This document shows positions 1 through 60,380 of a stretch of 60,380 nucleotides of DNA, one piece after another. The number at the start of each line of letters is the position of its first letter. The first letter of the stretch is position 1. Position numbers and translations under genes: made by a program. This stretch comes from a virus. Where the stretch lies: the IMG/VR virus record IMGVR_UViG_3300003322_000851, positions 1 through 60,380 of that record. The stretch is one strand, 5' to 3'. Below the pieces are notes generated by a model. The model had not been told where the DNA came from, made no database searches, and saw only the letters and a program-made list of their open reading frames with translations.

Positions 1-111
1 AATAAATCCGGCACCATTGAAATGCAGGTAGGCTCAAAATTCAGCATTTGCAAACCTTATACCGTTGATAATAATGGTAATATTAACAATATGGAACCAT
101 CGGGGTTATAG
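1..111 (+). CDS. C-terminal end of virion protein that starts at 60057
   Basis: Frame 1 is open from the first base and stops at TAG 109-111, giving 36 residues with no start codon. The frame leaving the right edge (60057-60380, 108 codons) ends exactly on a codon boundary and continues here in phase, so together they make a 144-residue protein. It lies between the two putative head-tail proteins (58700, 59416) and the fibre-like gene at 114. The function is unknown; see the entry at 60057. The join is inferred from phase and from smooth continuation of the protein. Confidence 0.75.
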   Translation, partial: NKSGTIEMQVGSKFSICKPYTVDNNGNINNMEPSGL

Positions 112-113
112 TT

Positions 114-1478
114 ATGGCATTTGTTGCCTTATTAGGATTCCAAACGAATTTATCCGCCACGTTGCTTAATTCGGCAACGCAGATGTTGCTACCAGCAAGT
201 GCGGCTTCGACCATCGCATCGCTGGTTGGGGTAGGTGATTATTCTATTCTTGCCATTAACAATGGTGTGAATTATGAAATTGTGTATGTAACGGGGGTGA
301 CTGGTGGTGCAGTCAATATTACACGTGCACAAGAAGGAACCACAACATTTACGTTTGGCACTGGCACCGATGTCCGATTTGTGTGGACACCCGTAGGGAT
401 CCAAGAAACGGCGACGGCGGGAACTCCAGTTACGATTACAGGGATTAATGCGGCCAGCGTAATGGGTGCTCCGAACTATGTGGTAGATGTCCCAGAAACG
501 ACCATTGCAAGCGGTACTGGAATATCAGTTACAGGGAGTTTTCCTAACTTTACTGTTACGAATACCGCGCCGGGAATTCCCGGTCCGCCAACCGAAGTGA
601 CTGGCTCTGGTGTGGCTCAAGTCACCTCTATCCCCACAGGATATAACGTTAATGTTGATTCTGTCATTTTAACTAATGGTACTGGTATTTCCGTGACAGG
701 AAGTTATCCAAACTTTACCATTACCAATACAGCGCCTTCGCCTGCCAGTCCAGGCACAGTAACCGTAGTTACTCCTGGTACTGGGATTGCTATCACAGGC
801 ACGCCAACGGTTGCACCTGTGGTAGGGCTTGCTAATACGGGAGTTACCGCTGGCACGTATGGCGGTATTACGGTGAACGCACAAGGACAGATCACCAATA
901 TGGGTGCTGGCCTTATTACCAGTGTGACGTCCAGTACTGCGTCACTTGTGGTTTCAACACCTTCGGTAGGTGAGGTTCAGCTAACACAAGGAATTGCTAC
1001 AACGGCAGATTATGGGCTTGTGAAGCTTGCGGCTGCAAGTGCAGCCGCCTCCAGGAACGCGGCAGATTCTACTTCTTCCGTGACCCCTGCTGGGGTGGAT
1101 GCTGTATTAAATGCACTACCTTCTACTGTTCCTACAATCACTGGCGCACAGTCGTTAATTTCCCTGTCATCAGGTCTCTATACCAATACGGTAGCGGGTT
1201 CAACAATAGCGATTAACCTTGCTGCGGGGAAGAAGGCGCTGGTCACGGCCTTTATGGAGATGATCGATCCTGTTAACCCAACCGTGGTACAAACCTTCGC
1301 TTTTGGTCTGTTCAATGGGACGACGTTGTTAGCTGGCTTATCTAACATGCCTTCTTGCTCGAGAACATTATCCACGGTATTGACGGGACCCATTACTGGG
1401 TCTTTAGTATTGCAACATACGGCACTGACTGGAACGACTCAGTTAGATAGTTATGCGCTTAACGTGATCTACACATGA
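114..1478 (+). CDS. Tail-fibre-like virion protein, 454 aa
   Basis: A 454-residue protein rich in Gly, Thr, Val and Ser with low-complexity repeats of the type GTGISVTGSYPNFTITNTAP (about residues 135-155 and 187-207). A short segment near residue 305, TADYGLVKLA, resembles the linkers of many phage tail fibres. Such beta-rich repeats are usual in trimeric fibres or spikes. The start is ATG 114, three bases after the preceding stop, and the stop is one base before the next gene, so it belongs to the tail block. The gene shares its Gly-Thr-rich style with the fibre at 52797. I infer a structural, possibly host-binding role; no enzymatic motif is visible. Confidence 0.6.
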   Translation: MAFVALLGFQTNLSATLLNSATQMLLPASAASTIASLVGVGDYSILAINNGVNYEIVYVTGVTGGAVNITRAQEGTTTFTFGTGTDVRFVWTPVGIQETATAGTPVTITGINAASVMGAPNYVVDVPETTIASGTGISVTGSFPNFTVTNTAPGIPGPPTEVTGSGVAQVTSIPTGYNVNVDSVILTNGTGISVTGSYPNFTITNTAPSPASPGTVTVVTPGTGIAITGTPTVAPVVGLANTGVTAGTYGGITVNAQGQITNMGAGLITSVTSSTASLVVSTPSVGEVQLTQGIATTADYGLVKLAAASAAASRNAADSTSSVTPAGVDAVLNALPSTVPTITGAQSLISLSSGLYTNTVAGSTIAINLAAGKKALVTAFMEMIDPVNPTVVQTFAFGLFNGTTLLAGLSNMPSCSRTLSTVLTGPITGSLVLQHTALTGTTQLDSYALNVIYT

Positions 1479-1479
1479 T

Positions 1480-3216
1480 ATGCCAAGTATTCGTATCACA
1501 CGTTTTGCAGGGTTAATGCCGGAGGTTAATCCTGAAGATTTGCGCAATGACCAGGCACAAATCGCCCATAACTGTTTGTTGTGGGACGGTTGGTTGCGCC
1601 CACTTCCGCAATGGCAAGTATGGGGCACCTATCCTTCTCAACCTTTTTCCTTAGTTAAAACACCTTGGACATTTGGCGGGTTTACCCCAGATTTTGAGCT
1701 ATCGGATGCTATTATCAAAAGCGGGGAGCCTTTTGCAGTTACCAATGTTGGGATGTACTTTAACAGTATTCGGAAACGATTTTTTGGTAGTGAGTATATT
1801 ATTGGGTTGCCTATCCCCACTATTTACAATATCTCTCAAATTATAACTAATAATTTCCAGAGCACTTACCCGATACCTAGAGTGTATGCGTTGACGTATT
1901 TGTCAGGTAATTCGGAAGGGCCACCTTTTGTTTTTCCTTACCTTGGGGATGAGGGAGGATTATTTGAAGGGGATATTGTCAACCTTCAATTTAGTATTGA
2001 TACAGCAAATGTCTCTAATCGAATTATTACCGGGTATCGCCTGTATAGAACTGTCCCGAATTTTGACACCGCTGAGCAAATTGGAAATTCCGTAGAAACG
2101 GCTTTCCATTTAGTTGAAGAAGGTAGTTTTTATACTGGGTTTGGATACGTTGTTCCTAATTTTATTGCCATAGCGGATTCTGCGAAGTCCGATCAAATTC
2201 CTGGTGATGTGTTGCTCACCGATCAATTCATGGAGCCAACACAAGAAAACTTTTCTTTCCCTAGCCGATTAGTAGAAACAGAAAGTGGTTGGTTGGTGTC
2301 GTTACACCAAATGCAAAATTTTGAACCTAAAACATTCTTGCAAATTTCTGAGCGATATTTATGGGATGCGTGGCCGCCACAAAATAGTGCATGGCTACCA
2401 GAAGAAGCCGTTGATATTGCGGTTTTTTACGACGATGTTTATATAGGAACCACAGGTCGCCCCTATCACATGCGCGTAAGCGGAAGTGAAACAGATGCGC
2501 TAGAGTTAACTATTCATCCGTTTACCAATGAATATGCTTGCGTGCCTGGAACGTTAGTTACTACTAACTTTGGTGCTATGTATGCCAGCAAGGACGGTCT
2601 AATTGCGTTGGATACTTCCAACAATTCGGTAGTGACCAAGAAAATAGCCAACCCTGGCGATATTCTTGGCGAAAAAGGCATCAAGTTTGATAGTGCTTTG
2701 CGTTCCGCCTGGTGGAATGGCACCTATTATGGGTTTTGTGGGAATGTCGCGTACCTATTCAATGTTCCTAATTCCACAACGAATGATTTTCCATTAGGTC
2801 AATTGGTGACAATGGATACTCCATCTGGAAGTTTAGGAGTAAACATTGCTACGGCATACGGGTTATTTTCCTTGTGGGGAAATATACTTTATACGCTGCC
2901 ATTACCTGGGTATGGCTATGAAAATGCCACAAAATTGCCGTTTCAATGGCGATCTAAACGGTATGTGTTGCCAGGGCTGTACACAATGGCTGCCGCTAAG
3001 GTAGTGAATGATGGATCAGGGACACTCAATTTTGCGCTCTACGGCGACGGGAAACTGATATTGAGCCGAGCCGTCACTTCAAGTGAGCCATTTCGCTTGC
3101 CACATCAGCATAAATGTATAGAATGGGAAATAGAAATATCAGGAACTTCTGTAGTAAATGAAGTCCATGTAGCTACATCAATCAGAGATTTAGTTGAAGA
3201 GCCAGTAAATGGGTAA
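1480..3216 (+). CDS. Putative tail nozzle/tubular virion protein, 578 aa
   Basis: A large structural protein whose N-terminus (FAGLMPEVNPEDL, then NCLLWDGWLRPLP) resembles the common start of podoviral tail hub or nozzle proteins, in which a conserved G-P-x-L-x-P segment is followed by a 'gathered from the beginning' beta domain. No catalytic motif is visible. It begins one base after the stop of the upstream fibre-like gene and overlaps the next gene by 8 bases, so translation is likely coupled. By position, after two head-tail adaptors and before the internal proteins, it fits the tail tube/nozzle. The family name is from memory; the virion role is more secure than the exact part. Confidence 0.5.
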   Translation: MPSIRITRFAGLMPEVNPEDLRNDQAQIAHNCLLWDGWLRPLPQWQVWGTYPSQPFSLVKTPWTFGGFTPDFELSDAIIKSGEPFAVTNVGMYFNSIRKRFFGSEYIIGLPIPTIYNISQIITNNFQSTYPIPRVYALTYLSGNSEGPPFVFPYLGDEGGLFEGDIVNLQFSIDTANVSNRIITGYRLYRTVPNFDTAEQIGNSVETAFHLVEEGSFYTGFGYVVPNFIAIADSAKSDQIPGDVLLTDQFMEPTQENFSFPSRLVETESGWLVSLHQMQNFEPKTFLQISERYLWDAWPPQNSAWLPEEAVDIAVFYDDVYIGTTGRPYHMRVSGSETDALELTIHPFTNEYACVPGTLVTTNFGAMYASKDGLIALDTSNNSVVTKKIANPGDILGEKGIKFDSALRSAWWNGTYYGFCGNVAYLFNVPNSTTNDFPLGQLVTMDTPSGSLGVNIATAYGLFSLWGNILYTLPLPGYGYENATKLPFQWRSKRYVLPGLYTMAAAKVVNDGSGTLNFALYGDGKLILSRAVTSSEPFRLPHQHKCIEWEIEISGTSVVNEVHVATSIRDLVEEPVNG

Positions 3217-3703
3217 TAACGCAGAAATTATTGCTAATTATACGCAGTGGGTGGAGTCGGTTCGCAGTATTGCAAGAAAATATTTAGTGCCGAATGATGA
3301 TCCTGAAATTGGGAAATTGTTGGCTGCTGACGCTAAACGGATGGGGGATGCGGTAAGTGCGGTTGAGGTAGTGGTGAGCATTGTTGGAATATTTAAATCA
3401 CTCATTACAAGCCACCCCATATCCTCTCAATTAGCGTTAACCGATATTTCATTTACCCTAACAGAAAACTCATTTTGGCAGCAACATGCGGGCGTGATTA
3501 TGCCAATTTATCATGCCGGATTTAATGCGGTGTTAGATTTTCACCTAAGTAAAAAAGAGCCTTTATGGGATAAAATGGAATATCGAAATAAGTATCTTTG
3601 GTTGGAGATATTACCGTTAATCGCAAAACAACTTCACGGGTTTGCGTATATGCGTAAGGTTTCTGACCATTTTAAAAAATCTATTGAAGGGTTGGTTAAT
3701 TAA
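3209..3703 (+). CDS. Unrecognised virion-block protein, 164 aa
   Basis: A 164-residue, mainly helical protein with a hydrophobic stretch around residues 52-66 (VEVVVSIVGIFKSLI) and a Trp/Leu-rich C-terminal half. It starts at ATG 3209 inside the last codons of the upstream tail gene and is followed after 3 bases by the first of two paralogous internal-protein genes. I do not recognise the family. Its place suggests a virion or ejection protein. Confidence 0.55.
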   Translation: MGNNAEIIANYTQWVESVRSIARKYLVPNDDPEIGKLLAADAKRMGDAVSAVEVVVSIVGIFKSLITSHPISSQLALTDISFTLTENSFWQQHAGVIMPIYHAGFNAVLDFHLSKKEPLWDKMEYRNKYLWLEILPLIAKQLHGFAYMRKVSDHFKKSIEGLVN

Positions 3704-3706
3704 GTT

Positions 3707-4483
3707 ATGGCAGTAGATGTTGTAATCTTACCACCATCATCGTTAATAGTAACAGATATTGTTGCTAATACTTATGACGCGGCAAAAACTGCCGCAGAGA
3801 CTAGCACAGTTTCTATAGCGGCAGCTTTTTTGCAAACATTAATAAACCTTCAATACCTTAATCTTGCAAGAGATTATTATAATTTATATAAAGATCAACG
3901 AGATTTTTATTACAATACATTCCAGCAAAATGGAGAATTGCCGTTTGCGAATGAGCAGTTTTCAGTAGCGCAATATAATCCTGATTATGTAGGATTGTTT
4001 AATGCTGGAATTTTACCTCCAGGTGCACTTTATATCTTCAAACCGATTTATAATAATCGACGAGTTAATTTTATTTCTGGAGCAATTAGTCGTCACGCCA
4101 GAATGTACAATGCTCAAGTAGAGCAATCGACTAGTTTAGAAGTGGATTTGGCGTGTACCTATACGGATTGGTTTAGTTATCAATTTCGGTACGAAGAACA
4201 TAAGCGAGACGTATTCAATGAACGCCGTTGGGCGAATCAGATGGATGCGTTGAGTTATGGCATTAAAGAAGCGGCAACTGTGGAACGAGGATTGGCAACC
4301 AGCTTTAATGCGATGGATGAAGCCAGTACAAAATTAGGCAATAGTTTTGCTGTGTTGGGCGATGGATATGCGCTATATAAAAATAGAAAAAATGTCATTA
4401 ATAACTTCCTTGGGATGCCAGCAGCAGAGTTAAAACCAATTAATTCTAATTACGATGAAACAACCTTTGCTAATTACGCCTAA
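3707..4483 (+). CDS. Putative internal virion protein A (paralogue of the next gene)
   Basis: A 258-residue protein with an N-terminal hydrophobic segment (about residues 30-50), a Tyr/Asp-rich stretch (LARDYYNLYKDQRDFYYN), and a helical C-terminal half with RYEEHKRDVFNERRWANQ and RGLATSFNAMDEAS. The next gene carries matching blocks in the same order (LAKDYYDTNKKDFDFFKN, then RYEDTRKQKYDEQRHAHQ and RAGLATSMGTLMDA), so the two are tandem paralogues. In podoviruses the genes before the giant internal protein usually encode proteins ejected with the DNA. That role is inferred from position and the amphipathic, helical character. Confidence 0.55.
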   Translation: MAVDVVILPPSSLIVTDIVANTYDAAKTAAETSTVSIAAAFLQTLINLQYLNLARDYYNLYKDQRDFYYNTFQQNGELPFANEQFSVAQYNPDYVGLFNAGILPPGALYIFKPIYNNRRVNFISGAISRHARMYNAQVEQSTSLEVDLACTYTDWFSYQFRYEEHKRDVFNERRWANQMDALSYGIKEAATVERGLATSFNAMDEASTKLGNSFAVLGDGYALYKNRKNVINNFLGMPAAELKPINSNYDETTFANYA

Positions 4484-4485
4484 CC

Positions 4486-5241
4486 ATGTTTACCAATAAA
4501 AATAAACAATCACAAACGCATTATGCTGTTGATAACAGTACCGTTGGAGACTTAGTTAACAACTATAGTTTTGGCGGCATTGATGGGTTTGCTATGGCCG
4601 CTGTGCTTGCCATACAGGCAGGGATGCTTTTTGCAAATTATACGTTGGCAAAAGACTATTACGATACCAACAAAAAAGACTTCGATTTCTTCAAAAATGT
4701 ATATCAAACTAAGATGGCTCCGGCGCTGGCGGAAGCGATTACACGCCCTTTTTACTTGCCAGACTACCCAAGCAACACAGGGCGTGGCGTTGCGAAAGGG
4801 CAGGTCACGCTCGACAGGCAGTGGTTCCAAACGCGCAGGGCGCTAGGAAAATATCATGTTGGGTTAGGGCGCCGTGTAGACTATAAGTATGCGATGGCGA
4901 AGTTCAATGCTGAATTGGATGGCGCGAATTTGGGATTGCGTTATGAAGATACCCGTAAACAAAAATATGATGAACAACGTCATGCGCACCAAACTGAAAT
5001 CCTTAATCTCGGTATTAGTGCGGGGAATACAGCGCGTGCAGGATTGGCTACATCGATGGGTACATTGATGGATGCGCGTGACCAATTAAGCAGTCAACTA
5101 TCGAATATCGGAAATGGCTTCTTTGAAAGCAGGGCGCAACAAAGTACGGTGCAAGGCGCATCGAAGGTATCGCCTGTTCAGTTAGCCAATGCAACAAAGA
5201 GTATATCCGGCGGTATGGGTGGAGTAAGGGCGGAGGGGTAG
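4486..5241 (+). CDS. Putative internal virion protein B (paralogue of the previous gene)
   Basis: A 251-residue protein with an N-terminal hydrophobic segment (GFAMAAVLAIQAGMLFANYT, about residues 35-54) followed by a Tyr/Asp/Lys-rich block and a long helical C-terminal region. It aligns by eye over its length with the product of 3707-4483. The stop is TAG, and the next gene starts three bases later in the same frame with its own Shine-Dalgarno (GGAGGGG), so I read them as separate genes. Probably ejected into the host with the genome; this is inference from context. Confidence 0.55.
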   Translation: MFTNKNKQSQTHYAVDNSTVGDLVNNYSFGGIDGFAMAAVLAIQAGMLFANYTLAKDYYDTNKKDFDFFKNVYQTKMAPALAEAITRPFYLPDYPSNTGRGVAKGQVTLDRQWFQTRRALGKYHVGLGRRVDYKYAMAKFNAELDGANLGLRYEDTRKQKYDEQRHAHQTEILNLGISAGNTARAGLATSMGTLMDARDQLSSQLSNIGNGFFESRAQQSTVQGASKVSPVQLANATKSISGGMGGVRAEG

Positions 5242-5244
5242 TTT

Positions 5245-5967
5245 ATGGCACAGATGATTTATGCAAACCCATTTGGCGCAGCCGCAGAAGGCGCACAACG
5301 TGGCTTGGACAATGTATTAAAACTTGGTCAGGCGGGACGGCAATTTCGTGATTCTGACCAGCAGGCCGAGTTTCGTAAATGGTACGATCCATTTGTACAG
5401 AAGCAAATGCAGCAAAAGTATGATGTGGATGCTGAGGCTGCACAGATGCAGCGCCTTCAGAATCAAGCAAGGCTTGGAAGTTACACCGGAAACTATTCTC
5501 CTTTTGACCAATCCGTAACAAATTTTTACGGTGCACCACAAGGAACACGCACGCCTCAACAACAACAATTAGCCGCTGATATTTTCTCTGGAGTGATGCC
5601 AGGGGCGTTAGCTTACCCTGATGTTACTCAGGCGGGAGGAGTAGGTCGTAAAGCGCCATTATCTCCACAAGAAATGGAGATGCTAAAAACGGAAAATCAA
5701 ATAAGACAACAATATTTACTTAATTTGCAAGATCAATATCGGAACCCTCAATATCAACAACAATCGACTCTAGCATTGCCACAATATGATTTTCTTGATT
5801 CATTTTATCCTACCGGCGGAGTGCAAACTTCACCTACTCAACAACCCATGATGCCAAGAATGACGAATAACGAAGGGGATTTTTACAAGAATCCTCAACA
5901 GGCTAACAACCAACAAGACATATTTGACGAGAACTATTTGAGAAACGCTTACTCGATGGATTATTAA
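5245..5967 (+). CDS. Gln-rich virion-block protein, 240 aa
   Basis: A 240-residue protein very rich in Gln, Asn, Pro and Tyr, with repeats of QQQ and NPQYQQQ type and no clear globular motif. The N-terminal part has the small-residue pattern of a virion anchor (NPFGAAAEGAQRGLDNVLKL). It lies between the paralogous internal proteins and the transglycosylase-like gene. I do not recognise a family. Low-complexity Gln/Asn-rich composition is common in internal virion or linker proteins. Confidence 0.5.
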   Translation: MAQMIYANPFGAAAEGAQRGLDNVLKLGQAGRQFRDSDQQAEFRKWYDPFVQKQMQQKYDVDAEAAQMQRLQNQARLGSYTGNYSPFDQSVTNFYGAPQGTRTPQQQQLAADIFSGVMPGALAYPDVTQAGGVGRKAPLSPQEMEMLKTENQIRQQYLLNLQDQYRNPQYQQQSTLALPQYDFLDSFYPTGGVQTSPTQQPMMPRMTNNEGDFYKNPQQANNQQDIFDENYLRNAYSMDY

Positions 5968-5968
5968 C

Positions 5969-6646
5969 ATGGCCGATATGTATGACAGGTTCAAGCGAAT
6001 CCCCATGCCAGGGGAACGGCGTGGTGCTGTCTATCGGGCGCCGTATGATCTTCCTGTAGAAAGTAAACCTGTAAATTACTCTACAGGTGAAGTAAAAACC
6101 TATGGAATTGGCGAAGATAAAGCGCCAGCGATGGCTAAGCCTCTTGCGGCGCAAACACAGGCGCCACTCCAAGCGCCGCAAAAAAGAGCTCCAGCATTAG
6201 GAAATGGTTTGCGCCAAGGAATTACCCAAGATCAAATCATTAATTACTTGCTTCCAAAGTTTCGTCGTTACGAATCATCGAATGACCCTACGGTTAAAAC
6301 AACAGCGGATAGTTCTGATGCGTCTGGGTTATACCAATATTTAAGCTCCACATGGAATAACTATAAGGGATATAAGGAAGCAAGACTTGCTCCTCCTGAA
6401 ATCCAGGAGGAACGGATGCGAGCCGATACATTGGCACGATTAAATAAGTATAATAATGATGTTTTTAGAACGGTTGCAGAGCATTATTATCCAAAGTTTG
6501 CTAAGAACCCAGCCGATTGGGACAAGCCGATTTTGGATAATAATGGGAACCCCTATAAATTCCCAAGGCCTACCGTAAGGGAGTACCTCTACAATGTATT
6601 ACCGAAACAATACGTCGACGCCTATCTCCGACAACGGGGACTCTGA
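5969..6646 (+). CDS. Virion-associated lytic transglycosylase-like protein
   Basis: The C-terminal two thirds resemble a lysozyme-like transglycosylase: RRYESSNDP carries a candidate catalytic Glu (about residue 103), followed by ASGLYQYLSSTWNNYKGY, the usual 'GLxQfxxxTW' block. Such domains open the peptidoglycan locally when the phage ejects its DNA, so this is probably a virion enzyme rather than the lysis enzyme (which is at 13801). The first 70 residues are Pro/Ala-rich and probably a linker. The gene starts one base after the upstream stop, and the next gene overlaps its last 53 bases. The family call is by motif only. Confidence 0.6.
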   Translation: MADMYDRFKRIPMPGERRGAVYRAPYDLPVESKPVNYSTGEVKTYGIGEDKAPAMAKPLAAQTQAPLQAPQKRAPALGNGLRQGITQDQIINYLLPKFRRYESSNDPTVKTTADSSDASGLYQYLSSTWNNYKGYKEARLAPPEIQEERMRADTLARLNKYNNDVFRTVAEHYYPKFAKNPADWDKPILDNNGNPYKFPRPTVREYLYNVLPKQYVDAYLRQRGL

Positions 6647-6956
6647 GAGCTATGTAGAGAATGCGGCGCTCATTGACGGCATCCACACAGCGCTAAAGAC
6701 AGCCGTCCCTCCTGATGAACAAGGAAGGCAAAAGGCCAATGTTTATGTGGACGGGAATAAAATCATTGCTCGAAGCCCATCTAGTGATGATACGTACGAT
6801 ATGTACGGGAACCCATCGACACTCATTGCGGACCTTAACCGACCTTTTGCATTGCTTGACCAAAATAAATCCCCGATGGTTGCGGTATCGGTGAACATGG
6901 ATGCGTATCGCTCATTGCGGCGCGAATTACTTAAGAAAATTGTTGACGAGGCGTAA
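6594..6956 (+). CDS. Small virion-block protein, 120 aa
   Basis: A 120-residue protein that starts (ATG 6594) inside the C-terminal codons of the transglycosylase-like gene in another frame and ends two bases before the 1,909-residue gene. The predicted start has no strong Shine-Dalgarno, but no later ATG, GTG or TTG in this frame gives a better product. It contains a plausible domain from residue 20 on (ALIDGIHTALKTAVPPDE, then SPMVAVSVNMDAYRSL). I do not recognise it. Confidence 0.5.
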   Translation: MYYRNNTSTPISDNGDSESYVENAALIDGIHTALKTAVPPDEQGRQKANVYVDGNKIIARSPSSDDTYDMYGNPSTLIADLNRPFALLDQNKSPMVAVSVNMDAYRSLRRELLKKIVDEA

Positions 6957-6958
6957 CT

Positions 6959-9900
6959 ATGCCACTGAATCCTGATGGTACCTATACGGCTGGAATGCCT
7001 TCCACTTATGACTTGATTGGTGGAGCGCCGCCACAAGCGCAAACAAGCACGAAAGGAATGGATACTCTACGTGCGCTTAGTAGGCCGCAACGTCAGGCAA
7101 AGCCACAGCAACCCGCATTGCCAGTCCAGCCGTTTGTTGAATACGTTCAGTCACGCGCACGTCAGGACAAAATCCCGTCATTGGCAAATGCTGACGATGA
7201 TACTTTCCTGAACTATGCGAAAGATTATGCTGAAAAGGTAGCACCAGGAGCATTGGCAAGTCGTGGGGTGAAAATCAATCCTTATGTGGTTAATACGTTG
7301 TACGAGCACTATAGGAACAAAACGCACGCGGAATTACCGCAACTGCGTGATTATTTCAGAAAGCAAGAGGAACAGTTAAACCAAGGGCCTCCAAAAGAAT
7401 TAGCAGGCAGTCCTCCTGGGATTACAGCAGCCGATTGGCGTAATAGACTTGTTGGACGTGCTGTAAAAGGAGTTGGAGAAACATTATCTGGTGTAGCACG
7501 ATCAGGGGCTTCTCCTGCGCCTATTGGGAACGACATGGTGGAAAACTATGTTAAAAACTTAGGCCCTATCGATAGGCTTCAATACCTGGCAGGAAAAGGC
7601 TTGTACGGCCTTTTTGGTAAAGAAAAGGCTTTTGAAGATCAAACAAAGCTGGCGGCAGGATTAAGTGCTATTGGTAGTGGAATTGCTAACCGATCTGCCG
7701 AGGCAATCAAAGAAAATGTTACTGAACCAGGGAAAGCATTGGCTCAAAGGGTAAGTCCTGAATTTGAGCAGGCCACTGGCCGTCCATTGACTGGTGAAGG
7801 CGGATTAACTGCCGCTAACCTGTCTGAGTTAATTGCTGGAGGAACAGCAGAGTTTGCGCCTCAATTAGGCGCCGCTATTGCCACACGAGGCGCATCATTA
7901 ATTCCTGGTGGTGCAGTGCAGCAAGGCGAGGCTGCAAGAAATGTTGAATTAGAGCGCATTCAGGCCATGCCTGAAAACGAGCTATTGAGCCTGCCACTTG
8001 CTAAAGAGTTGCTTTCTCAGGGCATACCAAAAGAACAATTGCGCAATGCCATAGCGCAGAAATCTTCTGAGGCAGCAGCAACGACAGGTGGAATTGTCGG
8101 TGCGGTAATGGGGGCTGTGCCAGGGTTAGGATTTATGCGTGGCGCAGCAGGGAATATTTTGCAAAGAGGTATTCGCAATGCCGCTACGCAATTGCCAACG
8201 AATGCGTTACTTGGATCGTTAGGGCAAGCAGCATCAACCGCCACTACTAATATGGTAACCGGCGAAGGTAGAGATATTACCGAAGGAACGTTAGAAGCTG
8301 GCTTACAAGGTGCCGCACAAACACTTCCGTTTCTTGCTGGACGTGCACATCCACGTGGTGTGGATGTTTTAAGGAAAGACAGCAGAAACTCGGCTAGTGT
8401 AGCACCCGCAGAAGCCCAAAACCTAACGAGAGCACAAGAACCCACCGCCACACCACCCGAAACACAAGCGCCTCCACAGCAAGCTGTTCCACGTGAATCA
8501 GTTCAAGATACCACAGCGCCTGTTAATAATTCGGCAATTACTGATCCGCAAGTGGCGGAGGCGGTGCGTTTAGGGTTGGAGGAATCTCCCATTCCGCCAA
8601 AAGAAAGGTTATTAACGGATCCAAGTAGTGCGCAAAGATCACTTGCCAATTATCTAAATGAAGCCGAAAGTCTATTGGTGGACCGTTATGACTATACGCC
8701 TGAGCAATTTGCTCAAACTAAGCCTGCTTTAGAAGCAGAGTGGATGCGTCTTGCAGAGCTGAAGCCAGAGGACTTGGTGCCTAAAACCGCCTCTGAAAAA
8801 GCTGTTGAAGAACCTACAGTAAAGCAAGCACCTCCAGAAGAGGTGAGTCCAGATGACCTTCCAGACTTTTCTACAACGCCACCAGTACGTGAGCAGTTAA
8901 CGAAGATTGTGGATGAGGCGACGCAATCCGATACTGCGCCTCGTGCGGTTGCAGAAGAGGCGGTTACGCCCAAAGCGGTTGTCGAAGAATCACTGTCAAC
9001 GGCGCAAGAAACAAAACCAGTCAACCCCTTAAAAAAAAAGTCAGAAGAAACCGCGCAAGAAGTCAATGAGGCCACTTACAATGCAGGGCGAGACGTTAGC
9101 GTAGAACCTACCGGTAAAACGGTTGCAGACGCCCGTGGTGCGCTCACCAAGGCAATAGGTGAGAAAACGGTTTCTGCGCTAGAGAATGCAGGCGTTCTCA
9201 AGATCGTACAAGGGCTTAAGGATATACCAGAAGCGTATCAAAAAGAGGGTATTAGTGGCGTTTACACGCCAGAAGGCCAAGCCTATTTAATTGCCGACCA
9301 TATTACTCCAGGAGCCGAATGGCGAACTTTGGTGCATGAGGTAGGGGTTCACTATGGTATGCGCGCCATGCTGCCAGAAAAGCTCTATGGACAAATCGAA
9401 AACTATATTACTGACCAACTCCAAAAAAACACACCAGAAGCGCGTGAAATCGCCTCCGCGTGGCAATCGGCAAAGAAAGCGGGCACTAATCCAGCAGTCC
9501 AGGTTAATGAAACGATTGCACACATGGTGCAATCCAAGTTAGCGCAATCGCCAGCTTCTATTTGGAAGCGTGCGGCAACGGCCATTCGGTCTTTCCTCTT
9601 TGATAAAATTGGGAAATACCTACCTTCCTCACTTGCAAGAAAGATCATTAATAATGATGTCATTACCAATCTTGCTAAGAGTGCGACTGGCAGAGCGGCA
9701 GAATTACGCACAAAAGAACCGCAAGCAACGGGGTTTAATGAGCCTGCTTACAATGCCGTCCCTGAAAATATTAACGAAACAACAGCAGAGCGTGTTGCTG
9801 AACTTACTGACTTAAAGGAAAAACCGAGAGTCAGCAAGGATGACCTGAACGAATTAACTACCACACAAAGGTATTCCCAATCCTATTTTAATGACCTTAA

Positions 9901-12688
9901 TGCCTTTCGGTTTTTGAATGAAAAACTGTACCGGCAAGGAGTGAAGGTGACGCCTGAAACGGATATGTTTAGGGCAGCTACCGTACGCCAAAATAAAGTT
10001 TCTACTGCAACTACGTTGGCAAATGAAGAATATGTGCAACCTGCATTAAATTGGATTGCAACTACTTCTAATCGTTTAGGAATGGATGCAACAAGGTTCG
10101 CTAATGAACTTAAGAATTTTTATACAGGGAAACGTGCATTAGAGATTAATGAAAGATTTGATCTGGAAAACACTAAACTTACTGAAAAGGCTCAAGTCGA
10201 GCGAGAGGCATTACTTGATAAGTATTCCAAAGGTGAACTTGGTCCAGGCGAGTATATTGAAAAATTACGTGATATTGTTGATCGATCTGGAGCAAGAATC
10301 CCAGGACAAGAGCCAATCAATGCCGCTGGCCTCTCGGATAGAGAGGCACGAAGGATGGTTAATTTGGCTAGGAAAGAAGGCATCACGGATGAGGTAATTG
10401 CCGAATTTGAGCCGCAGCGCAAAGCCATGATTGAATTTATCAATCAAAATAATCTGAAATCGAAAAAATTCTCAGATCAAGATGAGGCCAGACGCTTGGC
10501 ATTAGGCTCCAAGTGGTATGTGCCATTTAAAGGGTTTGCTGATGCGAAACCTGGCGTTGGAAATGAAGGATCACGTTTAGGCGCATTTACGGGGGAATAC
10601 TCCTTGGCAGAAGGACGTGGCGAGGGGAATGTTGCTCAAAATCCTATCTTAAGTTTGATGCAAGATGTGATCCGTTCCGCTGAAAATGTGGCAGACAATG
10701 AATTCCTTAAAGTGGCCTTTAACAATGCTATGGATTATGGCGCAAAAACTGGTGTAAAAATCAGGCGCTATGATGTCGAACAAGCTGTGCAAGACAAGAT
10801 TAAAGGCGAGAAATTGCGTAAAGCGTATAAGGATGAGAATACCATTATTTATGATGCAGGGAAGTCACGATATAGCATTACTTATCCCAAAGGGGATCCT
10901 ACGTTAGCTGCGATCAAGAACATGCGGAAGCCAATGGAATTGCCTGAATGGGCGAATACATTAGGTCGTCTCACGAACAGTTATGGGCGACTATTCGTGA
11001 AATTTAATCCAAAATTTTTGTTATATAAGGCAGTTATAAATGATATAACAGAAACATCGGGGAAAATGTTTGTTGATTTTGGCCCAAAAGGTGCGGCCAC
11101 TTATCTTGGAAAATACATTAAGAATTTAGGCCCGTTCGGTGCGCTGTCTACCTATTTCAAATCTCCATTAAAGCCTAGAAACTTATTGGAGCGTCAGCAA
11201 TATGCGCTTCAAGAAAATGCCCCGAAATTTGCCAAGCGCATTGAACAGCTTGTGAAGTACGGGGGCGATACTTCCATGAACCAGATGTATAGCGCCACAC
11301 GAAATATTTATAAATTACATGATGAGTTAAAGCGAATATCTAAACGTGGGGTAATTCCAAATACGGCACGAGCGCTGAAAGCAGGGTCAGATATTCTTGA
11401 TGCTCTTGGCGATGTTAGTAATGGGAGCAGCCGTGTGGCTGCATTAGAAGCCTATGAATCCCTCATGACAAAGAGGGATTCAAAACGTTTAGGGCGTGAC
11501 TTAACACCGCAGGAAAAAGAGAAAATCATTAGCGATGGGGCACTTTATTCGCGTAAACTTTTGGACTTCCAGCAAAAAAGCAATACTGGTGTCATTCTCA
11601 ATTTAGTAAAACCTTTTACTCGCGTTGCTATTACTAACTCAGATAGATTGCTTTCTGCTATTCGCAATCCTGATGGTTCATATAATGGCAAGAAAGCGGC
11701 ACTGATGACAACCATTGGAACGGCAATGGGTGTTCTTTACTATACGCTTCAAAGAGAGGCCGATCCTGAGAAAATTAAAAAACAAACGAATGAAACCATT
11801 GCAGAGAATTTACTGATTCCTGATCCGCTAGGGGGAGAACCATTCAAGATTCCTACTAGTTATGGGTTTGGCCCATTGTTGATGGCGCCAGGTATGATGT
11901 TGGCGCGTATTGCTTATGGCGATACGGATAAACGGGAAGGGGTAAGTTTGCTACGGGATATTTTAATGACAAACCTTACTCCTTTTACTCCTCCAAATGC
12001 AACCTATCACCAGGGCGCTCAAGAACATTTATTTGATTTGATGCAGGGGGCAGCGCCTTGGTTTATTGGTCCTGTGTTTAGTTCTTGGCGTAACAAAAAC
12101 ACATTTGGCGATGCTATAACTCCTACGTTTGAGAATAAGAATAAATTCAAGAGTGATTCAGGTTTGGCAAGTACACCTGACCAATGGAAATGGGCAGCCA
12201 ATACTTTACGTGAATTGACAGGAATGGACGTATACCCTGAGAGTTTGCGCTATATTAGTGCAGAATATGGCGGAGCGCCAATGAATGAAGTAATTCGCAT
12301 GATGTCTATCAAAGATAAGTCGAATAAAGGACAAGATATTGAGGCAAAAAATTTGCCATTTCTACCATCAGTCAGATCGCGTGATGCAGAATATTACCCA
12401 TCTCGTCGGTTAGGGGAAATCAGGACTGATCTTGAGGACTACAAGAAACAAGTGGATTACGATAACAAACAAAGCAAATATCCGGTCGATATATCGAAGT
12501 TGGATAATTCTAAACTGAACTTGTTGAAACAGATTAATTCCATGCAAAGAAAGAATAGTGATGAAAGGAATGCTGTGCTGAATAGCAAGCTGCCTAATAA
12601 AGTGAAGGCAGAAAAACTTGACTCACTACGCGCCAAGTTCAACAAAGATGCTAATTCGGTTATTGAGAGAGCAAATAGGTTAAGGTGA
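6959..12688 (+). CDS. Giant polyvalent internal virion protein, 1909 aa
   Basis: The longest gene here. It is organised as a Pro/Gln-rich N-terminus, a helical Ala/Gly-rich part with hydrophobic segments (about 300-325 and 370-400), an acidic Pro/Glu/Ala-rich linker (about 475-720), and a metallopeptidase-like segment around residue 793 (LVHEVGVHYG, spacing HExxxH). Long helical regions follow, and the C-terminal third (about 1400-1650) resembles large polyvalent-protein domain 38 (GSSRVAALEAYESL, then NLVKPFTRVAITNSDRLL). Such proteins are carried in the capsid and enter the host with the DNA. It ends the plus-strand late operon and overlaps by 9 bases the converging lipoprotein gene. The domain calls are from memory of motifs; the HExxxH spacing differs from the canonical HExxH, so peptidase activity is doubtful. 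Confidence 0.7.
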   Translation: MPLNPDGTYTAGMPSTYDLIGGAPPQAQTSTKGMDTLRALSRPQRQAKPQQPALPVQPFVEYVQSRARQDKIPSLANADDDTFLNYAKDYAEKVAPGALASRGVKINPYVVNTLYEHYRNKTHAELPQLRDYFRKQEEQLNQGPPKELAGSPPGITAADWRNRLVGRAVKGVGETLSGVARSGASPAPIGNDMVENYVKNLGPIDRLQYLAGKGLYGLFGKEKAFEDQTKLAAGLSAIGSGIANRSAEAIKENVTEPGKALAQRVSPEFEQATGRPLTGEGGLTAANLSELIAGGTAEFAPQLGAAIATRGASLIPGGAVQQGEAARNVELERIQAMPENELLSLPLAKELLSQGIPKEQLRNAIAQKSSEAAATTGGIVGAVMGAVPGLGFMRGAAGNILQRGIRNAATQLPTNALLGSLGQAASTATTNMVTGEGRDITEGTLEAGLQGAAQTLPFLAGRAHPRGVDVLRKDSRNSASVAPAEAQNLTRAQEPTATPPETQAPPQQAVPRESVQDTTAPVNNSAITDPQVAEAVRLGLEESPIPPKERLLTDPSSAQRSLANYLNEAESLLVDRYDYTPEQFAQTKPALEAEWMRLAELKPEDLVPKTASEKAVEEPTVKQAPPEEVSPDDLPDFSTTPPVREQLTKIVDEATQSDTAPRAVAEEAVTPKAVVEESLSTAQETKPVNPLKKKSEETAQEVNEATYNAGRDVSVEPTGKTVADARGALTKAIGEKTVSALENAGVLKIVQGLKDIPEAYQKEGISGVYTPEGQAYLIADHITPGAEWRTLVHEVGVHYGMRAMLPEKLYGQIENYITDQLQKNTPEAREIASAWQSAKKAGTNPAVQVNETIAHMVQSKLAQSPASIWKRAATAIRSFLFDKIGKYLPSSLARKIINNDVITNLAKSATGRAAELRTKEPQATGFNEPAYNAVPENINETTAERVAELTDLKEKPRVSKDDLNELTTTQRYSQSYFNDLNAFRFLNEKLYRQGVKVTPETDMFRAATVRQNKVSTATTLANEEYVQPALNWIATTSNRLGMDATRFANELKNFYTGKRALEINERFDLENTKLTEKAQVEREALLDKYSKGELGPGEYIEKLRDIVDRSGARIPGQEPINAAGLSDREARRMVNLARKEGITDEVIAEFEPQRKAMIEFINQNNLKSKKFSDQDEARRLALGSKWYVPFKGFADAKPGVGNEGSRLGAFTGEYSLAEGRGEGNVAQNPILSLMQDVIRSAENVADNEFLKVAFNNAMDYGAKTGVKIRRYDVEQAVQDKIKGEKLRKAYKDENTIIYDAGKSRYSITYPKGDPTLAAIKNMRKPMELPEWANTLGRLTNSYGRLFVKFNPKFLLYKAVINDITETSGKMFVDFGPKGAATYLGKYIKNLGPFGALSTYFKSPLKPRNLLERQQYALQENAPKFAKRIEQLVKYGGDTSMNQMYSATRNIYKLHDELKRISKRGVIPNTARALKAGSDILDALGDVSNGSSRVAALEAYESLMTKRDSKRLGRDLTPQEKEKIISDGALYSRKLLDFQQKSNTGVILNLVKPFTRVAITNSDRLLSAIRNPDGSYNGKKAALMTTIGTAMGVLYYTLQREADPEKIKKQTNETIAENLLIPDPLGGEPFKIPTSYGFGPLLMAPGMMLARIAYGDTDKREGVSLLRDILMTNLTPFTPPNATYHQGAQEHLFDLMQGAAPWFIGPVFSSWRNKNTFGDAITPTFENKNKFKSDSGLASTPDQWKWAANTLRELTGMDVYPESLRYISAEYGGAPMNEVIRMMSIKDKSNKGQDIEAKNLPFLPSVRSRDAEYYPSRRLGEIRTDLEDYKKQVDYDNKQSKYPVDISKLDNSKLNLLKQINSMQRKNSDERNAVLNSKLPNKVKAEKLDSLRAKFNKDANSVIERANRLR

Positions 12689-13420
12689 TTGTGAGCAATC
12701 CGAGATCTGACATCCACTGCTTTGATGGTCATCATATGGCCCAGGGGATGTGTAACGATCTTGATCGCCTAAGTGAATGATTCCACTATTGTCTGTACGG
12801 TCACGTCCTATTTGATCGCCGCCAATTTGCGTTCCATTCACTTGATCGCGGCCCACTGAATCGCCAATATGCTGACTGCCAGATATGAGGTCTCGACCGA
12901 CACTGGTGGTGTCACCAATATGTCCAGAAACAATAGTGGCTTGGCCGCTCACGTAGTCACCGCCAACATTCACATTCGGCTGCGAGTTAATTGCCGTAGC
13001 CGACATGCCGGTGACTGCATTGCTCAACACGTGGTCCAGGTAGCGATACTGTGCCATGCTTACTTTTGCCGATGTATCGGACTGATGCCAGCTTACAGCG
13101 GCATTGGCTAGTGGCGCGATATTCCCAACTAAGCCTAAAGCCAATTGTTGCGCGAAGGATTGTTGCGGGCGGTATTGTTCTACGGGCTGCGATTTACTAC
13201 CTGCTGCGTGCGATAGAGCCGCCATTGCAGCGACGTTCTCTACACAGCGAGCATCACCACGACAGGCATCTCCAAGAGATGCAATTCCAGTGAAGCGGGA
13301 TTGCTCCATGAGATTAGATTCTTTGACTGCATTAATATATGCAATGTAGTTTTCATCAGATTTACGTGTAGTTGCACATGCTGCTAAAGCCATAGTTAGA
13401 AAAACAACAATGATTTTCAT
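12680..13420 (-). CDS. Phage lipoprotein with VGRD/IGD repeats, 246 aa
   Basis: The N-terminus is a lipoprotein signal peptide with lipobox LAAC and Cys15 as the acylation site, so the mature protein should sit in a membrane, probably facing the periplasm. After a helical middle part (residues 20-150) comes a short-repeat region (about 155-225) with SVGRDLISG, HIGDSVGRDQ and GGDQIGRD units spaced by 6-10 residues, a pattern of a small beta-solenoid. It lies last in the minus-strand unit, downstream of the zinc-ribbon gene and endolysin, and converges with the late operon. A surface change made by the lysogen or a role in lysis are both possible; I do not recognise a named family. Confidence 0.6.
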   Translation of the reverse strand: MKIIVVFLTMALAACATTRKSDENYIAYINAVKESNLMEQSRFTGIASLGDACRGDARCVENVAAMAALSHAAGSKSQPVEQYRPQQSFAQQLALGLVGNIAPLANAAVSWHQSDTSAKVSMAQYRYLDHVLSNAVTGMSATAINSQPNVNVGGDYVSGQATIVSGHIGDTTSVGRDLISGSQHIGDSVGRDQVNGTQIGGDQIGRDRTDNSGIIHLGDQDRYTSPGPYDDHQSSGCQISDCSQSP

Positions 13421-13797
13421 TTAGCTAACTCCTTATCATTCGTAATCCCCATAATTACCGCATTTAAGAATTTTGTATTCCCGCAAGTATTGCAAATAAT
13501 CTGTAGTTGTGGATAGGATGGGCCGCCAATTACAAATGCACGACCAACAAATGGCATTGACATAACCAAGCCTTCTGCTAATGTCCATTGATTGGAACCA
13601 CATATCTCGCACTCTTTATTCTTTGTCCATTTTTGAGTGAGCCAATCACTGGCATTTTTCTTTTTCTCATCATCAAAAAAAGGTTTTTGCTCCTGAGCAA
13701 CGATTGTATTATTTTCTTTTTCTATAAGATCATTAGAGTTAGGAGCTTTTCTTTTATAAAAGATTTTAATAAAAAATTCTAAGAATTTACTTTTCAT
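13417..13797 (-). CDS. Zinc-ribbon protein, 126 aa
   Basis: A basic N-terminal segment is followed by a zinc ribbon built from CEICGSNQW (about residue 73) and CNTCGNTKFLNAV (about residue 105), with the hydrophobic loop and GGPSYPQ seen in small bacterial zinc-ribbon proteins of unknown role. The start has a good Shine-Dalgarno (AGGAG). It overlaps the lipoprotein gene start by four bases and follows the endolysin after three bases, so the three probably share one transcript. Confidence 0.6.
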   Translation of the reverse strand: MKSKFLEFFIKIFYKRKAPNSNDLIEKENNTIVAQEQKPFFDDEKKKNASDWLTQKWTKNKECEICGSNQWTLAEGLVMSMPFVGRAFVIGGPSYPQLQIICNTCGNTKFLNAVIMGITNDKELAK

Positions 13798-13800
13798 TTT

Positions 13801-14250
13801 TTACTCCTTATTCCATAACTCTGACTCTGCTTTTCTGCGTGCCACCATCCCAGGCAAAACTTTTAAAGGGCCGCCTCCTTTATTCCAGCGTTTTAACTGT
13901 TCAGGAACTAAGCTGTAATGCCCTCCATTCAACACTTTTATCAATGTAGATTTAGCGAATTGGGCTTCACCAACGTTGAATACAAAAGAAACTAGTGCAT
14001 CAAACTGGTTTTGCTTCATAGGCACTTTAACCAGCCTGTTGATAGCTTCCTCAAACTTCGCCATATCTAAACGTAAAAACTCTTCTGCCTTAGCCTCAGT
14101 TATTTCCATTTCTGGGGAAACATCATCTCCGGTATGCCCCCAACCTATGGTCAAAACATTGGAAGGACAAAGGTAAGTCTTGAGTCTAAGCCCTTCAAAT
14201 TGCTTAATTAGTTCAACTGCGTTTTCGCTAGCCTTCATGTTTTGATTCAT
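13801..14250 (-). CDS. Endolysin, GH24 (T4/P22-type) lysozyme
   Basis: A 149-residue muramidase that would cut the host peptidoglycan at lysis. The N-terminus carries the family motif FEGLRLKTYLCPSNVLTIGW, with catalytic Glu19, Cys28 in the position of the T4 Asp20, and Thr34 at the right spacing; Cys in place of Asp is usual in the P22/P1-type branch. There is no obvious signal peptide or N-terminal anchor, so it needs a holin. The start ATG overlaps the TGA of the DUF927 gene (ATGA). It is on the minus strand, far from the probable holin (43647) and spanins (49917), which is unusual. Confidence 0.9.
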   Translation of the reverse strand: MNQNMKASENAVELIKQFEGLRLKTYLCPSNVLTIGWGHTGDDVSPEMEITEAKAEEFLRLDMAKFEEAINRLVKVPMKQNQFDALVSFVFNVGEAQFAKSTLIKVLNGGHYSLVPEQLKRWNKGGGPLKVLPGMVARRKAESELWNKE

Positions 14251-16076
14251 ACAATGTCATGTAGTAGTAGGTCATGCCTTTTTAAATCAATTTCCCATGC
14301 TTTTACACTGGCAGTGTGATAAGGCGTATTCCTCCCAAGGCATACCACAGCGCAGGAACTCGTAATAATATTTTTAGATAAAAGGTTTTTTGATAACCAA
14401 GAAAAGTTTATATTATTTTTTTTACAAAAATCTCTTACTGAATTAGTTGATATGTAACATATACTTGGTATATTGTCAACAATTTCCATTCTTACTGTTA
14501 TGCCATTTTGGTAATTATTTTCATTATGGTTATTGTAAATACCATTGATCGTGTAGATGGTTTTATCTACATTACTAGATAAATAATCTGATAATATTGA
14601 AGCTGAATCCCCGTCCGAAATGGCGGTGGCGTCTCTCGCCAACCCCATTTGATGAATACCAAAGCCAATGATATTTTCTACATCATAGTTATGTAGCCCT
14701 AATGCCTTTGATATAGTGGACCCAACGTCAACACAACCAAGGATGGTGTACCAAAACCTTTCTGATGTTTGTAAGGTTTTTGAAAGAAAGTTTATTTTTT
14801 TTAAAAGTTCTTTTTCTATCTTAGTTATGTTTTCTAGGACATGCTTTATGTATATCCTTCCAGCAATACCATAATTAAACTCCGATGTATGACTAGCTTC
14901 GTCAATTATCTCCCTGTAAGCAGGATTTGATTTTGTCGCAGAAATTTCAAATATTCTGTAAGCATGAGCGTTGTTTCCATTTCTCGCCATACCTAACTTT
15001 TCGTACATGCTGATATTACTATTGCCACAAATTAACGTTTTCCATTTCGTGTTATTGACTCTGGTTTCTCCTCCTATGGAGGCTCTGTTTTTTCCTCTGC
15101 CCTCCGTAACGTTGTAAGATAACTCAACAAGTTTCTCAGAGCTAATGGTAGTCATCTCATCAAACGTTACAGGAATGCTTTGCAAAGCACCTAACGTGTT
15201 ATTAATTGGGATGTCATTATCCACAGCACGCAAGTGTTTGTTTGTTGGTTTTCCCCAAACACTAGACATAAGTGCAAGTGCCGTACTTTTCCCGCATCCG
15301 CTCTCCCCAACCATGTTGTAGATCAATCCGTTATGCGGGGTTAACGCGATAAGAGGCGCAGCAAAGGCCAGCATTAACGTGAACTGGAACGGCATAGAAT
15401 TTTCTATGTTCTCATAAACCGAAAAGGATTTTTTCCATGCGCCCAAATCTCCCTTTTTTGCGAGGGAATCTTTCAGATGTTGCAGAGAGGAACATAATGT
15501 GGATTCGCGCTCTTTCCCGTCTGCGCTAAAGACCTTATCCGAAAAAACGAATCTTGCATTTTTGGTATCAAGATCGCGCCAACCGAATTGGGAAAATTCT
15601 GCCTCGGCTGGCATTTTTTTTTGTAGAAATCTTACATAGTCTATTATGTATTCAATGAATGGCGACACAGAGGATGGGTGTAATAAAATCCCATGAGAAG
15701 CAACAAAGCATGAAAACTTCTTTTTGTTCAATAGGTCTGCTGATGGACATCGAATAAGTTTTTTACCATCAACCGGCAATTCCACGAGTAGCTCAATGCT
15801 TTCTTCTTTTGTTTCATCGTCAATAAGTCTTCTCGTGGGGAAGACGGTATTTTCGTAGATCATGAAAACATGATCGCCATTCGGGTTTTTTATTTTTTTA
15901 AATACGCCACCTTGTTTCCCTAGGAAATAGGGGAAAGGAGGTAAAGCATAGGACTTGGTTGAATAGGATGTTTGCCCATTTTCATCAGTCACTTTGACTG
16001 ACATTCTTATTCTGTCATTGATAGGGGAGATATTTTTTAATGCGTTGTCCATGATCTTTGTTCTGGCAAAGGTCAC
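14247..16076 (-). CDS. DUF927-family ATPase/helicase-like protein, 609 aa
   Basis: The central part has a Walker A loop GESGCGKS (residues 257-264), a Walker B-like VTFDEM, and the 'EGRGKNRAS' and 'WKTLICGNSN' blocks typical of DUF927 proteins, which are related to replicative helicases of phages and plasmids. Residues 1-200 form a beta-rich N-terminal domain with FPYFLGKQGGVFK; the last 120 residues resemble a winged-helix or primase-associated tail. It may help genome replication or a plasmid-like state, but lies in the attP region rather than beside the replication genes. The start is GTG 16076 (GTGA overlap with the upstream gene) or ATG 16052, with neither preceded by a strong Shine-Dalgarno. 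Confidence 0.75.
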   Translation of the reverse strand: MTFARTKIMDNALKNISPINDRIRMSVKVTDENGQTSYSTKSYALPPFPYFLGKQGGVFKKIKNPNGDHVFMIYENTVFPTRRLIDDETKEESIELLVELPVDGKKLIRCPSADLLNKKKFSCFVASHGILLHPSSVSPFIEYIIDYVRFLQKKMPAEAEFSQFGWRDLDTKNARFVFSDKVFSADGKERESTLCSSLQHLKDSLAKKGDLGAWKKSFSVYENIENSMPFQFTLMLAFAAPLIALTPHNGLIYNMVGESGCGKSTALALMSSVWGKPTNKHLRAVDNDIPINNTLGALQSIPVTFDEMTTISSEKLVELSYNVTEGRGKNRASIGGETRVNNTKWKTLICGNSNISMYEKLGMARNGNNAHAYRIFEISATKSNPAYREIIDEASHTSEFNYGIAGRIYIKHVLENITKIEKELLKKINFLSKTLQTSERFWYTILGCVDVGSTISKALGLHNYDVENIIGFGIHQMGLARDATAISDGDSASILSDYLSSNVDKTIYTINGIYNNHNENNYQNGITVRMEIVDNIPSICYISTNSVRDFCKKNNINFSWLSKNLLSKNIITSSCAVVCLGRNTPYHTASVKAWEIDLKRHDLLLHDIV

Positions 16077-16339
16077 TCAACTTGATGAGAGAAAATAGAT
16101 AACATATTATACAATTTATCGTTGTATGATTCAATTGTGTTGACTGTCGCCTTGGCTGAATCAATGATGGATTGAATCTTGTCGCGGTTGTATTCAATAT
16201 TTTGAAGTCGGCGTACTTCATTTGCCAGCACAACGCCAACAGCGTGCCAGTCCTTTTGCCCGTCAAAAGGGGGTGCATTCTTAGTCCACTTGGTGACCAA
16301 TTCCAAAGCCATTTTTACGGTCAATTGTTCTCGTGCCAT
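16073..16339 (-). CDS. Small protein between DUF551 and DUF927 genes
   Basis: An 88-residue helical protein from ATG 16339; a longer form from ATG 16381 would run through the end of the upstream gene and is less likely. It has a plausible coiled region near the C-terminus (about residues 35-75). The stop overlaps the GTG of the DUF927 gene, suggesting translational coupling and perhaps a joint function. I do not recognise the family. Confidence 0.55.
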   Translation of the reverse strand: MAREQLTVKMALELVTKWTKNAPPFDGQKDWHAVGVVLANEVRRLQNIEYNRDKIQSIIDSAKATVNTIESYNDKLYNMLSIFSHQVE

Positions 16340-16340
16340 G

Positions 16341-16547
16341 TTATATCGGGTTCTCTGGCAATGGCATCCAGTGACTAACATTTAAGTCCTCTCTAGGCTC
16401 CTCTTCTGGCCAAAACGCCCATATGCTATCCTCAACTAATATCATAATTTCTACCTGCCCGTGAGTTTTAAAATTATCTGAACTCCAAAAAGCTAATACT
16501 CTATCTCCTTCTTGAGGAAGGCGTTCGTCAACGCTTACCCACTTCAT
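16341..16547 (-). CDS. DUF551-family small protein
   Basis: A 68-residue protein starting MKWVSVDERLPQEGDRVLAF and ending VSHWMPLPENP, the two hallmark blocks of DUF551, a common phage-borne family of unknown role. ATG 16547 is chosen because AGGAG lies 7 bases upstream. It is the first gene of a short minus-strand unit that begins on the far side of attP from the integrase. Confidence 0.8.
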   Translation of the reverse strand: MKWVSVDERLPQEGDRVLAFWSSDNFKTHGQVEIMILVEDSIWAFWPEEEPREDLNVSHWMPLPENPI

Positions 16548-16580
16548 ATTTTTACTCCTCTTTTTTGTGCCTTTATACAA

Positions 16581-16601
16581 CTGCTACGCAACTGCTACGC
16601 A
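16581..16601 (+). repeat. Integrase arm-type site pair (left)
   Basis: Two direct copies of CTGCTACGCA at 16581-16590 and 16592-16601, with an 11-base period. The same pair recurs on the other side of the tRNA-like attP core at 16775-16795. Paired direct repeats one helical turn apart flanking the core are what arm-binding sites of a lambda-type integrase look like. Function is inferred. Confidence 0.65.
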
Positions 16602-16683
16602 ATGAAATAAAACTAGATTGATTATACTTGATCTTAACAAAATTTAACTTTACTTATGTAATTGAATTTGCTAAATTCATCTG

Positions 16684-16730
<47 letters not shown>

Positions 16731-16774
16731 AGTTTCCTAATAAATCATACACATATATTTTCACCACAAATAGA

Positions 16775-16795
16775 CTGCTACGCAGTTGCTACGCA
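16775..16795 (+). repeat. Integrase arm-type site pair (right)
   Basis: CTGCTACGCA at 16775-16784 and TTGCTACGCA at 16786-16795, again 11 bases apart, mirroring the left pair by position and in the same orientation. The second copy overlaps the last codons of the integrase gene. Confidence 0.65.
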
Positions 16796-17853
16796 CGTAA
16801 CGGTAATCTTCTCATGTACTCGTCAACAAACTTTGCTGTTTCCGACAAATAGTTTGGAGAAAATTTAGCATATCGTTCACTGGTCCCAGGTCGCTTATGC
16901 CCTAACCATCCTTCAATTTCCCACGGTGGGCATCCGTTCCCTCTTGCTTCCGTAGCAAGAGTATGGCGAATGAGATAGGGGATCACCCCATCATCTAGTC
17001 CAGCACGTTTTCTGAGACGCCTCCACGCTGTCTTAATGCTTGCCACCCCTTTATTTTGCCAAGTCACTATCCTTCCTTGCGGGACGTCCTCAACTACATG
17101 CAGTGCCGCATCTACCATTGGAATTGTGGGGCGGTATTTTTTATTCTGTGGTCTGCCATGAGGATTTAAGTCAATAAGTCTACGTTGCGTATCACATCGA
17201 TCACGATCAAGCTCAAGGATAGCTTCCGGCCGCGCCCAAGTTGCAATAGCAAGAATCACAAATCGATAAAGATGATCCTCTGACTTTGAATTGTCAACAA
17301 TTGAAACTAATTCTTCATGGGTTAACGTCCTTCCCCTTGCCGATCCTTCGGCAGGTAGGATGATGTTAGGAACTGAGGCAATCATTTCCTCCTTCCATGC
17401 CCACCGTAGTGCAGCTTTTAATACCCCCATAATCCTTCGCACGTACCCGGTGCCATATCCTTGCTCAAAAAGGTGAGAAATCAATTCTCTTTGTTTTGTT
17501 GGGCTGAGTTCAGATAACATCAATTTCCCACTATGCGCTATGACCTTTGAGCAAGATATTCTTATTTGTGTTTCGCTTTTTAAGCCTTTAGCATAAGACT
17601 GATAATACCTTAGAAGCAGGGTGGACAATGTTACTGATTCTGGTGGGAGTTTTACTAAAGTTCTGTTTTCCGCCCACCAAACGATTAGCTTTTCGTACGC
17701 TGGTTCAAAATCTGGAGTGCCAAGGCTTGCTCTGAGCGTTTGACGGCTTCCGTGATCGAACCAAGTTCGATGCCAATTGCTTGATCCTGGCCGTTTGCTG
17801 AGCCAATATTTTTTGTCTGGAGTGAGTCCGATTCTTTCGCTGGAATTCGACAT
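16789..17853 (-). CDS. int: Tyrosine integrase
   Basis: A 354-residue site-specific recombinase for integration and excision at attP. It has an arm-binding-like N-terminus (KYWLSKRPGSSNWHRTWFD), a SAM-like core-binding domain (about 70-165), and a catalytic domain with Arg208 (WARPEA), Arg296-His297 (YLIRHTLAT), His319 (WLGHKRP) and nucleophile Tyr328 (TSERYAKF). The first His of the usual HxxR motif is Tyr293 here, a change seen in other phage integrases. The gene stops next to attP and its stop overlaps an arm-type repeat. Its first 169 bases overlap the excisionase-like gene in another frame. Confidence 0.92.
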   Translation of the reverse strand: MSNSSERIGLTPDKKYWLSKRPGSSNWHRTWFDHGSRQTLRASLGTPDFEPAYEKLIVWWAENRTLVKLPPESVTLSTLLLRYYQSYAKGLKSETQIRISCSKVIAHSGKLMLSELSPTKQRELISHLFEQGYGTGYVRRIMGVLKAALRWAWKEEMIASVPNIILPAEGSARGRTLTHEELVSIVDNSKSEDHLYRFVILAIATWARPEAILELDRDRCDTQRRLIDLNPHGRPQNKKYRPTIPMVDAALHVVEDVPQGRIVTWQNKGVASIKTAWRRLRKRAGLDDGVIPYLIRHTLATEARGNGCPPWEIEGWLGHKRPGTSERYAKFSPNYLSETAKFVDEYMRRLPLRA

Positions 17854-18008
17854 AACTCATAAATCTTTTTAAGGTCGGATTCAGAATATAACGGTTTTCT
17901 CCCAATGATGGCGTGCGGCGCTTTGCCTTTTCTCCGCATTGTGGCTAAAGTGTTTACCGTTACCTTTAATCGTTCTGCCGCTTCATGCTCAGTAAATATG
18001 GTTTCCAT
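17685..18008 (-). CDS. Excisionase-like MerR/HTH_17 DNA-binding protein
   Basis: The N-terminal 60 residues form a MerR-type winged helix-turn-helix (FTEHEAAERLKVTVNTLATM, followed by a GRKPLYSESDLKKIY wing), the usual form of small phage excisionases. The 107-residue product is longer than most because its C-terminal 56 residues are read through the start of the integrase gene in another frame. Position upstream of int fits a Xis that sets recombination direction; a regulator of int is the alternative. A plausible Shine-Dalgarno (AAGGGG) precedes the ATG. Confidence 0.75.
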   Translation of the reverse strand: METIFTEHEAAERLKVTVNTLATMRRKGKAPHAIIGRKPLYSESDLKKIYELCRIPAKESDSLQTKNIGSANGQDQAIGIELGSITEAVKRSEQALALQILNQRTKS

Positions 18009-18138
18009 AATATCCCCTTATTTCTAATAATTGGCGGAAGTGGCGGAATTGCACCGCTATGGATCTCATGTTTTTGCTAGCCTGGCAATATTGTCCATAC
18101 CGCGTACCAGTACCGTGCGTGTCCCTATACCACGCCGC

Positions 18139-18162
18139 ACTTCCGTAAACTGTTAAAATCCC
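18139..18162 (+). repeat. Copy 1 of the ACTTCCGTAAACT repeat
   Basis: ACTTCCGTAAACT followed by TGTTAAAATCC. The same 13 bases recur at 18508-18520, followed by a very similar TGTTAA...AAAATCC tail. Each copy lies upstream of a small DNA-binding gene (excisionase-like and winged-helix), so a shared regulator site is likely. Confidence 0.5.
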
Positions 18163-18185
18163 CGACATCGGAATTCCGACATCGG
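18162..18185. promoter_or_regulatory. Tandem operator-like palindromes
   Basis: Two identical CCGACATCGG decamers (18162-18171 and 18176-18185) separated by AATT. Each has CCGA/TCGG arms around CA. They lie in the non-coding segment upstream of the excisionase/integrase pair, adjacent to the ACTTCCGTAAACT repeat. Binding by a repressor that controls xis-int is inferred. Confidence 0.5.
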
Positions 18186-18230
18186 AACAAAATCAATAAC
18201 TTATTTGCTATTAAATTCTAATTCCAATTT

Positions 18231-18488
18231 TTAAATAAATACGCTTTCATCAACAAGTTTATAATATTGAACGCCATGCTTATTACCAAGTTTTTTTACA
18301 AATCCATTTTTGACCAACCCATTTAAAGTCTTGCGCGTATTTGCATAAGTTAACTTGGGATATTTAGATGCTGACCATATTTCTACAGTTGATTTATATT
18401 CCTCATCAGGTCTAGGTATTGCGTCTGCTAAGTTCGCTACTGCCAAATCTGAATCATCAAAAAAACGAAATGGCGGTTTCCAGTCCAT
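18231..18488 (-). CDS. Small winged-helix-like regulator candidate, 85 aa
   Basis: An 85-residue protein whose C-terminal part looks like a winged helix (YANTRKTLNGLVKNGFVKKL followed by a YYKL strand), a fold common in phage regulators. It stands alone between two intergenic segments that share the ACTTCCGTAAACT repeat, which suggests autoregulation and control of the xis-int unit. Family not recognised. Confidence 0.55.
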   Translation of the reverse strand: MDWKPPFRFFDDSDLAVANLADAIPRPDEEYKSTVEIWSASKYPKLTYANTRKTLNGLVKNGFVKKLGNKHGVQYYKLVDESVFI

Positions 18489-18621
18489 ATTCTCATTACC
18501 ATTCCTTACTTCCGTAAACTTGTGTTAACTAAAATCCAATCCGCTTTACGCAAAGCTCGTTGTGTAAAGTGGGCTTTACTCAAACTACTAAATTTAGCCA
18601 ATGCCCTAAACAAATATAAAT
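18489..18621. promoter_or_regulatory. Intergenic control segment with repeats
   Basis: No gene. It carries copy 2 of the ACTTCCGTAAACT repeat (18508-18520) with its TGTTAA/AAAATCC tail, then a cluster of CTTTAC/GTAAA half-sites (18542-18585), including the small hairpin GCTTT-ACGC-AAAGC. It lies upstream of the winged-helix gene on the minus strand, so it probably holds that gene's promoter and operators. Confidence 0.45.
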
Positions 18622-18783
18622 CTACTCACCCTCTTTTGGCGGTTCTGGGAGTGGCATCGTTTGAGACTTCACCCATTCGATGGCGGCATTAGCTGCCTTT
18701 TTTCTGTAAGGCTTATTCCAATCTTGTGCATCAAGAACAAACTCAGTTAACAGATCAATAATCAATACTTGGTGTTCGTTCAT
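18622..18783 (-). CDS. Small hypothetical protein, 53 aa
   Basis: Starts at ATG 18783, one base downstream of the preceding gene's stop. The product is helical with a Trp-rich middle and a Pro-rich C-terminus (MPLPEPPKEGE). It is the last gene of the long leftward run of small genes. Not recognised. Confidence 0.55.
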   Translation of the reverse strand: MNEHQVLIIDLLTEFVLDAQDWNKPYRKKAANAAIEWVKSQTMPLPEPPKEGE

Positions 18784-18784
18784 G

Positions 18785-18991
18785 CTAATTTTGCCTTTCG
18801 TAGATGGAAAGCCACTCAACCCCTGACTCTGGGTACGATGTGTCAGGCATTGAAATCACTGTGCAGGTGCAATCGTGATATAATTTGTAAAGCCCTCGGA
18901 GCATCTCTGCCAGATCATTTTGGCACGTGAATGGACCCTTTCTAATTGGAACAAGCCCTGGCCTATTCAAAATTATCCAGTCAGCCATCAT
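18785..18991 (-). CDS. Small hypothetical protein, 68 aa
   Basis: ATG 18991 overlaps the TGA of the upstream gene and follows GGAGGTGA, so translation is probably coupled. Begins MMADWIILNRPGLVPIRKGP, a compact mixed fold of unknown role. Confidence 0.55.
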   Translation of the reverse strand: MMADWIILNRPGLVPIRKGPFTCQNDLAEMLRGLYKLYHDCTCTVISMPDTSYPESGVEWLSIYERQN

Positions 18992-19176
18992 CCCCTCACC
19001 TCCACTTTCGCTAACCACCCCATCGCCTCACTCAGCTTATCCAAATCCATCGCCTTCCCAATTTCCACCATATTCGTGAGGTCAACATGCCCCTTCGCGG
19101 CTTGACTGAATACGCCGATTGATACGGTGATAAAATCGAACAAAACTTGCTGGTGCTGGTTTAGTTGAGTGGTCAT
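18988..19176 (-). CDS. Small hypothetical protein, 62 aa
   Basis: A 62-residue helical protein (QVLFDFITVSIGVFSQAAKG), joined to the next gene by an ATGA overlap. Resembles small phage proteins of unknown role that are found in tandem with similar helical genes; the next gene upstream has a comparable layout. Confidence 0.55.
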   Translation of the reverse strand: MTTQLNQHQQVLFDFITVSIGVFSQAAKGHVDLTNMVEIGKAMDLDKLSEAMGWLAKVEVRG

Positions 19177-19178
19177 TT

Positions 19179-19466
19179 TTATTTCCAGTTTAAAAACATT
19201 GACTGAGCACGATCAAAAATCGGGTCAAGCCAAGCATCGTCAGTATCGACAGCATCCATCCCGTTCATTATGTCGCCAAGTTGCTCCATCAATCCTGCTG
19301 TTCTCTTCCCAACGGCCATGAGAATATTTTCAGGAATATTTTTCTCATAAATTGTCGCCAGCTCAGCATGGATGTTTGCGATTTGTACTGCAATGTGTGC
19401 AATCGCACGGCATTGATCTACTATTTGTTGCTGTATAACTAATTTATCGTTATGTTGTGTGGTCAT
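19179..19466 (-). CDS. Helical hypothetical protein, 95 aa
   Basis: Starts at ATG 19466 (MTTQHNDKL), inside the last codons of the upstream gene. Mostly helical with VDQCRAIAHIAVQIANIHAE. Family not recognised. Confidence 0.55.
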   Translation of the reverse strand: MTTQHNDKLVIQQQIVDQCRAIAHIAVQIANIHAELATIYEKNIPENILMAVGKRTAGLMEQLGDIMNGMDAVDTDDAWLDPIFDRAQSMFLNWK

Positions 19467-19866
19467 TGGTTGGCATCTCTGTTGAACGGTATAAATTTTC
19501 CTCTGGTTTTTTGAAAACCTCATTAAGTGGGGATATACAAAAAATAGGCAGGCCTCCTAATACTTTCGAGTCCCATTCTGCATGAGCGCCATCTCGATAA
19601 GGAGCGTCATAAAACCTTCTTCCATCACGGTCTGAACAAGGTGCTACAGGTGATCCGCGCCCTGATGGTCGCTTTATTGGCACAACCAATTCATCTATTT
19701 CGTGTGTCACATCCCCATCTTCGTTATATACCTCACGACGAACATCATGCTTTCGCAATGGCAACACTAATTCATAGTGGCAAAACCAATCCCACTCATC
19801 ACTTTTCGTAGCTCGCTCCCACCGAAGCTGCAATCGTGGGGCGGGGAGTTTTTGTTTATTTGGCAT
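19450..19866 (-). CDS. Hypothetical phage protein, 138 aa
   Basis: A 138-residue protein with WDWFCHYELVLPLRKHDVR near residue 25, a block I have seen in uncharacterised proteins of gammaproteobacterial phages. No catalytic motif is evident. It is separated from the next upstream gene by about 50 bases. Confidence 0.6.
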   Translation of the reverse strand: MPNKQKLPAPRLQLRWERATKSDEWDWFCHYELVLPLRKHDVRREVYNEDGDVTHEIDELVVPIKRPSGRGSPVAPCSDRDGRRFYDAPYRDGAHAEWDSKVLGGLPIFCISPLNEVFKKPEENLYRSTEMPTNDHTT

Positions 19867-19917
19867 TATGCAATTATCCTTTTCGTGAGTTGCTCAATTG
19901 TATACGTTGCGGCTTTG

Positions 19918-20112
19918 TCATTTTTTATCACTACTCAAATTCTGTTCCAATTCGTCGCCTAAGGCACGCAGAGCGTTTTGAAAACCGATTGCATCAAACG
20001 GTGGGTTAATATCCACCTCCGACTGATACCAGCGTTCGTTCGGGCCGTGGCAAATCAAAGCTATTAGCGTAAGAATCTCGCCACGTTTCACTATCTCGAC
20101 TTTGAACTCCAT
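19918..20112 (-). CDS. Small hypothetical protein, 64 aa
   Basis: A 64-residue mixed alpha/beta protein (MEFKVEIVKRGEIL). Its start shares one base with the upstream stop (TAATG). Not recognised. Confidence 0.55.
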   Translation of the reverse strand: MEFKVEIVKRGEILTLIALICHGPNERWYQSEVDINPPFDAIGFQNALRALGDELEQNLSSDKK

Positions 20113-20327
20113 TATTCCCCCTCAATCCTAAATTCCAAACTAAATTCAGCATGAGATACTAATCTGCCTGTAGCGCGCTCAATGATGATTTCACCACTTC
20201 CAATAACGCCGTCTTTTGATCTCAGCCCATTGGTTCCTTTTCCACCACACATAACGCAATTTTTACCACTGTCCAAAATTCCATAACCGCTACACTTAGG
20301 ACAAGTTTTGAAATCGTACTGGTTCAT
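20112..20327 (-). CDS. DnaJ-like zinc-finger small protein, 71 aa
   Basis: Two CxxCxGxG units, CPKCSGYG (about residue 9) and CVMCGGKG (about residue 22), form a DnaJ-type zinc finger. The remainder is a short beta-rich tail. Stand-alone versions occur in phages; the role is not known. The start overlaps the stop of the SleB-like gene. Confidence 0.65.
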   Translation of the reverse strand: MNQYDFKTCPKCSGYGILDSGKNCVMCGGKGTNGLRSKDGVIGSGEIIIERATGRLVSHAEFSLEFRIEGE

Positions 20328-20776
20328 TTCCTCACCATCTCCACATTAACCCTATCTCTCGAAAACGTATGATTCCCGCACCTACACAAAACCTCTTTAC
20401 CAGCCCCGCCGCCTTGATCGAAGTAGACCGCCCCGGCGCACTTCGGCTCACGCGGTGCTGTTCCTGCAATTACCTTGTCGGCCATGGCCAATGCCCGTTG
20501 CCATTGTGTAGGTTCAATATTAGGCGGCCTGCGCGGATACGGTAGTTCCTGCACGCCAATAAACTGATCTTTTGCCAACACAATATCTTCGATTGACAGT
20601 CCCCAGCGCTCAGGTGTTTTTAATCGCTCTAGCACCACGTGCATTGCTTCAGACATACATTCGTCACTCTCGCTGCGCGCCTCGGTAAAGCCGACTAGCG
20701 CTAAGTAGGTTCTGCCTATGCTTCCTTCGGCGTGAACCATGCTAATTGCGAGCGAGAAAATGAGTGCGTATTTCAT
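20324..20776 (-). CDS. SleB-like cell-wall hydrolase, exported
   Basis: A 150-residue protein with a signal peptide (about residues 1-16, MKYALIFSLAISMVHA) and a SleB/hydrolase-2 domain: Glu32 in TEARSESDECM, then MHVVLERL, and a C-terminal Cys-rich AGAVYFDQGGGAGKE block close to the family's GA-x-x-F end. Family members cut peptidoglycan and act outside the cytoplasm. It is encoded in the early leftward run rather than with the endolysin, so a role in lysis, in late entry or in the lysogen is open. Confidence 0.65.
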   Translation of the reverse strand: MKYALIFSLAISMVHAEGSIGRTYLALVGFTEARSESDECMSEAMHVVLERLKTPERWGLSIEDIVLAKDQFIGVQELPYPRRPPNIEPTQWQRALAMADKVIAGTAPREPKCAGAVYFDQGGGAGKEVLCRCGNHTFSRDRVNVEMVRK

Positions 20777-20979
20777 TTAGCTTTTAATGAAACCAAAGTT
20801 AATTTTGTTACATCTCCATTTTCATTGCGTTCATCAATAGTAATTAAGCTCATATCATCAGCGACTTCGATCAGCTTTTTTAAAGCATGCGTTTCTTTGT
20901 AATTGTTGGCCACACTAATACATTCAGCTAATGCATCTGCTACTACGAATGCTGGTATACTTCGTCCGATAACACTCAT
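20773..20979 (-). CDS. Small hypothetical protein, 68 aa
   Basis: Starts MSVIGRSIPAFVVADALAEC; helical first half and a short beta tail. The stop overlaps the start of the SleB-like gene (ATGA). Not recognised. Confidence 0.55.
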   Translation of the reverse strand: MSVIGRSIPAFVVADALAECISVANNYKETHALKKLIEVADDMSLITIDERNENGDVTKLTLVSLKAK

Positions 20980-20988
20980 CTCATCCCC

Positions 20989-21249
20989 TCAATTTTCATT
21001 AACCAATCGTGTGGTTTGTAATGAAGCTATCCGGTCGAACTCAGCATCTCTTGATGTTTCTGTGTCGAAAGCCCATGTAGCATCGCAACCGTCGAATGTT
21101 ATTTCCGGTTTTCCTGTATTGTCTGGATACCATGCCAAAGTTGACTTTTTGATGCTTTTGCATAGGTCGAGATTGATAGGGTTATTTATCACCTTCTCAC
21201 CGCGCCTGTAGACGATGTAAGGCACGGAACACTCAATAAAAAACGGCAT
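20989..21249 (-). CDS. Small hypothetical protein, 86 aa
   Basis: ATG 21249 is chosen because GAGGGGAAAG lies just upstream. The product begins MPFFIECSVPYIVYRRGEK and carries a possible small beta domain. Not recognised. Confidence 0.5.
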   Translation of the reverse strand: MPFFIECSVPYIVYRRGEKVINNPINLDLCKSIKKSTLAWYPDNTGKPEITFDGCDATWAFDTETSRDAEFDRIASLQTTRLVNEN

Positions 21250-21279
21250 TATCTTTCCCCTCAATTTTCAGTTTGTGTG

Positions 21280-21489
21280 CTATAGCTGCTTGCCATAACC
21301 CAAGTAATGCGGCCAAAATAAAAACAGTCCTACATATTGAAGAACTCCATTCTTGTTCATAGCAGCTATCTTCCTCCTGTCGTTACTGTCGCCTCGCTCT
21401 TCAACAATAATTTTGTAGTAACTATGAGCCCCGCAGGAATACATCCACCCTATAGTCCAGATAAATCCCATAAATATGTAAATATCCAT
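21280..21489 (-). CDS. Small membrane protein, 69 aa
   Basis: Two hydrophobic segments: residues 3-17 (IYIFMGFIWTIGWMY) and about 50-62 (QYVGLFLFWPHYL), with a charged loop between them. Probably a small inner-membrane protein. Role unknown. Confidence 0.5.
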   Translation of the reverse strand: MDIYIFMGFIWTIGWMYSCGAHSYYKIIVEERGDSNDRRKIAAMNKNGVLQYVGLFLFWPHYLGYGKQL

Positions 21490-21527
21490 TTAAACCTCAA
21501 TTTTCAGTTTGGTTAGTGGTGTTGGTT

Positions 21528-21743
21528 TTATTCAGCAGTACACAGAACGTTTCCGCAATTCGGGTATAAAATTTCTTCTGCAATAAGTTCTATACTTTTC
21601 AGCTCGCGATCCTTGTCTGATCCAAGGTTGTGCCGATCTACTAATAATTTCGCTTTTCTAAGCGCTTTTTCAGTGTTTTCAGCAACAACAAAAAATGGAT
21701 TATATAGCCCAATAAAATTTATTTTGTATAATTTATTACTCAT
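21528..21743 (-). CDS. Small hypothetical protein, 71 aa
   Basis: Starts at ATG 21743, sharing one base with the upstream TGA. An N-terminal strand (YKINFIGLYNPFFVVAE) is followed by a helix (EKALRKAKLLVDRH). Resembles small phage proteins with this beta-alpha layout; no function known. Confidence 0.5.
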   Translation of the reverse strand: MSNKLYKINFIGLYNPFFVVAENTEKALRKAKLLVDRHNLGSDKDRELKSIELIAEEILYPNCGNVLCTAE

Positions 21744-21910
21744 CACTCACCCATCTCCGCCAGTGCAGTAATTGCAGTTATTAACACCATGTCTTTTGGT
21801 AAAAGGCGTCGCTTCTCCAGCTTTGTTTTCAAAGATTGCTTGTGCTTGTCACGCTCGATTGCCTTAGCTTTACGTTGTTCATAATTGCCACGTAGCTTTG
21901 CCTGCCCCAT
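21743..21910 (-). CDS. Small basic protein, 55 aa
   Basis: A 55-codon gene from ATG 21910. The product starts MGQAKLRGNYEQRKAKAIER and is strongly basic and helical, followed by a hydrophobic end (MVLITAITALAEMGE). Similar MGxAKxRGxxxxR proteins are common in phages with no known role. The start overlaps the upstream stop (ATGA) and the stop overlaps the next start, supporting a genuine, coupled gene. Confidence 0.65.
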   Translation of the reverse strand: MGQAKLRGNYEQRKAKAIERDKHKQSLKTKLEKRRLLPKDMVLITAITALAEMGE

Positions 21911-22113
21911 CATTCCATCTCCGCCAAAGCCTTCTCGACATCCACGCCTTCGATAAAGTCAAACGCAGTGACGGCCATGTGCCAGTATTTAATATCAATA
22001 TGATCTTGAGGGGATAAGTAAAATTTATGGCATGTTCCTGCTACTATTCCATCGCGTTCCGCAAGGCACCAAGCTAAATCATTACACCGCTCGACTAGTT
22101 CTTTATTTTCCAT
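21910..22113 (-). CDS. Small hypothetical protein, 67 aa
   Basis: A 67-residue protein (MENKELVERCNDLAW) with a Cys/His-containing middle (GTCHKFYLSPQDH). It overlaps both neighbours, as most genes in this run do. Not recognised. Confidence 0.5.
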   Translation of the reverse strand: MENKELVERCNDLAWCLAERDGIVAGTCHKFYLSPQDHIDIKYWHMAVTAFDFIEGVDVEKALAEME

Positions 22114-22313
22114 GGGTTATTCTTTATTTTTGAGTTATGCTTCATGCGTTCTAAAACACGCTTACGGGCGGCTCTTGCTTTAATTCCAGCTTCAGTTGGT
22201 ATTGATCCGTATGGTTCCCCATCTCCTGCAAGGAACCTATCCTCATCATCGGCATAAATAGCGCACACTTCTTCAAGAATATGAAGCTCAGCAATAAGTT
22301 CATCCATTCTCAT
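22095..22313 (-). CDS. Small hypothetical protein, 72 aa
   Basis: Starts at ATG 22313, overlapping the upstream TGA. Acidic first half with DDEDRFLAGDGEP and a basic helical end. Not recognised. Confidence 0.5.
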   Translation of the reverse strand: MRMDELIAELHILEEVCAIYADDEDRFLAGDGEPYGSIPTEAGIKARAARKRVLERMKHNSKIKNNPWKIKN

Positions 22314-22528
22314 CACTTAATCCCCAACTTTTCTTGCGCTTTCGAAACAATTTCATCGGTTTCATCCGAACCAATCCCAATTGAACGCATCATTGAATAA
22401 CCAAATCCAATAAAAATAAGTGCTATCACTATATAAATAATAAAAAATGGGAAAAGCACTAAAAGGGTTATTGTGTAAATTAATCCACGTTGCTTATAAA
22501 GCTTTTTAATGTAATCAATTCTTCGCAC
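22313..22528 (-). CDS. Small membrane protein, 71 aa
   Basis: The start is probably GTG 22528 (GGGGA 7 bases upstream), with TTG 22534 as the alternative. One long hydrophobic segment (about residues 17-42, with YTITLLVLFPFFIIYIVIAL) follows a basic N-terminus, so it should be a membrane protein. Role unknown. Confidence 0.5.
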   Translation of the reverse strand: MRRIDYIKKLYKQRGLIYTITLLVLFPFFIIYIVIALIFIGFGYSMMRSIGIGSDETDEIVSKAQEKLGIK

Positions 22529-22530
22529 AA

Positions 22531-23157
22531 TCAAATCCCCAGCTTTTCGTACACGGCGTTTTCGATGGCGTGTGCGTGTGCATTTAACAGCGCTTCCAGC
22601 ATCCCTGGCTTAAGCGATGCCGGAGAGCCAAGAAACTTGTACGACAACTGACCGTTAATGATGTCAACCTCACCATTTGGCTCATAGTTAAGCGGAACAC
22701 GCTGCAGGGTAAAGTTCCGTGACTCTTCAATTGCAAGGATTGTGTTTTCATCAGAGCCACTCATAACCTCGCACACGCGGCCAAAAATCCTATGATCCGC
22801 ATCATCTTCGCCGGTGGATACATCCATAGAAACCAGCATATTTTTTAGTTTGTCAGTCCAGTTTTTGTCGTGCTGCATGGGGCGGGTGTAGAGGGGAGTT
22901 GCTGATATTACTTTTACTATTTCCTGTCCATTCGCCCAAAGTGGATTTTTGCGAAAAGATAAAATTGTGTCATTAGTTGTTGTTCCTATGGAGTCACTAA
23001 CGACAACTTCACATAACCACGCCACAGGCTCTTGCTCAGGCTTCGCTAGTTCGGCTTTGATATCTGTTATAGCTTTCCATGTTAAGCTGCTTAAAGGTTC
23101 ACCACCCCATTCCCATTCCAAAGCTTCAAGTGCCTGCTGCAATAATTCACGGTTCAT
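22531..23157 (-). CDS. Hypothetical phage protein, 208 aa
   Basis: The N-terminus ([13 protein letters not shown], then [17 protein letters not shown] and ATPLYTRP) matches a widespread mosaic phage family of unknown role, whose members share this opening and differ downstream. The rest is mixed alpha/beta without a catalytic motif. The start overlaps the stop of thymidylate synthase. Confidence 0.6.
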
Positions 23158-24056
23158 ACTGACACTTCTGCCTTTATCGCTGGGTGCGATTGATAATTTT
23201 CAAACTCAATATCTTCATACTTAAAGTCAAATATCGATTTAACGTCTGGGTTTAATTTGAGTGTTGGCATCGATAAAGGCTCGTGTGTCAATTGCAGCTT
23301 GGCTTGTTCGATATGATTTTTATATAAATGCACATCGCCAAAGGTGTGGATAAATTCACCTACCGCCAATCCAGTTACATGTGCGACCATGTGAGTAAGC
23401 AGCGCATAGCTCGCAATGTTGAACGGTACACCAAGGAATACATCAGCCGAACGTTGGTATAATTGGCAAGAGAGCTTGTGCGTAGGTATTCCGTGCTCAG
23501 TTAGAGCTTTACATTCCAATTCTTTGCTGTCCCTCATTAAAACTAATTGTTCATTTATCAATGCAAAGTGCCGTCTTTCTTGTAAAGACATTGGCTGCAC
23601 ATAGAACTGAAACAGCACGTGGCATGGCGGGATTGCCATATCTTGTAATTCAGAAACATTCCATGCACTTACAATTATTCGTCTGGAATCTTGATCTTTA
23701 GTTAGCAGTTCAATTGCATTACTTATTTGATCTATAAATGCGCCTACTCCGTACCACTTTCGCCACTGCGCTCCATAAATTGGCCCTAAATTCCCATGCT
23801 CATTTGACCATTCATCCCAAATATGCACACCATGATCATTCAGGTATTTGATATTCGTATCGCCTGATAGAAACCACAAAAGCTCATGCACGATCGATTT
23901 AATATGCAACTTTTTTGTAGTCACAAGCGGGAAGCCTTGTGATAATTCGTGCCGATTCTGATATCCAAACACTGACAATGTACCCGTTCCCGTGCGGTCG
24001 GATTTTTCGATGCCGTTTTCTAGCACGTAACGCAATAAGTCGAGATACTGTTTCAT
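23154..24056 (-). CDS. thyA: Thymidylate synthase
   Basis: Makes dTMP from dUMP with methylene-tetrahydrofolate and so supports phage DNA synthesis. It is clearly Thy[13 protein letters not shown] at the N-terminus, the [20 protein letters not shown] block, catalytic Cys145 in [12 protein letters not shown], then [20 protein letters not shown] and the folate-binding [13 protein letters not shown] region. At 300 residues it is longer than the 264-residue E. coli enzyme because of an insertion of about 36 residues after FQFYV (starting [10 protein letters not shown]), also known from some other bacterial ThyA. Both ends overlap neighbouring genes by four bases. Confidence 0.96.
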
Positions 24057-24271
24057 TCAACCACCCTCACCACATCGCCCTGAACCGTCTTTACTTCCGG
24101 TACGTCGAGTTCGGCTTCGATCCAGTATTTTGCTAATGCATTAGTCAGAATATTTGGATTAATGCTAGAGGCCTGCTCCATGGCAAGCCAATCTCTGATG
24201 CCGCTAGAGCCAACTGCTTTATAATCGCCGTCCGTATCAACCGCCACCGCTATTCGTACTTTGACTTTCAT
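24053..24271 (-). CDS. Small hypothetical protein, 72 aa
   Basis: ATG 24271 has GGAGAAG upstream and overlaps the TGA of the zinc-binding gene. The product starts [20 protein letters not shown], a beta-hairpin-like opening found in small phage proteins of unknown role. Confidence 0.55.
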
Positions 24272-24444
24272 GATTCTTCTCCGCAGCACTCGCGTGCTTT
24301 ATATTCATGGTCATGCGCTGCGCCACAATCTGGACAAAGGTATTTTATTTTTGCTGCAGGAGCGCAACAAAGCGCTGCATCAAGAGAGTGATAGCGCAAC
24401 TGTCCACAATCACCACAAGACCATTTAATTTCGATAACTTTCAT
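24268..24444 (-). CDS. Small zinc-binding protein, 58 aa
   Basis: A 58-residue product with CGDCG at about residue 10, CCAP at 27, CPDCG at 39 and a C-terminal ECCGEE: several Cys pairs that could hold one or two zinc ions. Start ATG 24444 and stop both overlap neighbours by ATGA, so I think it is real despite its length. Confidence 0.6.
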   Translation of the reverse strand: MKVIEIKWSCGDCGQLRYHSLDAALCCAPAAKIKYLCPDCGAAHDHEYKARECCGEES

Positions 24445-24737
24445 TCTTCCCCACCTTTGGACATTGCTGCGTCGATCGCTTTTCTAATGCTTCGGCTGTA
24501 ACCCCAGTAAATACGAAATTGCATATACTTTTCAGAATCAACTGCCCCGTATGTTTCGCGCTGCATCCAATTTAATCGTTCACCATCCCGCTTGCACTCA
24601 GCGAGCTCGGATTGAAGGCGCTCAATTTCATCAGCTGCTTTAAGCTGCAATTGCCATATCTCATAAACTTGATCGGCTTCGGTACCATCACGCACTAAAG
24701 ACGGCGCTTTTCGTAGCTCGGTTACTAAGTCGGTCAT
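24441..24737 (-). CDS. Hypothetical phage protein, 98 aa
   Basis: ATG 24737 (MTDLVTELRKAPSL) overlaps the upstream stop. A helical coiled region (AADEIERLQSELAECKRDGE) is typical of Ead/Ea22-type small phage proteins, followed by a WMQRETYGAVD segment. Role unknown. Confidence 0.6.
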   Translation of the reverse strand: MTDLVTELRKAPSLVRDGTEADQVYEIWQLQLKAADEIERLQSELAECKRDGERLNWMQRETYGAVDSEKYMQFRIYWGYSRSIRKAIDAAMSKGGEE

Positions 24738-25423
24738 GGTTCCACCATCTTGTACGTCACAGCCCACACGTAAGGATTGGCATCCCATGAGCCATTGCCG
24801 TGGGTGGATTCCCATAGTTCTCTATAAGCTGATTTTGCACCCCAAATCCATTCGTCATTCCCATCGAATGAGTAGACTGTTCCACCTCCCCATTCTGGCG
24901 CTCTATCCATAAGAGTTAATCCCTCCGCAATCGCATCCTCTTCGCTTATCTCCTGCAAACGTTCCACACGAACGCTCGTAATTTCGAGCGTGAGGCGGGA
25001 AGCCCATTTAGGCATCTGAGTCGATGATCTCCAGCCGGATGAGTATTTTGATTGGTCTCTATCGGCCTTGTATTCAATAATTGATTCACCTTCGATAGGC
25101 GGATTTGCGTATACAAGCATAGGCAGTCCAGCAAAGATTTCTTTTCCTCCGAAAGTTTGTGTCTGTGGCTCAAAGGCTTTCCACGTCTCCTTCACAATCA
25201 ACCTATCTCCAATTTGCCCGAATGGGCAAACAACACGCATTGTTCTGCCCTGCCCAATTTTCCAAAAATCCCAATGCTTTGAGACTTCATTCAAAAAAGC
25301 AGGACAGCAGCCATCCGCTTCAAAATCCGGCTGTTTTTTCAAAGGACGCCTAAACTGCGTCTTACTTCCGTCCAACATCGCACGGACTTCTTGAGCTGAG
25401 AAAATGACTGAGCGTTGTTTCAT
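24734..25423 (-). CDS. ASCH/PUA-like domain protein, 229 aa
   Basis: The N-terminal MKQRSVIFSAQEVRAMLDGS-KTQFRRP block and IGDRLIVKETWKAF are the marks of a phage family with an ASCH (PUA-like) fold, often associated with RNA or nucleotide binding. The C-terminal WAVTYKM closes the domain. No function is proven for phage members. Start ATG 25423; GTG 25426 is possible. Confidence 0.65.
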   Translation of the reverse strand: MKQRSVIFSAQEVRAMLDGSKTQFRRPLKKQPDFEADGCCPAFLNEVSKHWDFWKIGQGRTMRVVCPFGQIGDRLIVKETWKAFEPQTQTFGGKEIFAGLPMLVYANPPIEGESIIEYKADRDQSKYSSGWRSSTQMPKWASRLTLEITSVRVERLQEISEEDAIAEGLTLMDRAPEWGGGTVYSFDGNDEWIWGAKSAYRELWESTHGNGSWDANPYVWAVTYKMVEP

Positions 25424-25602
25424 CACTTCCCCTCCAGTCCGAATTCTTTAGCAATGACCGCACAGCAACTAACCGCGCCGTCCTTAGCATCCGTGTTGTA
25501 TGGATTGATTTTCATCACTTCATTTTCACAAAGTTCCAAACAGCGCTTTGCGCCAGCTTTGTAGCCATCTTGGAATGCTTTAACCTGTTCAAGTGTGTTC
25601 AT
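25423..25602 (-). CDS. Small hypothetical protein, 59 aa
   Basis: ATG 25602 (MNTLEQVKAFQDGYKAGA) is one base after the upstream stop. Cys-containing helices and an AKEFGLEGK C-terminus. The next gene upstream ends in a very similar block (CEEKISAEFGLQVK), so the two probably share origin. Confidence 0.55.
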   Translation of the reverse strand: MNTLEQVKAFQDGYKAGAKRCLELCENEVMKINPYNTDAKDGAVSCCAVIAKEFGLEGK

Positions 25603-25603
25603 G

Positions 25604-25888
25604 TTATTTAACCTGTAACCCAAATTCCGCTGATATTTTTTCTTCACACATTACGACTACCCCTTCAGGGCAATAATTGAAAACCTCATCACATATCTCC
25701 ACACACCGCTGCGCTGTGGCTTGGGTGGCGAGGTGTTGAGCGTATTGCCACATATTCCACCAGTCGTTTACATAGTCACAATCATATTGATTATGTTTTT
25801 CATTAAACCCAGCATTGGGTGCGTCAAAGCAATCATTGTGCTTCCCCCACTTCTCAAACTCTTCTCGGCAACGTTCGGAGTTAGTCAT
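25604..25888 (-). CDS. Hypothetical phage protein, 94 aa
   Basis: Begins MTNSERCREEFEKWGKHND and contains NDWWNMWQYAQHLATQATAQ, a layout common in small phage proteins of unknown role. The C-terminal third resembles the product of the following gene (25423-25602). Confidence 0.6.
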   Translation of the reverse strand: MTNSERCREEFEKWGKHNDCFDAPNAGFNEKHNQYDCDYVNDWWNMWQYAQHLATQATAQRCVEICDEVFNYCPEGVVVMCEEKISAEFGLQVK

Positions 25889-26069
25889 TTTTATGCTCCT
25901 CACTCTTTGTAAGAAATATATTTTTGCTAGATTCTGCACATGACGGGCAGCGTATACTTTTCAATAACTTCGCCATTTTCCCCATTTCCATAGGTGTATA
26001 GGCCGCAGTCCAAATGTGTTTACACGAGCGGCACATCACATCAAGCGGCTTGCGGTCGGTGTTGGTCAT
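25881..26069 (-). CDS. Small zinc-ribbon protein, 62 aa
   Basis: CRSCKHIW (about residue 13) and CPSCAES (about residue 41) form a zinc ribbon of the kind present in many small phage proteins. Start ATG 26069, coupled to its neighbours by overlaps. Confidence 0.6.
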   Translation of the reverse strand: MTNTDRKPLDVMCRSCKHIWTAAYTPMEMGKMAKLLKSIRCPSCAESSKNIFLTKSEEHKND

Positions 26070-26254
26070 AAATTACTCTCTGTTTTCTTAAGAAACTCGA
26101 CGAAAGAGGCAACATCAATCTGAGATGTGCTATCAGTGTTTTTAACAAGTTCGACCAAATGACATAAAGCCATCAACAGCTCACTCCGTTGTTCATATAG
26201 CCGCTCAATCTCTTTGATTAAGTCTTGGCGTTCGTAGTCGTTGTAGTTGGTCAT
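26066..26254 (-). CDS. Small helical hypothetical protein, 62 aa
   Basis: Starts MTNYNDYERQDLIKEIERLY; a short coiled coil followed by an amphipathic helix. Not recognised. Confidence 0.5.
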   Translation of the reverse strand: MTNYNDYERQDLIKEIERLYEQRSELLMALCHLVELVKNTDSTSQIDVASFVEFLKKTESNL

Positions 26255-26258
26255 TTTC

Positions 26259-26738
26259 CTAATCTCCACTAGTCAATTTTAAATTTCCGCAATAATTACA
26301 CTTTTCTGTACTTGCGTTAGAAATCCATTCATATATTTCATTGGCATCTGTGAAAACTTGACTTGCCTCTTCTGGTGTTTCATATTTTGAAAATTCAAAG
26401 GTATCGCATTCAAAAGTTCCATCATTTCCATAAAATCTTATTATTTCAATTTCTGAAAATTTGTCATATAGACGTTTTTTAAACATTGCATATTTTTTAT
26501 TAAATGGAGGAGAAATCATTATTTTTTCTAACTCACAATTACTCATATTAATGAGTGTTTTAAAACATGGGTTATCATGATAAATATGCAAATGTATCCT
26601 CCATTTAACATGTGTAGAATCAAAAGATAATTTTTCTACAACTTTACTTACAATAACCGAAAATTTTTCACCTTTTTTGTACCACTCATCTTTATGAGTA
26701 TATTTTTCGTGTGGTTTGTTATCAATTTGTGTTATCAT
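26259..26738 (-). CDS. Hypothetical protein with C-terminal Cys pair, 159 aa
   Basis: A 159-residue protein, more AT-rich in codon use than its neighbours, with a C-terminal CNYCGNLKL that may be half of a zinc site. Most of it is beta/alpha without recognisable motifs (KWRIHLHIYHDNPCFKTL). The AT-rich composition suggests it was added to the genome recently. Function unknown. Confidence 0.5.
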   Translation of the reverse strand: MITQIDNKPHEKYTHKDEWYKKGEKFSVIVSKVVEKLSFDSTHVKWRIHLHIYHDNPCFKTLINMSNCELEKIMISPPFNKKYAMFKKRLYDKFSEIEIIRFYGNDGTFECDTFEFSKYETPEEASQVFTDANEIYEWISNASTEKCNYCGNLKLTSGD

Positions 26739-26753
26739 TTGTATAACCCTATA

Positions 26754-27416
26754 TTAAGCCGCGCGTTTCTTAAGTTCCTTATCAAACTCATACGCTTCCC
26801 TTAGGTGGATAAACATCTTCCATGCACTATCCAGTTCAGAGTAGTAATGGTGAGAAAAATCCCCATAATCTTTACTGAATCGGCATAAATGAAACCCGCC
26901 TGTTAATGATTTATCGGGAAAGTTTTCCTCCCACAATTGACGATACGCTGCCAGTTGCAAAAGGTAATCACCATACACACCGTTGGAGGACTTCCAGTCT
27001 AAAAGTACCAATTGTCCATTTACCTTGCCGATAGCGTCCGGCGTCCCTCCGAACCTATGCGTCTCACTGACTAGCTGAATCTCTTGCTCAACAATTTCTA
27101 GTTTGGACATTGACGCCCACATTTTATAAGCTTCAAAGGCATTCCTAGCCTTTGCCTGACCTTCTTCATTTAGCTTGTGAAGTTCTGCGCACCCTTCTGG
27201 ATTCAACGCTTTAATATGAGCCTCCACCATTGCGTGGGCAGCCGTGCCGATGTCTGCGGCTTCATCACGGCGTTGGTAGAGTTCACGGCCTTCACGCCCC
27301 TCATTCCAAGCCCAATGCAGCAAAGCACCAGAATCCTTGAAACGCCCAATGATCGTTGTCGTACCTGGAATACGATTGCCATTTGCTAATCGGTATCCGT
27401 TTTTAGGCGTTGCCAT
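26754..27416 (-). CDS. PD-(D/E)XK exonuclease, RecB/Cas4-like
   Basis: A 220-residue nuclease with the fold's motifs in order: Asp127 in GGTPDAIGK, Asp140-Trp-Lys142 (LLDWKSS), and Gln154 in LLQLAAY. The early GTTTIIG segment is also usual in phage members. It probably makes single-stranded DNA for annealing, working with the SSB-like protein and the Sak4-like ATPase encoded just upstream (27918, 28553). It starts three bases after the previous stop. Confidence 0.8.
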   Translation of the reverse strand: MATPKNGYRLANGNRIPGTTTIIGRFKDSGALLHWAWNEGREGRELYQRRDEAADIGTAAHAMVEAHIKALNPEGCAELHKLNEEGQAKARNAFEAYKMWASMSKLEIVEQEIQLVSETHRFGGTPDAIGKVNGQLVLLDWKSSNGVYGDYLLQLAAYRQLWEENFPDKSLTGGFHLCRFSKDYGDFSHHYYSELDSAWKMFIHLREAYEFDKELKKRAA

Positions 27417-27419
27417 CGG

Positions 27420-27761
27420 TCAGTCCTTATATTTACAATTGCCACGCAATACTTTCTGTCCATATTCGCCATAGCCAACTTCAATCCAGTCCCAAGGGGA
27501 TGATCCATCCTCATACTTATCTTCCTCTAATCGTTCAATGAACGACCGCCGTAGTGCATCGCCTTTGTCGCTTTCTACCCATCCTTCCTTACTTCCATCA
27601 GGGATTAAAACGATAGTGCGTGCACCATTTACAAAGTTATTGCCAAATAAAAAAAGCATTTGTTCGTTAACAGACCTTTCAGAAATCCATATAGAGATGG
27701 ACTTGTAATGTTCTTCACTCCAAGTGGTAGCAAGAACAGCGTTATGATTTATAATTCCCAT
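27420..27761 (-). CDS. Hypothetical protein in the recombination cluster, 113 aa
   Basis: A 113-residue protein with a central FVNGARTIVLIPDGSKEGW and a WDWIEVGYGEYG end. It is well conserved in style with phage proteins of unknown role near recombination genes. It follows a structured non-coding segment and precedes the nuclease. Confidence 0.55.
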   Translation of the reverse strand: MGIINHNAVLATTWSEEHYKSISIWISERSVNEQMLFLFGNNFVNGARTIVLIPDGSKEGWVESDKGDALRRSFIERLEEDKYEDGSSPWDWIEVGYGEYGQKVLRGNCKYKD

Positions 27762-27917
27762 ATTCTTTTCCTTATTAGGTGGCTATGGCCGGGCTTGATA
27801 CCGGCTTCGGATGACGAGAGTAATTCACCTAGGATTACCGCGCTCTCTCTCCTCCTTATCGCACGGGACTTACGTGTGTCCTTCCACACCGCATAGCCAT
27901 AAACTTTTATCGAACCA
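27762..27917 (-). ncRNA. Candidate structured RNA / cis element
   Basis: This 156-base gap between two genes is more GC-rich than its surroundings. Read on the minus strand it can form three hairpins in a row: GTGTG/CACAC (27889-27874), GTAAT/ATTAC with outer GAGA/TCTC (27847-27816), and GCCGG/CCGGC (27805-27788). An open frame spans it (27749-27952, or from GTG 27890), but its C-terminal peptide looks unlike a domain. Leader RNA, attenuator or small RNA are possible. No Rfam family comes to mind. Confidence 0.45.
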
Positions 27918-28550
27918 CTAAAACGGAATTTCGTCGTCTGGTAGTGGATCATTAGCTAATGCCTGATAAGCATCAACTGGTCTATTTTTAAAGCGCTTAA
28001 TGGGTTCCTTCTCTACCCATGCCGTGATCCGATCCAAAGACTTTGGCGATAATTCTTTTTTCAGAATCTCATCGGCCATAAGTTTTGTTTTAGGACAGAA
28101 GGGTGCAACAATAACTAAGCGTTCTTTTATATCCCTATTGCGTGTTTCATACTCTTCTGCCCGAAACACAAAGCCAATTGGTTTATCCGTTAACTCAACG
28201 TATACATCCTTCATTTTGTGTATCGTTGATTTTGTATCGAAGTCATACAATTCCACTTCTTTAGGCTTTGTGGTTATCCCACGAAGTTTTGTACAGGTAA
28301 GAATGGCATTTAATGTGTTATATCCTGATAACACTTCACCATTCGATTTATGGGTGTACAGCGCTAATGGCCCAGCCTCTTGGCCTGAATCCGATTTAAA
28401 AACTATCTGCACTATTTCCGTGCCATTGGCATTAGCCTCATACCATGCACATACGATTTTCCCCGTGTAAACTCCAGGATCTTTAATGCGCTTTCCGCCA
28501 TTGTTGGAATCCATTGCTGCTTTTGTGTCTAGTTCAAAGTTACGTGCCAT
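27918..28550 (-). CDS. SSB-like single-stranded DNA-binding protein
   Basis: A 210-residue protein with an N-terminal beta-rich (OB-like) domain and an acidic, aromatic C-terminal tail, PLPDDEIPF, nearly the same as the tip by which bacterial SSB recruits partner proteins. It is encoded beside the Sak4-like ATPase and the RecB-like nuclease, as SSB proteins often are in phage annealing systems. The DNA-binding call rests on the tail, size and context. It ends just before a structured non-coding segment. Confidence 0.6.
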   Translation of the reverse strand: MARNFELDTKAAMDSNNGGKRIKDPGVYTGKIVCAWYEANANGTEIVQIVFKSDSGQEAGPLALYTHKSNGEVLSGYNTLNAILTCTKLRGITTKPKEVELYDFDTKSTIHKMKDVYVELTDKPIGFVFRAEEYETRNRDIKERLVIVAPFCPKTKLMADEILKKELSPKSLDRITAWVEKEPIKRFKNRPVDAYQALANDPLPDDEIPF

Positions 28551-28552
28551 GA

Positions 28553-29188
28553 TTAAGCTGCCTTATCTAAGTTTTGTTGGTTAAGTTCGTAGTAGCCCAC
28601 TATTGCCTGATCGACTAACGCTAAGTCATTATCAATATAGTGATCGTCAAATAACCCTATCGGGGATTTCGTGGTGTCAAATCCGTTATTTCTTGTGCTA
28701 AATTTATACATATCATCTTGCACGTGAGTGCGTAAAACGATGGTCACCATACCCTCAAGAGTGACTTTCTCATCAAGTAATTTACCAATCGTCTTGATCT
28801 TAATATGGCCTGTGTCGGATTCTTCCGTGTGACTCAAAATATAAACACGCACATCATCATGTAATTCAGAAGCCGCAGTAAGAACATCCCATGCGTGCTT
28901 ACCAATCTCTGTGAATTTATCGAATCCACGCTCATCGCTACGGCGCATAAATTCGTTCGCCATCAGGTATTGAAAGTCATCGATGATGATGATCTTCCTT
29001 TCCGTTTTCTTCATTGCAGCGACAATTTTGTTGGATTGATCGCACACGTAAGGTTTCCACTGTGCAGATTTGAATGGAAGCGGTTTCTTTATGCACTGGA
29101 TGAGCGCCACTTCATCAGGATTTAAATTCTTTAATGAAGCGCTTTTACCAGTGCCACTTTTGCCTAAAATTAACGTTGCTATGCTCAT
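28553..29188 (-). CDS. Sak4-like RecA-fold ATPase
   Basis: Walker A GKSGTGKS at residues 9-16 and Walker B IIIIDDF (Asp70-Asp71) in a 211-residue RecA-core protein without extra domains, the form of the phage Sak4 recombinases that promote single-strand annealing together with SSB. The neighbouring gene is an SSB-like protein, as is usual for this family. The later VYILSHTEESD block fits the sensor strand. Confidence 0.75.
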   Translation of the reverse strand: MSIATLILGKSGTGKSASLKNLNPDEVALIQCIKKPLPFKSAQWKPYVCDQSNKIVAAMKKTERKIIIIDDFQYLMANEFMRRSDERGFDKFTEIGKHAWDVLTAASELHDDVRVYILSHTEESDTGHIKIKTIGKLLDEKVTLEGMVTIVLRTHVQDDMYKFSTRNNGFDTTKSPIGLFDDHYIDNDLALVDQAIVGYYELNQQNLDKAA

Positions 29189-29193
29189 ACTAT

Positions 29194-29298
29194 TTACCCC
29201 ATGTCTATTGTGTCTTCATAATAAAAAGGATCGGCTTCACTAGCGGCTTCACCCTCCTCGTACTCTCTTCGTTGCCTTTCAATGTCTTCATCTTCCAT
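29194..29298 (-). CDS. Very small acidic protein, 34 aa
   Basis: A 34-residue acidic peptide (MEDEDIERQRREYEEG) with a good Shine-Dalgarno (AAGGTG) seven bases before ATG 29298. Stop is five bases before the Sak4-like gene start. Could be a small regulator; support is context and ribosome site only. Confidence 0.45.
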   Translation of the reverse strand: MEDEDIERQRREYEEGEAASEADPFYYEDTIDMG

Positions 29299-29321
29299 AA
29301 ATTTCACCTTGCCATAAACTT

Positions 29322-29627
29322 TTAGTTAGCGGCTAAATATTTTTGGACTAATTGAAGGTTTGGCCAACCGCTTTTACCAACAATTCTTCCGACCCAGCTA
29401 TCATGTCCAATATGCTGATTTAAATAATCACTTAACTGACTTAATGAATGATCTATCGTGTCGCCCATAAATGATCTTCCGCAAAAACTACCAACTAACC
29501 ATTCTGTAGTTATTTCCCATTTGCCATCAATCATATATATGTGATTCTCAACATCAGGTAATGAGTTAATTAACATCAGCAATTCACTAAATTCTGGCGA
29601 CCTTTTCTTTAATTCTGTAATGTCCAT
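29322..29627 (-). CDS. Hypothetical protein, 101 aa
   Basis: A 101-residue protein (MDITELKKRSPEFSEL) with a Trp-rich middle and a possible DNA-binding helix at the end. Not recognised. Follows the membrane peptide gene after about 25 bases. Confidence 0.5.
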   Translation of the reverse strand: MDITELKKRSPEFSELLMLINSLPDVENHIYMIDGKWEITTEWLVGSFCGRSFMGDTIDHSLSQLSDYLNQHIGHDSWVGRIVGKSGWPNLQLVQKYLAAN

Positions 29628-29652
29628 TTTTTATCCTAAAACAGCCTTAAAC

Positions 29653-29820
29653 CTACCCAAACAACCAATTCCCAACAGCGAACCCAACGCAGATAGCAAT
29701 AAATATCCACGCCGGATGCAATGGCCTTTCTTTCTGTTCAAAGTCGCTACGATAAAAACGTACAGGTTCATTCGTTGGACGGTTATCCACAACTCGGTAA
29801 AGCTCAATTCCGTTGTTCAT
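29653..29820 (-). CDS. Small membrane protein, 55 aa
   Basis: ATG 29820 (MNNGIELYRVVDNRPTNEP) has GGAGAG upstream; the C-terminus is a single transmembrane helix (AWIFIAICVGFAVGNWLFG). N-terminus probably cytoplasmic. Role unknown. Confidence 0.55.
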   Translation of the reverse strand: MNNGIELYRVVDNRPTNEPVRFYRSDFEQKERPLHPAWIFIAICVGFAVGNWLFG

Positions 29821-30022
29821 TCGACTCTCCTGCAATAAATTTTGAGTGATCGTCTTTATCCACTCTTAAAATGAATTTATTTCCTGTTTTCTTAGAAAAC
29901 CTTCGTACTGCTAAACTTATTTCGCCGTACTTTGTGAATGAAAGACTTTTTTTATCGCCTGGCTTAAATTCATCAAGCCAGTTAAACCTTTTTTCTTGCA
30001 GTTTTCTATTTTTCCCAAAGCA
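29804..30022 (-). CDS. Frame continuing past an amber stop (no usual start)
   Basis: A 72-codon open frame directly following the TAG of the gene at 30023-30217, in the same frame. It reads like genuine protein (RFNWLDEFKPGDKKSLSF, then AVRRFSKKTGNKFILRVDKDD) and resembles the gene at 35516 (FFVPGKTSRSF, ARKKTGRTF). No ATG, GTG or TTG occurs in its first 50 codons; CTG at 30001 is the only near-start. So it is either translated by amber readthrough or is the tail of a gene broken by a stop mutation. It overlaps the next gene by 17 bases. Confidence 0.45.
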   Translation of the reverse strand, partial: CFGKNRKLQEKRFNWLDEFKPGDKKSLSFTKYGEISLAVRRFSKKTGNKFILRVDKDDHSKFIAGESNEQRN

Positions 30023-30217
30023 CTATTGCATAGACCTCAGTGTTTGCTCTCCGACGCATATAGCGCGAAAAGCTGTGTTCCCACGGCAATAAGCAGATAT
30101 TGCTTTACGTATGGCTTTTATTTTTTTATCTTCACTTACGCCAAGAATGGCTGCCTTGGTATTAATATGAAATGAAATTGCTTCGATACGCTTAATATCG
30201 CTAATTTGTGTGTTCAT
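30023..30217 (-). CDS. Small protein ending at an in-frame amber, 64 aa
   Basis: A 64-residue basic, helical protein (MNTQISDIKRIEAISFHINT) ending SMQ-TAG. The same frame continues for 72 codons after the stop with protein-like content (29804-30022), so the true gene may be longer. The codon context CAA-TAG resembles known leaky amber contexts, but no downstream readthrough signal can be identified by eye. Confidence 0.5.
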   Translation of the reverse strand: MNTQISDIKRIEAISFHINTKAAILGVSEDKKIKAIRKAISAYCRGNTAFRAICVGEQTLRSMQ

Positions 30218-30495
30218 GCTACTTTCACCTCAACATAATGCGGATCGAATTCAAAGTCGGAAATATCGTCCTTTGCATCAGATAAGGCCGCTTCTCTCAG
30301 TTGTTCCATCACTCGATTGCCAAATTCGATAAAATCCCCTTGTACTAAAAGTTGTACCAAATAGTCCCGCTCAATTTGCGTTCCATGCATGGTCAATATT
30401 CTGTCCAATTTACCCCGTATCCAATCAGGGTTATTCAATTTGATATTGGCAAGAATCCCAGGGCGTACATCGAGCTTGATAATGTCGGTGTTCAT
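30214..30495 (-). CDS. Hypothetical protein, 93 aa
   Basis: A 93-residue protein with an acidic C-terminal half (SDAKDDISDFEFDPHYVEV). Overlaps the next gene by four bases (ATGA). Not recognised. Confidence 0.55.
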   Translation of the reverse strand: MNTDIIKLDVRPGILANIKLNNPDWIRGKLDRILTMHGTQIERDYLVQLLVQGDFIEFGNRVMEQLREAALSDAKDDISDFEFDPHYVEVKVA

Positions 30496-30504
30496 TAATT
30501 TCTC

Positions 30505-30837
30505 CTAGTGGTAGTCATCAGAGTCGGGACCATCGACTTCTTGAAAATCACGCTCATTCATCGATGCCGCTGTATCAAGCGCCGCCTTATAGGCCTGCCA
30601 GTCAAGATGAGCTTTAATATCTTGGCAAAATTTCTCGTAGTTGCCGGACATCCAAAGCGCACCCAATTCCTCATTCTGGCAAATGAAGTCAGCCATGTTT
30701 TCGGTCACAAAATACACATCGTTGAGATGCTCGCCCTTGCTTTCCTCAGCATAGGCCTCCCGCGCTCTAGTCAACGCATCTTCGCGGGCAAGATCGCCTA
30801 AGTAACTATTAAGTGAACTCATGATTGCACACTGCAT
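30505..30837 (-). CDS. Hypothetical protein, 110 aa, first gene after a strong promoter
   Basis: ATG 30837 is preceded by AGGAGAATAAC, and a TTGACA/TTTAAT promoter lies about 45 bases upstream, so this opens a leftward transcription unit. The product (ATGs at residues 1 and 6) is helical and acidic with WQAYKAALDTAASMNERDFQ. Not recognised. Confidence 0.6.
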   Translation of the reverse strand: MQCAIMSSLNSYLGDLAREDALTRAREAYAEESKGEHLNDVYFVTENMADFICQNEELGALWMSGNYEKFCQDIKAHLDWQAYKAALDTAASMNERDFQEVDGPDSDDYH

Positions 30838-30862
30838 GTTATTCTCCTTGTTGTCTATAGTC

Positions 30863-30910
30863 TTGACATATCTTATGTGGCATTAAATCATACTATTTTC
30901 TATATGTCAA
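30863..30910 (-). promoter_or_regulatory. Leftward promoter with flanking inverted repeat
   Basis: On the minus strand TTGACA (30910-30905) and TTTAAT (30887-30882) are 17 bases apart. The -35 lies in one arm of a perfect 9-base inverted repeat, TTGACATAT (30863-30871) and ATATGTCAA (30902-30910), so the promoter may be under a repressor. The leader that follows (TAGACAAC then AGGAGA) resembles the leader after the promoter at 37085-37113, suggesting common control. Confidence 0.6.
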
Positions 30911-30962
30911 TACTTTTTTGAGATAAATTTCACATTTTTTGAAAAAAATTTTATTCCCTTTG

Positions 30963-31454
30963 TTAACAAGGTATATCATGTTGTTTTGTACCTATTGCCC
31001 AAGAAGCAATTAATAGCGCATCGGCACGTCCTACGTCTTTCTTCCGAGAAAGGAGATTAGATGTGTTAGGGTAAAGTTCTACTGCTTTTGTGCGAGCTAC
31101 ATCTTTATCTGATCCGATCAATCCGTGATAGCGTTTCCAAACTTGAGGTGTCACAGATAAAAGTGGAATTTTTAAAGCTCCCAATACCCCACGAACAACT
31201 CCTACTGACTCCCCAAAGCGGAACATGCTGCTAACACCTTGTCCAGGCATTGCTGAAACTTGTTCCATGACGGCTAAGTCTGGTTTTTTTATTAACCCAC
31301 GCAACAACGATCCAAGTTCCACAGCATTAACTTGCTGACCACCAGCTTTCCGTGTGGAAACTGGCATATCCCCTAAAGAAATAACTTCATTATCTGCCAT
31401 GATAGCGATAGCGCCAGATGCTCCAGGGTCAATTCCGATAATAATTTTATTCAT
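30963..31454 (-). CDS. RuvC-like Holliday-junction resolvase
   Basis: A 163-residue nuclease of the RuvC fold. It shows Asp9 in IIIGIDPGASG, Glu64 in AVMEQV, and Asp140/Asp145 in KKDVGRADALLIA, i.e. the usual metal-binding acids in order. Phage members cut branched replication and recombination DNA before packaging. It lies between small genes in the leftward recombination and replication unit. Confidence 0.82.
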   Translation of the reverse strand: MNKIIIGIDPGASGAIAIMADNEVISLGDMPVSTRKAGGQQVNAVELGSLLRGLIKKPDLAVMEQVSAMPGQGVSSMFRFGESVGVVRGVLGALKIPLLSVTPQVWKRYHGLIGSDKDVARTKAVELYPNTSNLLSRKKDVGRADALLIASWAIGTKQHDIPC

Positions 31455-31663
31455 AATTTCCCTTTTCTTTTATACTCTTCCACAGTTCTAAACCCCATTT
31501 TTCGTACGGCTTTGAGTTGCTCGCGCATACGATCAGCTATTTCCTGTAAATACTTTTCGCAGTTGGCACGGCAGCCCTCTGGAACCTTTTCTAGCTCTAC
31601 ACGCCATTTAGATACCGGGTATTTCCTTTGAATATTGACTGCGTAGTCCAAGTAGTCAGGCAT
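31451..31663 (-). CDS. Small hypothetical protein, 70 aa
   Basis: Mostly helical and basic (MPDYLDYAVNIQRKYPVSKW; VEEYKRKGKL at the end). Overlaps both neighbours. Not recognised. Confidence 0.55.
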   Translation of the reverse strand: MPDYLDYAVNIQRKYPVSKWRVELEKVPEGCRANCEKYLQEIADRMREQLKAVRKMGFRTVEEYKRKGKL

Positions 31664-31878
31664 TACCTATCCGGCCTCCCTATTGAAGCCCAACGTGCAT
31701 ACACAGATGCTTTCTCTAAGTCCTCAAGGCCACCTTTCAATTTCCAGCGGCTTTGGTACTTAATGACATTGCTGATACAGAAACTACGGAATTCTTCCTC
31801 GCCTAATGTCGCACGGATGTAGTCGATGGTTTCTATCCTTTCTTGCTGGTAATGAGTGGGGCGGTTAACGTTGTTCAT
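31663..31878 (-). CDS. DUF3310-family protein, 71 aa
   Basis: MNNVNRPTHYQQERIETIDY, then FCISNVIKYQSRWKLKGGLE match the two conserved blocks of DUF3310, small phage proteins sometimes fused to other domains. Function not established. Its stop touches the next gene. Confidence 0.75.
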   Translation of the reverse strand: MNNVNRPTHYQQERIETIDYIRATLGEEEFRSFCISNVIKYQSRWKLKGGLEDLEKASVYARWASIGRPDR

Positions 31879-31883
31879 ATGGA

Positions 31884-31976
31884 TTATTTCTTTCTTGGAT
31901 TTCTATGTAATAACCAAATATAAAAACCAATAAATGTAAAACCTATCAACTGGACTACAACATCCTCCTAACTCAT
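31884..31976 (-). pseudogene. Small membrane-peptide gene with an amber at codon 3
   Basis: ATG 31976 has AAAAGGAG at proper spacing and overlaps the upstream TGA (ATGA), as genuine genes here do. Codon 3 is TAG (31970-31968). The frame then continues for 27 codons to TAA 31886-31884 and would encode a single membrane helix with a basic end (LIGFTFIGFYIWLLHRNPRK). No good alternative start follows. Either the gene is dead in this genome, or it needs amber suppression. Confidence 0.4.
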
Positions 31977-32281
31977 GATTTACTCCTTTTAAACTTCAAA
32001 ACACCTTCTTGAATTGCCCTTAATAACGTCATCGACACATACCGCCATTGCTCGCCGTACTTAGCCTCCCATCCCTGCCACCCAATATTATGGAACTCTT
32101 CGTATTCATCCCTAGTCAATGGGAAACTGAGATAATCAAGACAACCTTCCAAGTTAGCTCCTTCCAGACCATGCCCCACAAGACGCTGAACCTTCTCAGC
32201 CTTTTGCAAAGAAAGAACACTAGGAAGCGATCTAACCCAACGAGCATAATGTCCATTTGATCTCGCCTTCTTAGTAATCAT
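31973..32281 (-). CDS. Hypothetical protein, 102 aa
   Basis: From ATG 32281 (MITKKARSNGHYARW). Contains LVGHGLEGANLEGCLDYL and a C-terminal basic helix (GVLKFKRSKS). Placed after NinB and a helix-turn-helix gene, where some lambdoid phages keep antitermination proteins, but I see no convincing family signature. Confidence 0.5.
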   Translation of the reverse strand: MITKKARSNGHYARWVRSLPSVLSLQKAEKVQRLVGHGLEGANLEGCLDYLSFPLTRDEYEEFHNIGWQGWEAKYGEQWRYVSMTLLRAIQEGVLKFKRSKS

Positions 32282-32546
32282 GTACGTGATACCAAGTCTC
32301 ACATCGAAGGATTTTCGCTAGTGTCATCTCATGGATTCCATACTCTTTGGCAATATTTTCATTACTTACCTGTTTTAGTTTCGCTTTTAGGAGTCGGCGC
32401 TTCTCGCTTATTCTCGCTACAGAAATAGCGCGCAACTCTTCACGTAACGCCATTCTTATTCTTTTTTTCTGTCGTATTTCTTTTACTTGTTTTTCTGTGA
32501 GCTTCGCCAGATAATGCTTCTCTCCTCTTGCATGTTTCGTAGTCAT
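32271..32546 (-). CDS. Helix-turn-helix protein related to HNH-endonuclease tails
   Basis: The C-terminal NIAKEYGIHEMTLAKIL is a helix-turn-helix, and GEKHYLAKLTEKQVKEIR near the start is the linker that usually follows an HNH homing nuclease domain. The nuclease domain is absent, so this may be a stripped mobile-endonuclease remnant now used as a DNA-binding protein. It overlaps NinB by four bases. Confidence 0.55.
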   Translation of the reverse strand: MTTKHARGEKHYLAKLTEKQVKEIRQKKRIRMALREELRAISVARISEKRRLLKAKLKQVSNENIAKEYGIHEMTLAKILRCETWYHVHDY

Positions 32547-32950
32547 ACACTCCTCTTCAAGCTAGAGTCAGGATCGGGTATGTGGATATTATTTTCGGCG
32601 CACCGTGTTTGTATAAACGTCCAGTAGTCAATAAATTCACTGGCATTCATTTTTGAGCTGCGACTTCTTGCCTTTAACTTTTTACGGCCAAAAAATTCGG
32701 CTTCCTCCCAGCCGTGGTATTCGCCGAGAAAGAACTCGTGCCAATCGTCCGGTTCTTGGCCTGTCTTTTCATGCAGAATCTTGTATACAACCCCCCACAG
32801 ATAAGCGTTTTGGTCATGGCTTCGTGGTTTCTTATGTTCTACTATTGATATTCGCCATGACTTGTCTAGTGGCAAGTCAACTAATGTTTTGTGCACATTC
32901 GCAATAATCAGATCACGCGGCATAGCGCGGTGGAGAGTGAAGTTTTTCAT
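32543..32950 (-). CDS. ninB: NinB-like recombination protein
   Basis: A 135-residue protein with the NinB layout: IVEHKKPRSHDQNAYLWGVV, then DDWHEFFLGEYHG and EFIDYWTFIQTRCAENNI. NinB (lambda Orf) assists phage recombination by binding single-stranded DNA and SSB. It is encoded with a RuvC-like resolvase and other recombination genes. The ATG is followed upstream by a non-coding gap. Confidence 0.85.
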   Translation of the reverse strand: MKNFTLHRAMPRDLIIANVHKTLVDLPLDKSWRISIVEHKKPRSHDQNAYLWGVVYKILHEKTGQEPDDWHEFFLGEYHGWEEAEFFGRKKLKARSRSSKMNASEFIDYWTFIQTRCAENNIHIPDPDSSLKRSV

Positions 32951-33099
32951 TAGGCGTATATCAAAGTTGGAGTTTCATAAACATATAACGCAAGATATTT
33001 ATTACTTCTTTTGGAACATCTTCTTTAAGTTTGGTGTTGTAATGAGGTTATGTATACATTACCGTATTTTATACCTAAATAGTAATGTCTTTTTTATCT
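32951..33099. other. Non-coding gap with a decayed frame
   Basis: About 150 bases with no intact gene. On the minus strand a 28-codon frame ends just before NinB and reads KLKEDVPKEVINILRYM, protein-like, but is cut by TAA after ATG-TAT-ACA at its 5' end. It is probably a remnant. Nothing else stands out. Confidence 0.3.
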
Positions 33100-33339
33100 T
33101 TATCGTACGAATGATATAAATTCTCCTTCTCCGATGAGAATTTGATATTTAGGAACAATTTCTCCCTGGGGTACTTCATCAAAATCATTCGATATTGCCA
33201 TGTATTCAAATACATCAAGTGCATACATATGTTCACATCGAACAACAATAACGCGGCTCATGATGGCGCGGACTATTGCCTCATTATCTTCTATTAATTT
33301 TCTGCCAATACGAAATATTCCAATTCTACCATTTTTCAT
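33100..33339 (-). CDS. Hypothetical protein, 79 aa
   Basis: MKNGRIGIFRIGRKLIEDNE at the start, and a beta-rich end. Starts five bases after the upstream stop. Not recognised. Confidence 0.5.
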   Translation of the reverse strand: MKNGRIGIFRIGRKLIEDNEAIVRAIMSRVIVVRCEHMYALDVFEYMAISNDFDEVPQGEIVPKYQILIGEGEFISFVR

Positions 33340-33343
33340 AATG

Positions 33344-33619
33344 TTATTTCCTAAATGATTTTTTCAAGTTGCTTACATGTAAGCTAAACGTAGTAATTGA
33401 CGATACAACCTTCCCACCTGCAGGAAGCGCAAATACTAGGCACCCATTCTCGATAAGTGGAACGGGCAATCCTTTCGAATCTGTGACGGCCTTTACCCCA
33501 TTAAGGCATTTCCCGCTCACCGTTGGCTCCGTTTCGATCATCACTGGCAATCGGTATTCGCCGAATTTGTCATGCTCAATAAACCCTAAACTTGTTTCTG
33601 TACCTTCACTTTTGTACAT
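33344..33619 (-). CDS. Hypothetical protein, 91 aa
   Basis: Beta-rich, with repeated Gly and Val turns (LIENGCLVFALPAGGKVVSS). Possibly a small regulatory or structural protein. Not recognised. Confidence 0.5.
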   Translation of the reverse strand: MYKSEGTETSLGFIEHDKFGEYRLPVMIETEPTVSGKCLNGVKAVTDSKGLPVPLIENGCLVFALPAGGKVVSSITTFSLHVSNLKKSFRK

Positions 33620-33701
33620 AACATTCCTCGGTTAATTTAAAACTCAATACAGAACGATTTAAAGAACTTTATTACCCCCATGGCAGGTAATGATAGGGAA
33701 G

Positions 33702-33956
33702 CTATAGATCGTTCGCTCTATAGCCGATTCCGTTCGTTTTTGAACCATCATGGGCCATGACTTCCGATTTATTCTCTCCGTAGCCATCGTTGGCATCTTT
33801 CCAGGCGGTCAGGTAGCGATAAGCCTGAGCGTTTCCGAGCATGAAGGCTTTTTCAATCTCCTTCGCGGTTGGTTCACGCCCTAAAAGCTGCGCCCACCGT
33901 GTGAACCTCAAAGCAAATTCAAACGTGCCAGAAACGCCTTTAAACCTGCTTGCCAT
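33702..33956 (-). CDS. Small DNA-binding-like protein, 84 aa
   Basis: ATG 33956 (MASRFKGVSGTFEFALRF) with an alternative ATG at 33968. The middle part (PTAKEIEKAFMLGNAQAYRYL) looks like a helix-turn-helix. It follows directly on the two replication genes, where similar small proteins are common. Confidence 0.55.
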   Translation of the reverse strand: MASRFKGVSGTFEFALRFTRWAQLLGREPTAKEIEKAFMLGNAQAYRYLTAWKDANDGYGENKSEVMAHDGSKTNGIGYRANDL

Positions 33957-33958
33957 GG

Positions 33959-34330
33959 CTACCACCATTGAAATGTTTTAAAAATTTCTGAAATTTTCTG
34001 CATTTCACGTTTTCTCACTTCGTCATTTTGCGGTTTAGGCAATTTCAAGATTCTCTCTTCCTGGCGCGGAAAATTGGCAAAAAAATCAGCCGGGACAGGC
34101 CATGATCGGAAATGTTTTCGAATAGTTTTGAACGCCGTTTGAATCCGTGGCGTGTCGCGGTCTCTGTCCCAAAGTCGCCAGTCCCAAAGTGCCTCTTGCC
34201 ACGCCAACGCCGTCCCCATGATCGCATCGTCAGGAGGATGTCTCTCCAGTCTCAAGCAAGTGAGTTTCTGCAATTCGTTCAGAATCAAGTCTTGGAACCA
34301 CGGTTGAATAGGTTGTTGTTTTGTTTGCAC
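33959..34330 (-). CDS. Replication-associated protein, 123 aa
   Basis: Contains WQEALWDWRLWDRDRDTPRI and FRSWPVPADFFANFP, blocks typical of a phage family that sits next to the replication initiator in many gammaproteobacterial phages. It may assist helicase loading. It overlaps the initiator gene by 101 bases in another frame. Role inferred from context. Confidence 0.6.
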   Translation of the reverse strand: MQTKQQPIQPWFQDLILNELQKLTCLRLERHPPDDAIMGTALAWQEALWDWRLWDRDRDTPRIQTAFKTIRKHFRSWPVPADFFANFPRQEERILKLPKPQNDEVRKREMQKISEIFKTFQWW

Positions 34331-35069
34331 TTTTCATGCTCTCCAGAATGGAAATTGCGTTCGCGGTTTTGCTTTGTGTGTTTTGGAATGGCGATCCGCG
34401 AGCACGAGGTTCTTGCTGTTTGATTGGATCGTTCCAGCGTTCCTGGTTCAGGTAGGTTTCTGGGTTGGGAATAAACCCATCAAGCCAACGGGCGTCGAAA
34501 GCAGATTTTTGTTTTACATCGGCGATGATTTTGTCAGCGTGATCGTCAAGTTTTCGACGCTTCCATTTTTCCAGGCACGGTTTCTTACCCGTTTTGTTCG
34601 GGTAGGCTTCCCAGAATTCTTCAAAATAAGATTTTTTGGAAATAGATTTATCTATTTCTTTTTTATTACTCTGTTCTGTTCTGTTCTGTTCTAGGCCGTT
34701 ACAGTAACGTTCCTGTAACGTTTCAGAAACGTTTCTTTTCGTTATGTTATTGTTTTTATTCCTGAATTTCTGAACTCGTTTTGTGCTGGAGTCACTTTTA
34801 TATTGGCATTTATCCCACTTCACGATGAAGTATTCACCCTGGGTATTTTTTGCAATAAGTTTTCGATGTAACAATTCCTGTAACGTTTCAGAAACGTTTC
34901 GTCTGAGTGCCCAATTAATGTCGGCATCGGTAAGTTTGGTATTGCCGTGATCTTCTTCTTTGCAGGCAACACACAATAGCTCTACCCAGGTGCGAAATTG
35001 CGCGTCCGTTAACGTACCCACCTTTGGGTCGGATGGCATGTCTTTGTACATGCGGAACCAATCCATCAT
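34230..35069 (-). CDS. Replication initiator, lambda-O-like
   Basis: A 279-residue protein with an N-terminal winged-helix-like domain (MDWFRMYKDMPSDPKVGTLT; ADINWALRRNVSETLQELL), a charged linker, and a C-terminal part with YFEEFWEAYPNKTGKKPCLE and FIPNPETYLNQERW found in phage O-type replication proteins. It should bind the phage origin and recruit the host helicase. Repeated DNA segments lie inside the gene (34698-34735 and 34875-34900), as lambda ori does in gene O. The start has GAGGAG upstream. Confidence 0.75.
   Translation of the reverse strand: MMDWFRMYKDMPSDPKVGTLTDAQFRTWVELLCVACKEEDHGNTKLTDADINWALRRNVSETLQELLHRKLIAKNTQGEYFIVKWDKCQYKSDSSTKRVQKFRNKNNNITKRNVSETLQERYCNGLEQNRTEQSNKKEIDKSISKKSYFEEFWEAYPNKTGKKPCLEKWKRRKLDDHADKIIADVKQKSAFDARWLDGFIPNPETYLNQERWNDPIKQQEPRARGSPFQNTQSKTANAISILESMKSANKTTTYSTVVPRLDSERIAETHLLETGETSS
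34671..34690 (+). repeat. Four tandem CTGTT units
   Basis: Four exact CTGTT copies in the initiator gene (encoding an EQNRTEQ-type stretch), 8 bases from the first iteron-like palindrome. Short tandem repeats like these vary in length easily. Confidence 0.6.
34698..34735 (+). repeat. Iteron-like repeat, copy 1
   Basis: TTCCTGTAACGTTTCAGAAA followed by CGTTTC at 34710-34735, recurring exactly at 34875-34900. It contains AACGTTTC-A-GAAACGTT, a 17-base palindrome. Just upstream is a second palindrome, GTTAC-A-GTAAC (34698-34708). Probably initiator-binding sites of an internal replication origin. Confidence 0.55.
34875..34900 (+). repeat. Iteron-like repeat, copy 2
   Basis: Exact second copy of the 26-base repeat at 34710-34735, 165 bases away, in the same reading frame of the initiator gene. 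Because the copies encode the same peptide RNVSETLQE, selection at the protein level is possible too, but identity at every codon position favours DNA function. Confidence 0.5.
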
Positions 35070-35112
35070 TGGCTCCTCAAGTCAGAAGAAATTGATTGAA
35101 TGCGTGCCACGG

Positions 35113-35370
35113 CTATCCTCTAGCAAAAGAGTCCGCGACCATTGAAAATGGGGTGGCGGACGACGCGAAGTTGAGACACCGGAGCGAAAGACGAAACACC
35201 GGCGAGCCGTTAGGCTCCAACGCGCCGCCCGCCATTGACTGGCTAGGCGAGTGCCCACAATGAGATTTCAGGCGTAAAAAAAGCGCCTTAATCAGATGAT
35301 GGACGCTTGCGCGTCTTTCTGTTTGGATCGAGGTCTCAATCTCGACTACCGATTTTGCGGTAGTGTTCAT
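35113..35370 (-). ncRNA. Ash/Icd-like locus: probable structured RNA with overlapping frame
   Basis: The open frame (85 codons; FLRLKSHCGH and MAGGALEPNGSPVF) resembles the Ash/Icd-type reading frames that overlap C4-like antisense RNAs in P1/P4-type and many prophages. A good -10 (TATAAT) ends right at the ATG, so the transcript should begin inside the frame at about 35364, and the ATG would not be transcribed. The expected RNA folds strongly: CTACCG/CGGTAG at its 5' end, GACGC-GCAA-GCGTC (a GNRA loop), AGGCG/CGCCT, and GAGCC-TAAC-GGCTC. I favour a regulatory RNA, perhaps for immunity, over a protein. Confidence 0.55.
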
Positions 35371-35399
35371 ATTATATACACTTTAATTATGATATGCAA
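35371..35399 (-). promoter_or_regulatory. Promoter of the Ash-like locus
   Basis: On the minus strand TATAAT (35376-35371) with TTGCAT (35399-35394) 17 bases upstream. The -10 directly abuts the ATG at 35370-35368, pointing to a transcript that begins within the reading frame. Confidence 0.5.
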
Positions 35400-35471
35400 G
35401 CGTGAACAATATTTTACTATTAAATAATTTATACACTATAATATAAAGCTAATTGTACACATTAATAGTAT

Positions 35472-35508
35472 AAAAAAAGAGAATCTCAAGTATTTCAAGA
35501 TTCTCTTT
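35472..35508 (-). terminator. Rho-independent terminator after 35516
   Basis: Perfect 11-base stem AAAGAGAATCT/AGATTCTCTTT (arms 35508-35498 and 35486-35476 on the minus strand) followed by a run of seven T. It lies 8 bases after the gene at 35516-35833, so that gene is separated from the Ash-like locus. Confidence 0.85.
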
Positions 35509-35515
35509 AGGAGGA

Positions 35516-35833
35516 TTAGGTTAGCCGTGTAACGACAACACCAGGACAATGATATTCTGGGTTATTGGGGAATAAATTCTTTGCTTCTTCTTCGCTTGTG
35601 ATGGTGAGAGAGGAAAAAGTACGCCCTGTTTTTTTTCTTGCGTTGTTGATGATGCCACTAAACGATCTGGACGTTTTCCCTGGAACAAAAAAAGAATCGT
35701 TTATTTCAAGTATTTTGAAAGGATAGGTGTTTTTTCGCCCAGAATTCATTTTATTACGATGTTTGTGTGGCAATTTAAGGTTATGCAGGATGGGGTAATT
35801 CTCATCCTTGTTTACATTTTCAGTATTGTTCAT
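35516..35833 (-). CDS. Hypothetical small DNA-binding-type protein, 105 aa
   Basis: After a polar N-terminus come NDSFFVPGKTSRSFSGIINN and ARKKTGRTFSSLTI, a short 'FFVPG...A-x-x-x-GrkF' domain common in small phage proteins; the frame at 29804-30022 has the same layout. It forms a unit of its own, with a TTGACA promoter upstream and a strong terminator downstream, as for a regulator or a gene expressed in the lysogen. Function not known. Confidence 0.6.
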   Translation of the reverse strand: MNNTENVNKDENYPILHNLKLPHKHRNKMNSGRKNTYPFKILEINDSFFVPGKTSRSFSGIINNARKKTGRTFSSLTITSEEEAKNLFPNNPEYHCPGVVVTRLT

Positions 35834-35870
35834 AAATTCCTTTTGTTTACAAATTATCTACAGCAAAAAT

Positions 35871-35899
35871 ACTTTATTGTAAAAAAATAGGAATGTCAA
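35871..35899 (-). promoter_or_regulatory. Promoter of 35516-35833
   Basis: TTGACA (35899-35894) and TAAAGT (35876-35871) with 17 bases between them on the minus strand, about 40 bases ahead of the start codon. Confidence 0.6.
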
Positions 35900-36013
35900 C
35901 GAAGATTGCAAAACTTGTTATCTATTTGTATACATATGTTTTATGGCATAAAATTCTTTTCTATTAACTACATAATTGACATTCTTAAACCCATATAACA
36001 ATTATTTAACTTT

Positions 36014-36220
36014 TCATTTTGTGTCCTCCTTTTGTGTGATAATTGCCTTTATAAGCGTTTCAGCTTTATCTAGGTTTTGCTTGCCGATTGGGTGATCGAG
36101 TATCTTTTCGTATATATGCTGACGCTCTTCAATCGGCTTGTCGCTACAAAGATACTCATCAAGTAGTTTTGCGTATTCGATCTCTTCTTTACGCTCTTGA
36201 AAGTTGATGATGTTATTCAT
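36014..36220 (-). CDS. Small hypothetical protein, 68 aa
   Basis: Starts at ATG 36220 (MNNIINFQERKEEIEYAKLL), inside the last codons of the upstream gene. Charged, helical. Not recognised. Confidence 0.55.
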   Translation of the reverse strand: MNNIINFQERKEEIEYAKLLDEYLCSDKPIEERQHIYEKILDHPIGKQNLDKAETLIKAIITQKEDTK

Positions 36221-36575
36221 TTTCTTTATTTTTGAGTCTGAGAAGATGTAAATCTTGTCGGGCGTATTGTAGGTGTGCCTTGACAAATGTTGCGTAATTT
36301 GAAGGGTAACATTCTGTCAATGTAATTAGCCCTCGTAGCAATGAGTCAACTGCACGTATTTGATTTTCTTTTGGTTTTAGTTGTTCTAGGTATGATAGTT
36401 CTTCGTAACCTTCAAATTCATGTTTAATTAAATAGCGAACACCGTCCAGTATCATTGCTGCTTTCAAGCTACAGTCGTAGCTATTGAGATTCCTTTCTCT
36501 TATTTTTACGTAGAGATGAACGAATGGGGCATTTTTTGCAATCGCTATTTTTATATCTTTATTAAGTTCGATCAT
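36213..36575 (-). CDS. Hypothetical protein, 120 aa
   Basis: ATG 36575 follows AGGTGAGAAA. All-helical product (AAMILDGVRYLIKHEF; LLRGLITLTECYPSNY) without motifs. Lies directly after the lipoprotein gene in the early operon. Not recognised. Confidence 0.55.
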   Translation of the reverse strand: MIELNKDIKIAIAKNAPFVHLYVKIRERNLNSYDCSLKAAMILDGVRYLIKHEFEGYEELSYLEQLKPKENQIRAVDSLLRGLITLTECYPSNYATFVKAHLQYARQDLHLLRLKNKENE

Positions 36576-36579
36576 TTTC

Positions 36580-36858
36580 TCACCTGCAAGAGACAGAAAG
36601 CACTTTGCCATCGGTGAAGTTGATATGGTTTCCGCCAGTGTAGTAGTAGGACTCAAGTACGCCAATGGCGGTTTGAGTCTCACTCATTTTTTTAACGGGC
36701 TGACCTAAAATTTCAGTGACTTGGTTATAGGTCATCCCTGCGTGCACATCGAGGCAACTCCCGCCGTTTCTTGGGAGAAATGGAATAGGGGTGGAAGCGC
36801 AGGCTGTTAATCCGGCGACGTAAACAGTTAAAGCAAGAGTTTTGATGGGTGTGTTCAT
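36580..36858 (-). CDS. Early lipoprotein, OmlA/BamE-like fold
   Basis: Signal peptide with lipobox LTAC and Cys20, then CLDVHAGMTYNQVTEILGQP, the opening of the OmlA/SmpA (BamE-like) domain, closing with YYYTGGNHINFTDGKVLSV. About the size of other small envelope lipoproteins. As the second gene of the early operon it may protect the cell against superinfection or change the envelope; such roles are known for other early phage lipoproteins but not shown for this one. Confidence 0.65.
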   Translation of the reverse strand: MNTPIKTLALTVYVAGLTACASTPIPFLPRNGGSCLDVHAGMTYNQVTEILGQPVKKMSETQTAIGVLESYYYTGGNHINFTDGKVLSVSCR

Positions 36859-36880
36859 TTTTTAATGCTTCCTATAAAAT

Positions 36881-37030
36881 TTAAGCTGCTTTTTGAATAT
36901 AAGTATTGTTCTTTAAATCTTGAAACATGATTTTTAGTAAATCAGCATATTTATTGCCGTAGTACAGTGTCATTCCAGCTTTTGTTCTGAGAGTATAAAC
37001 ATTATTCTTGTAGATGACTTCGTATTTCAT
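36881..37030 (-). CDS. First gene of the early operon, 49 aa
   Basis: A 49-residue protein (MKYEVIYKNNVYTLRTKAGM) with GGAGAC before ATG 37030, directly downstream of the promoter/operator at 37085-37113. Small beta-alpha protein of unknown role; first position in a repressor-controlled transcript suggests an early function. Confidence 0.6.
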   Translation of the reverse strand: MKYEVIYKNNVYTLRTKAGMTLYYGNKYADLLKIMFQDLKNNTYIQKAA

Positions 37031-37084
37031 AGCTGTCTCCTGCTTGTCTATGGTTGTCTAATGTCATTTATTAATGACAAGCAT

Positions 37085-37113
37085 ATAGTACACGCATATT
37101 ATGCGTGTGTCAA
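37085..37113 (-). promoter_or_regulatory. Early leftward promoter with palindromic operator in the spacer
   Basis: TTGACA (37113-37108) and TACTAT (37090-37085) are exactly 17 bases apart on the minus strand. The spacer itself is a perfect palindrome, CACGCATA-T-TATGCGTG (37091-37107; 9-base arms if 37090 and 37108 are included). A dimeric repressor bound there would cover both promoter elements. A further inverted repeat TGTCAT/ATGACA follows in the leader. Probably the main switch of the early operon. Confidence 0.75.
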
Positions 37114-37149
37114 CTACTTTTTATTGTAAAATATTATATGTGACTTAAT

Positions 37150-37938
37150 TTATGCGAGAGACAATCGCGGAACATCGGCTTTTAGTGATATGCAATGATC
37201 CGGTGAGCAAAGTTGGATCGTTTTGTGTGCGTAATGAATGTAGATCGCACCGCTTCTTTTGAAGATGCAATCGTGCGATGTGTAGTTGGAAAGCACAGTG
37301 CCGATCACTTCTTTCTGTAGTGAAGTCGGGGTCTCTGGTGCGATAAACTCCAATGCGTTACAAGTGAGCAACATTGAGCCGGTTTTTTCGTCATTCGAAT
37401 GAAAAAAAATGGAGATTTGAGAATCGTTGGTACTCACGCTCACCTCGCCAAAATGACAGTTTTTGCCCTTTTCAATGGCCGAAATGACCTCATCAGCGCT
37501 CACGAGAGGGCCATGGTTTAAAGTTTTGAAGGGGATTGTCGCCAGAAATCGATCCTCACGCGGCAGTGTGACGACTTGACGTTGAGAGCGGTTGCACTTT
37601 GTGGCAATTCCAGTGCTTGCCTCCAGAATCAATACCATATTGCCCTTGGGCACCAGGTCACACTCTAAACAAAATTCATTTATCAACGCATGAAGCGTTC
37701 GCACTAATGTGCCGGCGGGATCACGAATAAATCGAACGTGGAACCTATCCTCAACAATCTTGAGTATTTGCACCCCGTTCTTTGAAACCGTAACGCAATC
37801 CTCTTTTTTTTTCAGCACGTAACAGTAGCACTCCAACTCACCGATCCAATTTTGGTCTTTGATGTAACGAGACATGACGTTTTCTGCTTTCTCAGCAAGC
37901 CACGGTTTATTTCTATGTCTTTGTCGTGCGTATATCAT
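37150..37938 (-). CDS. Unrecognised protein upstream of the early promoter, 262 aa
   Basis: A 262-residue beta-rich, Cys-containing protein (GELECYCYVLKKKEDCVTVS; then LRTLHALINEFCLECDLVPK and HDCIFKRSGAIYIHYAHK). No helix-turn-helix, protease or transmembrane segment is obvious. Its stop is 37 bases upstream of the early promoter with operator, the place where a regulator is often found, but the sequence gives no direct evidence for DNA binding. Codon use is not unusual. A novel repressor or an early host-takeover protein are both open. Confidence 0.55.
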   Translation of the reverse strand: MIYARQRHRNKPWLAEKAENVMSRYIKDQNWIGELECYCYVLKKKEDCVTVSKNGVQILKIVEDRFHVRFIRDPAGTLVRTLHALINEFCLECDLVPKGNMVLILEASTGIATKCNRSQRQVVTLPREDRFLATIPFKTLNHGPLVSADEVISAIEKGKNCHFGEVSVSTNDSQISIFFHSNDEKTGSMLLTCNALEFIAPETPTSLQKEVIGTVLSNYTSHDCIFKRSGAIYIHYAHKTIQLCSPDHCISLKADVPRLSLA

Positions 37939-37969
37939 ATTTATAGTCGAAGAATTTAATAACTAGCCG

Positions 37970-38263
37970 TTATTGTTCTTCGTAGTGCTTCTTGAAAACT
38001 TCAAAATTAGGCAGCTCAGGTTCGGAAAAATCATCTTTGTCTCGAACCAATACATGCAAGCATTCTTCAATCGTTCTGGTTACTGTTTCCCAGTACTGCG
38101 CTGTCAGGATTGATTCTATATCCCCTTTCGAAGCCGCTTTCCTTGCATGAATGGCCGCTTTCCTCGCAGCATGATTGTACCCAGGTATAATTTTTTTGGC
38201 CAAATCTGGAAATATTGTATCTTCTTCAAAGAAAAAACGATGATAAGCATATTGATTTAGCAT
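37970..38263 (-). CDS. Hypothetical protein, 97 aa
   Basis: A 97-residue helical protein (MLNQYAYHRFFFEEDTIFPD; KAAIHARKAASKGDIE). First gene of the leftward transcript after the control region. Upstream lies a weak promoter-like pair (CATAAT at 38304-38299, TATGCA at 38327-38322) overlapping an inverted repeat. Not recognised. Confidence 0.55.
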   Translation of the reverse strand: MLNQYAYHRFFFEEDTIFPDLAKKIIPGYNHAARKAAIHARKAASKGDIESILTAQYWETVTRTIEECLHVLVRDKDDFSEPELPNFEVFKKHYEEQ

Positions 38264-38298
38264 AATTTCCTTTGTATTGATAATTGAAATTGTATCAT

Positions 38299-38327
38299 AT
38301 TATGCATCAGTATACATGTGTTGCATA
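38299..38327 (-). promoter_or_regulatory. Weak promoter with inverted repeat
   Basis: CATAAT and TATGCA spaced by 17 bases on the minus strand. The plus-strand arms TATGCA (38301-38306) and TGCATA (38322-38327) form a 6-base inverted repeat that overlaps both elements. Possible start of the leftward unit. Support is limited. Confidence 0.3.
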
Positions 38328-39051
38328 GAATAATCGCATAAAACGAATGAGTTATCCACATCTGCGTTCTCCATGTTTCAAAACCCAAAAATTACATTTC
38401 GATTTTTTTTGGCCTATTTTTCAATTTTCCAAATTTTTGAGGTCTTAAAAAAACACCCTTCTAGAAAGCATAGATTATATGACATTACTCAAAATGTAAG
38501 ACAACACTTTTTCATTTTTTGAAATCAAAAAAAAATTTACTTAATTCATTGAGTTACAACTTAATTTTTTACTTTTGGTAAGTAGTTTATCTTATTGATT
38601 TATCTAAACTTCGTTCTCGAAAAAAGGCCTTTTTTTGACCCCTCTTGCCAGATTTTCGGCAAAAGACGCGTTTTTCTGGCAAAAAAGAAAGTCTTCGTAC
38701 TTTGTGTTTTTGGCCGAATTCGACATGAATCGAACCGAAAAACCGGAATTTCTGCACTAAAACATCGTCTAACATTAAATTGACTGCGCTGTACGTCACT
38801 ACTTTATCACTCATGTGTACTCAAACACTCAGAATCTGCGTAGGACGCGAATCGGACACGTGCTTTTACGGTAAATCATGGGTGCTTTATGTCAGATCAT
38901 GAAAAAATATCAACTGACGAAAGTTGAATGAGCAGACAATAGCAAGTCTGAACAAACCGTCTGACACCCCCCCCCACCCCCTAAAAGGACCAAGGGGGCC
39001 TTATACATCCTTAGGGTACCCATACATACCCTACTAGCTCGCGATACACCG

Positions 39052-39078
39052 ACAAGTAACCCCTTTACTTGTACAAGT
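39052..39078. promoter_or_regulatory. Operator-like cluster of three ACTTGT half-sites
   Basis: ACAAGTAA (39052-39059) pairs with TTACTTGT (39065-39072), and ACTTGTACAAGT (39067-39078) is a perfect palindrome sharing the middle half-site. Such overlapping half-sites are usual where a dimeric regulator binds cooperatively. Lies 125 bases before the first rightward gene. Confidence 0.5.
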
Positions 39079-39150
39079 AGACTACATGCTTGCCAAAGTA
39101 ACATTAATTCCAGAATCTTTTATCGCATAAAAAATAATGTTGTATGTTTA

Positions 39151-39173
39151 CAATATTTAATTGTAAAATATTG
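39151..39173. promoter_or_regulatory. Inverted repeat before the first late gene
   Basis: CAATATTT (39151-39158) and AAATATTG (39166-39173) around AATTGTA, 31 bases before the start of the proteasome-like gene. Could be an operator or an RNA hairpin near the transcript's 5' end. Confidence 0.45.
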
Positions 39174-39204
39174 CAGATTTCACAAACACAATAATAGGTG
39201 ATTA

Positions 39205-39648
39205 ATGACTGTAATTGCATGGGATGGAAAAACACTAGCTGCTGATAAAAGATTTTCTTTGGGAAATGCAGTATTTATCACTAGTAAAATTTATAAAATT
39301 GTTAATTCTCAAGTATTTTTATGCGGGTTTTCGCACGACGCGTCCTCTGGTGAGGCAATGTTAGACTGGTTTGCTAAAGGATGTGATATAGAGCAATTCC
39401 CTTTATCACAAAGAGATAAAGAAACATGGTCTCCATTTTTAGCAATATCACAAGATGGGAGTATTCTAAGATACGAAAGAACCCCTTATCCGATTAAATT
39501 ACTGCCTCAAAAAATAGCAATAGGAAGCGGTGGAGATTTTGCCATGGCGGCAATGCATTGCGGTAAAACAGCTCAAGAGGCCGTAGAAATTGCTTGTTTG
39601 TATGATGCTACTTGTGGGGATGGGGTTGATTATCTGACTCATGATTAG
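39205..39648 (+). CDS. Phage proteasome-beta/HslV-like Ntn hydrolase
   Basis: MTVIAWDGKTLAADKRFSLG is the N-terminus of the proteasome-beta/HslV-type family: Thr2 would become the N-terminal nucleophile after Met removal, with Asp18-Lys/Arg in LAADKR behind it. The middle (FLCGFSHDASSGEAMLDWF) and the end (IAIGSGGDFAMAAMHCGKTA, EIACLYDATCGDGV) keep the known family blocks. Short phage members of about 150 residues exist, usually near the terminase genes; their substrate is unknown. The gene has its own terminator-like hairpin, so it forms a separate unit before the terminase genes. Confidence 0.75.
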   Translation: MTVIAWDGKTLAADKRFSLGNAVFITSKIYKIVNSQVFLCGFSHDASSGEAMLDWFAKGCDIEQFPLSQRDKETWSPFLAISQDGSILRYERTPYPIKLLPQKIAIGSGGDFAMAAMHCGKTAQEAVEIACLYDATCGDGVDYLTHD

Positions 39649-39654
39649 ATTAGA

Positions 39655-39686
39655 AAGTAAGGAGTTGCCTCAGCGACTCCTTACTT
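39655..39686 (+). terminator. Hairpin terminator after the Ntn hydrolase gene
   Basis: Perfect 11-base stem AAGTAAGGAGT/ACTCCTTACTT with a 10-base loop, seven bases after the stop codon. The following bases are only moderately T-rich (TTAGCCTTTCCC), so termination may be partial. Confidence 0.6.
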
Positions 39687-39804
39687 AGCCTTTCCCATAA
39701 CTATGAAGAAGAAAGGGCGCTTCCTAAGCCCCTCTAGCATGCCATACAATGAAATGTATTGCAAGATAATTGACTAATCCACATTTCCATGTTAATAAAT
39801 TGTC

Positions 39805-40395
39805 ATGGATGATGAAAAAGTTGCAAAGCAATTAGCTGTGCTTGAGAAGGTGAAGGACATTGGATATTTCAAATCCTTTAGTCCTTACCATTACTCAACC
39901 TATTCAAATAGGTTAAAGAAGCCTTTTGAATTTCTTGAAGAGGTTGGGATTGAGAAGGTCACAGAGTTGGTGCAGCATGGGTTTTGCATAACGAAGATAT
40001 GCCAATTACTAGGTATATCGGTATTTGTATTCAGACGCTGGATGCAAAGCGATCCTTACTATGAATCTGAGATTCAATCAGCTGAGGAGTTTAGCGCTGA
40101 CCATCTTGTTTACAAAGCGGAGAAAGCTATCAAGAGTGCGGATAGTGAGAGCCGATTTGACATTACCAAGAAAGTCGAATTAGCTAAGCACTATCGTTGG
40201 GCGGCCTCAAAATTAAACAAAAAGAAGTATGGTAGACAGGTTGAGGAAAAGCAAATCAACAATGGCCAGCAAGTGATCTACAACATTGATCTTGGTGGCA
40301 AGAAGACCACGGATACTACGGTTATTGATGTTGAACCTATTTCTGTAAAAAAGAATAAAGATAACGTATTCGGCATAAGTGAAAATGTCGGATAA
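39805..40395 (+). CDS. terS: Terminase small subunit
   Basis: A 196-residue protein with a helix-turn-helix (VTELVQHGFCITKICQLLGI, then FRRWMQSDP) and the C-terminal KVELAKHYRWAASKLNKKKY block usual for small terminases of the Sf6/P22 type. It should recognise phage DNA and start headful packaging with TerL. Its stop overlaps the start of the large subunit. The pac site is expected in or near this gene but cannot be seen. Confidence 0.85.
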   Translation: MDDEKVAKQLAVLEKVKDIGYFKSFSPYHYSTYSNRLKKPFEFLEEVGIEKVTELVQHGFCITKICQLLGISVFVFRRWMQSDPYYESEIQSAEEFSADHLVYKAEKAIKSADSESRFDITKKVELAKHYRWAASKLNKKKYGRQVEEKQINNGQQVIYNIDLGGKKTTDTTVIDVEPISVKKNKDNVFGISENVG

Positions 40396-42769
40396 TATAA
40401 AAACCATCAGCTACATTGCTGAACCTACGGCGCAAGCATTCCATCAAGACGATAGATTCTTTCGTGTTCTAAAAGGGCCGGTTGGCTGTCTTCCAGCGGA
40501 TTCAGAGTTTCTCACTCCGTCAGGATGGAAGAGAATGGACTCCTACCAGGAAGGAGTTGATCTTTGTGCTCAATGGAACCCAGTAACCAATACCATCGAG
40601 TTTGTTCCACCTTCCGCTTATATTGTAGAGCCATGTGAGGAATTTATCCGCTTTTCCTCTGGTTCATTAGTAATGGAATTATCAGAGGAGCACCGTGTTC
40701 CGCACTGGGACTGGAAAGGTGACTTTGTTGTAAAAACGGCTAAAGAAATAGAGCATAGCCCTTCAAGAAGGAAAATCCCAACCACTTTTTGTGGACCGGA
40801 TAGCGATAGTTTAGGGATGTCCGAAGATTTGATCCGTTTTGCTGTAATGATGCACGCAGATGGGCATTATCTTGCTTCATGCAAGACGGCTGTGGTCTCT
40901 TTGAGAAAGCAACGAAAGAAAGATAGGTTGCGTGAATTATTGAAGAGACTCGATATTCGTTGGACTGAAAATATTCACAAAGCACGTCCAATGGAAACTA
41001 TTTTTTCTTTTGATCCCCCCTATAGAGGAAAACGTTTTACTGGAAAATGGTGGAGTGCTTCTTATAAAGAATTAAGAATCATATTGGATGAACTAAAATA
41101 TTGGGATGGATTGGCAGGCATTGATGGCTGCCATGAGGAAACTCGATATTATTCATCACACAAAGAAGACGCTGAGTTTATTCAATATGCCTCTCATGCA
41201 GTTGGACGACGCGCCACTATAAGAATTGATGATACTCAAGATGAGAGATGGGCTCCATGCTACATAGTACAGCTCTTCAAACAAGATGGGCCGAAGAATG
41301 TAGCCTCTATCCGAGAGCATACACTTATTTCTCGTATCCCATCCCAAGATGGGGGGAAGTATTGTTTTACAGTTCCTAGTGGCTTTTTCATAGCTCGCTG
41401 TGAAGGGTCTATTTTTGTTACGGGAAATTGCGGTAAATCCTCTGCATGTGTCATGGACATCATGTATCGTGGATTTGTTCATCCGCCTGGGCCTGATGGT
41501 GTGCGGCGTCCTAGGTGGGTAATTATCCGAGCTACTTATGGTGAGCTAAAAGCCACTACGATTCCTACATGGAATATGTGGGTACCTTCTTCAATATGCA
41601 CGGTTGTATACGATTCGCCTATTCGAGCGCGTGTTCAGCAAAAGTTAGGGGATGGCACTGAACTGGATATGGAGGTTCTTTTTTTGGCATTGGACAGAGA
41701 AGAAGATGCCGAGAAACTCAAATCCTTCGAAGTGACTGGCGCATGGCTGAATGAAGCCAGTGAATTAACATGGACAGTGTTTCAATATCTTTCTGGGCGT
41801 GTAGGTCGGTGGAACCCAGATAAAGATGATGTAAAGCGTTGGCGTGGGATTATTGCGGATACTAACCCGCCACGAACGACTCACTGGTTGTATAACCTCT
41901 TTGAAGAAAAAGAGGTGCCGCCTGAGATTAAAATGTACACATACCCTCCTGCAGTGTACTTTGACCACGCTACGAAGAAATGGGAAGTTAATCCTGATGC
42001 TGAAAACCTTCGTTGGTTAAAACCATCTGGGGTTGAGTATTATAGACAACAATTAGTCTCTGGGTCTGATGACTATATCCGCGTGATGCTTGCGGGCGAA
42101 TACGGAATGACCCGTATTGGGAAACCTGTATTTCCTCAATATGCCGAAAAGGACCATGTAGCGAAAGAGGTTATCCGTCCTGACCCTGGTATGCCATTAT
42201 TGATAGGGTTCGACTTTGGGCTTAATCCTGCAGCAGTATTTGCGCAAATGACACAGCGTGGGGGTTTAAGGATATTGGATGTTTTAATACCTGCAGATGA
42301 GAGCTTGGAAGATTTTGTAGACGATTATGTTTTACCACTTATCCAGAAAAAATATCCTCGTTACAAAATATACTGTGTTGGCGATCCCGCAGCACGTGGA
42401 CGTTCAGGGCTGGATAAACGAACTCCTTTTGATGTGTTGATGTCTCGAAACATACGGTGTATCCCTGCGCCAACCAATAGCTTTGTCCCACGCAAAGAGG
42501 CTGTAGATTTCTTTCTGAATAAGATTGATGGATTAAAAATTGACCCATCATTAACCTATCTTAGAGAAGCATTTGGCGGAGGGTATGTATACGGAATTAT
42601 TCGTGGAGATACTTCTCGTCATAAAGAGCGCCCTGAAAAAAACCACTATTCTCATGGCATGGATGCCGTACAATATGTTGCTTTACACGTGAGAAGCGGT
42701 AGTGGAGCTATTAAGCGCTCATCGAGAGAAAACATAATGGATAAAGCCAAAAAGTTTCTTTGGGCATAA
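40385..42769 (+). CDS. terL: Terminase large subunit, interrupted by an intein
   Basis: The precursor of about 794 residues is DNA-packaging ATPase and nuclease. Without the intein (40487-41428) it is about 480 residues, normal for TerL. The Walker A loop is split as GPVG-[intein]-CGKSS; Walker B/catalytic Glu lies in TGAWLNEASE; the nuclease acids lie in IGFDFGLNP, VGDPAARG and HGMDAVQYVA. ATG 40385 overlaps the terS stop; GTG 40379 is possible. The mature motor is inactive until the intein is removed, because the ATP-binding loop is cut by it. Confidence 0.95.
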   Translation: MSDNIKTISYIAEPTAQAFHQDDRFFRVLKGPVGCLPADSEFLTPSGWKRMDSYQEGVDLCAQWNPVTNTIEFVPPSAYIVEPCEEFIRFSSGSLVMELSEEHRVPHWDWKGDFVVKTAKEIEHSPSRRKIPTTFCGPDSDSLGMSEDLIRFAVMMHADGHYLASCKTAVVSLRKQRKKDRLRELLKRLDIRWTENIHKARPMETIFSFDPPYRGKRFTGKWWSASYKELRIILDELKYWDGLAGIDGCHEETRYYSSHKEDAEFIQYASHAVGRRATIRIDDTQDERWAPCYIVQLFKQDGPKNVASIREHTLISRIPSQDGGKYCFTVPSGFFIARCEGSIFVTGNCGKSSACVMDIMYRGFVHPPGPDGVRRPRWVIIRATYGELKATTIPTWNMWVPSSICTVVYDSPIRARVQQKLGDGTELDMEVLFLALDREEDAEKLKSFEVTGAWLNEASELTWTVFQYLSGRVGRWNPDKDDVKRWRGIIADTNPPRTTHWLYNLFEEKEVPPEIKMYTYPPAVYFDHATKKWEVNPDAENLRWLKPSGVEYYRQQLVSGSDDYIRVMLAGEYGMTRIGKPVFPQYAEKDHVAKEVIRPDPGMPLLIGFDFGLNPAAVFAQMTQRGGLRILDVLIPADESLEDFVDDYVLPLIQKKYPRYKIYCVGDPAARGRSGLDKRTPFDVLMSRNIRCIPAPTNSFVPRKEAVDFFLNKIDGLKIDPSLTYLREAFGGGYVYGIIRGDTSRHKERPEKNHYSHGMDAVQYVALHVRSGSGAIKRSSRENIMDKAKKFLWA
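40487..41428 (+). mobile_element. Intein in the terL ATP-binding loop, 314 aa
   Basis: The insert starts with Cys (CLPADSEFLTPSGWKRM), the usual intein N-block, has a B-block-like ELSEEHRVPHW with the His, and ends FVTGN before Cys+1 of the extein (CGKSS), so Cys1, Asn-terminal and Cys+1 are in place. The residue before the last Asn is Gly where His is more common. The middle has LIRFAVMMHADGHYL and WDGLAGIDGC, two LAGLIDADG-like motifs, so it probably carries a homing endonuclease domain, perhaps degenerate. The host gene is read through without frame change. Confidence 0.93.
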
Positions 42770-42771
42770 TA

Positions 42772-42866
42772 TTGACATTAAATGCCTTTGTTTGGTATTT
42801 ATATTTTGTTAAATTGTGTTAAAATTACATATACCTCTTTAAGATTAAAGAGGTTAAGGGGTAGAT
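42772..42866 (+). promoter_or_regulatory. Promoter-like and palindromic segment after terL
   Basis: TTGACA at 42773-42778 is followed at about 18 bases by a weak TATTTA -10. Next comes the perfect palindrome CCTCTTTAA-GA-TTAAAGAGG (42834-42853), whose 2-base loop makes it more likely a protein site than a hairpin, and then AAGGGG as ribosome site for 42867. A separate late promoter here is plausible but not certain. Confidence 0.4.
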
Positions 42867-43118
42867 GTGGAAGAAATACTGAGAGTTGTTAACCCGCTTC
42901 TTATTTTTGCAACAGGTGGATTAGTAGGCTGGGTATGGTCGCTTTGGGTTTCTCACAATAACCATAAGCTAGAAGTAGCTACTAATTACGTCAAGCATAC
43001 TCAACTAGAAAAAGTTAGGGAAGACTTAATGAAAGAGTTGAAGTTTGTTCGTGACATGATTATTAGAATTACTCATGCGTTAAAAATTGAATCTCGTGGG
43101 GATGAGCGTAATGAGTGA
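42867..43118 (+). CDS. Small membrane protein, 83 aa
   Basis: Starts at GTG 42867 with AAGGGG upstream. One transmembrane segment (LLIFATGGLVGWVWSLWV, about residues 12-29) followed by a charged helical tail. First of four small genes after terL; a lysis or membrane-associated role is plausible. Confidence 0.6.
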   Translation: MEEILRVVNPLLIFATGGLVGWVWSLWVSHNNHKLEVATNYVKHTQLEKVREDLMKELKFVRDMIIRITHALKIESRGDERNE

Positions 43119-43479
43119 GCTAACAAAAGAAGATTTTCAAGCGTGGGCAAAAGCTGCTGAATCTATTGTGAATACAGTAGATAAATTAGAAAGGCCATTA
43201 AATAACCCTCAAGTGGGGTATTCCAATATCAGTATGAACTTTAGTGGGTATGCAGTATGGGCGGCTATTACTGTCTGTATTGTAGTTGCTGCACTTAGTT
43301 ATCAATCTTCTCAATTTCTAACTGCTCAAATTAATGATCAGAATAGAAGAATTGATGAGCAAGTAGTTGAAAGAAAAAGAGAGAACGATAGAAATCAAGA
43401 TTATTTCAATATGCACAAAAGCAATATTGACCAATTAAAATTACGTTTAGATCAATTAACTCAAGGAGAAAACAAGTAA
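43111..43479 (+). CDS. Membrane protein with coiled coil, 122 aa
   Basis: ATG 43111 (MSELTKEDFQAWAKAAES) with GGGGA upstream. One transmembrane helix (YAVWAAITVCIVVAALSY, about residues 47-64) and a C-terminal coiled coil (QINDQNRRIDEQVVERKR). The layout resembles holin-antiholin or spanin-type accessory proteins. Not recognised as a family. Confidence 0.6.
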   Translation: MSELTKEDFQAWAKAAESIVNTVDKLERPLNNPQVGYSNISMNFSGYAVWAAITVCIVVAALSYQSSQFLTAQINDQNRRIDEQVVERKRENDRNQDYFNMHKSNIDQLKLRLDQLTQGENK

Positions 43480-43646
43480 TGAGCACACCAATTATCATCA
43501 ATCAATTAGTTGCTGACACTATTGAAGTAGCAAACAATCTAAAAGAAAAACATGAAAAAATGACGTATGATCACATGGTTGTCGTACGTGAGTTAGTTGT
43601 TAAATTCAAGAATGATTTGAATGCTTTATTAGATACTGTTGAATAA
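43479..43646 (+). CDS. Small protein, 55 aa
   Basis: A 55-codon gene whose ATG shares its first base with the stop of the previous gene and whose stop touches the next ATG. Helical product (MSTPIIINQLVADTIEVANN). Role unknown. Confidence 0.55.
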   Translation: MSTPIIINQLVADTIEVANNLKEKHEKMTYDHMVVVRELVVKFKNDLNALLDTVE

Positions 43647-43982
43647 ATGGAGTTATTCCAATGGATAACTTCACATGCTGATTTAATGGCATGGACAGTT
43701 GGTTGGGTTGCAGCATTAGGAGCAACCCAATTAGCAAAACTGTATATCCCTTCTGCTGCCTCTCCAACAAAAGTAAAACAAATTCTCCATATTGTAGCTA
43801 TTCTGACGGGTGGATTTGTTGCTTATATGACCTGGCCTGATTCAGGTTTGCGCGCGCTAGGATTTGCTATTAGTTCAGGGTTAAGCGCGCCCGCTGGCTA
43901 TACATTAGCGATGGCAATCCTTCAAACATTATCCCCAAGGGTAGCAAAAAAACTTACTTGGGATCATTTGAGTAAATACTAA
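43647..43982 (+). CDS. Probable holin, 111 aa
   Basis: Three hydrophobic segments: about residues 13-30 (MAWTVGWVAALGATQLAKLY), 45-62 (ILHIVAILTGGFVAYMTW) and 67-92 (LRALGFAISSGLSAPAGYTL), with a basic C-terminus, as in class I holins. It follows three small genes after terL. The partner endolysin is on the other strand (13801). Holin families share little sequence, so the call rests on size and topology. Confidence 0.5.
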   Translation: MELFQWITSHADLMAWTVGWVAALGATQLAKLYIPSAASPTKVKQILHIVAILTGGFVAYMTWPDSGLRALGFAISSGLSAPAGYTLAMAILQTLSPRVAKKLTWDHLSKY

Positions 43983-44005
43983 TTTCCACATTAAAAAATA
44001 ATGGG

Positions 44006-44034
44006 TTGTTTGCCATAGTTTTTTTTGGTATAAA
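44006..44034 (+). promoter_or_regulatory. Promoter-like TTGTTT / TATAAA
   Basis: Spacing of 17 bases in the gap between the holin-like gene and 44069. It may start a transcript for the fibre block. Support is sequence only. Confidence 0.4.
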
Positions 44035-44068
44035 ACCTCCTATTCTTTCCTATTTGGAATAGGCATCA

Positions 44069-44272
44069 ATGGCTATCTTGTCCACTAAAGCGAGGAATAA
44101 ACTTCCGAAAAAAGATTTCGCTTTGGAAGGAGAAAGAAAGTATCCCGTCGATACCAAGGCCAGAGCTGCGAATGCCAAGGCCCGCTCCTCTCAGCAATAT
44201 AACAAAGGCGCTTTATCAGCGACTAAAAAAGCCAAAATATTTTCCAGGGCGAATAAGGTGCTTGGCAAGTGA
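44069..44272 (+). CDS. Small basic virion-block protein, 67 aa
   Basis: A 67-residue basic protein with KARNKLPKKDFALEGERKYP and LSATKKAKIFSRANKVLG, a widespread phage small protein (DUF6582-like) with conserved FALxGxRKYPxxxxxxARNAxAR layout. Commonly near structural genes; role unknown. Confidence 0.7.
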   Translation: MAILSTKARNKLPKKDFALEGERKYPVDTKARAANAKARSSQQYNKGALSATKKAKIFSRANKVLGK

Positions 44273-44439
44273 GAGCGCCACTTCCTCAGCCTCTGCCGCG
44301 TGCATTAGTGCATGGGTTAGCATTCTCTTTGGTAAGAGATGACGGGGCTACGGGCGCGGGGGTAGATATTTTTCTTTTGGCCGAAGATGGTCAAGAGCTT
44401 CTTACCGAAGCTGGGTTAAACATCCTTGTGGAGTTATAA
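44269..44439 (+). CDS. Small protein, 56 aa
   Basis: GTG 44269 overlaps the upstream stop (GTGA). The product is Pro/Leu-rich at first (VRAPLPQPLPRALVHGLAF) and ends in a beta-rich DIFLLAEDGQELLTEAGLNI. The next gene starts right after the stop. It looks like a small structural protein. Not recognised. Confidence 0.55.
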   Translation: MRAPLPQPLPRALVHGLAFSLVRDDGATGAGVDIFLLAEDGQELLTEAGLNILVEL

Positions 44440-46764
44440 GTGGGCATTAAAATATCCGCATTACCACCGGTAACCGATAGTAGCAATTTGACATTGCCAG
44501 CAAATGAAGCTGGCGTGACGAGCAAGGTACAAACAGGCGTGGCCAATGGGCTGCCTTATCTTGCAGGTGATGGGAAAATCCCTATAGTGTTATTGCCTTC
44601 GGCGGCTATAGGGGGATTGAACTACCAAGGCGTATGGAATGCTAACACCAATTCTCCATTGCTTGGTAATGGCGGGGCTGGTGGTGTAAAAGGCGACTAT
44701 TATGTTGTATCCGTTGCAGGATCTACCTCTATTGATGGAATCTCTGAATGGAAAATTGGTGATTGGATAGTCAATAATGGGACTACGTGGGATAAGATTG
44801 ACAATACGGATAGTGTCACATCAGTTAATACATTTACCGGAGCAGTAACGCTTACAGCAACAAATATCCCTAATACACCTGCTGGCAATATTTCTGCTAC
44901 GGATGTTCAGTCGGCCATTAACGAATTAGATTCTGAGAAGCAGCCGCAAGATGCTACGTTGACGGCGCTTTCTGGATTTAATACAAATGGGCTACTGACT
45001 CAAACGGCGCCAGATACATTCACTGGCCGTACTATTGTAGGCACGGTGAATCAAGTTAACGTTGTTAGTGGTGATGGAGTTCCAGGAAATCCAACGCTCT
45101 CTACTCCTCAAGATATTCATACTGGGGCATCACCAACATTTGATAACATTACTATTACCAATGATATTCGTGGAAATAGAGTTGCCATTGGCAATGCTGC
45201 GATTTTTGGCGTGGATGGTAATGATTATGCAAGATTCTTTGATTTATCTCAAACAATCACAGACTTTTCCGCGGCGACTAATTGGAGTCCGCTTTTTTCT
45301 TATATTTTCGTAGACCCAACGGTAGACCTTGATGCTGGTAATACAAAGTTTATATTTTCTCATGATGTTGAAACAACAATACCTAATACAAATAGTAAAA
45401 ATATATGGTATTTAAATAATCTTTACGCGCTTGCTAACCATGCAGGAAATGGTAATGTTGAATATTTGTATTCTTCTGTTTCTGACGCATTCTCATCAGG
45501 CTCTGGAAACGTTACTGAGTTAATAGGAAATTATGTATTAGCCAGAAATTTAGGAAGTGGTAACGTTACGACTAATATCGGTTCTTATATTGCCACTGGT
45601 AATTATAGTACTGGAAGTATTACTGATAATTATGGACAGATAATCCCAACGCCAGGCGGAGTTATTAGCAATAGTAATACAGGGTTATTTATTGATAATC
45701 AAAATGTTGCTTCTAATTCTTTAGCTGTTCGATCTAATGGTGGGAATTGGGCTATCAAAGATTTTGTTGGAATAGGAGTGCTTAATCCTAGAGTTTCTCT
45801 AGAAGTTGGGTCCCCTGTTGGTAGTTTTTCTCCGGATATTTATTTTTCTTACGATGGACTATTTCATCCATTTACTGACTATGTGCCAACTAATGTTTGG
45901 GCGCATGTGCACCGTATTGGTTTAGGTGGAACTTATTTAGATGCCTACGGAGATGGTGGTTCTGTAGCATTAGCTATACGTTCAAATTACGGCGGGACAG
46001 CCGTTAGCAGTCCAGCAACAATTGTTGAATATGTTAAAAGTGATGGGGGTACTGGCAAAGCGGCTTTAACTGGGTCTGAAGTAGGGTTGCAAATACAAAA
46101 TTTTGGCGATCCTGTTGTTGATTGTTTAGGTGATAAATCTGTCAAATTTTACGGGAATCTTACGTCTTTATCTGGACGTACAATTAATAGAATTACCACA
46201 GCGACAAATTATACAGTCCTTTTAACTGACTATTATATTGGTGTTACCTCTACCGCAAGTTTGATAACTATTAGTTTACCTGCTGCCACTCTCGCTAGTA
46301 ATGGGCGTATTTATATTATAAAAGATGAAAGCGGTGGGGCTGGGACAAATAATATTATTATTGAACCAAATGGCGCTGAACTAATTGACGGAGCATTATC
46401 AAAATCAATCTCAATTAATTATGGTGCAGTTGCTATTATTTGTGACGGGTTTCAATGGTTTGTTATTCACAAATCACAAACCATTCCTTATGAATTTTTA
46501 TTGGCAAATGATCCTGTTCCTCAACCAGGTTTAACCATTGCTAGGACGCCTACTTATTCAGCCGGTTTAATTTCAAATGAAACATGGGAATTATCTGGCT
46601 TGTCTGTGAAAAGTATTGATTACATTTATTCTAGCGGTTTATTAGATAAAACAATTGTCAAAATATACGACATTGATGGGGTAACTGTGCTTGCTCAAAC
46701 AACAGAAACTCAATTGTATAGTGGAGGTTTAGATAGTGGAAGTACAATTGTGAGGAATATATAA
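44440..46764 (+). CDS. Tail fibre protein, 774 aa
   Basis: Starts at GTG 44440 with an N-terminus typical of podoviral/siphoviral fibres (MGIKISALPPVTDSSNLTLP). Then follow shaft segments with NTFTGAVTLTATNIPNTPAG, short GSGNVT/GNGNVE repeats, and a C-terminal beta domain with TNYTVLLTDYYIGVTSTASL and IIIEPNGAELIDGALS. It probably binds host surface; the receptor is unknown. Its stop overlaps the start of the next fibre gene (TAATG). Confidence 0.75.
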   Translation: MGIKISALPPVTDSSNLTLPANEAGVTSKVQTGVANGLPYLAGDGKIPIVLLPSAAIGGLNYQGVWNANTNSPLLGNGGAGGVKGDYYVVSVAGSTSIDGISEWKIGDWIVNNGTTWDKIDNTDSVTSVNTFTGAVTLTATNIPNTPAGNISATDVQSAINELDSEKQPQDATLTALSGFNTNGLLTQTAPDTFTGRTIVGTVNQVNVVSGDGVPGNPTLSTPQDIHTGASPTFDNITITNDIRGNRVAIGNAAIFGVDGNDYARFFDLSQTITDFSAATNWSPLFSYIFVDPTVDLDAGNTKFIFSHDVETTIPNTNSKNIWYLNNLYALANHAGNGNVEYLYSSVSDAFSSGSGNVTELIGNYVLARNLGSGNVTTNIGSYIATGNYSTGSITDNYGQIIPTPGGVISNSNTGLFIDNQNVASNSLAVRSNGGNWAIKDFVGIGVLNPRVSLEVGSPVGSFSPDIYFSYDGLFHPFTDYVPTNVWAHVHRIGLGGTYLDAYGDGGSVALAIRSNYGGTAVSSPATIVEYVKSDGGTGKAALTGSEVGLQIQNFGDPVVDCLGDKSVKFYGNLTSLSGRTINRITTATNYTVLLTDYYIGVTSTASLITISLPAATLASNGRIYIIKDESGGAGTNNIIIEPNGAELIDGALSKSISINYGAVAIICDGFQWFVIHKSQTIPYEFLLANDPVPQPGLTIARTPTYSAGLISNETWELSGLSVKSIDYIYSSGLLDKTIVKIYDIDGVTVLAQTTETQLYSGGLDSGSTIVRNI

Positions 46765-48839
46765 TGGTAGATATTGTACAAGTACAAAAATCAGTATTGC
46801 CAGATGGGGCGGCCACGGAATTAAAACAAGATAATGGAAATGCTTCATTATTTAGTATTGATTCTAAGCTTTCTGGGGCTTTGACGGTAGATACTGAATT
46901 GCCAGCAGCGGCATCATTATCAGATGTTATGTCGAACCCTACTGCTCCAGCGGTAGGTGCATGGATGGTCGCTGTGAACCCTGGCACGGGTCAAGGCAAT
47001 CGTATGCCTGGCATTTCGACCACTGGATTCTTTGTTCAGGGGGCCACGAATGCTGGTTCAGCCGTTTCACAACGGCCAATAACAGTTGGCGGCGTTGATG
47101 GCAGCACGAACGTTCGAAACTTTTTGACCGATACGAGCGGTCGTTTGACGGTAATTGGCGCAGCCGCATCTGGATCTGCTGTTGCTGGCTCGCCCCTGCT
47201 CGTGGGTGGTTCCGACGGTACAAATGCACGTTCGATCAAAACCGATTCCTCTGGTCGTCCAGATGTTACAATCAATAGCTCCGCATTGCCAACGGGAGCT
47301 GCAACAGAGTCGACTCTTTCGACGATCGCTTCGCAAACCGTGAACACTGAGTTGTCTCCACAATGGTCACGTGGACTGGAAGACGGATTTGGGCGATCCG
47401 TTATGGCTGAACCCACACCAGTTATTCAGTCAATATTCGCCAATGGCGTCACGCCAGAGACTTGGCGCACCTATACAACAAGTACAGGAACGGCCACGTC
47501 CGTGGCTCAAACCAACGGACTCTCGACCGTTTCCACAGGAGCTACAGGAACTTCGATCGCTGAATTGACGACGACGGATTCCTTTTCTTATCGTGCAGGC
47601 CAAAGTGTCCGCTTGCTATTTACGACGCTATTCTCAACACCAGCCTCTGGCGGTTTCCAGGTCGTCGGATGTGGTTCAAATGATGGCGTCGCTGTTGGAT
47701 ACAATGGCACAGCATTCGGATTATTGATTCGTCGTGGAGGGGTTCCCGAAACTCGCACAATTACGATCACAACTGCATCAACGACGAATCAGAGCGTTAC
47801 TGTCACACTCAACAGTGTCGGCACGAGCGTTACAGTAACGAATAGCGGCAATACCGTCACCACTGCCCGCGAAATCGCGGCCGGCGACTATTCGGCATCC
47901 GGTAATGGCTGGGATGCTTATCAATTTGGTAGCACTGTCATATTCGTTTCACGTCAACCTGGACCGCTTTCCGGAACGTATTCTCTTACCGCGACAACCG
48001 CGGTAGGATCATTTGCTCAAACGCTTGCAGGAATCACACCAACCGATACTTGGTATGCGAAGACGGCCTGGAGTGGGGATCGACTCGATGGTAGTACGGG
48101 CGCGAATAATCGATCTGGAGCAACACTCGATCCGACAAAATTGTCCATTTGGCAGGTAGTCATTCCGTATCTTGGGGCAGGCCCAGTAACACTACAATGG
48201 CAGGACCCGACTACGGGTCGTTGGACGACATGTCATACTGTTGCACCAGCCAATACCGCTACAACGCCTACCGTCAGAAATCCGATGTTTAGGTTGTGGC
48301 TTCGTGCATCTGGAGCGGCAAATATTTCGGCATCGAGCGCATCAATGGCGTTATTTTGCGATGGCATCGTTCAACCGATCGGCCCTCGTATAGCCATTCC
48401 ACCGAGCTTCAAAACCACGGTCGGCAATGCGAGCGAACTGCCTCTTGTCGCAATCCGAACCGAACGTGTCCACAATGGTGCCGAAAATCGAGCACCGTTC
48501 CGACCTGTAGAAGTCGCAGTTAGTGCTGGGGCAACGGGGCAGGTAATACTAAGGTTCTATTTAAATCCGACATTAACTGGGGCGAATTTCGGCGTCGTCA
48601 ATGGGCTACACCCGATTGCCTATGACACATCTTCAACCACAATTTCTGGAGGCCTTTTGGTTGGGGCAATCATAACATCTCCAAGCGGGGGCTCAACCCC
48701 AATTTCACTACTCGATCTTGGCTACACGCTTCAACCAGGCGATGTGGTGGGGGTGTCAGCCCAACAAACATCTGGCACAAACGGAACCGTGGCGATAGCG
48801 TTCACAGGGATTTTGGATAATGGCTGCGGCGGAATCTAA
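46764..48839 (+). CDS. Second tail fibre/spike-like protein, 691 aa
   Basis: A Ser/Thr/Gly-rich protein with repeats in its N-terminal third of LPxGAATE-type and SGRLTVIGAAASG/SGRPDVTINSSAL, followed by Ig-like beta segments (TTTDSFSYRAGQSVRLL; TPTDTWYAKTAWSG). From about 46900 the DNA is more GC-rich than the genes around it, with different codon choice, as if brought in from another phage. A fibre or adhesin role is inferred from composition and position. Confidence 0.65.
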   Translation: MVDIVQVQKSVLPDGAATELKQDNGNASLFSIDSKLSGALTVDTELPAAASLSDVMSNPTAPAVGAWMVAVNPGTGQGNRMPGISTTGFFVQGATNAGSAVSQRPITVGGVDGSTNVRNFLTDTSGRLTVIGAAASGSAVAGSPLLVGGSDGTNARSIKTDSSGRPDVTINSSALPTGAATESTLSTIASQTVNTELSPQWSRGLEDGFGRSVMAEPTPVIQSIFANGVTPETWRTYTTSTGTATSVAQTNGLSTVSTGATGTSIAELTTTDSFSYRAGQSVRLLFTTLFSTPASGGFQVVGCGSNDGVAVGYNGTAFGLLIRRGGVPETRTITITTASTTNQSVTVTLNSVGTSVTVTNSGNTVTTAREIAAGDYSASGNGWDAYQFGSTVIFVSRQPGPLSGTYSLTATTAVGSFAQTLAGITPTDTWYAKTAWSGDRLDGSTGANNRSGATLDPTKLSIWQVVIPYLGAGPVTLQWQDPTTGRWTTCHTVAPANTATTPTVRNPMFRLWLRASGAANISASSASMALFCDGIVQPIGPRIAIPPSFKTTVGNASELPLVAIRTERVHNGAENRAPFRPVEVAVSAGATGQVILRFYLNPTLTGANFGVVNGLHPIAYDTSSTTISGGLLVGAIITSPSGGSTPISLLDLGYTLQPGDVVGVSAQQTSGTNGTVAIAFTGILDNGCGGI

Positions 48840-48863
48840 ACCCGAAAAAAGGATAAAACAACA

Positions 48864-49163
48864 ATGGCATACTCGAAATATATAGCATCAGTTCCGCAAT
48901 ACTCAAATAACGGCTCTGTGAGCCCAGAAGCGCTCGGTGGGGCACTTGACGTTCTCGGAAGTGGTGGTTGGCTCGCGAATAAGGGATCCGATACCCTTTA
49001 CATGGTTCGCATTGGTGACACATCTGCAAAGAGTGATCCAATCAACAGGGGTGAGAAGATTAATCCAGGAGAGTCACTTTTTCTTCCTGCTGCAATTACG
49101 TTGAGTGAATTTGGAGTGTTTTCGGATGGTTCTGGCGGTGTTGCAAACGTGCTCGGGACCTGA
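48864..49163 (+). CDS. Small virion-block protein, 99 aa
   Basis: A 99-residue beta-rich protein (MAYSKYIASVPQYSNNGSVS, then GSDTLYMVRIGDTSAKSD). Ends VANVLGT-TGA. In the -1 frame the reading continues past the stop with protein-like sequence to 49279 (see next entry), so this gene may be truncated by a frameshift. Unknown family. Confidence 0.55.
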   Translation: MAYSKYIASVPQYSNNGSVSPEALGGALDVLGSGGWLANKGSDTLYMVRIGDTSAKSDPINRGEKINPGESLFLPAAITLSEFGVFSDGSGGVANVLGT

Positions 49164-49279
49164 ATTGGCATGGCGACCATGATCTAGTGTTTGAGACTGG
49201 AGCTCCTTACCCAGGTGCAAAAGTTTATTTTGTAGCAAAAGAAGGCGCGGGGGCTAGTGACTTGAGAGTCGCAAGTTAA
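49160..49279 (+). pseudogene. Frameshifted remainder of 48864 gene
   Basis: The frame one base back from the preceding gene reads DLNWHGDHDLVFETGAPYPG and AKVYFVAKEGAGASDLRV to a TAA at 49277-49279, clearly protein-like but without a start other than GTG 49187. No slippery heptamer is evident at the junction, so a point indel is more likely than programmed frameshifting. Confidence 0.4.
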
Positions 49280-49325
49280 TTGGGGTAGTAGTAAAAATAA
49301 ATTTTAAATTTTTAGAGAATATAAA

Positions 49326-49616
49326 ATGCCGATTAATATTACATTAAGCCAAACGGGGTCCTTTGTTTTAGGAAAAATAAAATGTTTGCACGAGTATTTT
49401 CCTAATTTATGTGACGACTGCGAGATTATACTTAATCCTGATCCATCTGCTCCCCCAGAAGCAAAATATCAGCAAGTTAGAAAAACAAATTTATCTAAAG
49501 AACAGCGAGACTCTATTTATAACGATTTGCTGTCTAAGCGTAATGAGCTTATAAGCTATAATCATAGCGATGATGTAGCAAAAATTGATTCTGAACTAGC
49601 AAAAGTATCGTCTTGA
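49326..49616 (+). CDS. Hypothetical virion-block protein, 96 aa
   Basis: A 96-residue protein (MPINITLSQTGSFVLGKIKC) with two Cys/His-containing turns (HEYFPNLCDDC) and a helical end (KRNELISYNHSDDVAKI). Not recognised. Confidence 0.5.
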   Translation: MPINITLSQTGSFVLGKIKCLHEYFPNLCDDCEIILNPDPSAPPEAKYQQVRKTNLSKEQRDSIYNDLLSKRNELISYNHSDDVAKIDSELAKVSS

Positions 49617-49617
49617 T

Positions 49618-49917
49618 ATGTTAAGTATATTTCGACAATTTGAGCCCACAACGGCTGCAAAATCAACTCCTTTGATTGAAACTATAAGTTATGAAACTAT
49701 ACTTGTTTCAGCAACTAAATTAACAGGATTAGAAACTGTGAAATTGGAAATAGATTTAGATGGAGAGCGAAACGAGGTAACTGACTTAGCTGGTAACATT
49801 ATTAACTTGAATGCAAGTAGGCCATCAGTGGGGTTGCTTGCGGGGTTTAATTATGTTTTTACTAAAAGCGTTACTGCTTCACCAAGCACAATTTATGTGG
49901 TTGCGCAGACTAAATAA
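49618..49917 (+). CDS. Hypothetical virion-block protein, 99 aa
   Basis: Beta-rich (VSATKLTGLETVKLEIDLD; ASPSTIYVVAQTK). Its stop overlaps the start of the spanin gene. Perhaps a small structural protein. Not recognised. Confidence 0.5.
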   Translation: MLSIFRQFEPTTAAKSTPLIETISYETILVSATKLTGLETVKLEIDLDGERNEVTDLAGNIINLNASRPSVGLLAGFNYVFTKSVTASPSTIYVVAQTK

Positions 49918-50393
49918 TGTTAAATAACATTTATAATTTGTTTATTAGTTTTATGCTAGGGGTAGTATGCAGCGGATTTTCTGTATACAAAATATACTCA
50001 TGGAAAGTAGCGTCTGTCGAAATAAAAGAAGAAAGACATCGCTATGATGTATTACTTAAAGAGTATCAAGAATACATAAAAGAGACAGAAAAAAATTTTT
50101 CCTATTATAGTATACAATTAAACGAATTAAATAATAAAAAAATAGAATTAGATGAAAAGCAAAAAAAAATAATAGAAGATAAAAATAAAGAAATTATAGA
50201 TACAAGGAATAAAATAAATAATGTACGACAATCTTTGTCACATCAAAGAATGGATTCTAATAAGCTGTCTGATGAGCATAAACGCTTGCTCACACGTCTC
50301 ACCCAGATTGCCAATGGCGTGCCCAAAACCGCTTCCTCAAATCAGCCTGTTCGAGCCTCCGATACGAGCGGGGCTAGTCATGCCATTCCCTGA
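49917..50393 (+). CDS. Rz: Rz-like inner-membrane spanin
   Basis: A 158-residue protein with an N-terminal transmembrane anchor (LFISFMLGVVCSGFSVYKIY) and a long coiled coil (EKNFSYYSIQLNELNNKKIE through about residue 105). This is the i-spanin layout. The overlapping lipoprotein-like frame at 50221 completes an embedded spanin pair, which would fuse inner and outer membranes at lysis. It is not next to the endolysin or the probable holin. Confidence 0.75.
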   Translation: MLNNIYNLFISFMLGVVCSGFSVYKIYSWKVASVEIKEERHRYDVLLKEYQEYIKETEKNFSYYSIQLNELNNKKIELDEKQKKIIEDKNKEIIDTRNKINNVRQSLSHQRMDSNKLSDEHKRLLTRLTQIANGVPKTASSNQPVRASDTSGASHAIP

Positions 50394-50538
50394 TTTGGAA
50401 AGTGAGACAAAAGATGAGCTTATTAATGAAAAATTACCACAAGCGGCTGAGGCATACGCCTCATGTCGCATTGAGATTCAGGATTTGCAAAATCGCATAG
50501 AGTTACGTGAACAGCTTAGATACGCTACTAAAAAATGA
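50221..50538 (+). CDS. Rz1: Rz1-like outer-membrane lipoprotein, embedded in Rz
   Basis: A frame overlapping the second half of Rz. It has a basic-hydrophobic N-terminus with two lipobox-like positions (ILISC, Cys16, and SINAC, Cys23) followed by a Pro-rich segment (PRLPMACPKPLPQ), both marks of Rz1-type o-spanins. At 105 residues it is longer than lambda Rz1 because it runs into the portal gene by 32 bases. Start and lipobox are tentative; the embedded arrangement is what makes it convincing. Confidence 0.6.
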   Translation: MYDNLCHIKEWILISCLMSINACSHVSPRLPMACPKPLPQISLFEPPIRAGLVMPFPDLESETKDELINEKLPQAAEAYASCRIEIQDLQNRIELREQLRYATKK

Positions 50539-52501
50539 TTCTGAAACTCCTGAATTTTCGGAGCTAGAGGATTCATTAGCCAGAAAAGTCCGAGTTGACT
50601 TTACGGATGCGGATAACTATCGCCGTTCTTCTGGCGTGGAAGAGAGATTATTAAGCGCATTGCGTGCTCGTCGTTGTGAATATGACCCCGAAGATAAAGC
50701 ATTAATCAATGGGATCAATATTTATCTCGGTATCACGGCGTTAAAGTCACGAGCGGGTACCTCATGGGTCAACGATATACTGCTCAACTCTATTGATAAG
50801 CCTTGGACACTGACGCACACCCCTATTCCTGATTTGCCACTTTGGTTGCGAGATCAAGTGGTCGATGCGCTCGAAATGGAATTAGAGCAAATGGGGATTC
50901 CTGGAAATGTCCGTGATCGCGCTAAAGAGTTAAAAAGCGCGGCAATGAAATATGTGAACCAGAAGGCTCAAGACGCCGCTGGTCGCATGGAGCAAAAGAT
51001 CGACGACCAGCTTACCGAGGGTGGATGGCGTACCGAGTTTGCCAAGTTCATTGACGATTTGTGTACATTCCCCACGGCCTTTATCCGCTCGCCCGTTATT
51101 CAGCGACAAAGACGCTTGCAGTGGGACGGTAAACAGCTTCAAGAAATCGACAAAATTATTTATGTTTCTCGACGTATAAGCCCATTTGATGCGTTTCCTT
51201 CGATGGACGCAGAAAATCCATCGACGTGTCGATATTTTATTGAACGCATGTCGATTTCTCCTGACCAACTTCATTTAATGTTGGACGTGGAAGGGTTTAA
51301 TGATGAAACGATTCGTTACATTATCGAACGATATGGCGATATTGGTTACAAGGAAAAGTTATCACCGGACAGTGAACGTAACCGCCTAGAAGATAAAAAG
51401 ATAGAAACTAGAGAAAACAATAACACCATTGATGTACTTGTTTACAATGGAAAAGTTAGCGGAGAGTTGTTAATAGAGAATAATGTATTAGTAGACGATC
51501 CACAAAAATACTACGAAGTAGAAGTGTGGACGGTTGCTAACATGACCGTGAAGGCGGTACTGAATCCTTATCCGTTAGCCGCACGGCCTATATTCGCTAC
51601 CTCCTTTGTTAAAGTGCCTGGGTGTCTTTGGGGTGAAGGGTTACGAGACATTTTGGACAGTGTGCAGCGCATGGCAAATTCGGCCGCACGTTCGATTGCT
51701 CGAAACATGAGCTATTCCTCCGGTCCTATTACCGAAGTGGATGTGAGCCGTTTAGGCGAAGGTGAAGTGCCTGACGAGATTATTCCTTACCGTGTCTATC
51801 ACGTGGATTCTGACCCAATGGGGAGCGGTAAGCCCGCATTCCTTTTTAACACGGTCCCTCATATTGCTCCACAATTAGAGCAAATTATGAATCGCTTTAT
51901 TGTGATGGCGGATGATTTATCAGGCATCCCTGCTTATGTATTAGGGAACCCGCAAGTATCTGGCGCTGGCCGCACGATGGGCGGTTTGCAAATGATGATG
52001 GGTAATGCCGCAAAAGGGATAAAGAATGTCATTTTAAACATTGACCGAGATGTCATAGAGAACATTGTGACTTTTTATTACAACATGAACATGCTGTACG
52101 ACGAGGATGAGGATATTAAGGGTGATGCGCAAGTTGTTGCTCGTGGCGCTACAGGGCTGCTTCAACGGGAGATGGCAAGTTCCAAAGCGACCGAGATACT
52201 TCAAGTCATGTTGCCTTATCAACAATACTTTAAACCTTCGGGGATTCAGAGGATGTTGAGGGAGGTCATTAAATTATCTGGATGGCCGGCGGATGACATT
52301 ATTGATGATCCAGACAGGCTGATGCAATTACAACAAGCATTGGGGGGCGCCATGACAAATCAGGCATTGGAGAATGGAACCAGTATGCCCATGCCGAAAT
52401 TGGACGGTCGAAGTGCGCCAATGCCATTTCCTCAGCAATCCATTCCACCACAATTAATGAATAGTCCAGGCCCAACCAATTTACCGCAGGGGGCATTGTA
52501 G
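50507..52501 (+). CDS. Portal protein
   Basis: A 664-residue protein of podoviral portal size, starting at GTG 50507. It has the usual features: an acidic and charged N-terminus, long helical central part, QRMANSAARSIARNMSYSSG (near residue 390), a conserved VLGNPQVSGAGRTMGGLQMM tract and a Pro-rich end. It forms the ring through which DNA is packed and ejected. Its stop overlaps the start of the next gene. It precedes fibre, scaffold and capsid genes. Confidence 0.75.
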   Translation: MNSLDTLLKNDSETPEFSELEDSLARKVRVDFTDADNYRRSSGVEERLLSALRARRCEYDPEDKALINGINIYLGITALKSRAGTSWVNDILLNSIDKPWTLTHTPIPDLPLWLRDQVVDALEMELEQMGIPGNVRDRAKELKSAAMKYVNQKAQDAAGRMEQKIDDQLTEGGWRTEFAKFIDDLCTFPTAFIRSPVIQRQRRLQWDGKQLQEIDKIIYVSRRISPFDAFPSMDAENPSTCRYFIERMSISPDQLHLMLDVEGFNDETIRYIIERYGDIGYKEKLSPDSERNRLEDKKIETRENNNTIDVLVYNGKVSGELLIENNVLVDDPQKYYEVEVWTVANMTVKAVLNPYPLAARPIFATSFVKVPGCLWGEGLRDILDSVQRMANSAARSIARNMSYSSGPITEVDVSRLGEGEVPDEIIPYRVYHVDSDPMGSGKPAFLFNTVPHIAPQLEQIMNRFIVMADDLSGIPAYVLGNPQVSGAGRTMGGLQMMMGNAAKGIKNVILNIDRDVIENIVTFYYNMNMLYDEDEDIKGDAQVVARGATGLLQREMASSKATEILQVMLPYQQYFKPSGIQRMLREVIKLSGWPADDIIDDPDRLMQLQQALGGAMTNQALENGTSMPMPKLDGRSAPMPFPQQSIPPQLMNSPGPTNLPQGAL

Positions 52502-52794
52502 TGTTATTCCACAATGAGCCTATTTCCATTGGCGAATCTGTATACGAAATTAACTTTGGCGCAGGGGTTGTGGTTTTTATTTGCGAAAGTACGCAAAGGA
52601 TACAAGTAAGGTTTGGAACAAGAGAATATACCTTCAACCACGAAGGTAGGCGTCACGAAAATGTAGGGAAAACATTGTTTTGGCATGATCCCGTAGGGAA
52701 GTTTATCCCTATGAAGGATATAAACTTGTGGAAAATGTTTTGCCGAATTCGTGATTGTGTAATGGCTATTTTTTTTGAGAATCGAGGGGTGTAA
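52501..52794 (+). CDS. Small protein, SH3-like fold likely, 97 aa
   Basis: GTG 52501 overlaps the portal stop. Short beta-rich product (MLFHNEPISIGESVYEINFG; FICESTQRIQVRFG) with a hydrophobic helix near the end. Perhaps a structural accessory. Not recognised. Confidence 0.5.
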   Translation: MLFHNEPISIGESVYEINFGAGVVVFICESTQRIQVRFGTREYTFNHEGRRHENVGKTLFWHDPVGKFIPMKDINLWKMFCRIRDCVMAIFFENRGV

Positions 52795-52796
52795 TT

Positions 52797-54662
52797 ATGC
52801 TTAACCATGTATCACATGCTGCACCTAGTGCAGATAATAATCCTTCTGAGTTAAAGAAGGAACAAATTTTATTTGATTCTAACAGTACAAGTGCAACATC
52901 ACCTACGTTCTCAGTGAACAAAGACCCTGTTTACATTGGGTGCTTTAACTTAAGTGCGTTGGACACCTTTGTAATTAAAATGGTGACCAATGTGTCACCG
53001 AATGAACAGTACGCAGATTATTGCCCTGTGAATGGGCCGATCACGTTAAGCGAAACGTTGACAAAGTATCGGTTAGATATGCCTGGCCGTTATGCGCTGG
53101 TGTACACGGGGAGTAGTAACTATACCAGCACGATTGTGAAAGCATTCCCTGGTGAAATGACGCATGAGAGCAATTCACAAATTGCGGCTGCGTTAAGCTC
53201 TATTGCAGCCAGTATTAGTAGTCAGTCCAATACATTTATCAATGGGGATTCTCCTATCACCGTGACAGGCACAGGCACGGGGGGTGATCCTTATGTTGTA
53301 GGCATTGATCCAAATTCTCCAGCGATTGGCGGCTTAGTTGACATTACTGCTGGTGCTGGTATTTCTGTCACAGGAAATGGAAGTTCAGCCACGCCTTATG
53401 TTATTGCCGGTGATTTAGCAACGAATGCAGAGGAAGAAGCTGGCGCCCCTGCTAATAAATTAATTAGTGCTGGTGTATTAAAATACATTGTAAATGCCAC
53501 TGGAGGGGCAACTCAAAATGCTAGACTTGGAGTTTTATCTGGCACTGCGGTGGCACAAGGTGACACAAGTATTGGGTACCAAGCTGGAGGAGCAGGATCG
53601 GCAGGACAAGCAAATAATGTTTTTGTCGGGCGTCAGGCAGGATTTAGTTTAGGCAATCCCGTTGGGGTTGTTTGTATTGGCAATTTAGCGGCAAATCCAG
53701 CTATCGCTTTAGGGGATGGGTCAATTGTTATAGGAGATTCATCATGTGGTGGCGGTGCAGCGGCTATTGTAGGCGGTGGAGTTGTCGTAATTGGAAAATC
53801 AGCCGGATATTCTACAACAGGATTAACTAACTGCACTGTAATAGGTTATGAGGCCGCTTATGACAGCGGATCTAATACTGGTTCTGTTATTATTGGGCAC
53901 TCGGCCGGGAAAACTGCCCAAATTGGTTTTGGTGTTGCGGTTGGTAATAATTCAATAGAAAATGCTACTAATGTTGGAACTGGTGTATATATAGGAAGCT
54001 CTTCGGGTAAATCTACTCAATCTCTATTTGGTACTGTAGCAATTGGCTACGAAGCCGGATTAAACATTAATTATTCTGGACAACATCCGCCTGATCCAAA
54101 CCCACAAACATTTTCAGATGGAATTTTTATTGGTAAATCCGCTGGTAAAAATCAAACCTTTTATAACACCATTGTGATTGGGCAAGACCCTCTGGGAGTA
54201 GGGTTACAAGCCACTCAAAACGATCAAATTATCTTAGGTAATAACACACAAACCCAATTAGTCACCGCTGGCTCTGTGATTCAGGGCGGCGTGATTGGCC
54301 CTTCGGATAAACGCCTCAAAAAGAATGTCGAGAATTACACGTCTGGTTTAGAGGCGATCAATAAACTGCGTCCAGTAACATTTGACTGGGATGAACACGC
54401 GATTAAACAAGGCAACATTAATATTCTTCGAGAGGAGCTTAATCGTAAGCAGCATGGGTTGATTGCTCAAGAATTAGAAGAAGTGTTTCCAACATTCTTG
54501 GAAAATGTAAATCGTGGATTTGGCGATTATAAATTTATCCACAATGAGCGCTTGATTCCAATAATGATTTCTGCTATTAAGGAATTATCTGAAAAAGTAG
54601 ATTCTTTAACTAAAGAACTTAACAAAAAATCATCTAAAAAAGGGGTAGACGAAAATGGATAA
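52797..54662 (+). CDS. Tail fibre with YadA-like repeats and S74 chaperone
   Basis: Three parts. Residues 1-125: a particle-binding-like domain (QILFDSNSTSATSP; YIGCFNLSALDTFVIK). About 240-480: many GYxAG/VFVGRQAG/VIGxSAG units, as in the left-handed beta-roll of YadA heads. From residue 503: an S74 endosialidase-type chaperone, SDKRLKKNVENYTSGLEAIN, with Ser503-Asp504-Lys505 as self-cleavage site, a LIAQELEEVFPTF block and a C-terminal coiled coil. The chaperone folds and then releases the trimeric fibre. It is a receptor-binding candidate. Confidence 0.85.
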   Translation: MLNHVSHAAPSADNNPSELKKEQILFDSNSTSATSPTFSVNKDPVYIGCFNLSALDTFVIKMVTNVSPNEQYADYCPVNGPITLSETLTKYRLDMPGRYALVYTGSSNYTSTIVKAFPGEMTHESNSQIAAALSSIAASISSQSNTFINGDSPITVTGTGTGGDPYVVGIDPNSPAIGGLVDITAGAGISVTGNGSSATPYVIAGDLATNAEEEAGAPANKLISAGVLKYIVNATGGATQNARLGVLSGTAVAQGDTSIGYQAGGAGSAGQANNVFVGRQAGFSLGNPVGVVCIGNLAANPAIALGDGSIVIGDSSCGGGAAAIVGGGVVVIGKSAGYSTTGLTNCTVIGYEAAYDSGSNTGSVIIGHSAGKTAQIGFGVAVGNNSIENATNVGTGVYIGSSSGKSTQSLFGTVAIGYEAGLNINYSGQHPPDPNPQTFSDGIFIGKSAGKNQTFYNTIVIGQDPLGVGLQATQNDQIILGNNTQTQLVTAGSVIQGGVIGPSDKRLKKNVENYTSGLEAINKLRPVTFDWDEHAIKQGNINILREELNRKQHGLIAQELEEVFPTFLENVNRGFGDYKFIHNERLIPIMISAIKELSEKVDSLTKELNKKSSKKGVDENG

Positions 54663-55002
54663 TAAAGGATATTTAATTAATACTATTAATCCTGAGTTAG
54701 TAAAAAGCGACTCATTTTCTGTTGCTAACAAAGCTGTAAGATTATACGCACACATAGAAGACCCTGCCGATGTGGTTAAATTTCAACAAAGGGTCGGCCT
54801 CCCCACCTACGATTTATATACAGATTTATATAGGAAAGGGAATCAAGTAACGCTAACCAAAGACAATAACCAGGCTGTTGAGGTTATAGAAGGGCTATAT
54901 AAATTACTTCCGGACGCTCCATTTGCTGGAAATGTTGTTGTTTATTTTGAAACATCCGATCTTGGGTTGGATAAAAATGTTGAATTTGAAATAAACACAT
55001 GA
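54655..55002 (+). CDS. Fibre-associated protein, 115 aa
   Basis: Overlaps the end of the fibre gene by 8 bases. Beta-rich (DNKGYLINTINPELVKSD; GNVVVYFETSDLGLDKNVE). Possibly an accessory or a fibre assembly factor. Not recognised. Confidence 0.5.
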   Translation: MDNKGYLINTINPELVKSDSFSVANKAVRLYAHIEDPADVVKFQQRVGLPTYDLYTDLYRKGNQVTLTKDNNQAVEVIEGLYKLLPDAPFAGNVVVYFETSDLGLDKNVEFEINT

Positions 55003-55376
55003 ATGTAATGACAGGGAAACTATTAAATGGAGCCAATAAAAATGGCTCCATTACTCCTGAGGCAGGGAGTCATCGAATTATTTTCGATCCATCTAGCCAC
55101 AGCAATGTTTCCCATATCATTCCCGTTATAAATAAGCCTCTTGTTGTTAGAGCTTATAATTTGTCTGCGAATGAAACAATTGATATACTTCAATTCTGTA
55201 CAAAGTTTAATTTGCAAACTCAAGTAATTTATAATAGTTTGAAATGGCAATTAAATGAACAAAATAATTTATTTGTTATTGCAATCCCAGGGGATTATAA
55301 GTTTAGGCTTAATGGTGAACTTGGGTATGTTACTTGTATTGCAGATGAATTTGATATGTTGTGTTTTAAATATTAA
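54999..55376 (+). CDS. Protein similar to the N-terminal domain of the 52797 fibre, 125 aa
   Basis: SHRIIFDPSSHSNVSH and INKPLVVRAYNLSANETIDI line up with QILFDSNSTSATS and NKDPVYIGCFNLSALDTFV of the fibre at 52797. So this is a stand-alone copy of the fibre's attachment domain. It could be a docking protein for another fibre or a remnant of a duplication. Overlaps the upstream gene by four bases. Confidence 0.55.
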   Translation: MNVMTGKLLNGANKNGSITPEAGSHRIIFDPSSHSNVSHIIPVINKPLVVRAYNLSANETIDILQFCTKFNLQTQVIYNSLKWQLNEQNNLFVIAIPGDYKFRLNGELGYVTCIADEFDMLCFKY

Positions 55377-55392
55377 CTAATAGAGGTGATGT

Positions 55393-55557
55393 ATGAAAAA
55401 GAGTATGGGAAGTAAAGGTGGAAAAACTGAAACCGCTGGATTTAACCCCACGATGTGGGCTAAATCTCCTACTAAGTCAAATCAGTCAAAAACCACTGGC
55501 GGCATGATGAAAAGTGGGAAAATGAAAGGGAAAGGTAAGTGCCCTACCTGCATGTAA
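55393..55557 (+). CDS. Small basic protein, 54 aa
   Basis: ATG 55393 with AGAGGTG upstream. The product is Lys/Gly/Ser/Met-rich (MKKSMGSKGGKTETAGFNPT) and ends GKGKCPTCM. Stop two bases before the next gene. Similar short basic genes are found near scaffold genes in other phages. Confidence 0.6.
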   Translation: MKKSMGSKGGKTETAGFNPTMWAKSPTKSNQSKTTGGMMKSGKMKGKGKCPTCM

Positions 55558-55558
55558 T

Positions 55559-55765
55559 ATGTTCTCATTAACAGAGAATGAAAAAGAATTACTGCATTTT
55601 TTCACTCGAACGAAGGAATGCGGTGTAATAAAGGACATCTTGGTTCGCAGGCTGGAAGAAACAAAATGCAGCCTAGTGAAGTCAGGATTGGAATTGGTTC
55701 CTCTTCATCAGGGTAAAGCCAGAGAGTTAGAGGAACTAATTAAAATGTTAACTATTAAAAATTAA
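55559..55765 (+). CDS. Small helical protein, 68 aa
   Basis: Helical throughout (MFSLTENEKELLHFFTRT, then EETKCSLVKSGLELVPLHQG). Lies just before the scaffold gene. Not recognised. Confidence 0.55.
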   Translation: MFSLTENEKELLHFFTRTKECGVIKDILVRRLEETKCSLVKSGLELVPLHQGKARELEELIKMLTIKN

Positions 55766-55774
55766 GAGATAAGT

Positions 55775-56713
55775 ATGCAAAGTGAATTTTATGCAGCCAA
55801 GCAGCCAGATAATGAAGTTCATTTATCTGCTGATGGCTCAGAAAATACAGCGCTTAATCAAGAGATTCCTAGTGAGCAGGCAGTTTCTGCGGAAACTCCT
55901 ACGCAGGAAGTCGATTGGGAAGCCTTAGCAAAAGATTTCGAGCATCGTTGGAAAACCAACGAAGGGATGATTAAAAAGGCAGATAAAGACAAGCGTGCTT
56001 TTACTGCTCAGATAGAAGAGTTGCGAGCCAAAGAACAGGAATGGCAAAAGAAGTTTGAGGAACTTGAGTCAAAATTAACGACCAAGCAACTGATGGCTCC
56101 TATTGAGCAGGACGAGGAAATTACCTTCACGCCTGAAGAAGAGGAAGTGTACGGTAGCTCTAAGTCGTTTATCCAAAAAATGGCGAGGCTTGAAGCAAAG
56201 CAATTGTTTCAAAAATATGCAGAGCCGCTCACTAAAGAAATTAGTGAACTTCGTGCAACCAATAAAAATCTTGCCACTTCGTTTGCAAATACCGATGAGA
56301 ATACATTTCGCACGGTGATTAAACTCAATGTGCCAGATCATGATGAGATTGCATACGACAATGATTTTCAGGATTTCTTGGATAGAAAATTAGGCCCGTA
56401 TGTAAAGGCATCTACCCGTGATGCGCTTAACTTGGCGTGTCGAGAGCGTGATCTGCAAACCGTAGTTCAGATATTCAATGATTTTAAGCAGTCAAAGAAG
56501 CAGGCTAGTAATGGCCTAGCATCAATGGCCGCCCCCGTGATGAACGGGGTGGGATCGAATACCGTTCGATCGCCCAAGAAATTTCCAAAATCTGAGTTCT
56601 TGAAAGCAAGAAAAGATTTTGAATTTGGCAAAATGCGACAAGAGCAATTTTTGGAAATTAGGAAAAAGTACGATGCTGCGTTAGCAGCAAATTTAGTGGA
56701 TGAAAACGCTTAA
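55775..56713 (+). CDS. Scaffolding protein
   Basis: A 312-residue, very charged helical protein with a coiled coil at about 65-115 (AQIEELRAKEQEWQKKFEEL) and acidic N-terminus, placed directly before the major capsid gene, as scaffolds are. It would direct procapsid assembly and leave before or during packaging. The C-terminal basic helix (FPKSEFLKARKDFEFGKMRQ) is a likely capsid-binding part. Called by context and composition. Confidence 0.75.
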   Translation: MQSEFYAAKQPDNEVHLSADGSENTALNQEIPSEQAVSAETPTQEVDWEALAKDFEHRWKTNEGMIKKADKDKRAFTAQIEELRAKEQEWQKKFEELESKLTTKQLMAPIEQDEEITFTPEEEEVYGSSKSFIQKMARLEAKQLFQKYAEPLTKEISELRATNKNLATSFANTDENTFRTVIKLNVPDHDEIAYDNDFQDFLDRKLGPYVKASTRDALNLACRERDLQTVVQIFNDFKQSKKQASNGLASMAAPVMNGVGSNTVRSPKKFPKSEFLKARKDFEFGKMRQEQFLEIRKKYDAALAANLVDENA

Positions 56714-56923
56714 TGCGTTGATATAAAAGTTTTCTTGTAAGTGCAACATGGCTAACTGTTCGGCTTGTTTGTAGCCCAAACTTAATCAACCTAAGAGTTT
56801 TATTCTAGGTAATTATTTCAGGGTTAATGGATAATGCGGAAACATAATTTGCCAAGGTTATGCTTCGGAATAACTAACTTTTTTTAAGTTTTTTATAACG
56901 AGTTTTATCTTGGAGATTAAATT
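56714..56923 (+). other. Gap between scaffold and capsid genes
   Basis: 210 bases without a gene. It ends in a weak hairpin terminator (56857-56885) and a Shine-Dalgarno for the capsid gene (TTGGAG). The gap may help set a higher capsid level by a promoter or processed 5' end; I see no clear promoter. Confidence 0.45.
56857..56885 (+). terminator. Weak terminator/attenuator before the capsid gene
   Basis: GTTAT (56857-56861) and ATAAC (56870-56874) close a hairpin with a C-TTCG-G tip and one mismatch, followed after four bases by seven T (56879-56885). Its place inside the structural operon, just ahead of the capsid gene, suggests partial termination or RNA processing. Confidence 0.5.
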
Positions 56924-57862
56924 ATGGCAATTCCAGCAGCACCGAATTATCCCCAATATAGTGGGAATATTATCACTCCAGAATTTAGTGATCGACTACT
57001 AGAAAATTTTAAATGTAGAACGATTTATCAAGAAATTTCCACAACGGAATATTCTGGAACGTTAGAAAAGTGGGGAGATGAACTTGTATTCTTCCACGAG
57101 CCCGATGTGAATATCCACCCCTATGAGAAGGGTGGTGCGATCATCAATGAAACTGTTACCTTATCCCCTGTTAAAATGGTAATTGATAAGGCATTTCAAT
57201 TCGGCGTTAAATTTGACAGAATTGATATGAAGCAGATTCAAAATTATGAAAGGATTAAAGAAGGGATTTTAAGGAGAGCTCCTTATAATTTAGCGGTTAA
57301 TATTGACACTCAGTTATTGGCGAACATGTACGCAGATGTTGATCCGGCAAATTCGGGAGCCAATGCTGGCGTTAAATCGGGAAGTTTTAATTTAGGGGTT
57401 CCTGGAAATCCTGTTCCAGTCGATTCGACGAATATCATTCGGGTATTAACGGATTTGCAAAGTGTGCTTGATGAACAGTGCATACCGCCTGATGATCGTT
57501 TTGTGATCTTGCCCGTTTTAGGTAAGAATGCACTTTTAAACAGTGATTTACGTGCAGCCTATTTTGCTGGCACGGGACAGTCAATCGTTTTAAATGGGCG
57601 GTTGCCTGGGGAAACTGTCGCAGGTTTCACCGTTTACGTTTCAAACTTCCTCCCACAGGTATTTGATCCTGTAGTGAGTGCCAACTGCTATCAGATTGTT
57701 GCCGGAGCAAAAATGGCAACGGCCTTTGCCTCTCAGATTGATGAAGTCCGATACAGAGAATTTGATAATACCTTTGGTGCAGCCATTCAGGGATTGGCAG
57801 TGTATGGGCATAAAGTGCTTTATAACAAGGCACTTGCTGGTTTGTACGCTCGATTCAATTAA
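56924..57862 (+). CDS. Major capsid protein
   Basis: A 312-residue protein after the scaffold gene. It opens NIITPEFSDRLLENFKCRTI, has long strands and a spine-like helix (IKEGILRRAPYNLAVNIDTQ), and ends with a mixed domain (DDRFVILPVLGKNALLNSDL; YGHKVLYNKALAGLYARF), in keeping with the HK97 fold used by tailed phages. The Shine-Dalgarno is strong (GGAG). By position, size and single copy it is the coat protein. Sequence alone would not settle the fold. Confidence 0.8.
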   Translation: MAIPAAPNYPQYSGNIITPEFSDRLLENFKCRTIYQEISTTEYSGTLEKWGDELVFFHEPDVNIHPYEKGGAIINETVTLSPVKMVIDKAFQFGVKFDRIDMKQIQNYERIKEGILRRAPYNLAVNIDTQLLANMYADVDPANSGANAGVKSGSFNLGVPGNPVPVDSTNIIRVLTDLQSVLDEQCIPPDDRFVILPVLGKNALLNSDLRAAYFAGTGQSIVLNGRLPGETVAGFTVYVSNFLPQVFDPVVSANCYQIVAGAKMATAFASQIDEVRYREFDNTFGAAIQGLAVYGHKVLYNKALAGLYARFN

Positions 57863-57881
57863 TCAATAGGAGAATTTTACA

Positions 57882-58433
57882 ATGGCACTTTATGAACTTT
57901 ATTTGGGTGGGGATCGTCCGCAAAATGCAGATTTTGCAATGCTTCCATCGGCTCCGTTTAGCTTGACATTCCCATATCAGCCTGCGCTTGCTCAACAACC
58001 AATGGCATTTGGCACTGAACGGGTTTTTGATTTTACTGGTAAAGATGAAGCACTACGGTATTTTGTGGATACCACGTTGGCCTCTACCCCGCTTGTGAGC
58101 GGGGATATTTTGGGGGCTGCTGTCGTTCCAGCGTATTGTTTGTTCCTTGGGTTCCAATGGCGGGTTTACTCACCATTAACTGGCGGGGCTTTTTCCGTTA
58201 GGTTGCGAGATGCCGCTGTTACTTATTTGGCTGCACAAAGCACTGGCACGGCCTCCAGTGGATTCGTTTCTATCACGGGAGCAGCGGATTGGTTGCCTAT
58301 GTATATGACTGATCCAGATATTTTGGATGTTGTGTTAGATACGGTGCCTCCTACTGGAGTGAAAGGGTTAGTGCTTTCGGTTACTCCTGTGTTTTTCTAT
58401 TTCAGGGCATCGGAACCATTCCCTAAGCTGTAA
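57882..58433 (+). CDS. Putative capsid decoration/cement protein, 183 aa
   Basis: Beta-rich, Pro/Gly/Ala-rich protein (YELYLGGDRPQNADFAML; ADWLPMYMTDPDILDVVLDT) directly after the capsid gene and followed by a hairpin terminator, the usual place of decoration proteins. No family recognised. GGAG Shine-Dalgarno. Confidence 0.55.
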   Translation: MALYELYLGGDRPQNADFAMLPSAPFSLTFPYQPALAQQPMAFGTERVFDFTGKDEALRYFVDTTLASTPLVSGDILGAAVVPAYCLFLGFQWRVYSPLTGGAFSVRLRDAAVTYLAAQSTGTASSGFVSITGAADWLPMYMTDPDILDVVLDTVPPTGVKGLVLSVTPVFFYFRASEPFPKL

Positions 58434-58449
58434 TTTGTAGTTAATAGTC

Positions 58450-58471
58450 AGAGGGTGTGAAAGCACCCTCT
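58450..58471 (+). terminator. Hairpin after the capsid and decoration genes
   Basis: Perfect 8-base stem AGAGGGTG/CACCCTCT with loop TGAAAG, followed by TTGCCTTT. The T run is interrupted, so it may cause partial termination and lower expression of the downstream tail genes. Confidence 0.65.
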
Positions 58472-58492
58472 TGCCTTTATAAGGAGATAATA

Positions 58493-58687
58493 ATGATCGA
58501 TACAAAAACAAAGTTAGGTGAAGGTGGCAAGTATATGCGTCAATCCATAACTGGCCGTATTTATCCATGGCACGCCATTACTGAGAAACGAGAAGATATG
58601 ACTCCCTTTGTTTACAAAGGCGGTAAAGAGGTTGTTGTGGAGAAGTTAAAGGCTGATCCGAACCCACCTCTTATGACCAGCATTTAA
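58493..58687 (+). CDS. Small protein, 64 aa
   Basis: ATG 58493 (MIDTKTKLGEGGKYMRQSIT) preceded by AAGGAG. Contains GRIYPWHAITEKREDMTPF. Possibly a small structural protein of the head. Not recognised. Confidence 0.55.
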   Translation: MIDTKTKLGEGGKYMRQSITGRIYPWHAITEKREDMTPFVYKGGKEVVVEKLKADPNPPLMTSI

Positions 58688-58699
58688 TAACAGACGATT

Positions 58700-59416
58700 A
58701 TGGTCATTACCGTTGGCCAACTTGTTCTTGAGGTATCCACTCAGCTTAATGACCAGGAGCCTGGATTTACTTACGCTCGCTGGACACAGGCAGAGTTAAT
58801 TACTTTTTTGAATGATGCATTAGTGCAGGTTGGAACGTATCGACCAGATGCGTTTGATACTACGTTGACCATTACCCTCATCCCTGGATTCCAGCAGCAA
58901 TTGCCAGCAGGGTATTCGCTTTTGAAGTCTGTAGACTACAATGTGGGCGCGACGCCATGTGCTAACGCACCAATTGTAGAATGTGATCTTTCTGTTCTAC
59001 GGACTTTTTTTAAGAAACCTTGTTTGCCGACAGGGGGCGCTGAAAACTATCGCATACGCACGTATGCCTACGATGCACGTAACCCACGTATTTTTTACGT
59101 GAGTCCAGAAGTTCCTTCGTGGGCTACACCACAAGTGTCTATCACGGCGGTGAAAGATGCGCCAGTTTATGCTATTGGCAATTTAAATACACAGATTGAT
59201 TTAGATCAAAAATATAAAAATGCCTTGATTGCATGGATGTTGATGCGTGCTTACTCTGTAGACACGGAATCGCCAACGTCAACACGACACATGGAATCCA
59301 ATCGGAATCATTTTTATCAAATGTTGGGTGTCAACTATAAACAAGAGAGTTTGTTTAATAGTGGGTATTATTTGGGCCAAAAGGGCGATAAAGACCCATC
59401 GGCGGCTAGACGATAA
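58700..59416 (+). CDS. Head-tail adaptor protein, 238 aa
   Basis: A 238-residue helical/beta protein that begins LEVSTQLNDQEPGFTYARWT followed by ELITFLNDALVQVGTYRPDA, the N-terminal pattern of the phage adaptor family that binds below the portal in several podoviruses (DUF6682-like). The C-terminus is charged and likely flexible. Its stop shares one base with the next start (TAATGG). Confidence 0.65.
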   Translation: MVITVGQLVLEVSTQLNDQEPGFTYARWTQAELITFLNDALVQVGTYRPDAFDTTLTITLIPGFQQQLPAGYSLLKSVDYNVGATPCANAPIVECDLSVLRTFFKKPCLPTGGAENYRIRTYAYDARNPRIFYVSPEVPSWATPQVSITAVKDAPVYAIGNLNTQIDLDQKYKNALIAWMLMRAYSVDTESPTSTRHMESNRNHFYQMLGVNYKQESLFNSGYYLGQKGDKDPSAARR

Positions 59417-60057
59417 TGGCCTGCTATATCGATCCTAACCATTGTCTTTCGTGGGATGCACTCCTGCCATACGTACATCCTTATGTACGTGGCGCACCAG
59501 ATGAAATCATGTTGCATAATATTCGGTTGGCAACCATTGAGTTATGCCGCCGGAGCGGATGTTTGCATGATGAAAACGTATTGGATTTGCAAAAGAATGT
59601 AACCCGATATGAGCTAGAGACGGAATGTGACTACGATATTGTGCGTATTTTTGAGGTGATTGTTCAAAATACGTGGAAGTATCAACCTTCTCTTACAAAA
59701 AATCGTCGTCCGTGCTTTTTTAGTCCTTACCAATTCTATGTCCAACAGCCAAACACGATTATCCTGAACTCTCCCCCCTCTCAAGATATTGAGGGTGGGT
59801 TACAAGTGGAGTTCATTGTCCTGCCTAAGCAGGATAGTTGTGTGCTGGACCAGATGCTTTATGAACTATGGGCAGAGGGGATCGCGGCAGGCGCTATCTA
59901 TCGATTGCTGATGATGCCAAACACTGCATGGTTTTCTCCACCGATGGCGAAAGAGTTTGAGATTAAATATCGGAATTGCGTGGCGCGCGCCAGAACGGGA
60001 GTGGATCTCAACTTTACATCGGGTCCTATGATGATGAAAACGGAGCGTTGGGTGTAA
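59416..60057 (+). CDS. Tail-completion/adaptor protein, 213 aa
   Basis: A 213-residue protein (CYIDPNHCLSWDALLPYVHP; IRLATIELCRRSGCLHDENV) of the kind that follows the first adaptor in podoviral tail operons. Its overall layout is similar to the preceding protein, suggesting related parts of the neck. The TAATG overlap with the next gene supports translational coupling. Confidence 0.6.
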   Translation: MACYIDPNHCLSWDALLPYVHPYVRGAPDEIMLHNIRLATIELCRRSGCLHDENVLDLQKNVTRYELETECDYDIVRIFEVIVQNTWKYQPSLTKNRRPCFFSPYQFYVQQPNTIILNSPPSQDIEGGLQVEFIVLPKQDSCVLDQMLYELWAEGIAAGAIYRLLMMPNTAWFSPPMAKEFEIKYRNCVARARTGVDLNFTSGPMMMKTERWV

Positions 60058-60380
60058 TGCTAAGAGCGACCAGGATCATCAAGATTAATAGCTCTATTGC
60101 TCAGGTGTGCGGATTTTTATCCCAGACCAATGTGCCGTGCTCTTGTTCCTCTTGTGGATGCTCCGCTGACTGCGTGGATTGTGTGGACTGCCCTAATCTC
60201 ACCATTCTTGATATTGAGATGCAGGTAGCAAGATCAGGAAACACTGATACTGATGGCGATCTTATTCCCTTTGTAAGTTATCCGGCCTTTACCATTGCGG
60301 GGAACCAAGTGTGTTTCTTGTTGGATAGCACGCTCAAATCATTACAAGGCCGATATACCGGAATTATTTATGTGAAGGGC
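60057..60380 (+). CDS. N-terminal part of virion protein that ends at 111
   Basis: Starts at ATG 60057 in the stop of the preceding gene and stays open to the last base (108 codons). It carries clustered Cys residues (CSCSSCGCSADCVDCVDC) and a beta-rich end (IAGNQVCFLLDSTLKSLQ). Joined to bases 1-111 the protein has 144 residues. The Cys cluster could bind a metal ion and stiffen the protein, as in some tail and baseplate parts. Function not known. Confidence 0.7.
   Translation, partial: MLRATRIIKINSSIAQVCGFLSQTNVPCSCSSCGCSADCVDCVDCPNLTILDIEMQVARSGNTDTDGDLIPFVSYPAFTIAGNQVCFLLDSTLKSLQGRYTGIIYVKG

Follow-up and report, generated by a model that had tools for sequence, protein, structure and literature searches.

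The stretch of viral DNA analyzed here (the window, 60,380 nucleotides) carries on its minus strand, at positions 35113 to 35399, an 85-codon open reading frame directly behind a promoter. This locus raises the question of whether it encodes a small protein or, as a preliminary description had proposed, a structured regulatory RNA, and which genes such an RNA would control.

The C4 RNA and its leader

Judged from its sequence, this is a C4-type locus that adds a member to the C4/CI RNA family; its neighboring gene is unusual, and the second target site is absent. The match to the C4 antisense RNA, covering all of positions 1 to 87 of the Rfam model, was the single match above a cut-off in the whole 60-kb record, and its E value of 1.5e-9 was computed over the whole window (Table 1). 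A model of our own gave this RNA 68.1 bits, with the window itself among its 57 training sequences. The structure at 35113 to 35399 exceeds chance, as indicated by the C4 E value, and the RNA from 35364 to 35113 folded at -94.7 kcal/mol, compared with an average of -77.4 for shuffled sequences (z, -3.3), beating 200 of 200 shuffles. The comparison with the C4 family that the preliminary description had recommended gave a score well above the Rfam cut-off (61.8 versus 45 bits), and the four or more stable hairpins that it had predicted, one of them GNRA capped, were recovered as hairpins 1 and 2, the GCAA hairpin, and the three-helix C4 core.

Table 1. Features of the C4-type locus and its surroundings, with the evidence for each
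Feature	Position	Strand	Evidence
Intrinsic terminator, 14-bp stem and U-run	35476..35508	-	terminator scan
Promoter: -35 TTGCAT (35399-35394), 17-nt spacer, -10 TATAAT (35376-35371)	35371..35399	-	sequence
c4-a1b1 target element (RF03163)	35325..35377	-	weak, 23.8 bits, permissive Rfam search
isrK/seqA-type leader RNA (RF01394)	35276..35364	-	47.3 bits, E 5e-9, permissive Rfam search
Leader hairpin 1	35345..35364	-	fold
Leader hairpin 2, a1 in loop	35329..35344	-	fold
a1 target site TTGAGAC, loop of hairpin 2	35333..35339	-	complementary to C4 a'
GNRA (GCAA)-capped hairpin GACGC-GCAA-GCGTC	35302..35315	-	sequence and fold
Candidate intrinsic terminator AGCGTC..GGCGCT and T-run, leader end	35276..35307	-	isrK model alignment
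C4 antisense RNA (RF01695), full-length three-helix structure	35149..35239	-	61.8 bits, cut-off 45, E 1.5e-9
a' specificity sequence of C4, GTCTCAA	35171..35177	-	co-varies with a1 and a2 in 106 loci
Candidate b2 GGTCGCGGAC	35131..35140	-	pairs 9/10 with C4 3' arm GTCCGCCACC
Ash/Icd-like open frame, 85 codons, over leader and C4	35113..35370	-	open reading frame
Possible 14-codon GTG leader frame, SD-like AGAGGA at 35121-35116	35066..35110	-	sequence reading only
Replication initiation gene, 279 aa, first recognizable gene after C4	34230..35069	-	phrog_9474 E 5.6e-21; phrog_270 E 2e-18

Immediately upstream of C4, on the same strand and in the order of the family, we found matches to the isrK/seqA-type leader and the c4-a1b1 target element. 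Both fell short of their curated cut-offs (50 bits for isrK and 46.7 bits for c4-a1b1). All three models also matched the P4 immunity region, our control, in this order (C4, 74.9 bits; isrK, 60.8 bits; c4-a1b1, 44.1 bits), the last of them also below the cut-off. The features of an isrK/seqA leader were all present in the window, namely the promoter, hairpin 1 with its constant GCAAAATC loop, and the a1 hairpin. The candidate terminator at the end of the leader folded at -8.8 kcal/mol and is imperfect, as its 5' arm is used by the competing GCAA hairpin.

We scanned IMG/VR with exact patterns for the C4 core and obtained some 180 loci. Because the patterns fix the P2 and P3 sequences, this sample is biased toward those variants, and it includes some false positives. 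For the pairing analysis we used 106 nonredundant C4 loci with a P1 stem, representing 50 distinct a' octamers. The complement of the a' heptamer was found in the locus's own leader (a1) in 85% of cases, compared with 8% when leaders were swapped, and just downstream (a2) in 79% compared with 2.5%. Two-sided changes occurred among relatives in 10 of the 22 C4 pairs, in the outer stem. For leader hairpin 1, 30 distinct stems surrounded a constant CAAAAT loop with 208 of 210 positions paired; these stems had been chosen to have 6 or more of 7 pairs, and a control that slid one arm gave 71, 46, and 75. Covariation across relatives, which the preliminary description had named as a check, was therefore strong in the C4 pairs, in hairpin 1, and among a', a1, and a2. 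In the window itself, a' (35177-35171) paired perfectly with a1 (35339-35333) over 7 nt, and the extended pairing reached -15.8 kcal/mol, a value equaled by 33 of 1,000 shuffles. Copies of TTGAGAC elsewhere in the window occurred in the number expected by chance.

The TATAAT directly abuts the ATG of the 85-codon frame (35370-35368), just as had been described. A generic promoter scan did not list the TTGCAT-17-TATAAT site; relative to the conserved GCAAAATC loop, the site coincided in position with the leader promoters in about 50 further C4 loci. Since the isrK match begins at 35364, transcription is expected to start near that position, 4 to 6 nt inside the frame and downstream of its ATG. 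The earlier proposals that the message would begin within the frame, and that the locus lies between the replication genes and the promoter, thus agree with the isrK match, the aligned promoters, and the gene order, with the replication initiator downstream of C4 and the promoter upstream. The intrinsic terminator further upstream probably ends the gene at 35516-35833 and would shield the locus from upstream transcription.

In the C4 family, processing by RNase P yields a short, stable RNA, which in P1 is about 77 nt long. In P1 and P7, C4 is cleaved by RNase P, a' provides target specificity, and b' partly covers ribosome binding sites (PMC5320573). Based on the C4/CI family and the position of the locus, we infer that the C4-type RNA of the window is probably an immunity switch.

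The 85-codon frame

Could the frame nevertheless be a genuine Ash/Icd-type gene, with the likeness to a regulatory RNA being secondary? The frame is open, and its register relative to C4 is that of a P4 frame, annotated "cI," for which Pfam Ash (PF10554) gave an E value of 4e-16. However, the 85-amino-acid frame had no Pfam, PHROGs, or NCBIfam match, and neither it nor the whole record matched PF10554, even at an E value of 10 for the frame. The register was open in 28 of 94 C4 loci, and the two alternative frames were open in 33 and 26; core lengths of C4 varied without keeping to multiples of three (49, 27, and 18 loci per length class). Moreover, the ATG precedes the predicted transcript start. 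We consider a real protein gene highly improbable. Because the frame has no family match, its register is not preferentially open, and its ATG lies upstream of the expected start, it is probably not a gene and not translated.

The description of this locus as an Ash/Icd-like frame over a C4-like RNA held for the register and for the overlap with C4 but not for a recognized protein; "Ash/Icd-like" describes a reading register imposed by the RNA. For "Ash/cI" frames over such RNAs in general, a protein annotation needs evidence. As a separate observation, the P4 "cI" frame (L311:2669-3085) overlaps a C4-family RNA, and part of the Ash family (PF10554) may represent translated C4 RNA.

Target sites and the downstream replication gene

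C4-type RNAs usually guard antirepressor genes, and P4 is the exception, in which replication is controlled. What is unusual in the window is that C4 directly precedes a predicted DNA-replication initiator gene, not an antirepressor gene. Across about 130 sampled loci, the gene after C4 was usually an antirepressor, and among 89 distinct genes immediately following other C4 RNAs, the families found were mainly those of antirepressors: ORF6N (23), Bro-N (18), pRha (15), AntA (4), P22_AR, and KilA-N. No recognized replication initiator followed C4 in these ~130 loci, as judged from the 25 most frequent families per library and, for a second set, by eye. Pattern scans of IMG/VR and of species genomes gave no direct relatives of the replication protein or of the 85-amino-acid frame, no DNA-level match to the window was found in the phage collection, and neither the pattern scans nor the IMG/VR loci contained a close relative with the same order of C4 and replication gene. 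Piscirickettsia plasmids and phages of Xanthomonas, Stenotrophomonas, and Pseudomonas yielded distant homologues of the replication protein or of the next gene, none of them accompanied by C4. Among 80 IMG/VR loci whose Sak4-like gene is related to that of the window, a single contig (L171) had C4. That contig contains two different C4 RNAs (1841-1929 and 6069-6159) with differing a' sequences, each preceding its own antirepressor-like gene.

The canonical a2 site is missing in the window, as the canonical interval downstream of C4 contained no 5-mer match. This site was present in 79 to 84% of the sampled C4 loci, and some genuine-looking loci also lacked a perfect copy; a2 is common in the sample, and the Rfam C4 model does not demand it. 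The Shine-Dalgarno sequence of the replication gene was attractive by eye as a substitute for a2, but 689 of 1,000 shuffles did as well. The candidate b2, by comparison, occupies the position that b2 has in relatives, with a duplex of -15.3 kcal/mol that 68 of 1,000 shuffles equaled, so that the energy alone is not significant.

The missing a2 invites the reading that the locus is a decaying remnant, a former C4-antirepressor cassette from which the antirepressor and a2 have been lost and which is by now largely or wholly nonfunctional. The record without antirepressor domains and the disturbed terminator fit such decay. In contrast, the locus retains an intact promoter, a1, a', and hairpin 1, together with the entire C4 fold, which scores 61.8 bits against the model of Rfam itself, and the pairing between a1 and a' is perfect over 7 nt, which makes a remnant quite improbable.

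We also considered translational control of the P1/Gifsy type, in which C4 would block ribosome entry at the replication gene, either by pairing directly with UUGAGGAGCC at its Shine-Dalgarno sequence or through b2 and the coupled 14-codon frame, whose TGA overlaps the ATG of the replication gene (ATGA). The C4 sequence GGUGUCUCAA pairs at 9 of 10 positions with UUGAGGAGCC, overlapping the Shine-Dalgarno sequence, at -10.7 kcal/mol, and this pairing ranks among the best 4 of 140 ORF starts. The b2 candidate is in place, and the ATGA overlap resembles that of orf45-anrP (PMC4825925). Nevertheless, the pairing is at the level of shuffled sequence and would be favored by any GAG-rich Shine-Dalgarno sequence, and the canonical a2 is missing. 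We regard this type of control as the main account of the locus to be unlikely.

We consider it likely that the window contains a P4-like locus for RNA immunity and leader control, through which a C4/CI-family antisense RNA would control the replication operon in a phage that encodes an integrase. In P4-type immunity, an RNA halts transcription of the replication genes and confers immunity to superinfection. The order read along the window is one promoter, an isrK/seqA-type leader with a1, a candidate terminator, C4, and the replication initiator gene. Read-through transcripts would be cut to release C4, its a' would pair with a1 of nascent leaders, and its 3' arm would perhaps also pair with b2. 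Such pairing may end transcription early, where the leader stops, keep the downstream RNA untranslated, or both, so that a resident prophage would keep replication genes off, both its own and any brought in by an infecting relative, as with the CI RNA in P4. Early termination as in P4 is the most likely mode of control, since the leader site alone is clearly kept, and translational control is possible.

We favor this P4-like explanation because the a'-a1 complementarity in the window is the same pairing that co-varies in the 106 loci and because P4, our control, has the identical order of isrK, C4, and replication gene. In its support are also the C4 above cut-off with isrK and a1b1 upstream, the aligned promoter and hairpin 1, the b2 candidate in place, the replication initiator directly downstream, and an integrase in a record with no match to a repressor or antirepressor domain. 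It is important to note that the explanation is weakened by the missing a2, the imperfect terminator, the isrK and c4-a1b1 scores under the Rfam cut-offs, and the scans' failure to turn up a close relative in which the genes are arranged this way.

Phage context and known systems

The record encodes an integrase, Sak4, RuvC-like proteins, a primase/helicase, thymidylate synthase, SSB, and packaging and tail genes, and the phage is probably temperate. HTH_3, Peptidase_S24, Phage_CI_repr, Bro-N, ANT, and pRha had no match anywhere in the record. The phage may still have a protein repressor beyond those family searches, as the record is perhaps incomplete (linear) and several ORFs near 36 to 38 kb are unassigned. 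That a full-size integrase-bearing phage would have a C4-family RNA as its sole immunity factor, acting through a1 alone without a2, a protein repressor, or an antirepressor, is possible but doubtful. Two minus-strand genes farther upstream than the leader promoter (35516-35833 and 37150-37938), in a region that might be expected to encode a repressor, had no informative family match. A small lipoprotein-like frame (MNTPIKTLALTVYVAGLTAC; 36580-36858, minus strand) upstream of the immunity region had a weak BamE match. In the large terminase frame (40379-42769, plus strand), the P-loop is apparently interrupted by an intein-like insert (GPVG|CLPADSEF...FVTGN|CGKSS); residues 30 to 355 matched the PhoH-like phrog_32482 and the remainder matched terminase.

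Among known systems, the Group 1 small RNAs of Acinetobacter baumannii share the C4 structure and are processed from longer transcripts (PMC5320573), but they are multicopy chromosomal RNAs without a known replication target. The Gifsy-1 isrK-orf45-anrP locus of Salmonella (STnc1160) resembles the window in its isrK leader, its partial terminator, its C4-like RNA (processed in Gifsy-1), and a small frame whose end overlaps the following gene as ATGA (orf45-anrP; PMC4825925). There, in contrast, the target is an antirepressor gene, and IsrK activates anrP in trans. The immI region of P1 and P7 (c4-icd-ant) shares the C4 fold, the a'/b' specificity scheme, and the a1 site in the leader, although P1 C4 silences expression of the icd/ant antirepressor and the record of the window has no antirepressor domain match.

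The closest precedent is P4. Its CI RNA pairs with seqA and seqC, which stops transcription of the P4 replication genes (PMC4825925), and IsrK is a structural homologue of its SeqA (Hershko-Shalev et al., PMC4825925). With the CI RNA and seqA-seqB-seqC of P4, the window shares the order of promoter, isrK/seqA leader, C4-family RNA, and replication operon, as well as AGTCAATGG at the 5' end of the RNA and the register of the frame over it. The two differ in that P4 is an 11.6-kb satellite, whereas the window is a record of 60 kb that includes a terminase gene of its own; P4 has kept seqC (a2) right after CI, and the window has no a2. Further, several small genes lie between CI and alpha in P4, where the operon after C4 ends with the alpha primase, while a different initiator lies directly downstream in the window. 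If the window belongs to a second, unrelated phage with a P4-like arrangement and no recognizable repressor, this would suggest that replication-directed RNA immunity is not peculiar to P4 satellites.

Follow-up and report, generated by a model that had tools for sequence, protein, structure and literature searches.

The window analysed here is the whole of a 60,380-nt stretch of viral DNA (IMG/VR record IMGVR_UViG_3300003322_000851). On its forward strand it carries a gene for the large terminase subunit (TerL) whose ATP-binding loop is split by an in-frame insert. The genes and segments at the locus are as follows.

39805..40395, forward strand: gene for an Sf6-like small terminase subunit (PF20901, E = 2e-9; phrog_1482), its 3′ end overlapping the TerL start
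40379..42769, forward strand: TerL precursor open reading frame, 796 aa, with a GTG start and an alternative ATG at 40385
40379..40486, forward strand: N-extein, 36 residues, ending in FFRVLKGPVG; contiguous in empty homologues
40475-40486, forward strand: GPVG, the first half of the Walker A motif, at the end of the N-extein
40487..41428, forward strand: intein, 314 residues (precursor residues 37-350), starting with CLPADSEFLTP and ending in GSIFVTGN
41429..42766, forward strand: C-extein, 446 residues, starting with CGKSSACV and containing the second Walker A half (phrog_2, E = 4e-24)
41429-41431, forward strand: Cys+1, the first C-extein residue
50507-52501, downstream of TerL: portal/head-tail adaptor match

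The features of a large terminase are present, namely the Walker A motif, the TerL profile match and the small-subunit gene upstream. An HslV-family peptidase-like protein is encoded at 39205-39648, upstream of the small terminase gene (phrog_1040, E = 2e-30). The insert lies between GPVG and CGKSS, at exactly the coordinates given in the original prediction. Joined without it, the exteins read GPVGCGKSS, which is a normal Walker A motif, and the predicted spliced TerL has a length of 482 aa from the GTG (480 from the ATG), in good agreement with the product of about 480 residues that had been forecast. The TerL motifs 3′ of the insert are intact in the C-extein. No second TerL was found in a search across the 60-kb record, which is possibly a fragment. 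As the intein splits the P-loop of the only TerL found there, packaging almost certainly requires prior splicing. In an AlphaFold model of the full precursor the insert is flanked by a strand and a helix, the arrangement that a P-loop should show; the pTM of this model was low (0.49), and we did not rely on the relative placement of the domains.

Fold, relatives and conserved residues of the insert

Searches of Pfam and NCBIfam with the window intein gave zero matches, and a single-sequence search of the PDB gave no convincing match. To get past these failed searches we built a family alignment. Using tblastn, full-length relatives (query 1-314, about 23–33% identity) were found in many cultured phages, where the host proteins are annotated as PhoH, primase/helicase, RtcB-type RNA ligase, RecD-like helicase, ribonucleotide reductase and TerL. 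Among them are Acinetobacter phage AM24, Escherichia phage 19-1-2 and Pseudomonas phage PS119XW, whose homologues are ∼28–33% identical to the window intein. The cultured-phage homologues (PhoH, primase/helicase, RtcB, TerL) mostly share its local Gly↓Ser/Thr/Cys junction (↓ marks the insertion site), but they are more distant, sit in other host proteins and are usually annotated by the host protein only or as hypothetical. Mycobacteriophage Switzer (gp56) is another carrier of a relative. IMG/VR yielded more than 130 loci, which were thinned to 109 representatives at <95% identity.

The window intein was modelled with AlphaFold on an alignment of 94 of these representatives, with a mean pLDDT of 96 and a pTM of 0.92. 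The predicted structure has the HINT fold. Its top Foldseek matches in the PDB were the TliVMA, PI-PfuI and PI-SceI inteins (best E 6.5e-13), with intron endonucleases, I-DmoI among them, coming next; the structure prediction that had been proposed as a check is thus in accordance with an intein. PI-SceI, PI-PfuI and TliVMA have the same architecture of a HINT domain with a two-motif LAGLIDADG domain, but they are only ∼8–12% identical to the window intein and reside in other host proteins, and the second motif of the window intein is degenerate (WDG). A profile of the 94-sequence alignment matched the AceL NrdHF intein (E = 2e-9), and LAGLIDADG_3 matched 25 of the 94 family members. The original prediction had taken the lack of an intein profile match as grounds for giving it up. 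Taken literally, this is what Pfam and NCBIfam returned for the window sequence, yet the family profile and the predicted fold outweigh it.

The following features were assigned within the intein.

40487..40489, forward strand: Cys1 (block A:1), presumed first nucleophile; in 109 of 109 representatives
40682..40693, forward strand: block B SxxH, Ser66-His69; His69 invariant, aligned with the SxxH of AceL NrdHF
40802..41325 (approximate limits), forward strand: LAGLIDADG endonuclease domain, intein residues 106-279, from the AlphaFold model, Foldseek and conservation
40847..40867, forward strand: first LAGLIDADG motif, MMHADGH, with Asp125; Asp in 107 and Glu in 2 of 109
40916..40918, forward strand: Lys144, the block D lysine; 109 of 109
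41102..41110, forward strand: WDG with Asp207, assigned as the core of the second LAGLIDADG motif; Asp in 107 of 109
41111..41128, forward strand: LAGIDG, intein residues 209-214, a variable loop
41363..41365, forward strand: Cys293, the block F:4 cysteine; 109 of 109, and also kept by all aligned phage inteins of the tblastn-only set
41420..41428, forward strand: Thr312-Gly313-Asn314, the end of block G; Gly and Asn in 109 of 109, Thr in 89 and Ser in 20

Cys1, Trp14, His69 (block B:10), Lys144, Trp206, Tyr292, Cys293, Phe294, Gly313 and Asn314 were invariant in the 109 representatives, although the invariance of Tyr-Cys-Phe arises partly by selection, since YCF was in the pattern of two scans. 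Position G:5 was Thr or Ser throughout. The full-length relatives in many phages, together with the invariant residues, show that the insert is not a chance sequence. The residues expected of an intein are all in place: the block B His (His69) and, as had been claimed, Cys1, Asn314 (preceded by Gly) and Cys+1.

Two LAGLIDADG-like motifs had been proposed, HADGHY and LAGIDG. The former stands as the first motif and contains Asp125. We rejected LAGIDG as the second, as its last three residues (212-214) are gaps in 107 of the 109 relatives. Since Asp207 is kept in as many, the alignment instead assigns the second motif to ..DE...WDG, so that each of the two motifs carries a conserved acid. Together with the fold and the relatives, this confirms the insert in the TerL P-loop as an intein that includes a LAGLIDADG endonuclease domain.

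Splicing class and proposed chemistry

Cys1, which points to class 1, is present in the window intein and in all 109 representatives. The definition of class 3 includes the lack of a nucleophile at position 1 (PMC7891396). The positions of the class 3 WCT triplet are occupied by Val71, Cys293 and Thr312, so that two of the three residues agree and the Trp at B:12 is missing, as it is in at least 107 of the 109 family members. We rejected class 3 membership on the basis of Cys1 and the missing B:12 Trp. Judged by these residues, Cys1 is the more likely first nucleophile, and we infer a class-1-type intein.

The closest solved sequence relative of the family is the AceL NrdHF intein (PDB 6ZGQ; PMC7891396). 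It has the block F Cys, the block G Thr and the block B SxxH in common with the window intein, and both are without the B:12 Trp and the penultimate His. AceL NrdHF is also missing the usual His residues (PMC7891396). They differ in that AceL NrdHF has Ala1 and Met at B:12, whereas the window intein has Cys1 and Val at B:12. Furthermore, AceL NrdHF is a split intein whose halves are separated by a GIY-YIG gene, whereas the window intein is contiguous and contains a LAGLIDADG domain.

An alternative is that splicing happens but is initiated as in class 3, with the block F Cys293 rather than Cys1 attacking first. The conservation of Cys293 and Thr312 would fit this, as would the fact that AceL NrdHF is class 3 without the WCT Trp (PMC7891396) and the existence of a relative with Ala1 (L024). 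However, an invariant Cys1 would be unexpected were this residue dispensable, and B:12 holds Val instead of the class 3 Trp. We therefore consider such an initiation rather unlikely. The clade of the window intein may bridge class 1 and class 3. The relative with Ala1 is found in the ribonucleotide reductase of Corynebacterium phage Darwin; it keeps the block F Cys and is class 3 in appearance.

In the class-1-type course, which we favour, the TerL gene would be translated as a 796-aa precursor. The first step would most likely be an attack of Cys1 on the Gly-Cys bond, after which the N-extein would be transferred to Cys+1. Asn314 would then cyclise without the help of a penultimate His, and the product would be the 482-aa TerL with its Walker A motif intact. 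The penultimate Gly had been pointed out as a departure from the common His, but it is no oddity. It is the rule in this family (109 of 109), and in the mycobacteriophage RDF intein the native penultimate Gly splices faster than a Gly-to-His variant (PMC5050341).

Mobility and insertion-site preference

A single-sequence search for relatives of the TerL found none; an alignment query recovered them. The five closest carriers, which were found first, are 52–60% identical to the window intein and 32–37% identical to the C-extein. Judged by the C-extein, 79 of the 80 closest TerLs are empty at the site of the window intein, and these mostly read GP[VIF]GSGKS. A TerL tree comprising 38 rows with the intein and 71 without requires 10 changes of the intein trait, at least 8 of them forced by well-supported branches. 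On this tree the sister of the window TerL, L035 (48% identity), carries no intein. In the tree of the inteins, a supported clade with 16 members, all from TerLs, contains the window intein. Two further TerLs, L214 with and L056 without the intein, are near-identical, with ∼88–89% nucleotide identity on both sides of the site, and the L214 intein separates precisely the GGT and TCT codons that directly follow one another in L056. Thus, these are in-frame insertions into an otherwise contiguous homologous protein.

The endonuclease domain is under purifying selection in the relatives of the window intein, with dN/dS values of ∼0.04–0.12 in related pairs that do not include the window intein itself. 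This is consistent with site-specific DNA cleavage. A scan of genome contigs with a narrow six-sequence alignment found no relative, although so narrow a pattern may miss relatives in bacterial chromosomes.

The host proteins of the 109 representatives fall into 20 clusters, which by Pfam include TerL, SNF2-type helicase, RecD-like helicase, DnaB, RecA, RtcB and DNA polymerase III delta-prime/clamp loader. Loci entered the set through their intein sequence, irrespective of host, so the search itself does not dictate this distribution. One clamp-loader gene (L161) carries an apparent second intein further downstream besides the family intein; the PF14890 match in its C-extein apparently stems from this other intein, and we left it out of the evidence. 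The family occupies unrelated genes, most close TerLs are empty, and near-identical TerLs differ in its presence. By these sequence comparisons the pattern is that of a mobile element, which has moved by horizontal transfer between TerLs and across unrelated proteins.

At the junctions of the representatives, position -1 is Gly in 107, +1 is Ser, Thr or Cys in all, and +2 is Gly in 97. Of the 109, 88 are in P-loops that read G↓[STC]xK[STDG]. Three observations bear on what sets the site. Eight insertions in RtcB (L136, L152, L190, L191, L194, L237, L250 and L254) lie at G(V/Y/S)DIG↓CG, outside any P-loop, and two others, at G↓SGLGK[ST], are shifted two residues upstream inside the P-loop. Another TerL type has offset variants (L134, L217, L221 and L223), and there the insert is always directly before Ser, as in YGGAAG↓SGKS of L134 versus YGG↓SAGGGKT of L221 and its relatives; the shifted ones read GG↓SAGGGKT or GG↓SPGGGKT. 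Taken together, these sites suggest that the position is set by the local sequence rather than by the ATP-binding function. In four intein-bearing TerLs (L227, L230, L235 and L236) the Walker A motif reads GPxGSGTS and is missing the usual Lys.

The first and second codon positions around the site are informative and the third almost uninformative. A homing-site consensus at the DNA level was not separable from these data, as constraint on the protein and cleavage tolerant of wobble positions fit alike. The endonuclease probably targets alleles that lack the intein, cutting them at the codons for GPxG↓SGKS so that the intein is copied in, and the family would have spread to sites with a conserved Gly↓Ser/Thr/Cys-Gly stretch.

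It is conceivable, although we lean slightly against it, that these inteins form a generalist clade that has both nucleophile candidates and whose endonuclease and splice junctions tolerate any Gly↓Ser/Thr/Cys-Gly, and which could link classes 1 and 3. Such a clade would invade the P-loops of unrelated ATPases, track a shifted Gly↓Ser pair and enter the P-loop-free enzyme RtcB, and its clustering in P-loops would reflect the local target sequence and not selection for ATPase regulation. In the literature, which was covered in part, we found nothing specific on a generalist intein family.

Role of the intein in TerL and comparison with known systems

The insert is very probably a mobile HINT and LAGLIDADG intein that excises itself from TerL and homes, and that probably splices constitutively rather than acting as a regulatory gate. 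Splicing would be a prerequisite for packaging, yet probably a constitutive one.

The original prediction had instead seen a possible control point of the late stage in a splicing-gated packaging motor, where the intein is kept since conditional splicing times the activation of TerL. ATP binding by unspliced TerL is not expected, as its Walker A motif is disrupted, and another P-loop intein, DnaBi1 of M. smegmatis, splices conditionally (PMC6195587). Regulatory retention in TerL has been argued by Kelley et al. (PMC5050341), and the meeting of Cys1, Cys293 and Cys+1 at the active centre makes redox sensitivity conceivable. Nevertheless, the presence of the intein is sporadic among close TerLs, including the near-identical pair with and without it, and the same family is found in many unrelated proteins, among them replication proteins and RtcB. 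In addition, the endonuclease residues are conserved, and mycobacteriophage TerL inteins, when tested, splice efficiently (PMC5050341). The distribution argues against a control point specific to packaging, and we regard such a gate as improbable.

A decayed intein, which has lost splicing and leaves TerL inactive, is more improbable still: the window sequence has no curated profile match, but its frame is open, every splicing residue is retained, the TerL motifs 3′ of the insert are intact and no other TerL was found in the record. A permanent domain of TerL that is never removed would also be in frame and free of stop codons, but the split of the Walker A motif between Gly and Cys, the intein splice residues at either terminus and the predicted intein-type fold make its probability negligible.

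Inteins in the TerL P-loop are already known. P-loop TerL inteins, horizontal transfer, active endonucleases and the penultimate Gly have all been described in mycobacteriophages (PMC5050341), and TerL inteins are known from crAss-like phages as well (PMC7886860). The mycobacteriophage TerL1-a and -b inteins (Kelley et al., 2016, PMC5050341) reside, like the window intein, in the Walker A motif of a phage TerL, and the mycobacteriophage class 1 inteins likewise include members with a penultimate Gly (PMC5050341). The TerL1-a site is between the invariant P-loop Lys and Thr, with that of -b one residue away (PMC5050341), whereas the window insertion is between Gly and Cys, before GKS. The window site, GPVG↓CGKS, follows the fourth P-loop residue, three residues upstream of TerL1-a, and belongs to another TerL lineage.

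By itself the window intein is ordinary phage biology; the useful part is the surrounding family. It offers one intein lineage with many natural insertions in unrelated proteins, including close TerL alleles with and without the intein, so that the question of whether P-loop inteins reflect a switch or a target sequence becomes directly testable. Marker-gene searches for TerL should also take into account that the Walker A motif may be interrupted by an insert that goes unrecognised by current profile libraries.

Three TerL inteins of the same family are reduced. Those of Vibrio phage PWH3a-P1 (L010) and Klebsiella phage phi1_175008 (L022) are seemingly endonuclease-free, and in that of Escherichia phage Av-05 (L026) the endonuclease region is shortened. 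A close relative of these, L009 of Escherichia phage 19-1-2, has a full-length intein, and side by side the four appear to be stages of endonuclease decay. The L009 TerL is annotated in several pieces, of which the first contains the intein, and a free HNH homing endonuclease lies between later pieces. This suggests that the gene carries an intron besides the intein.
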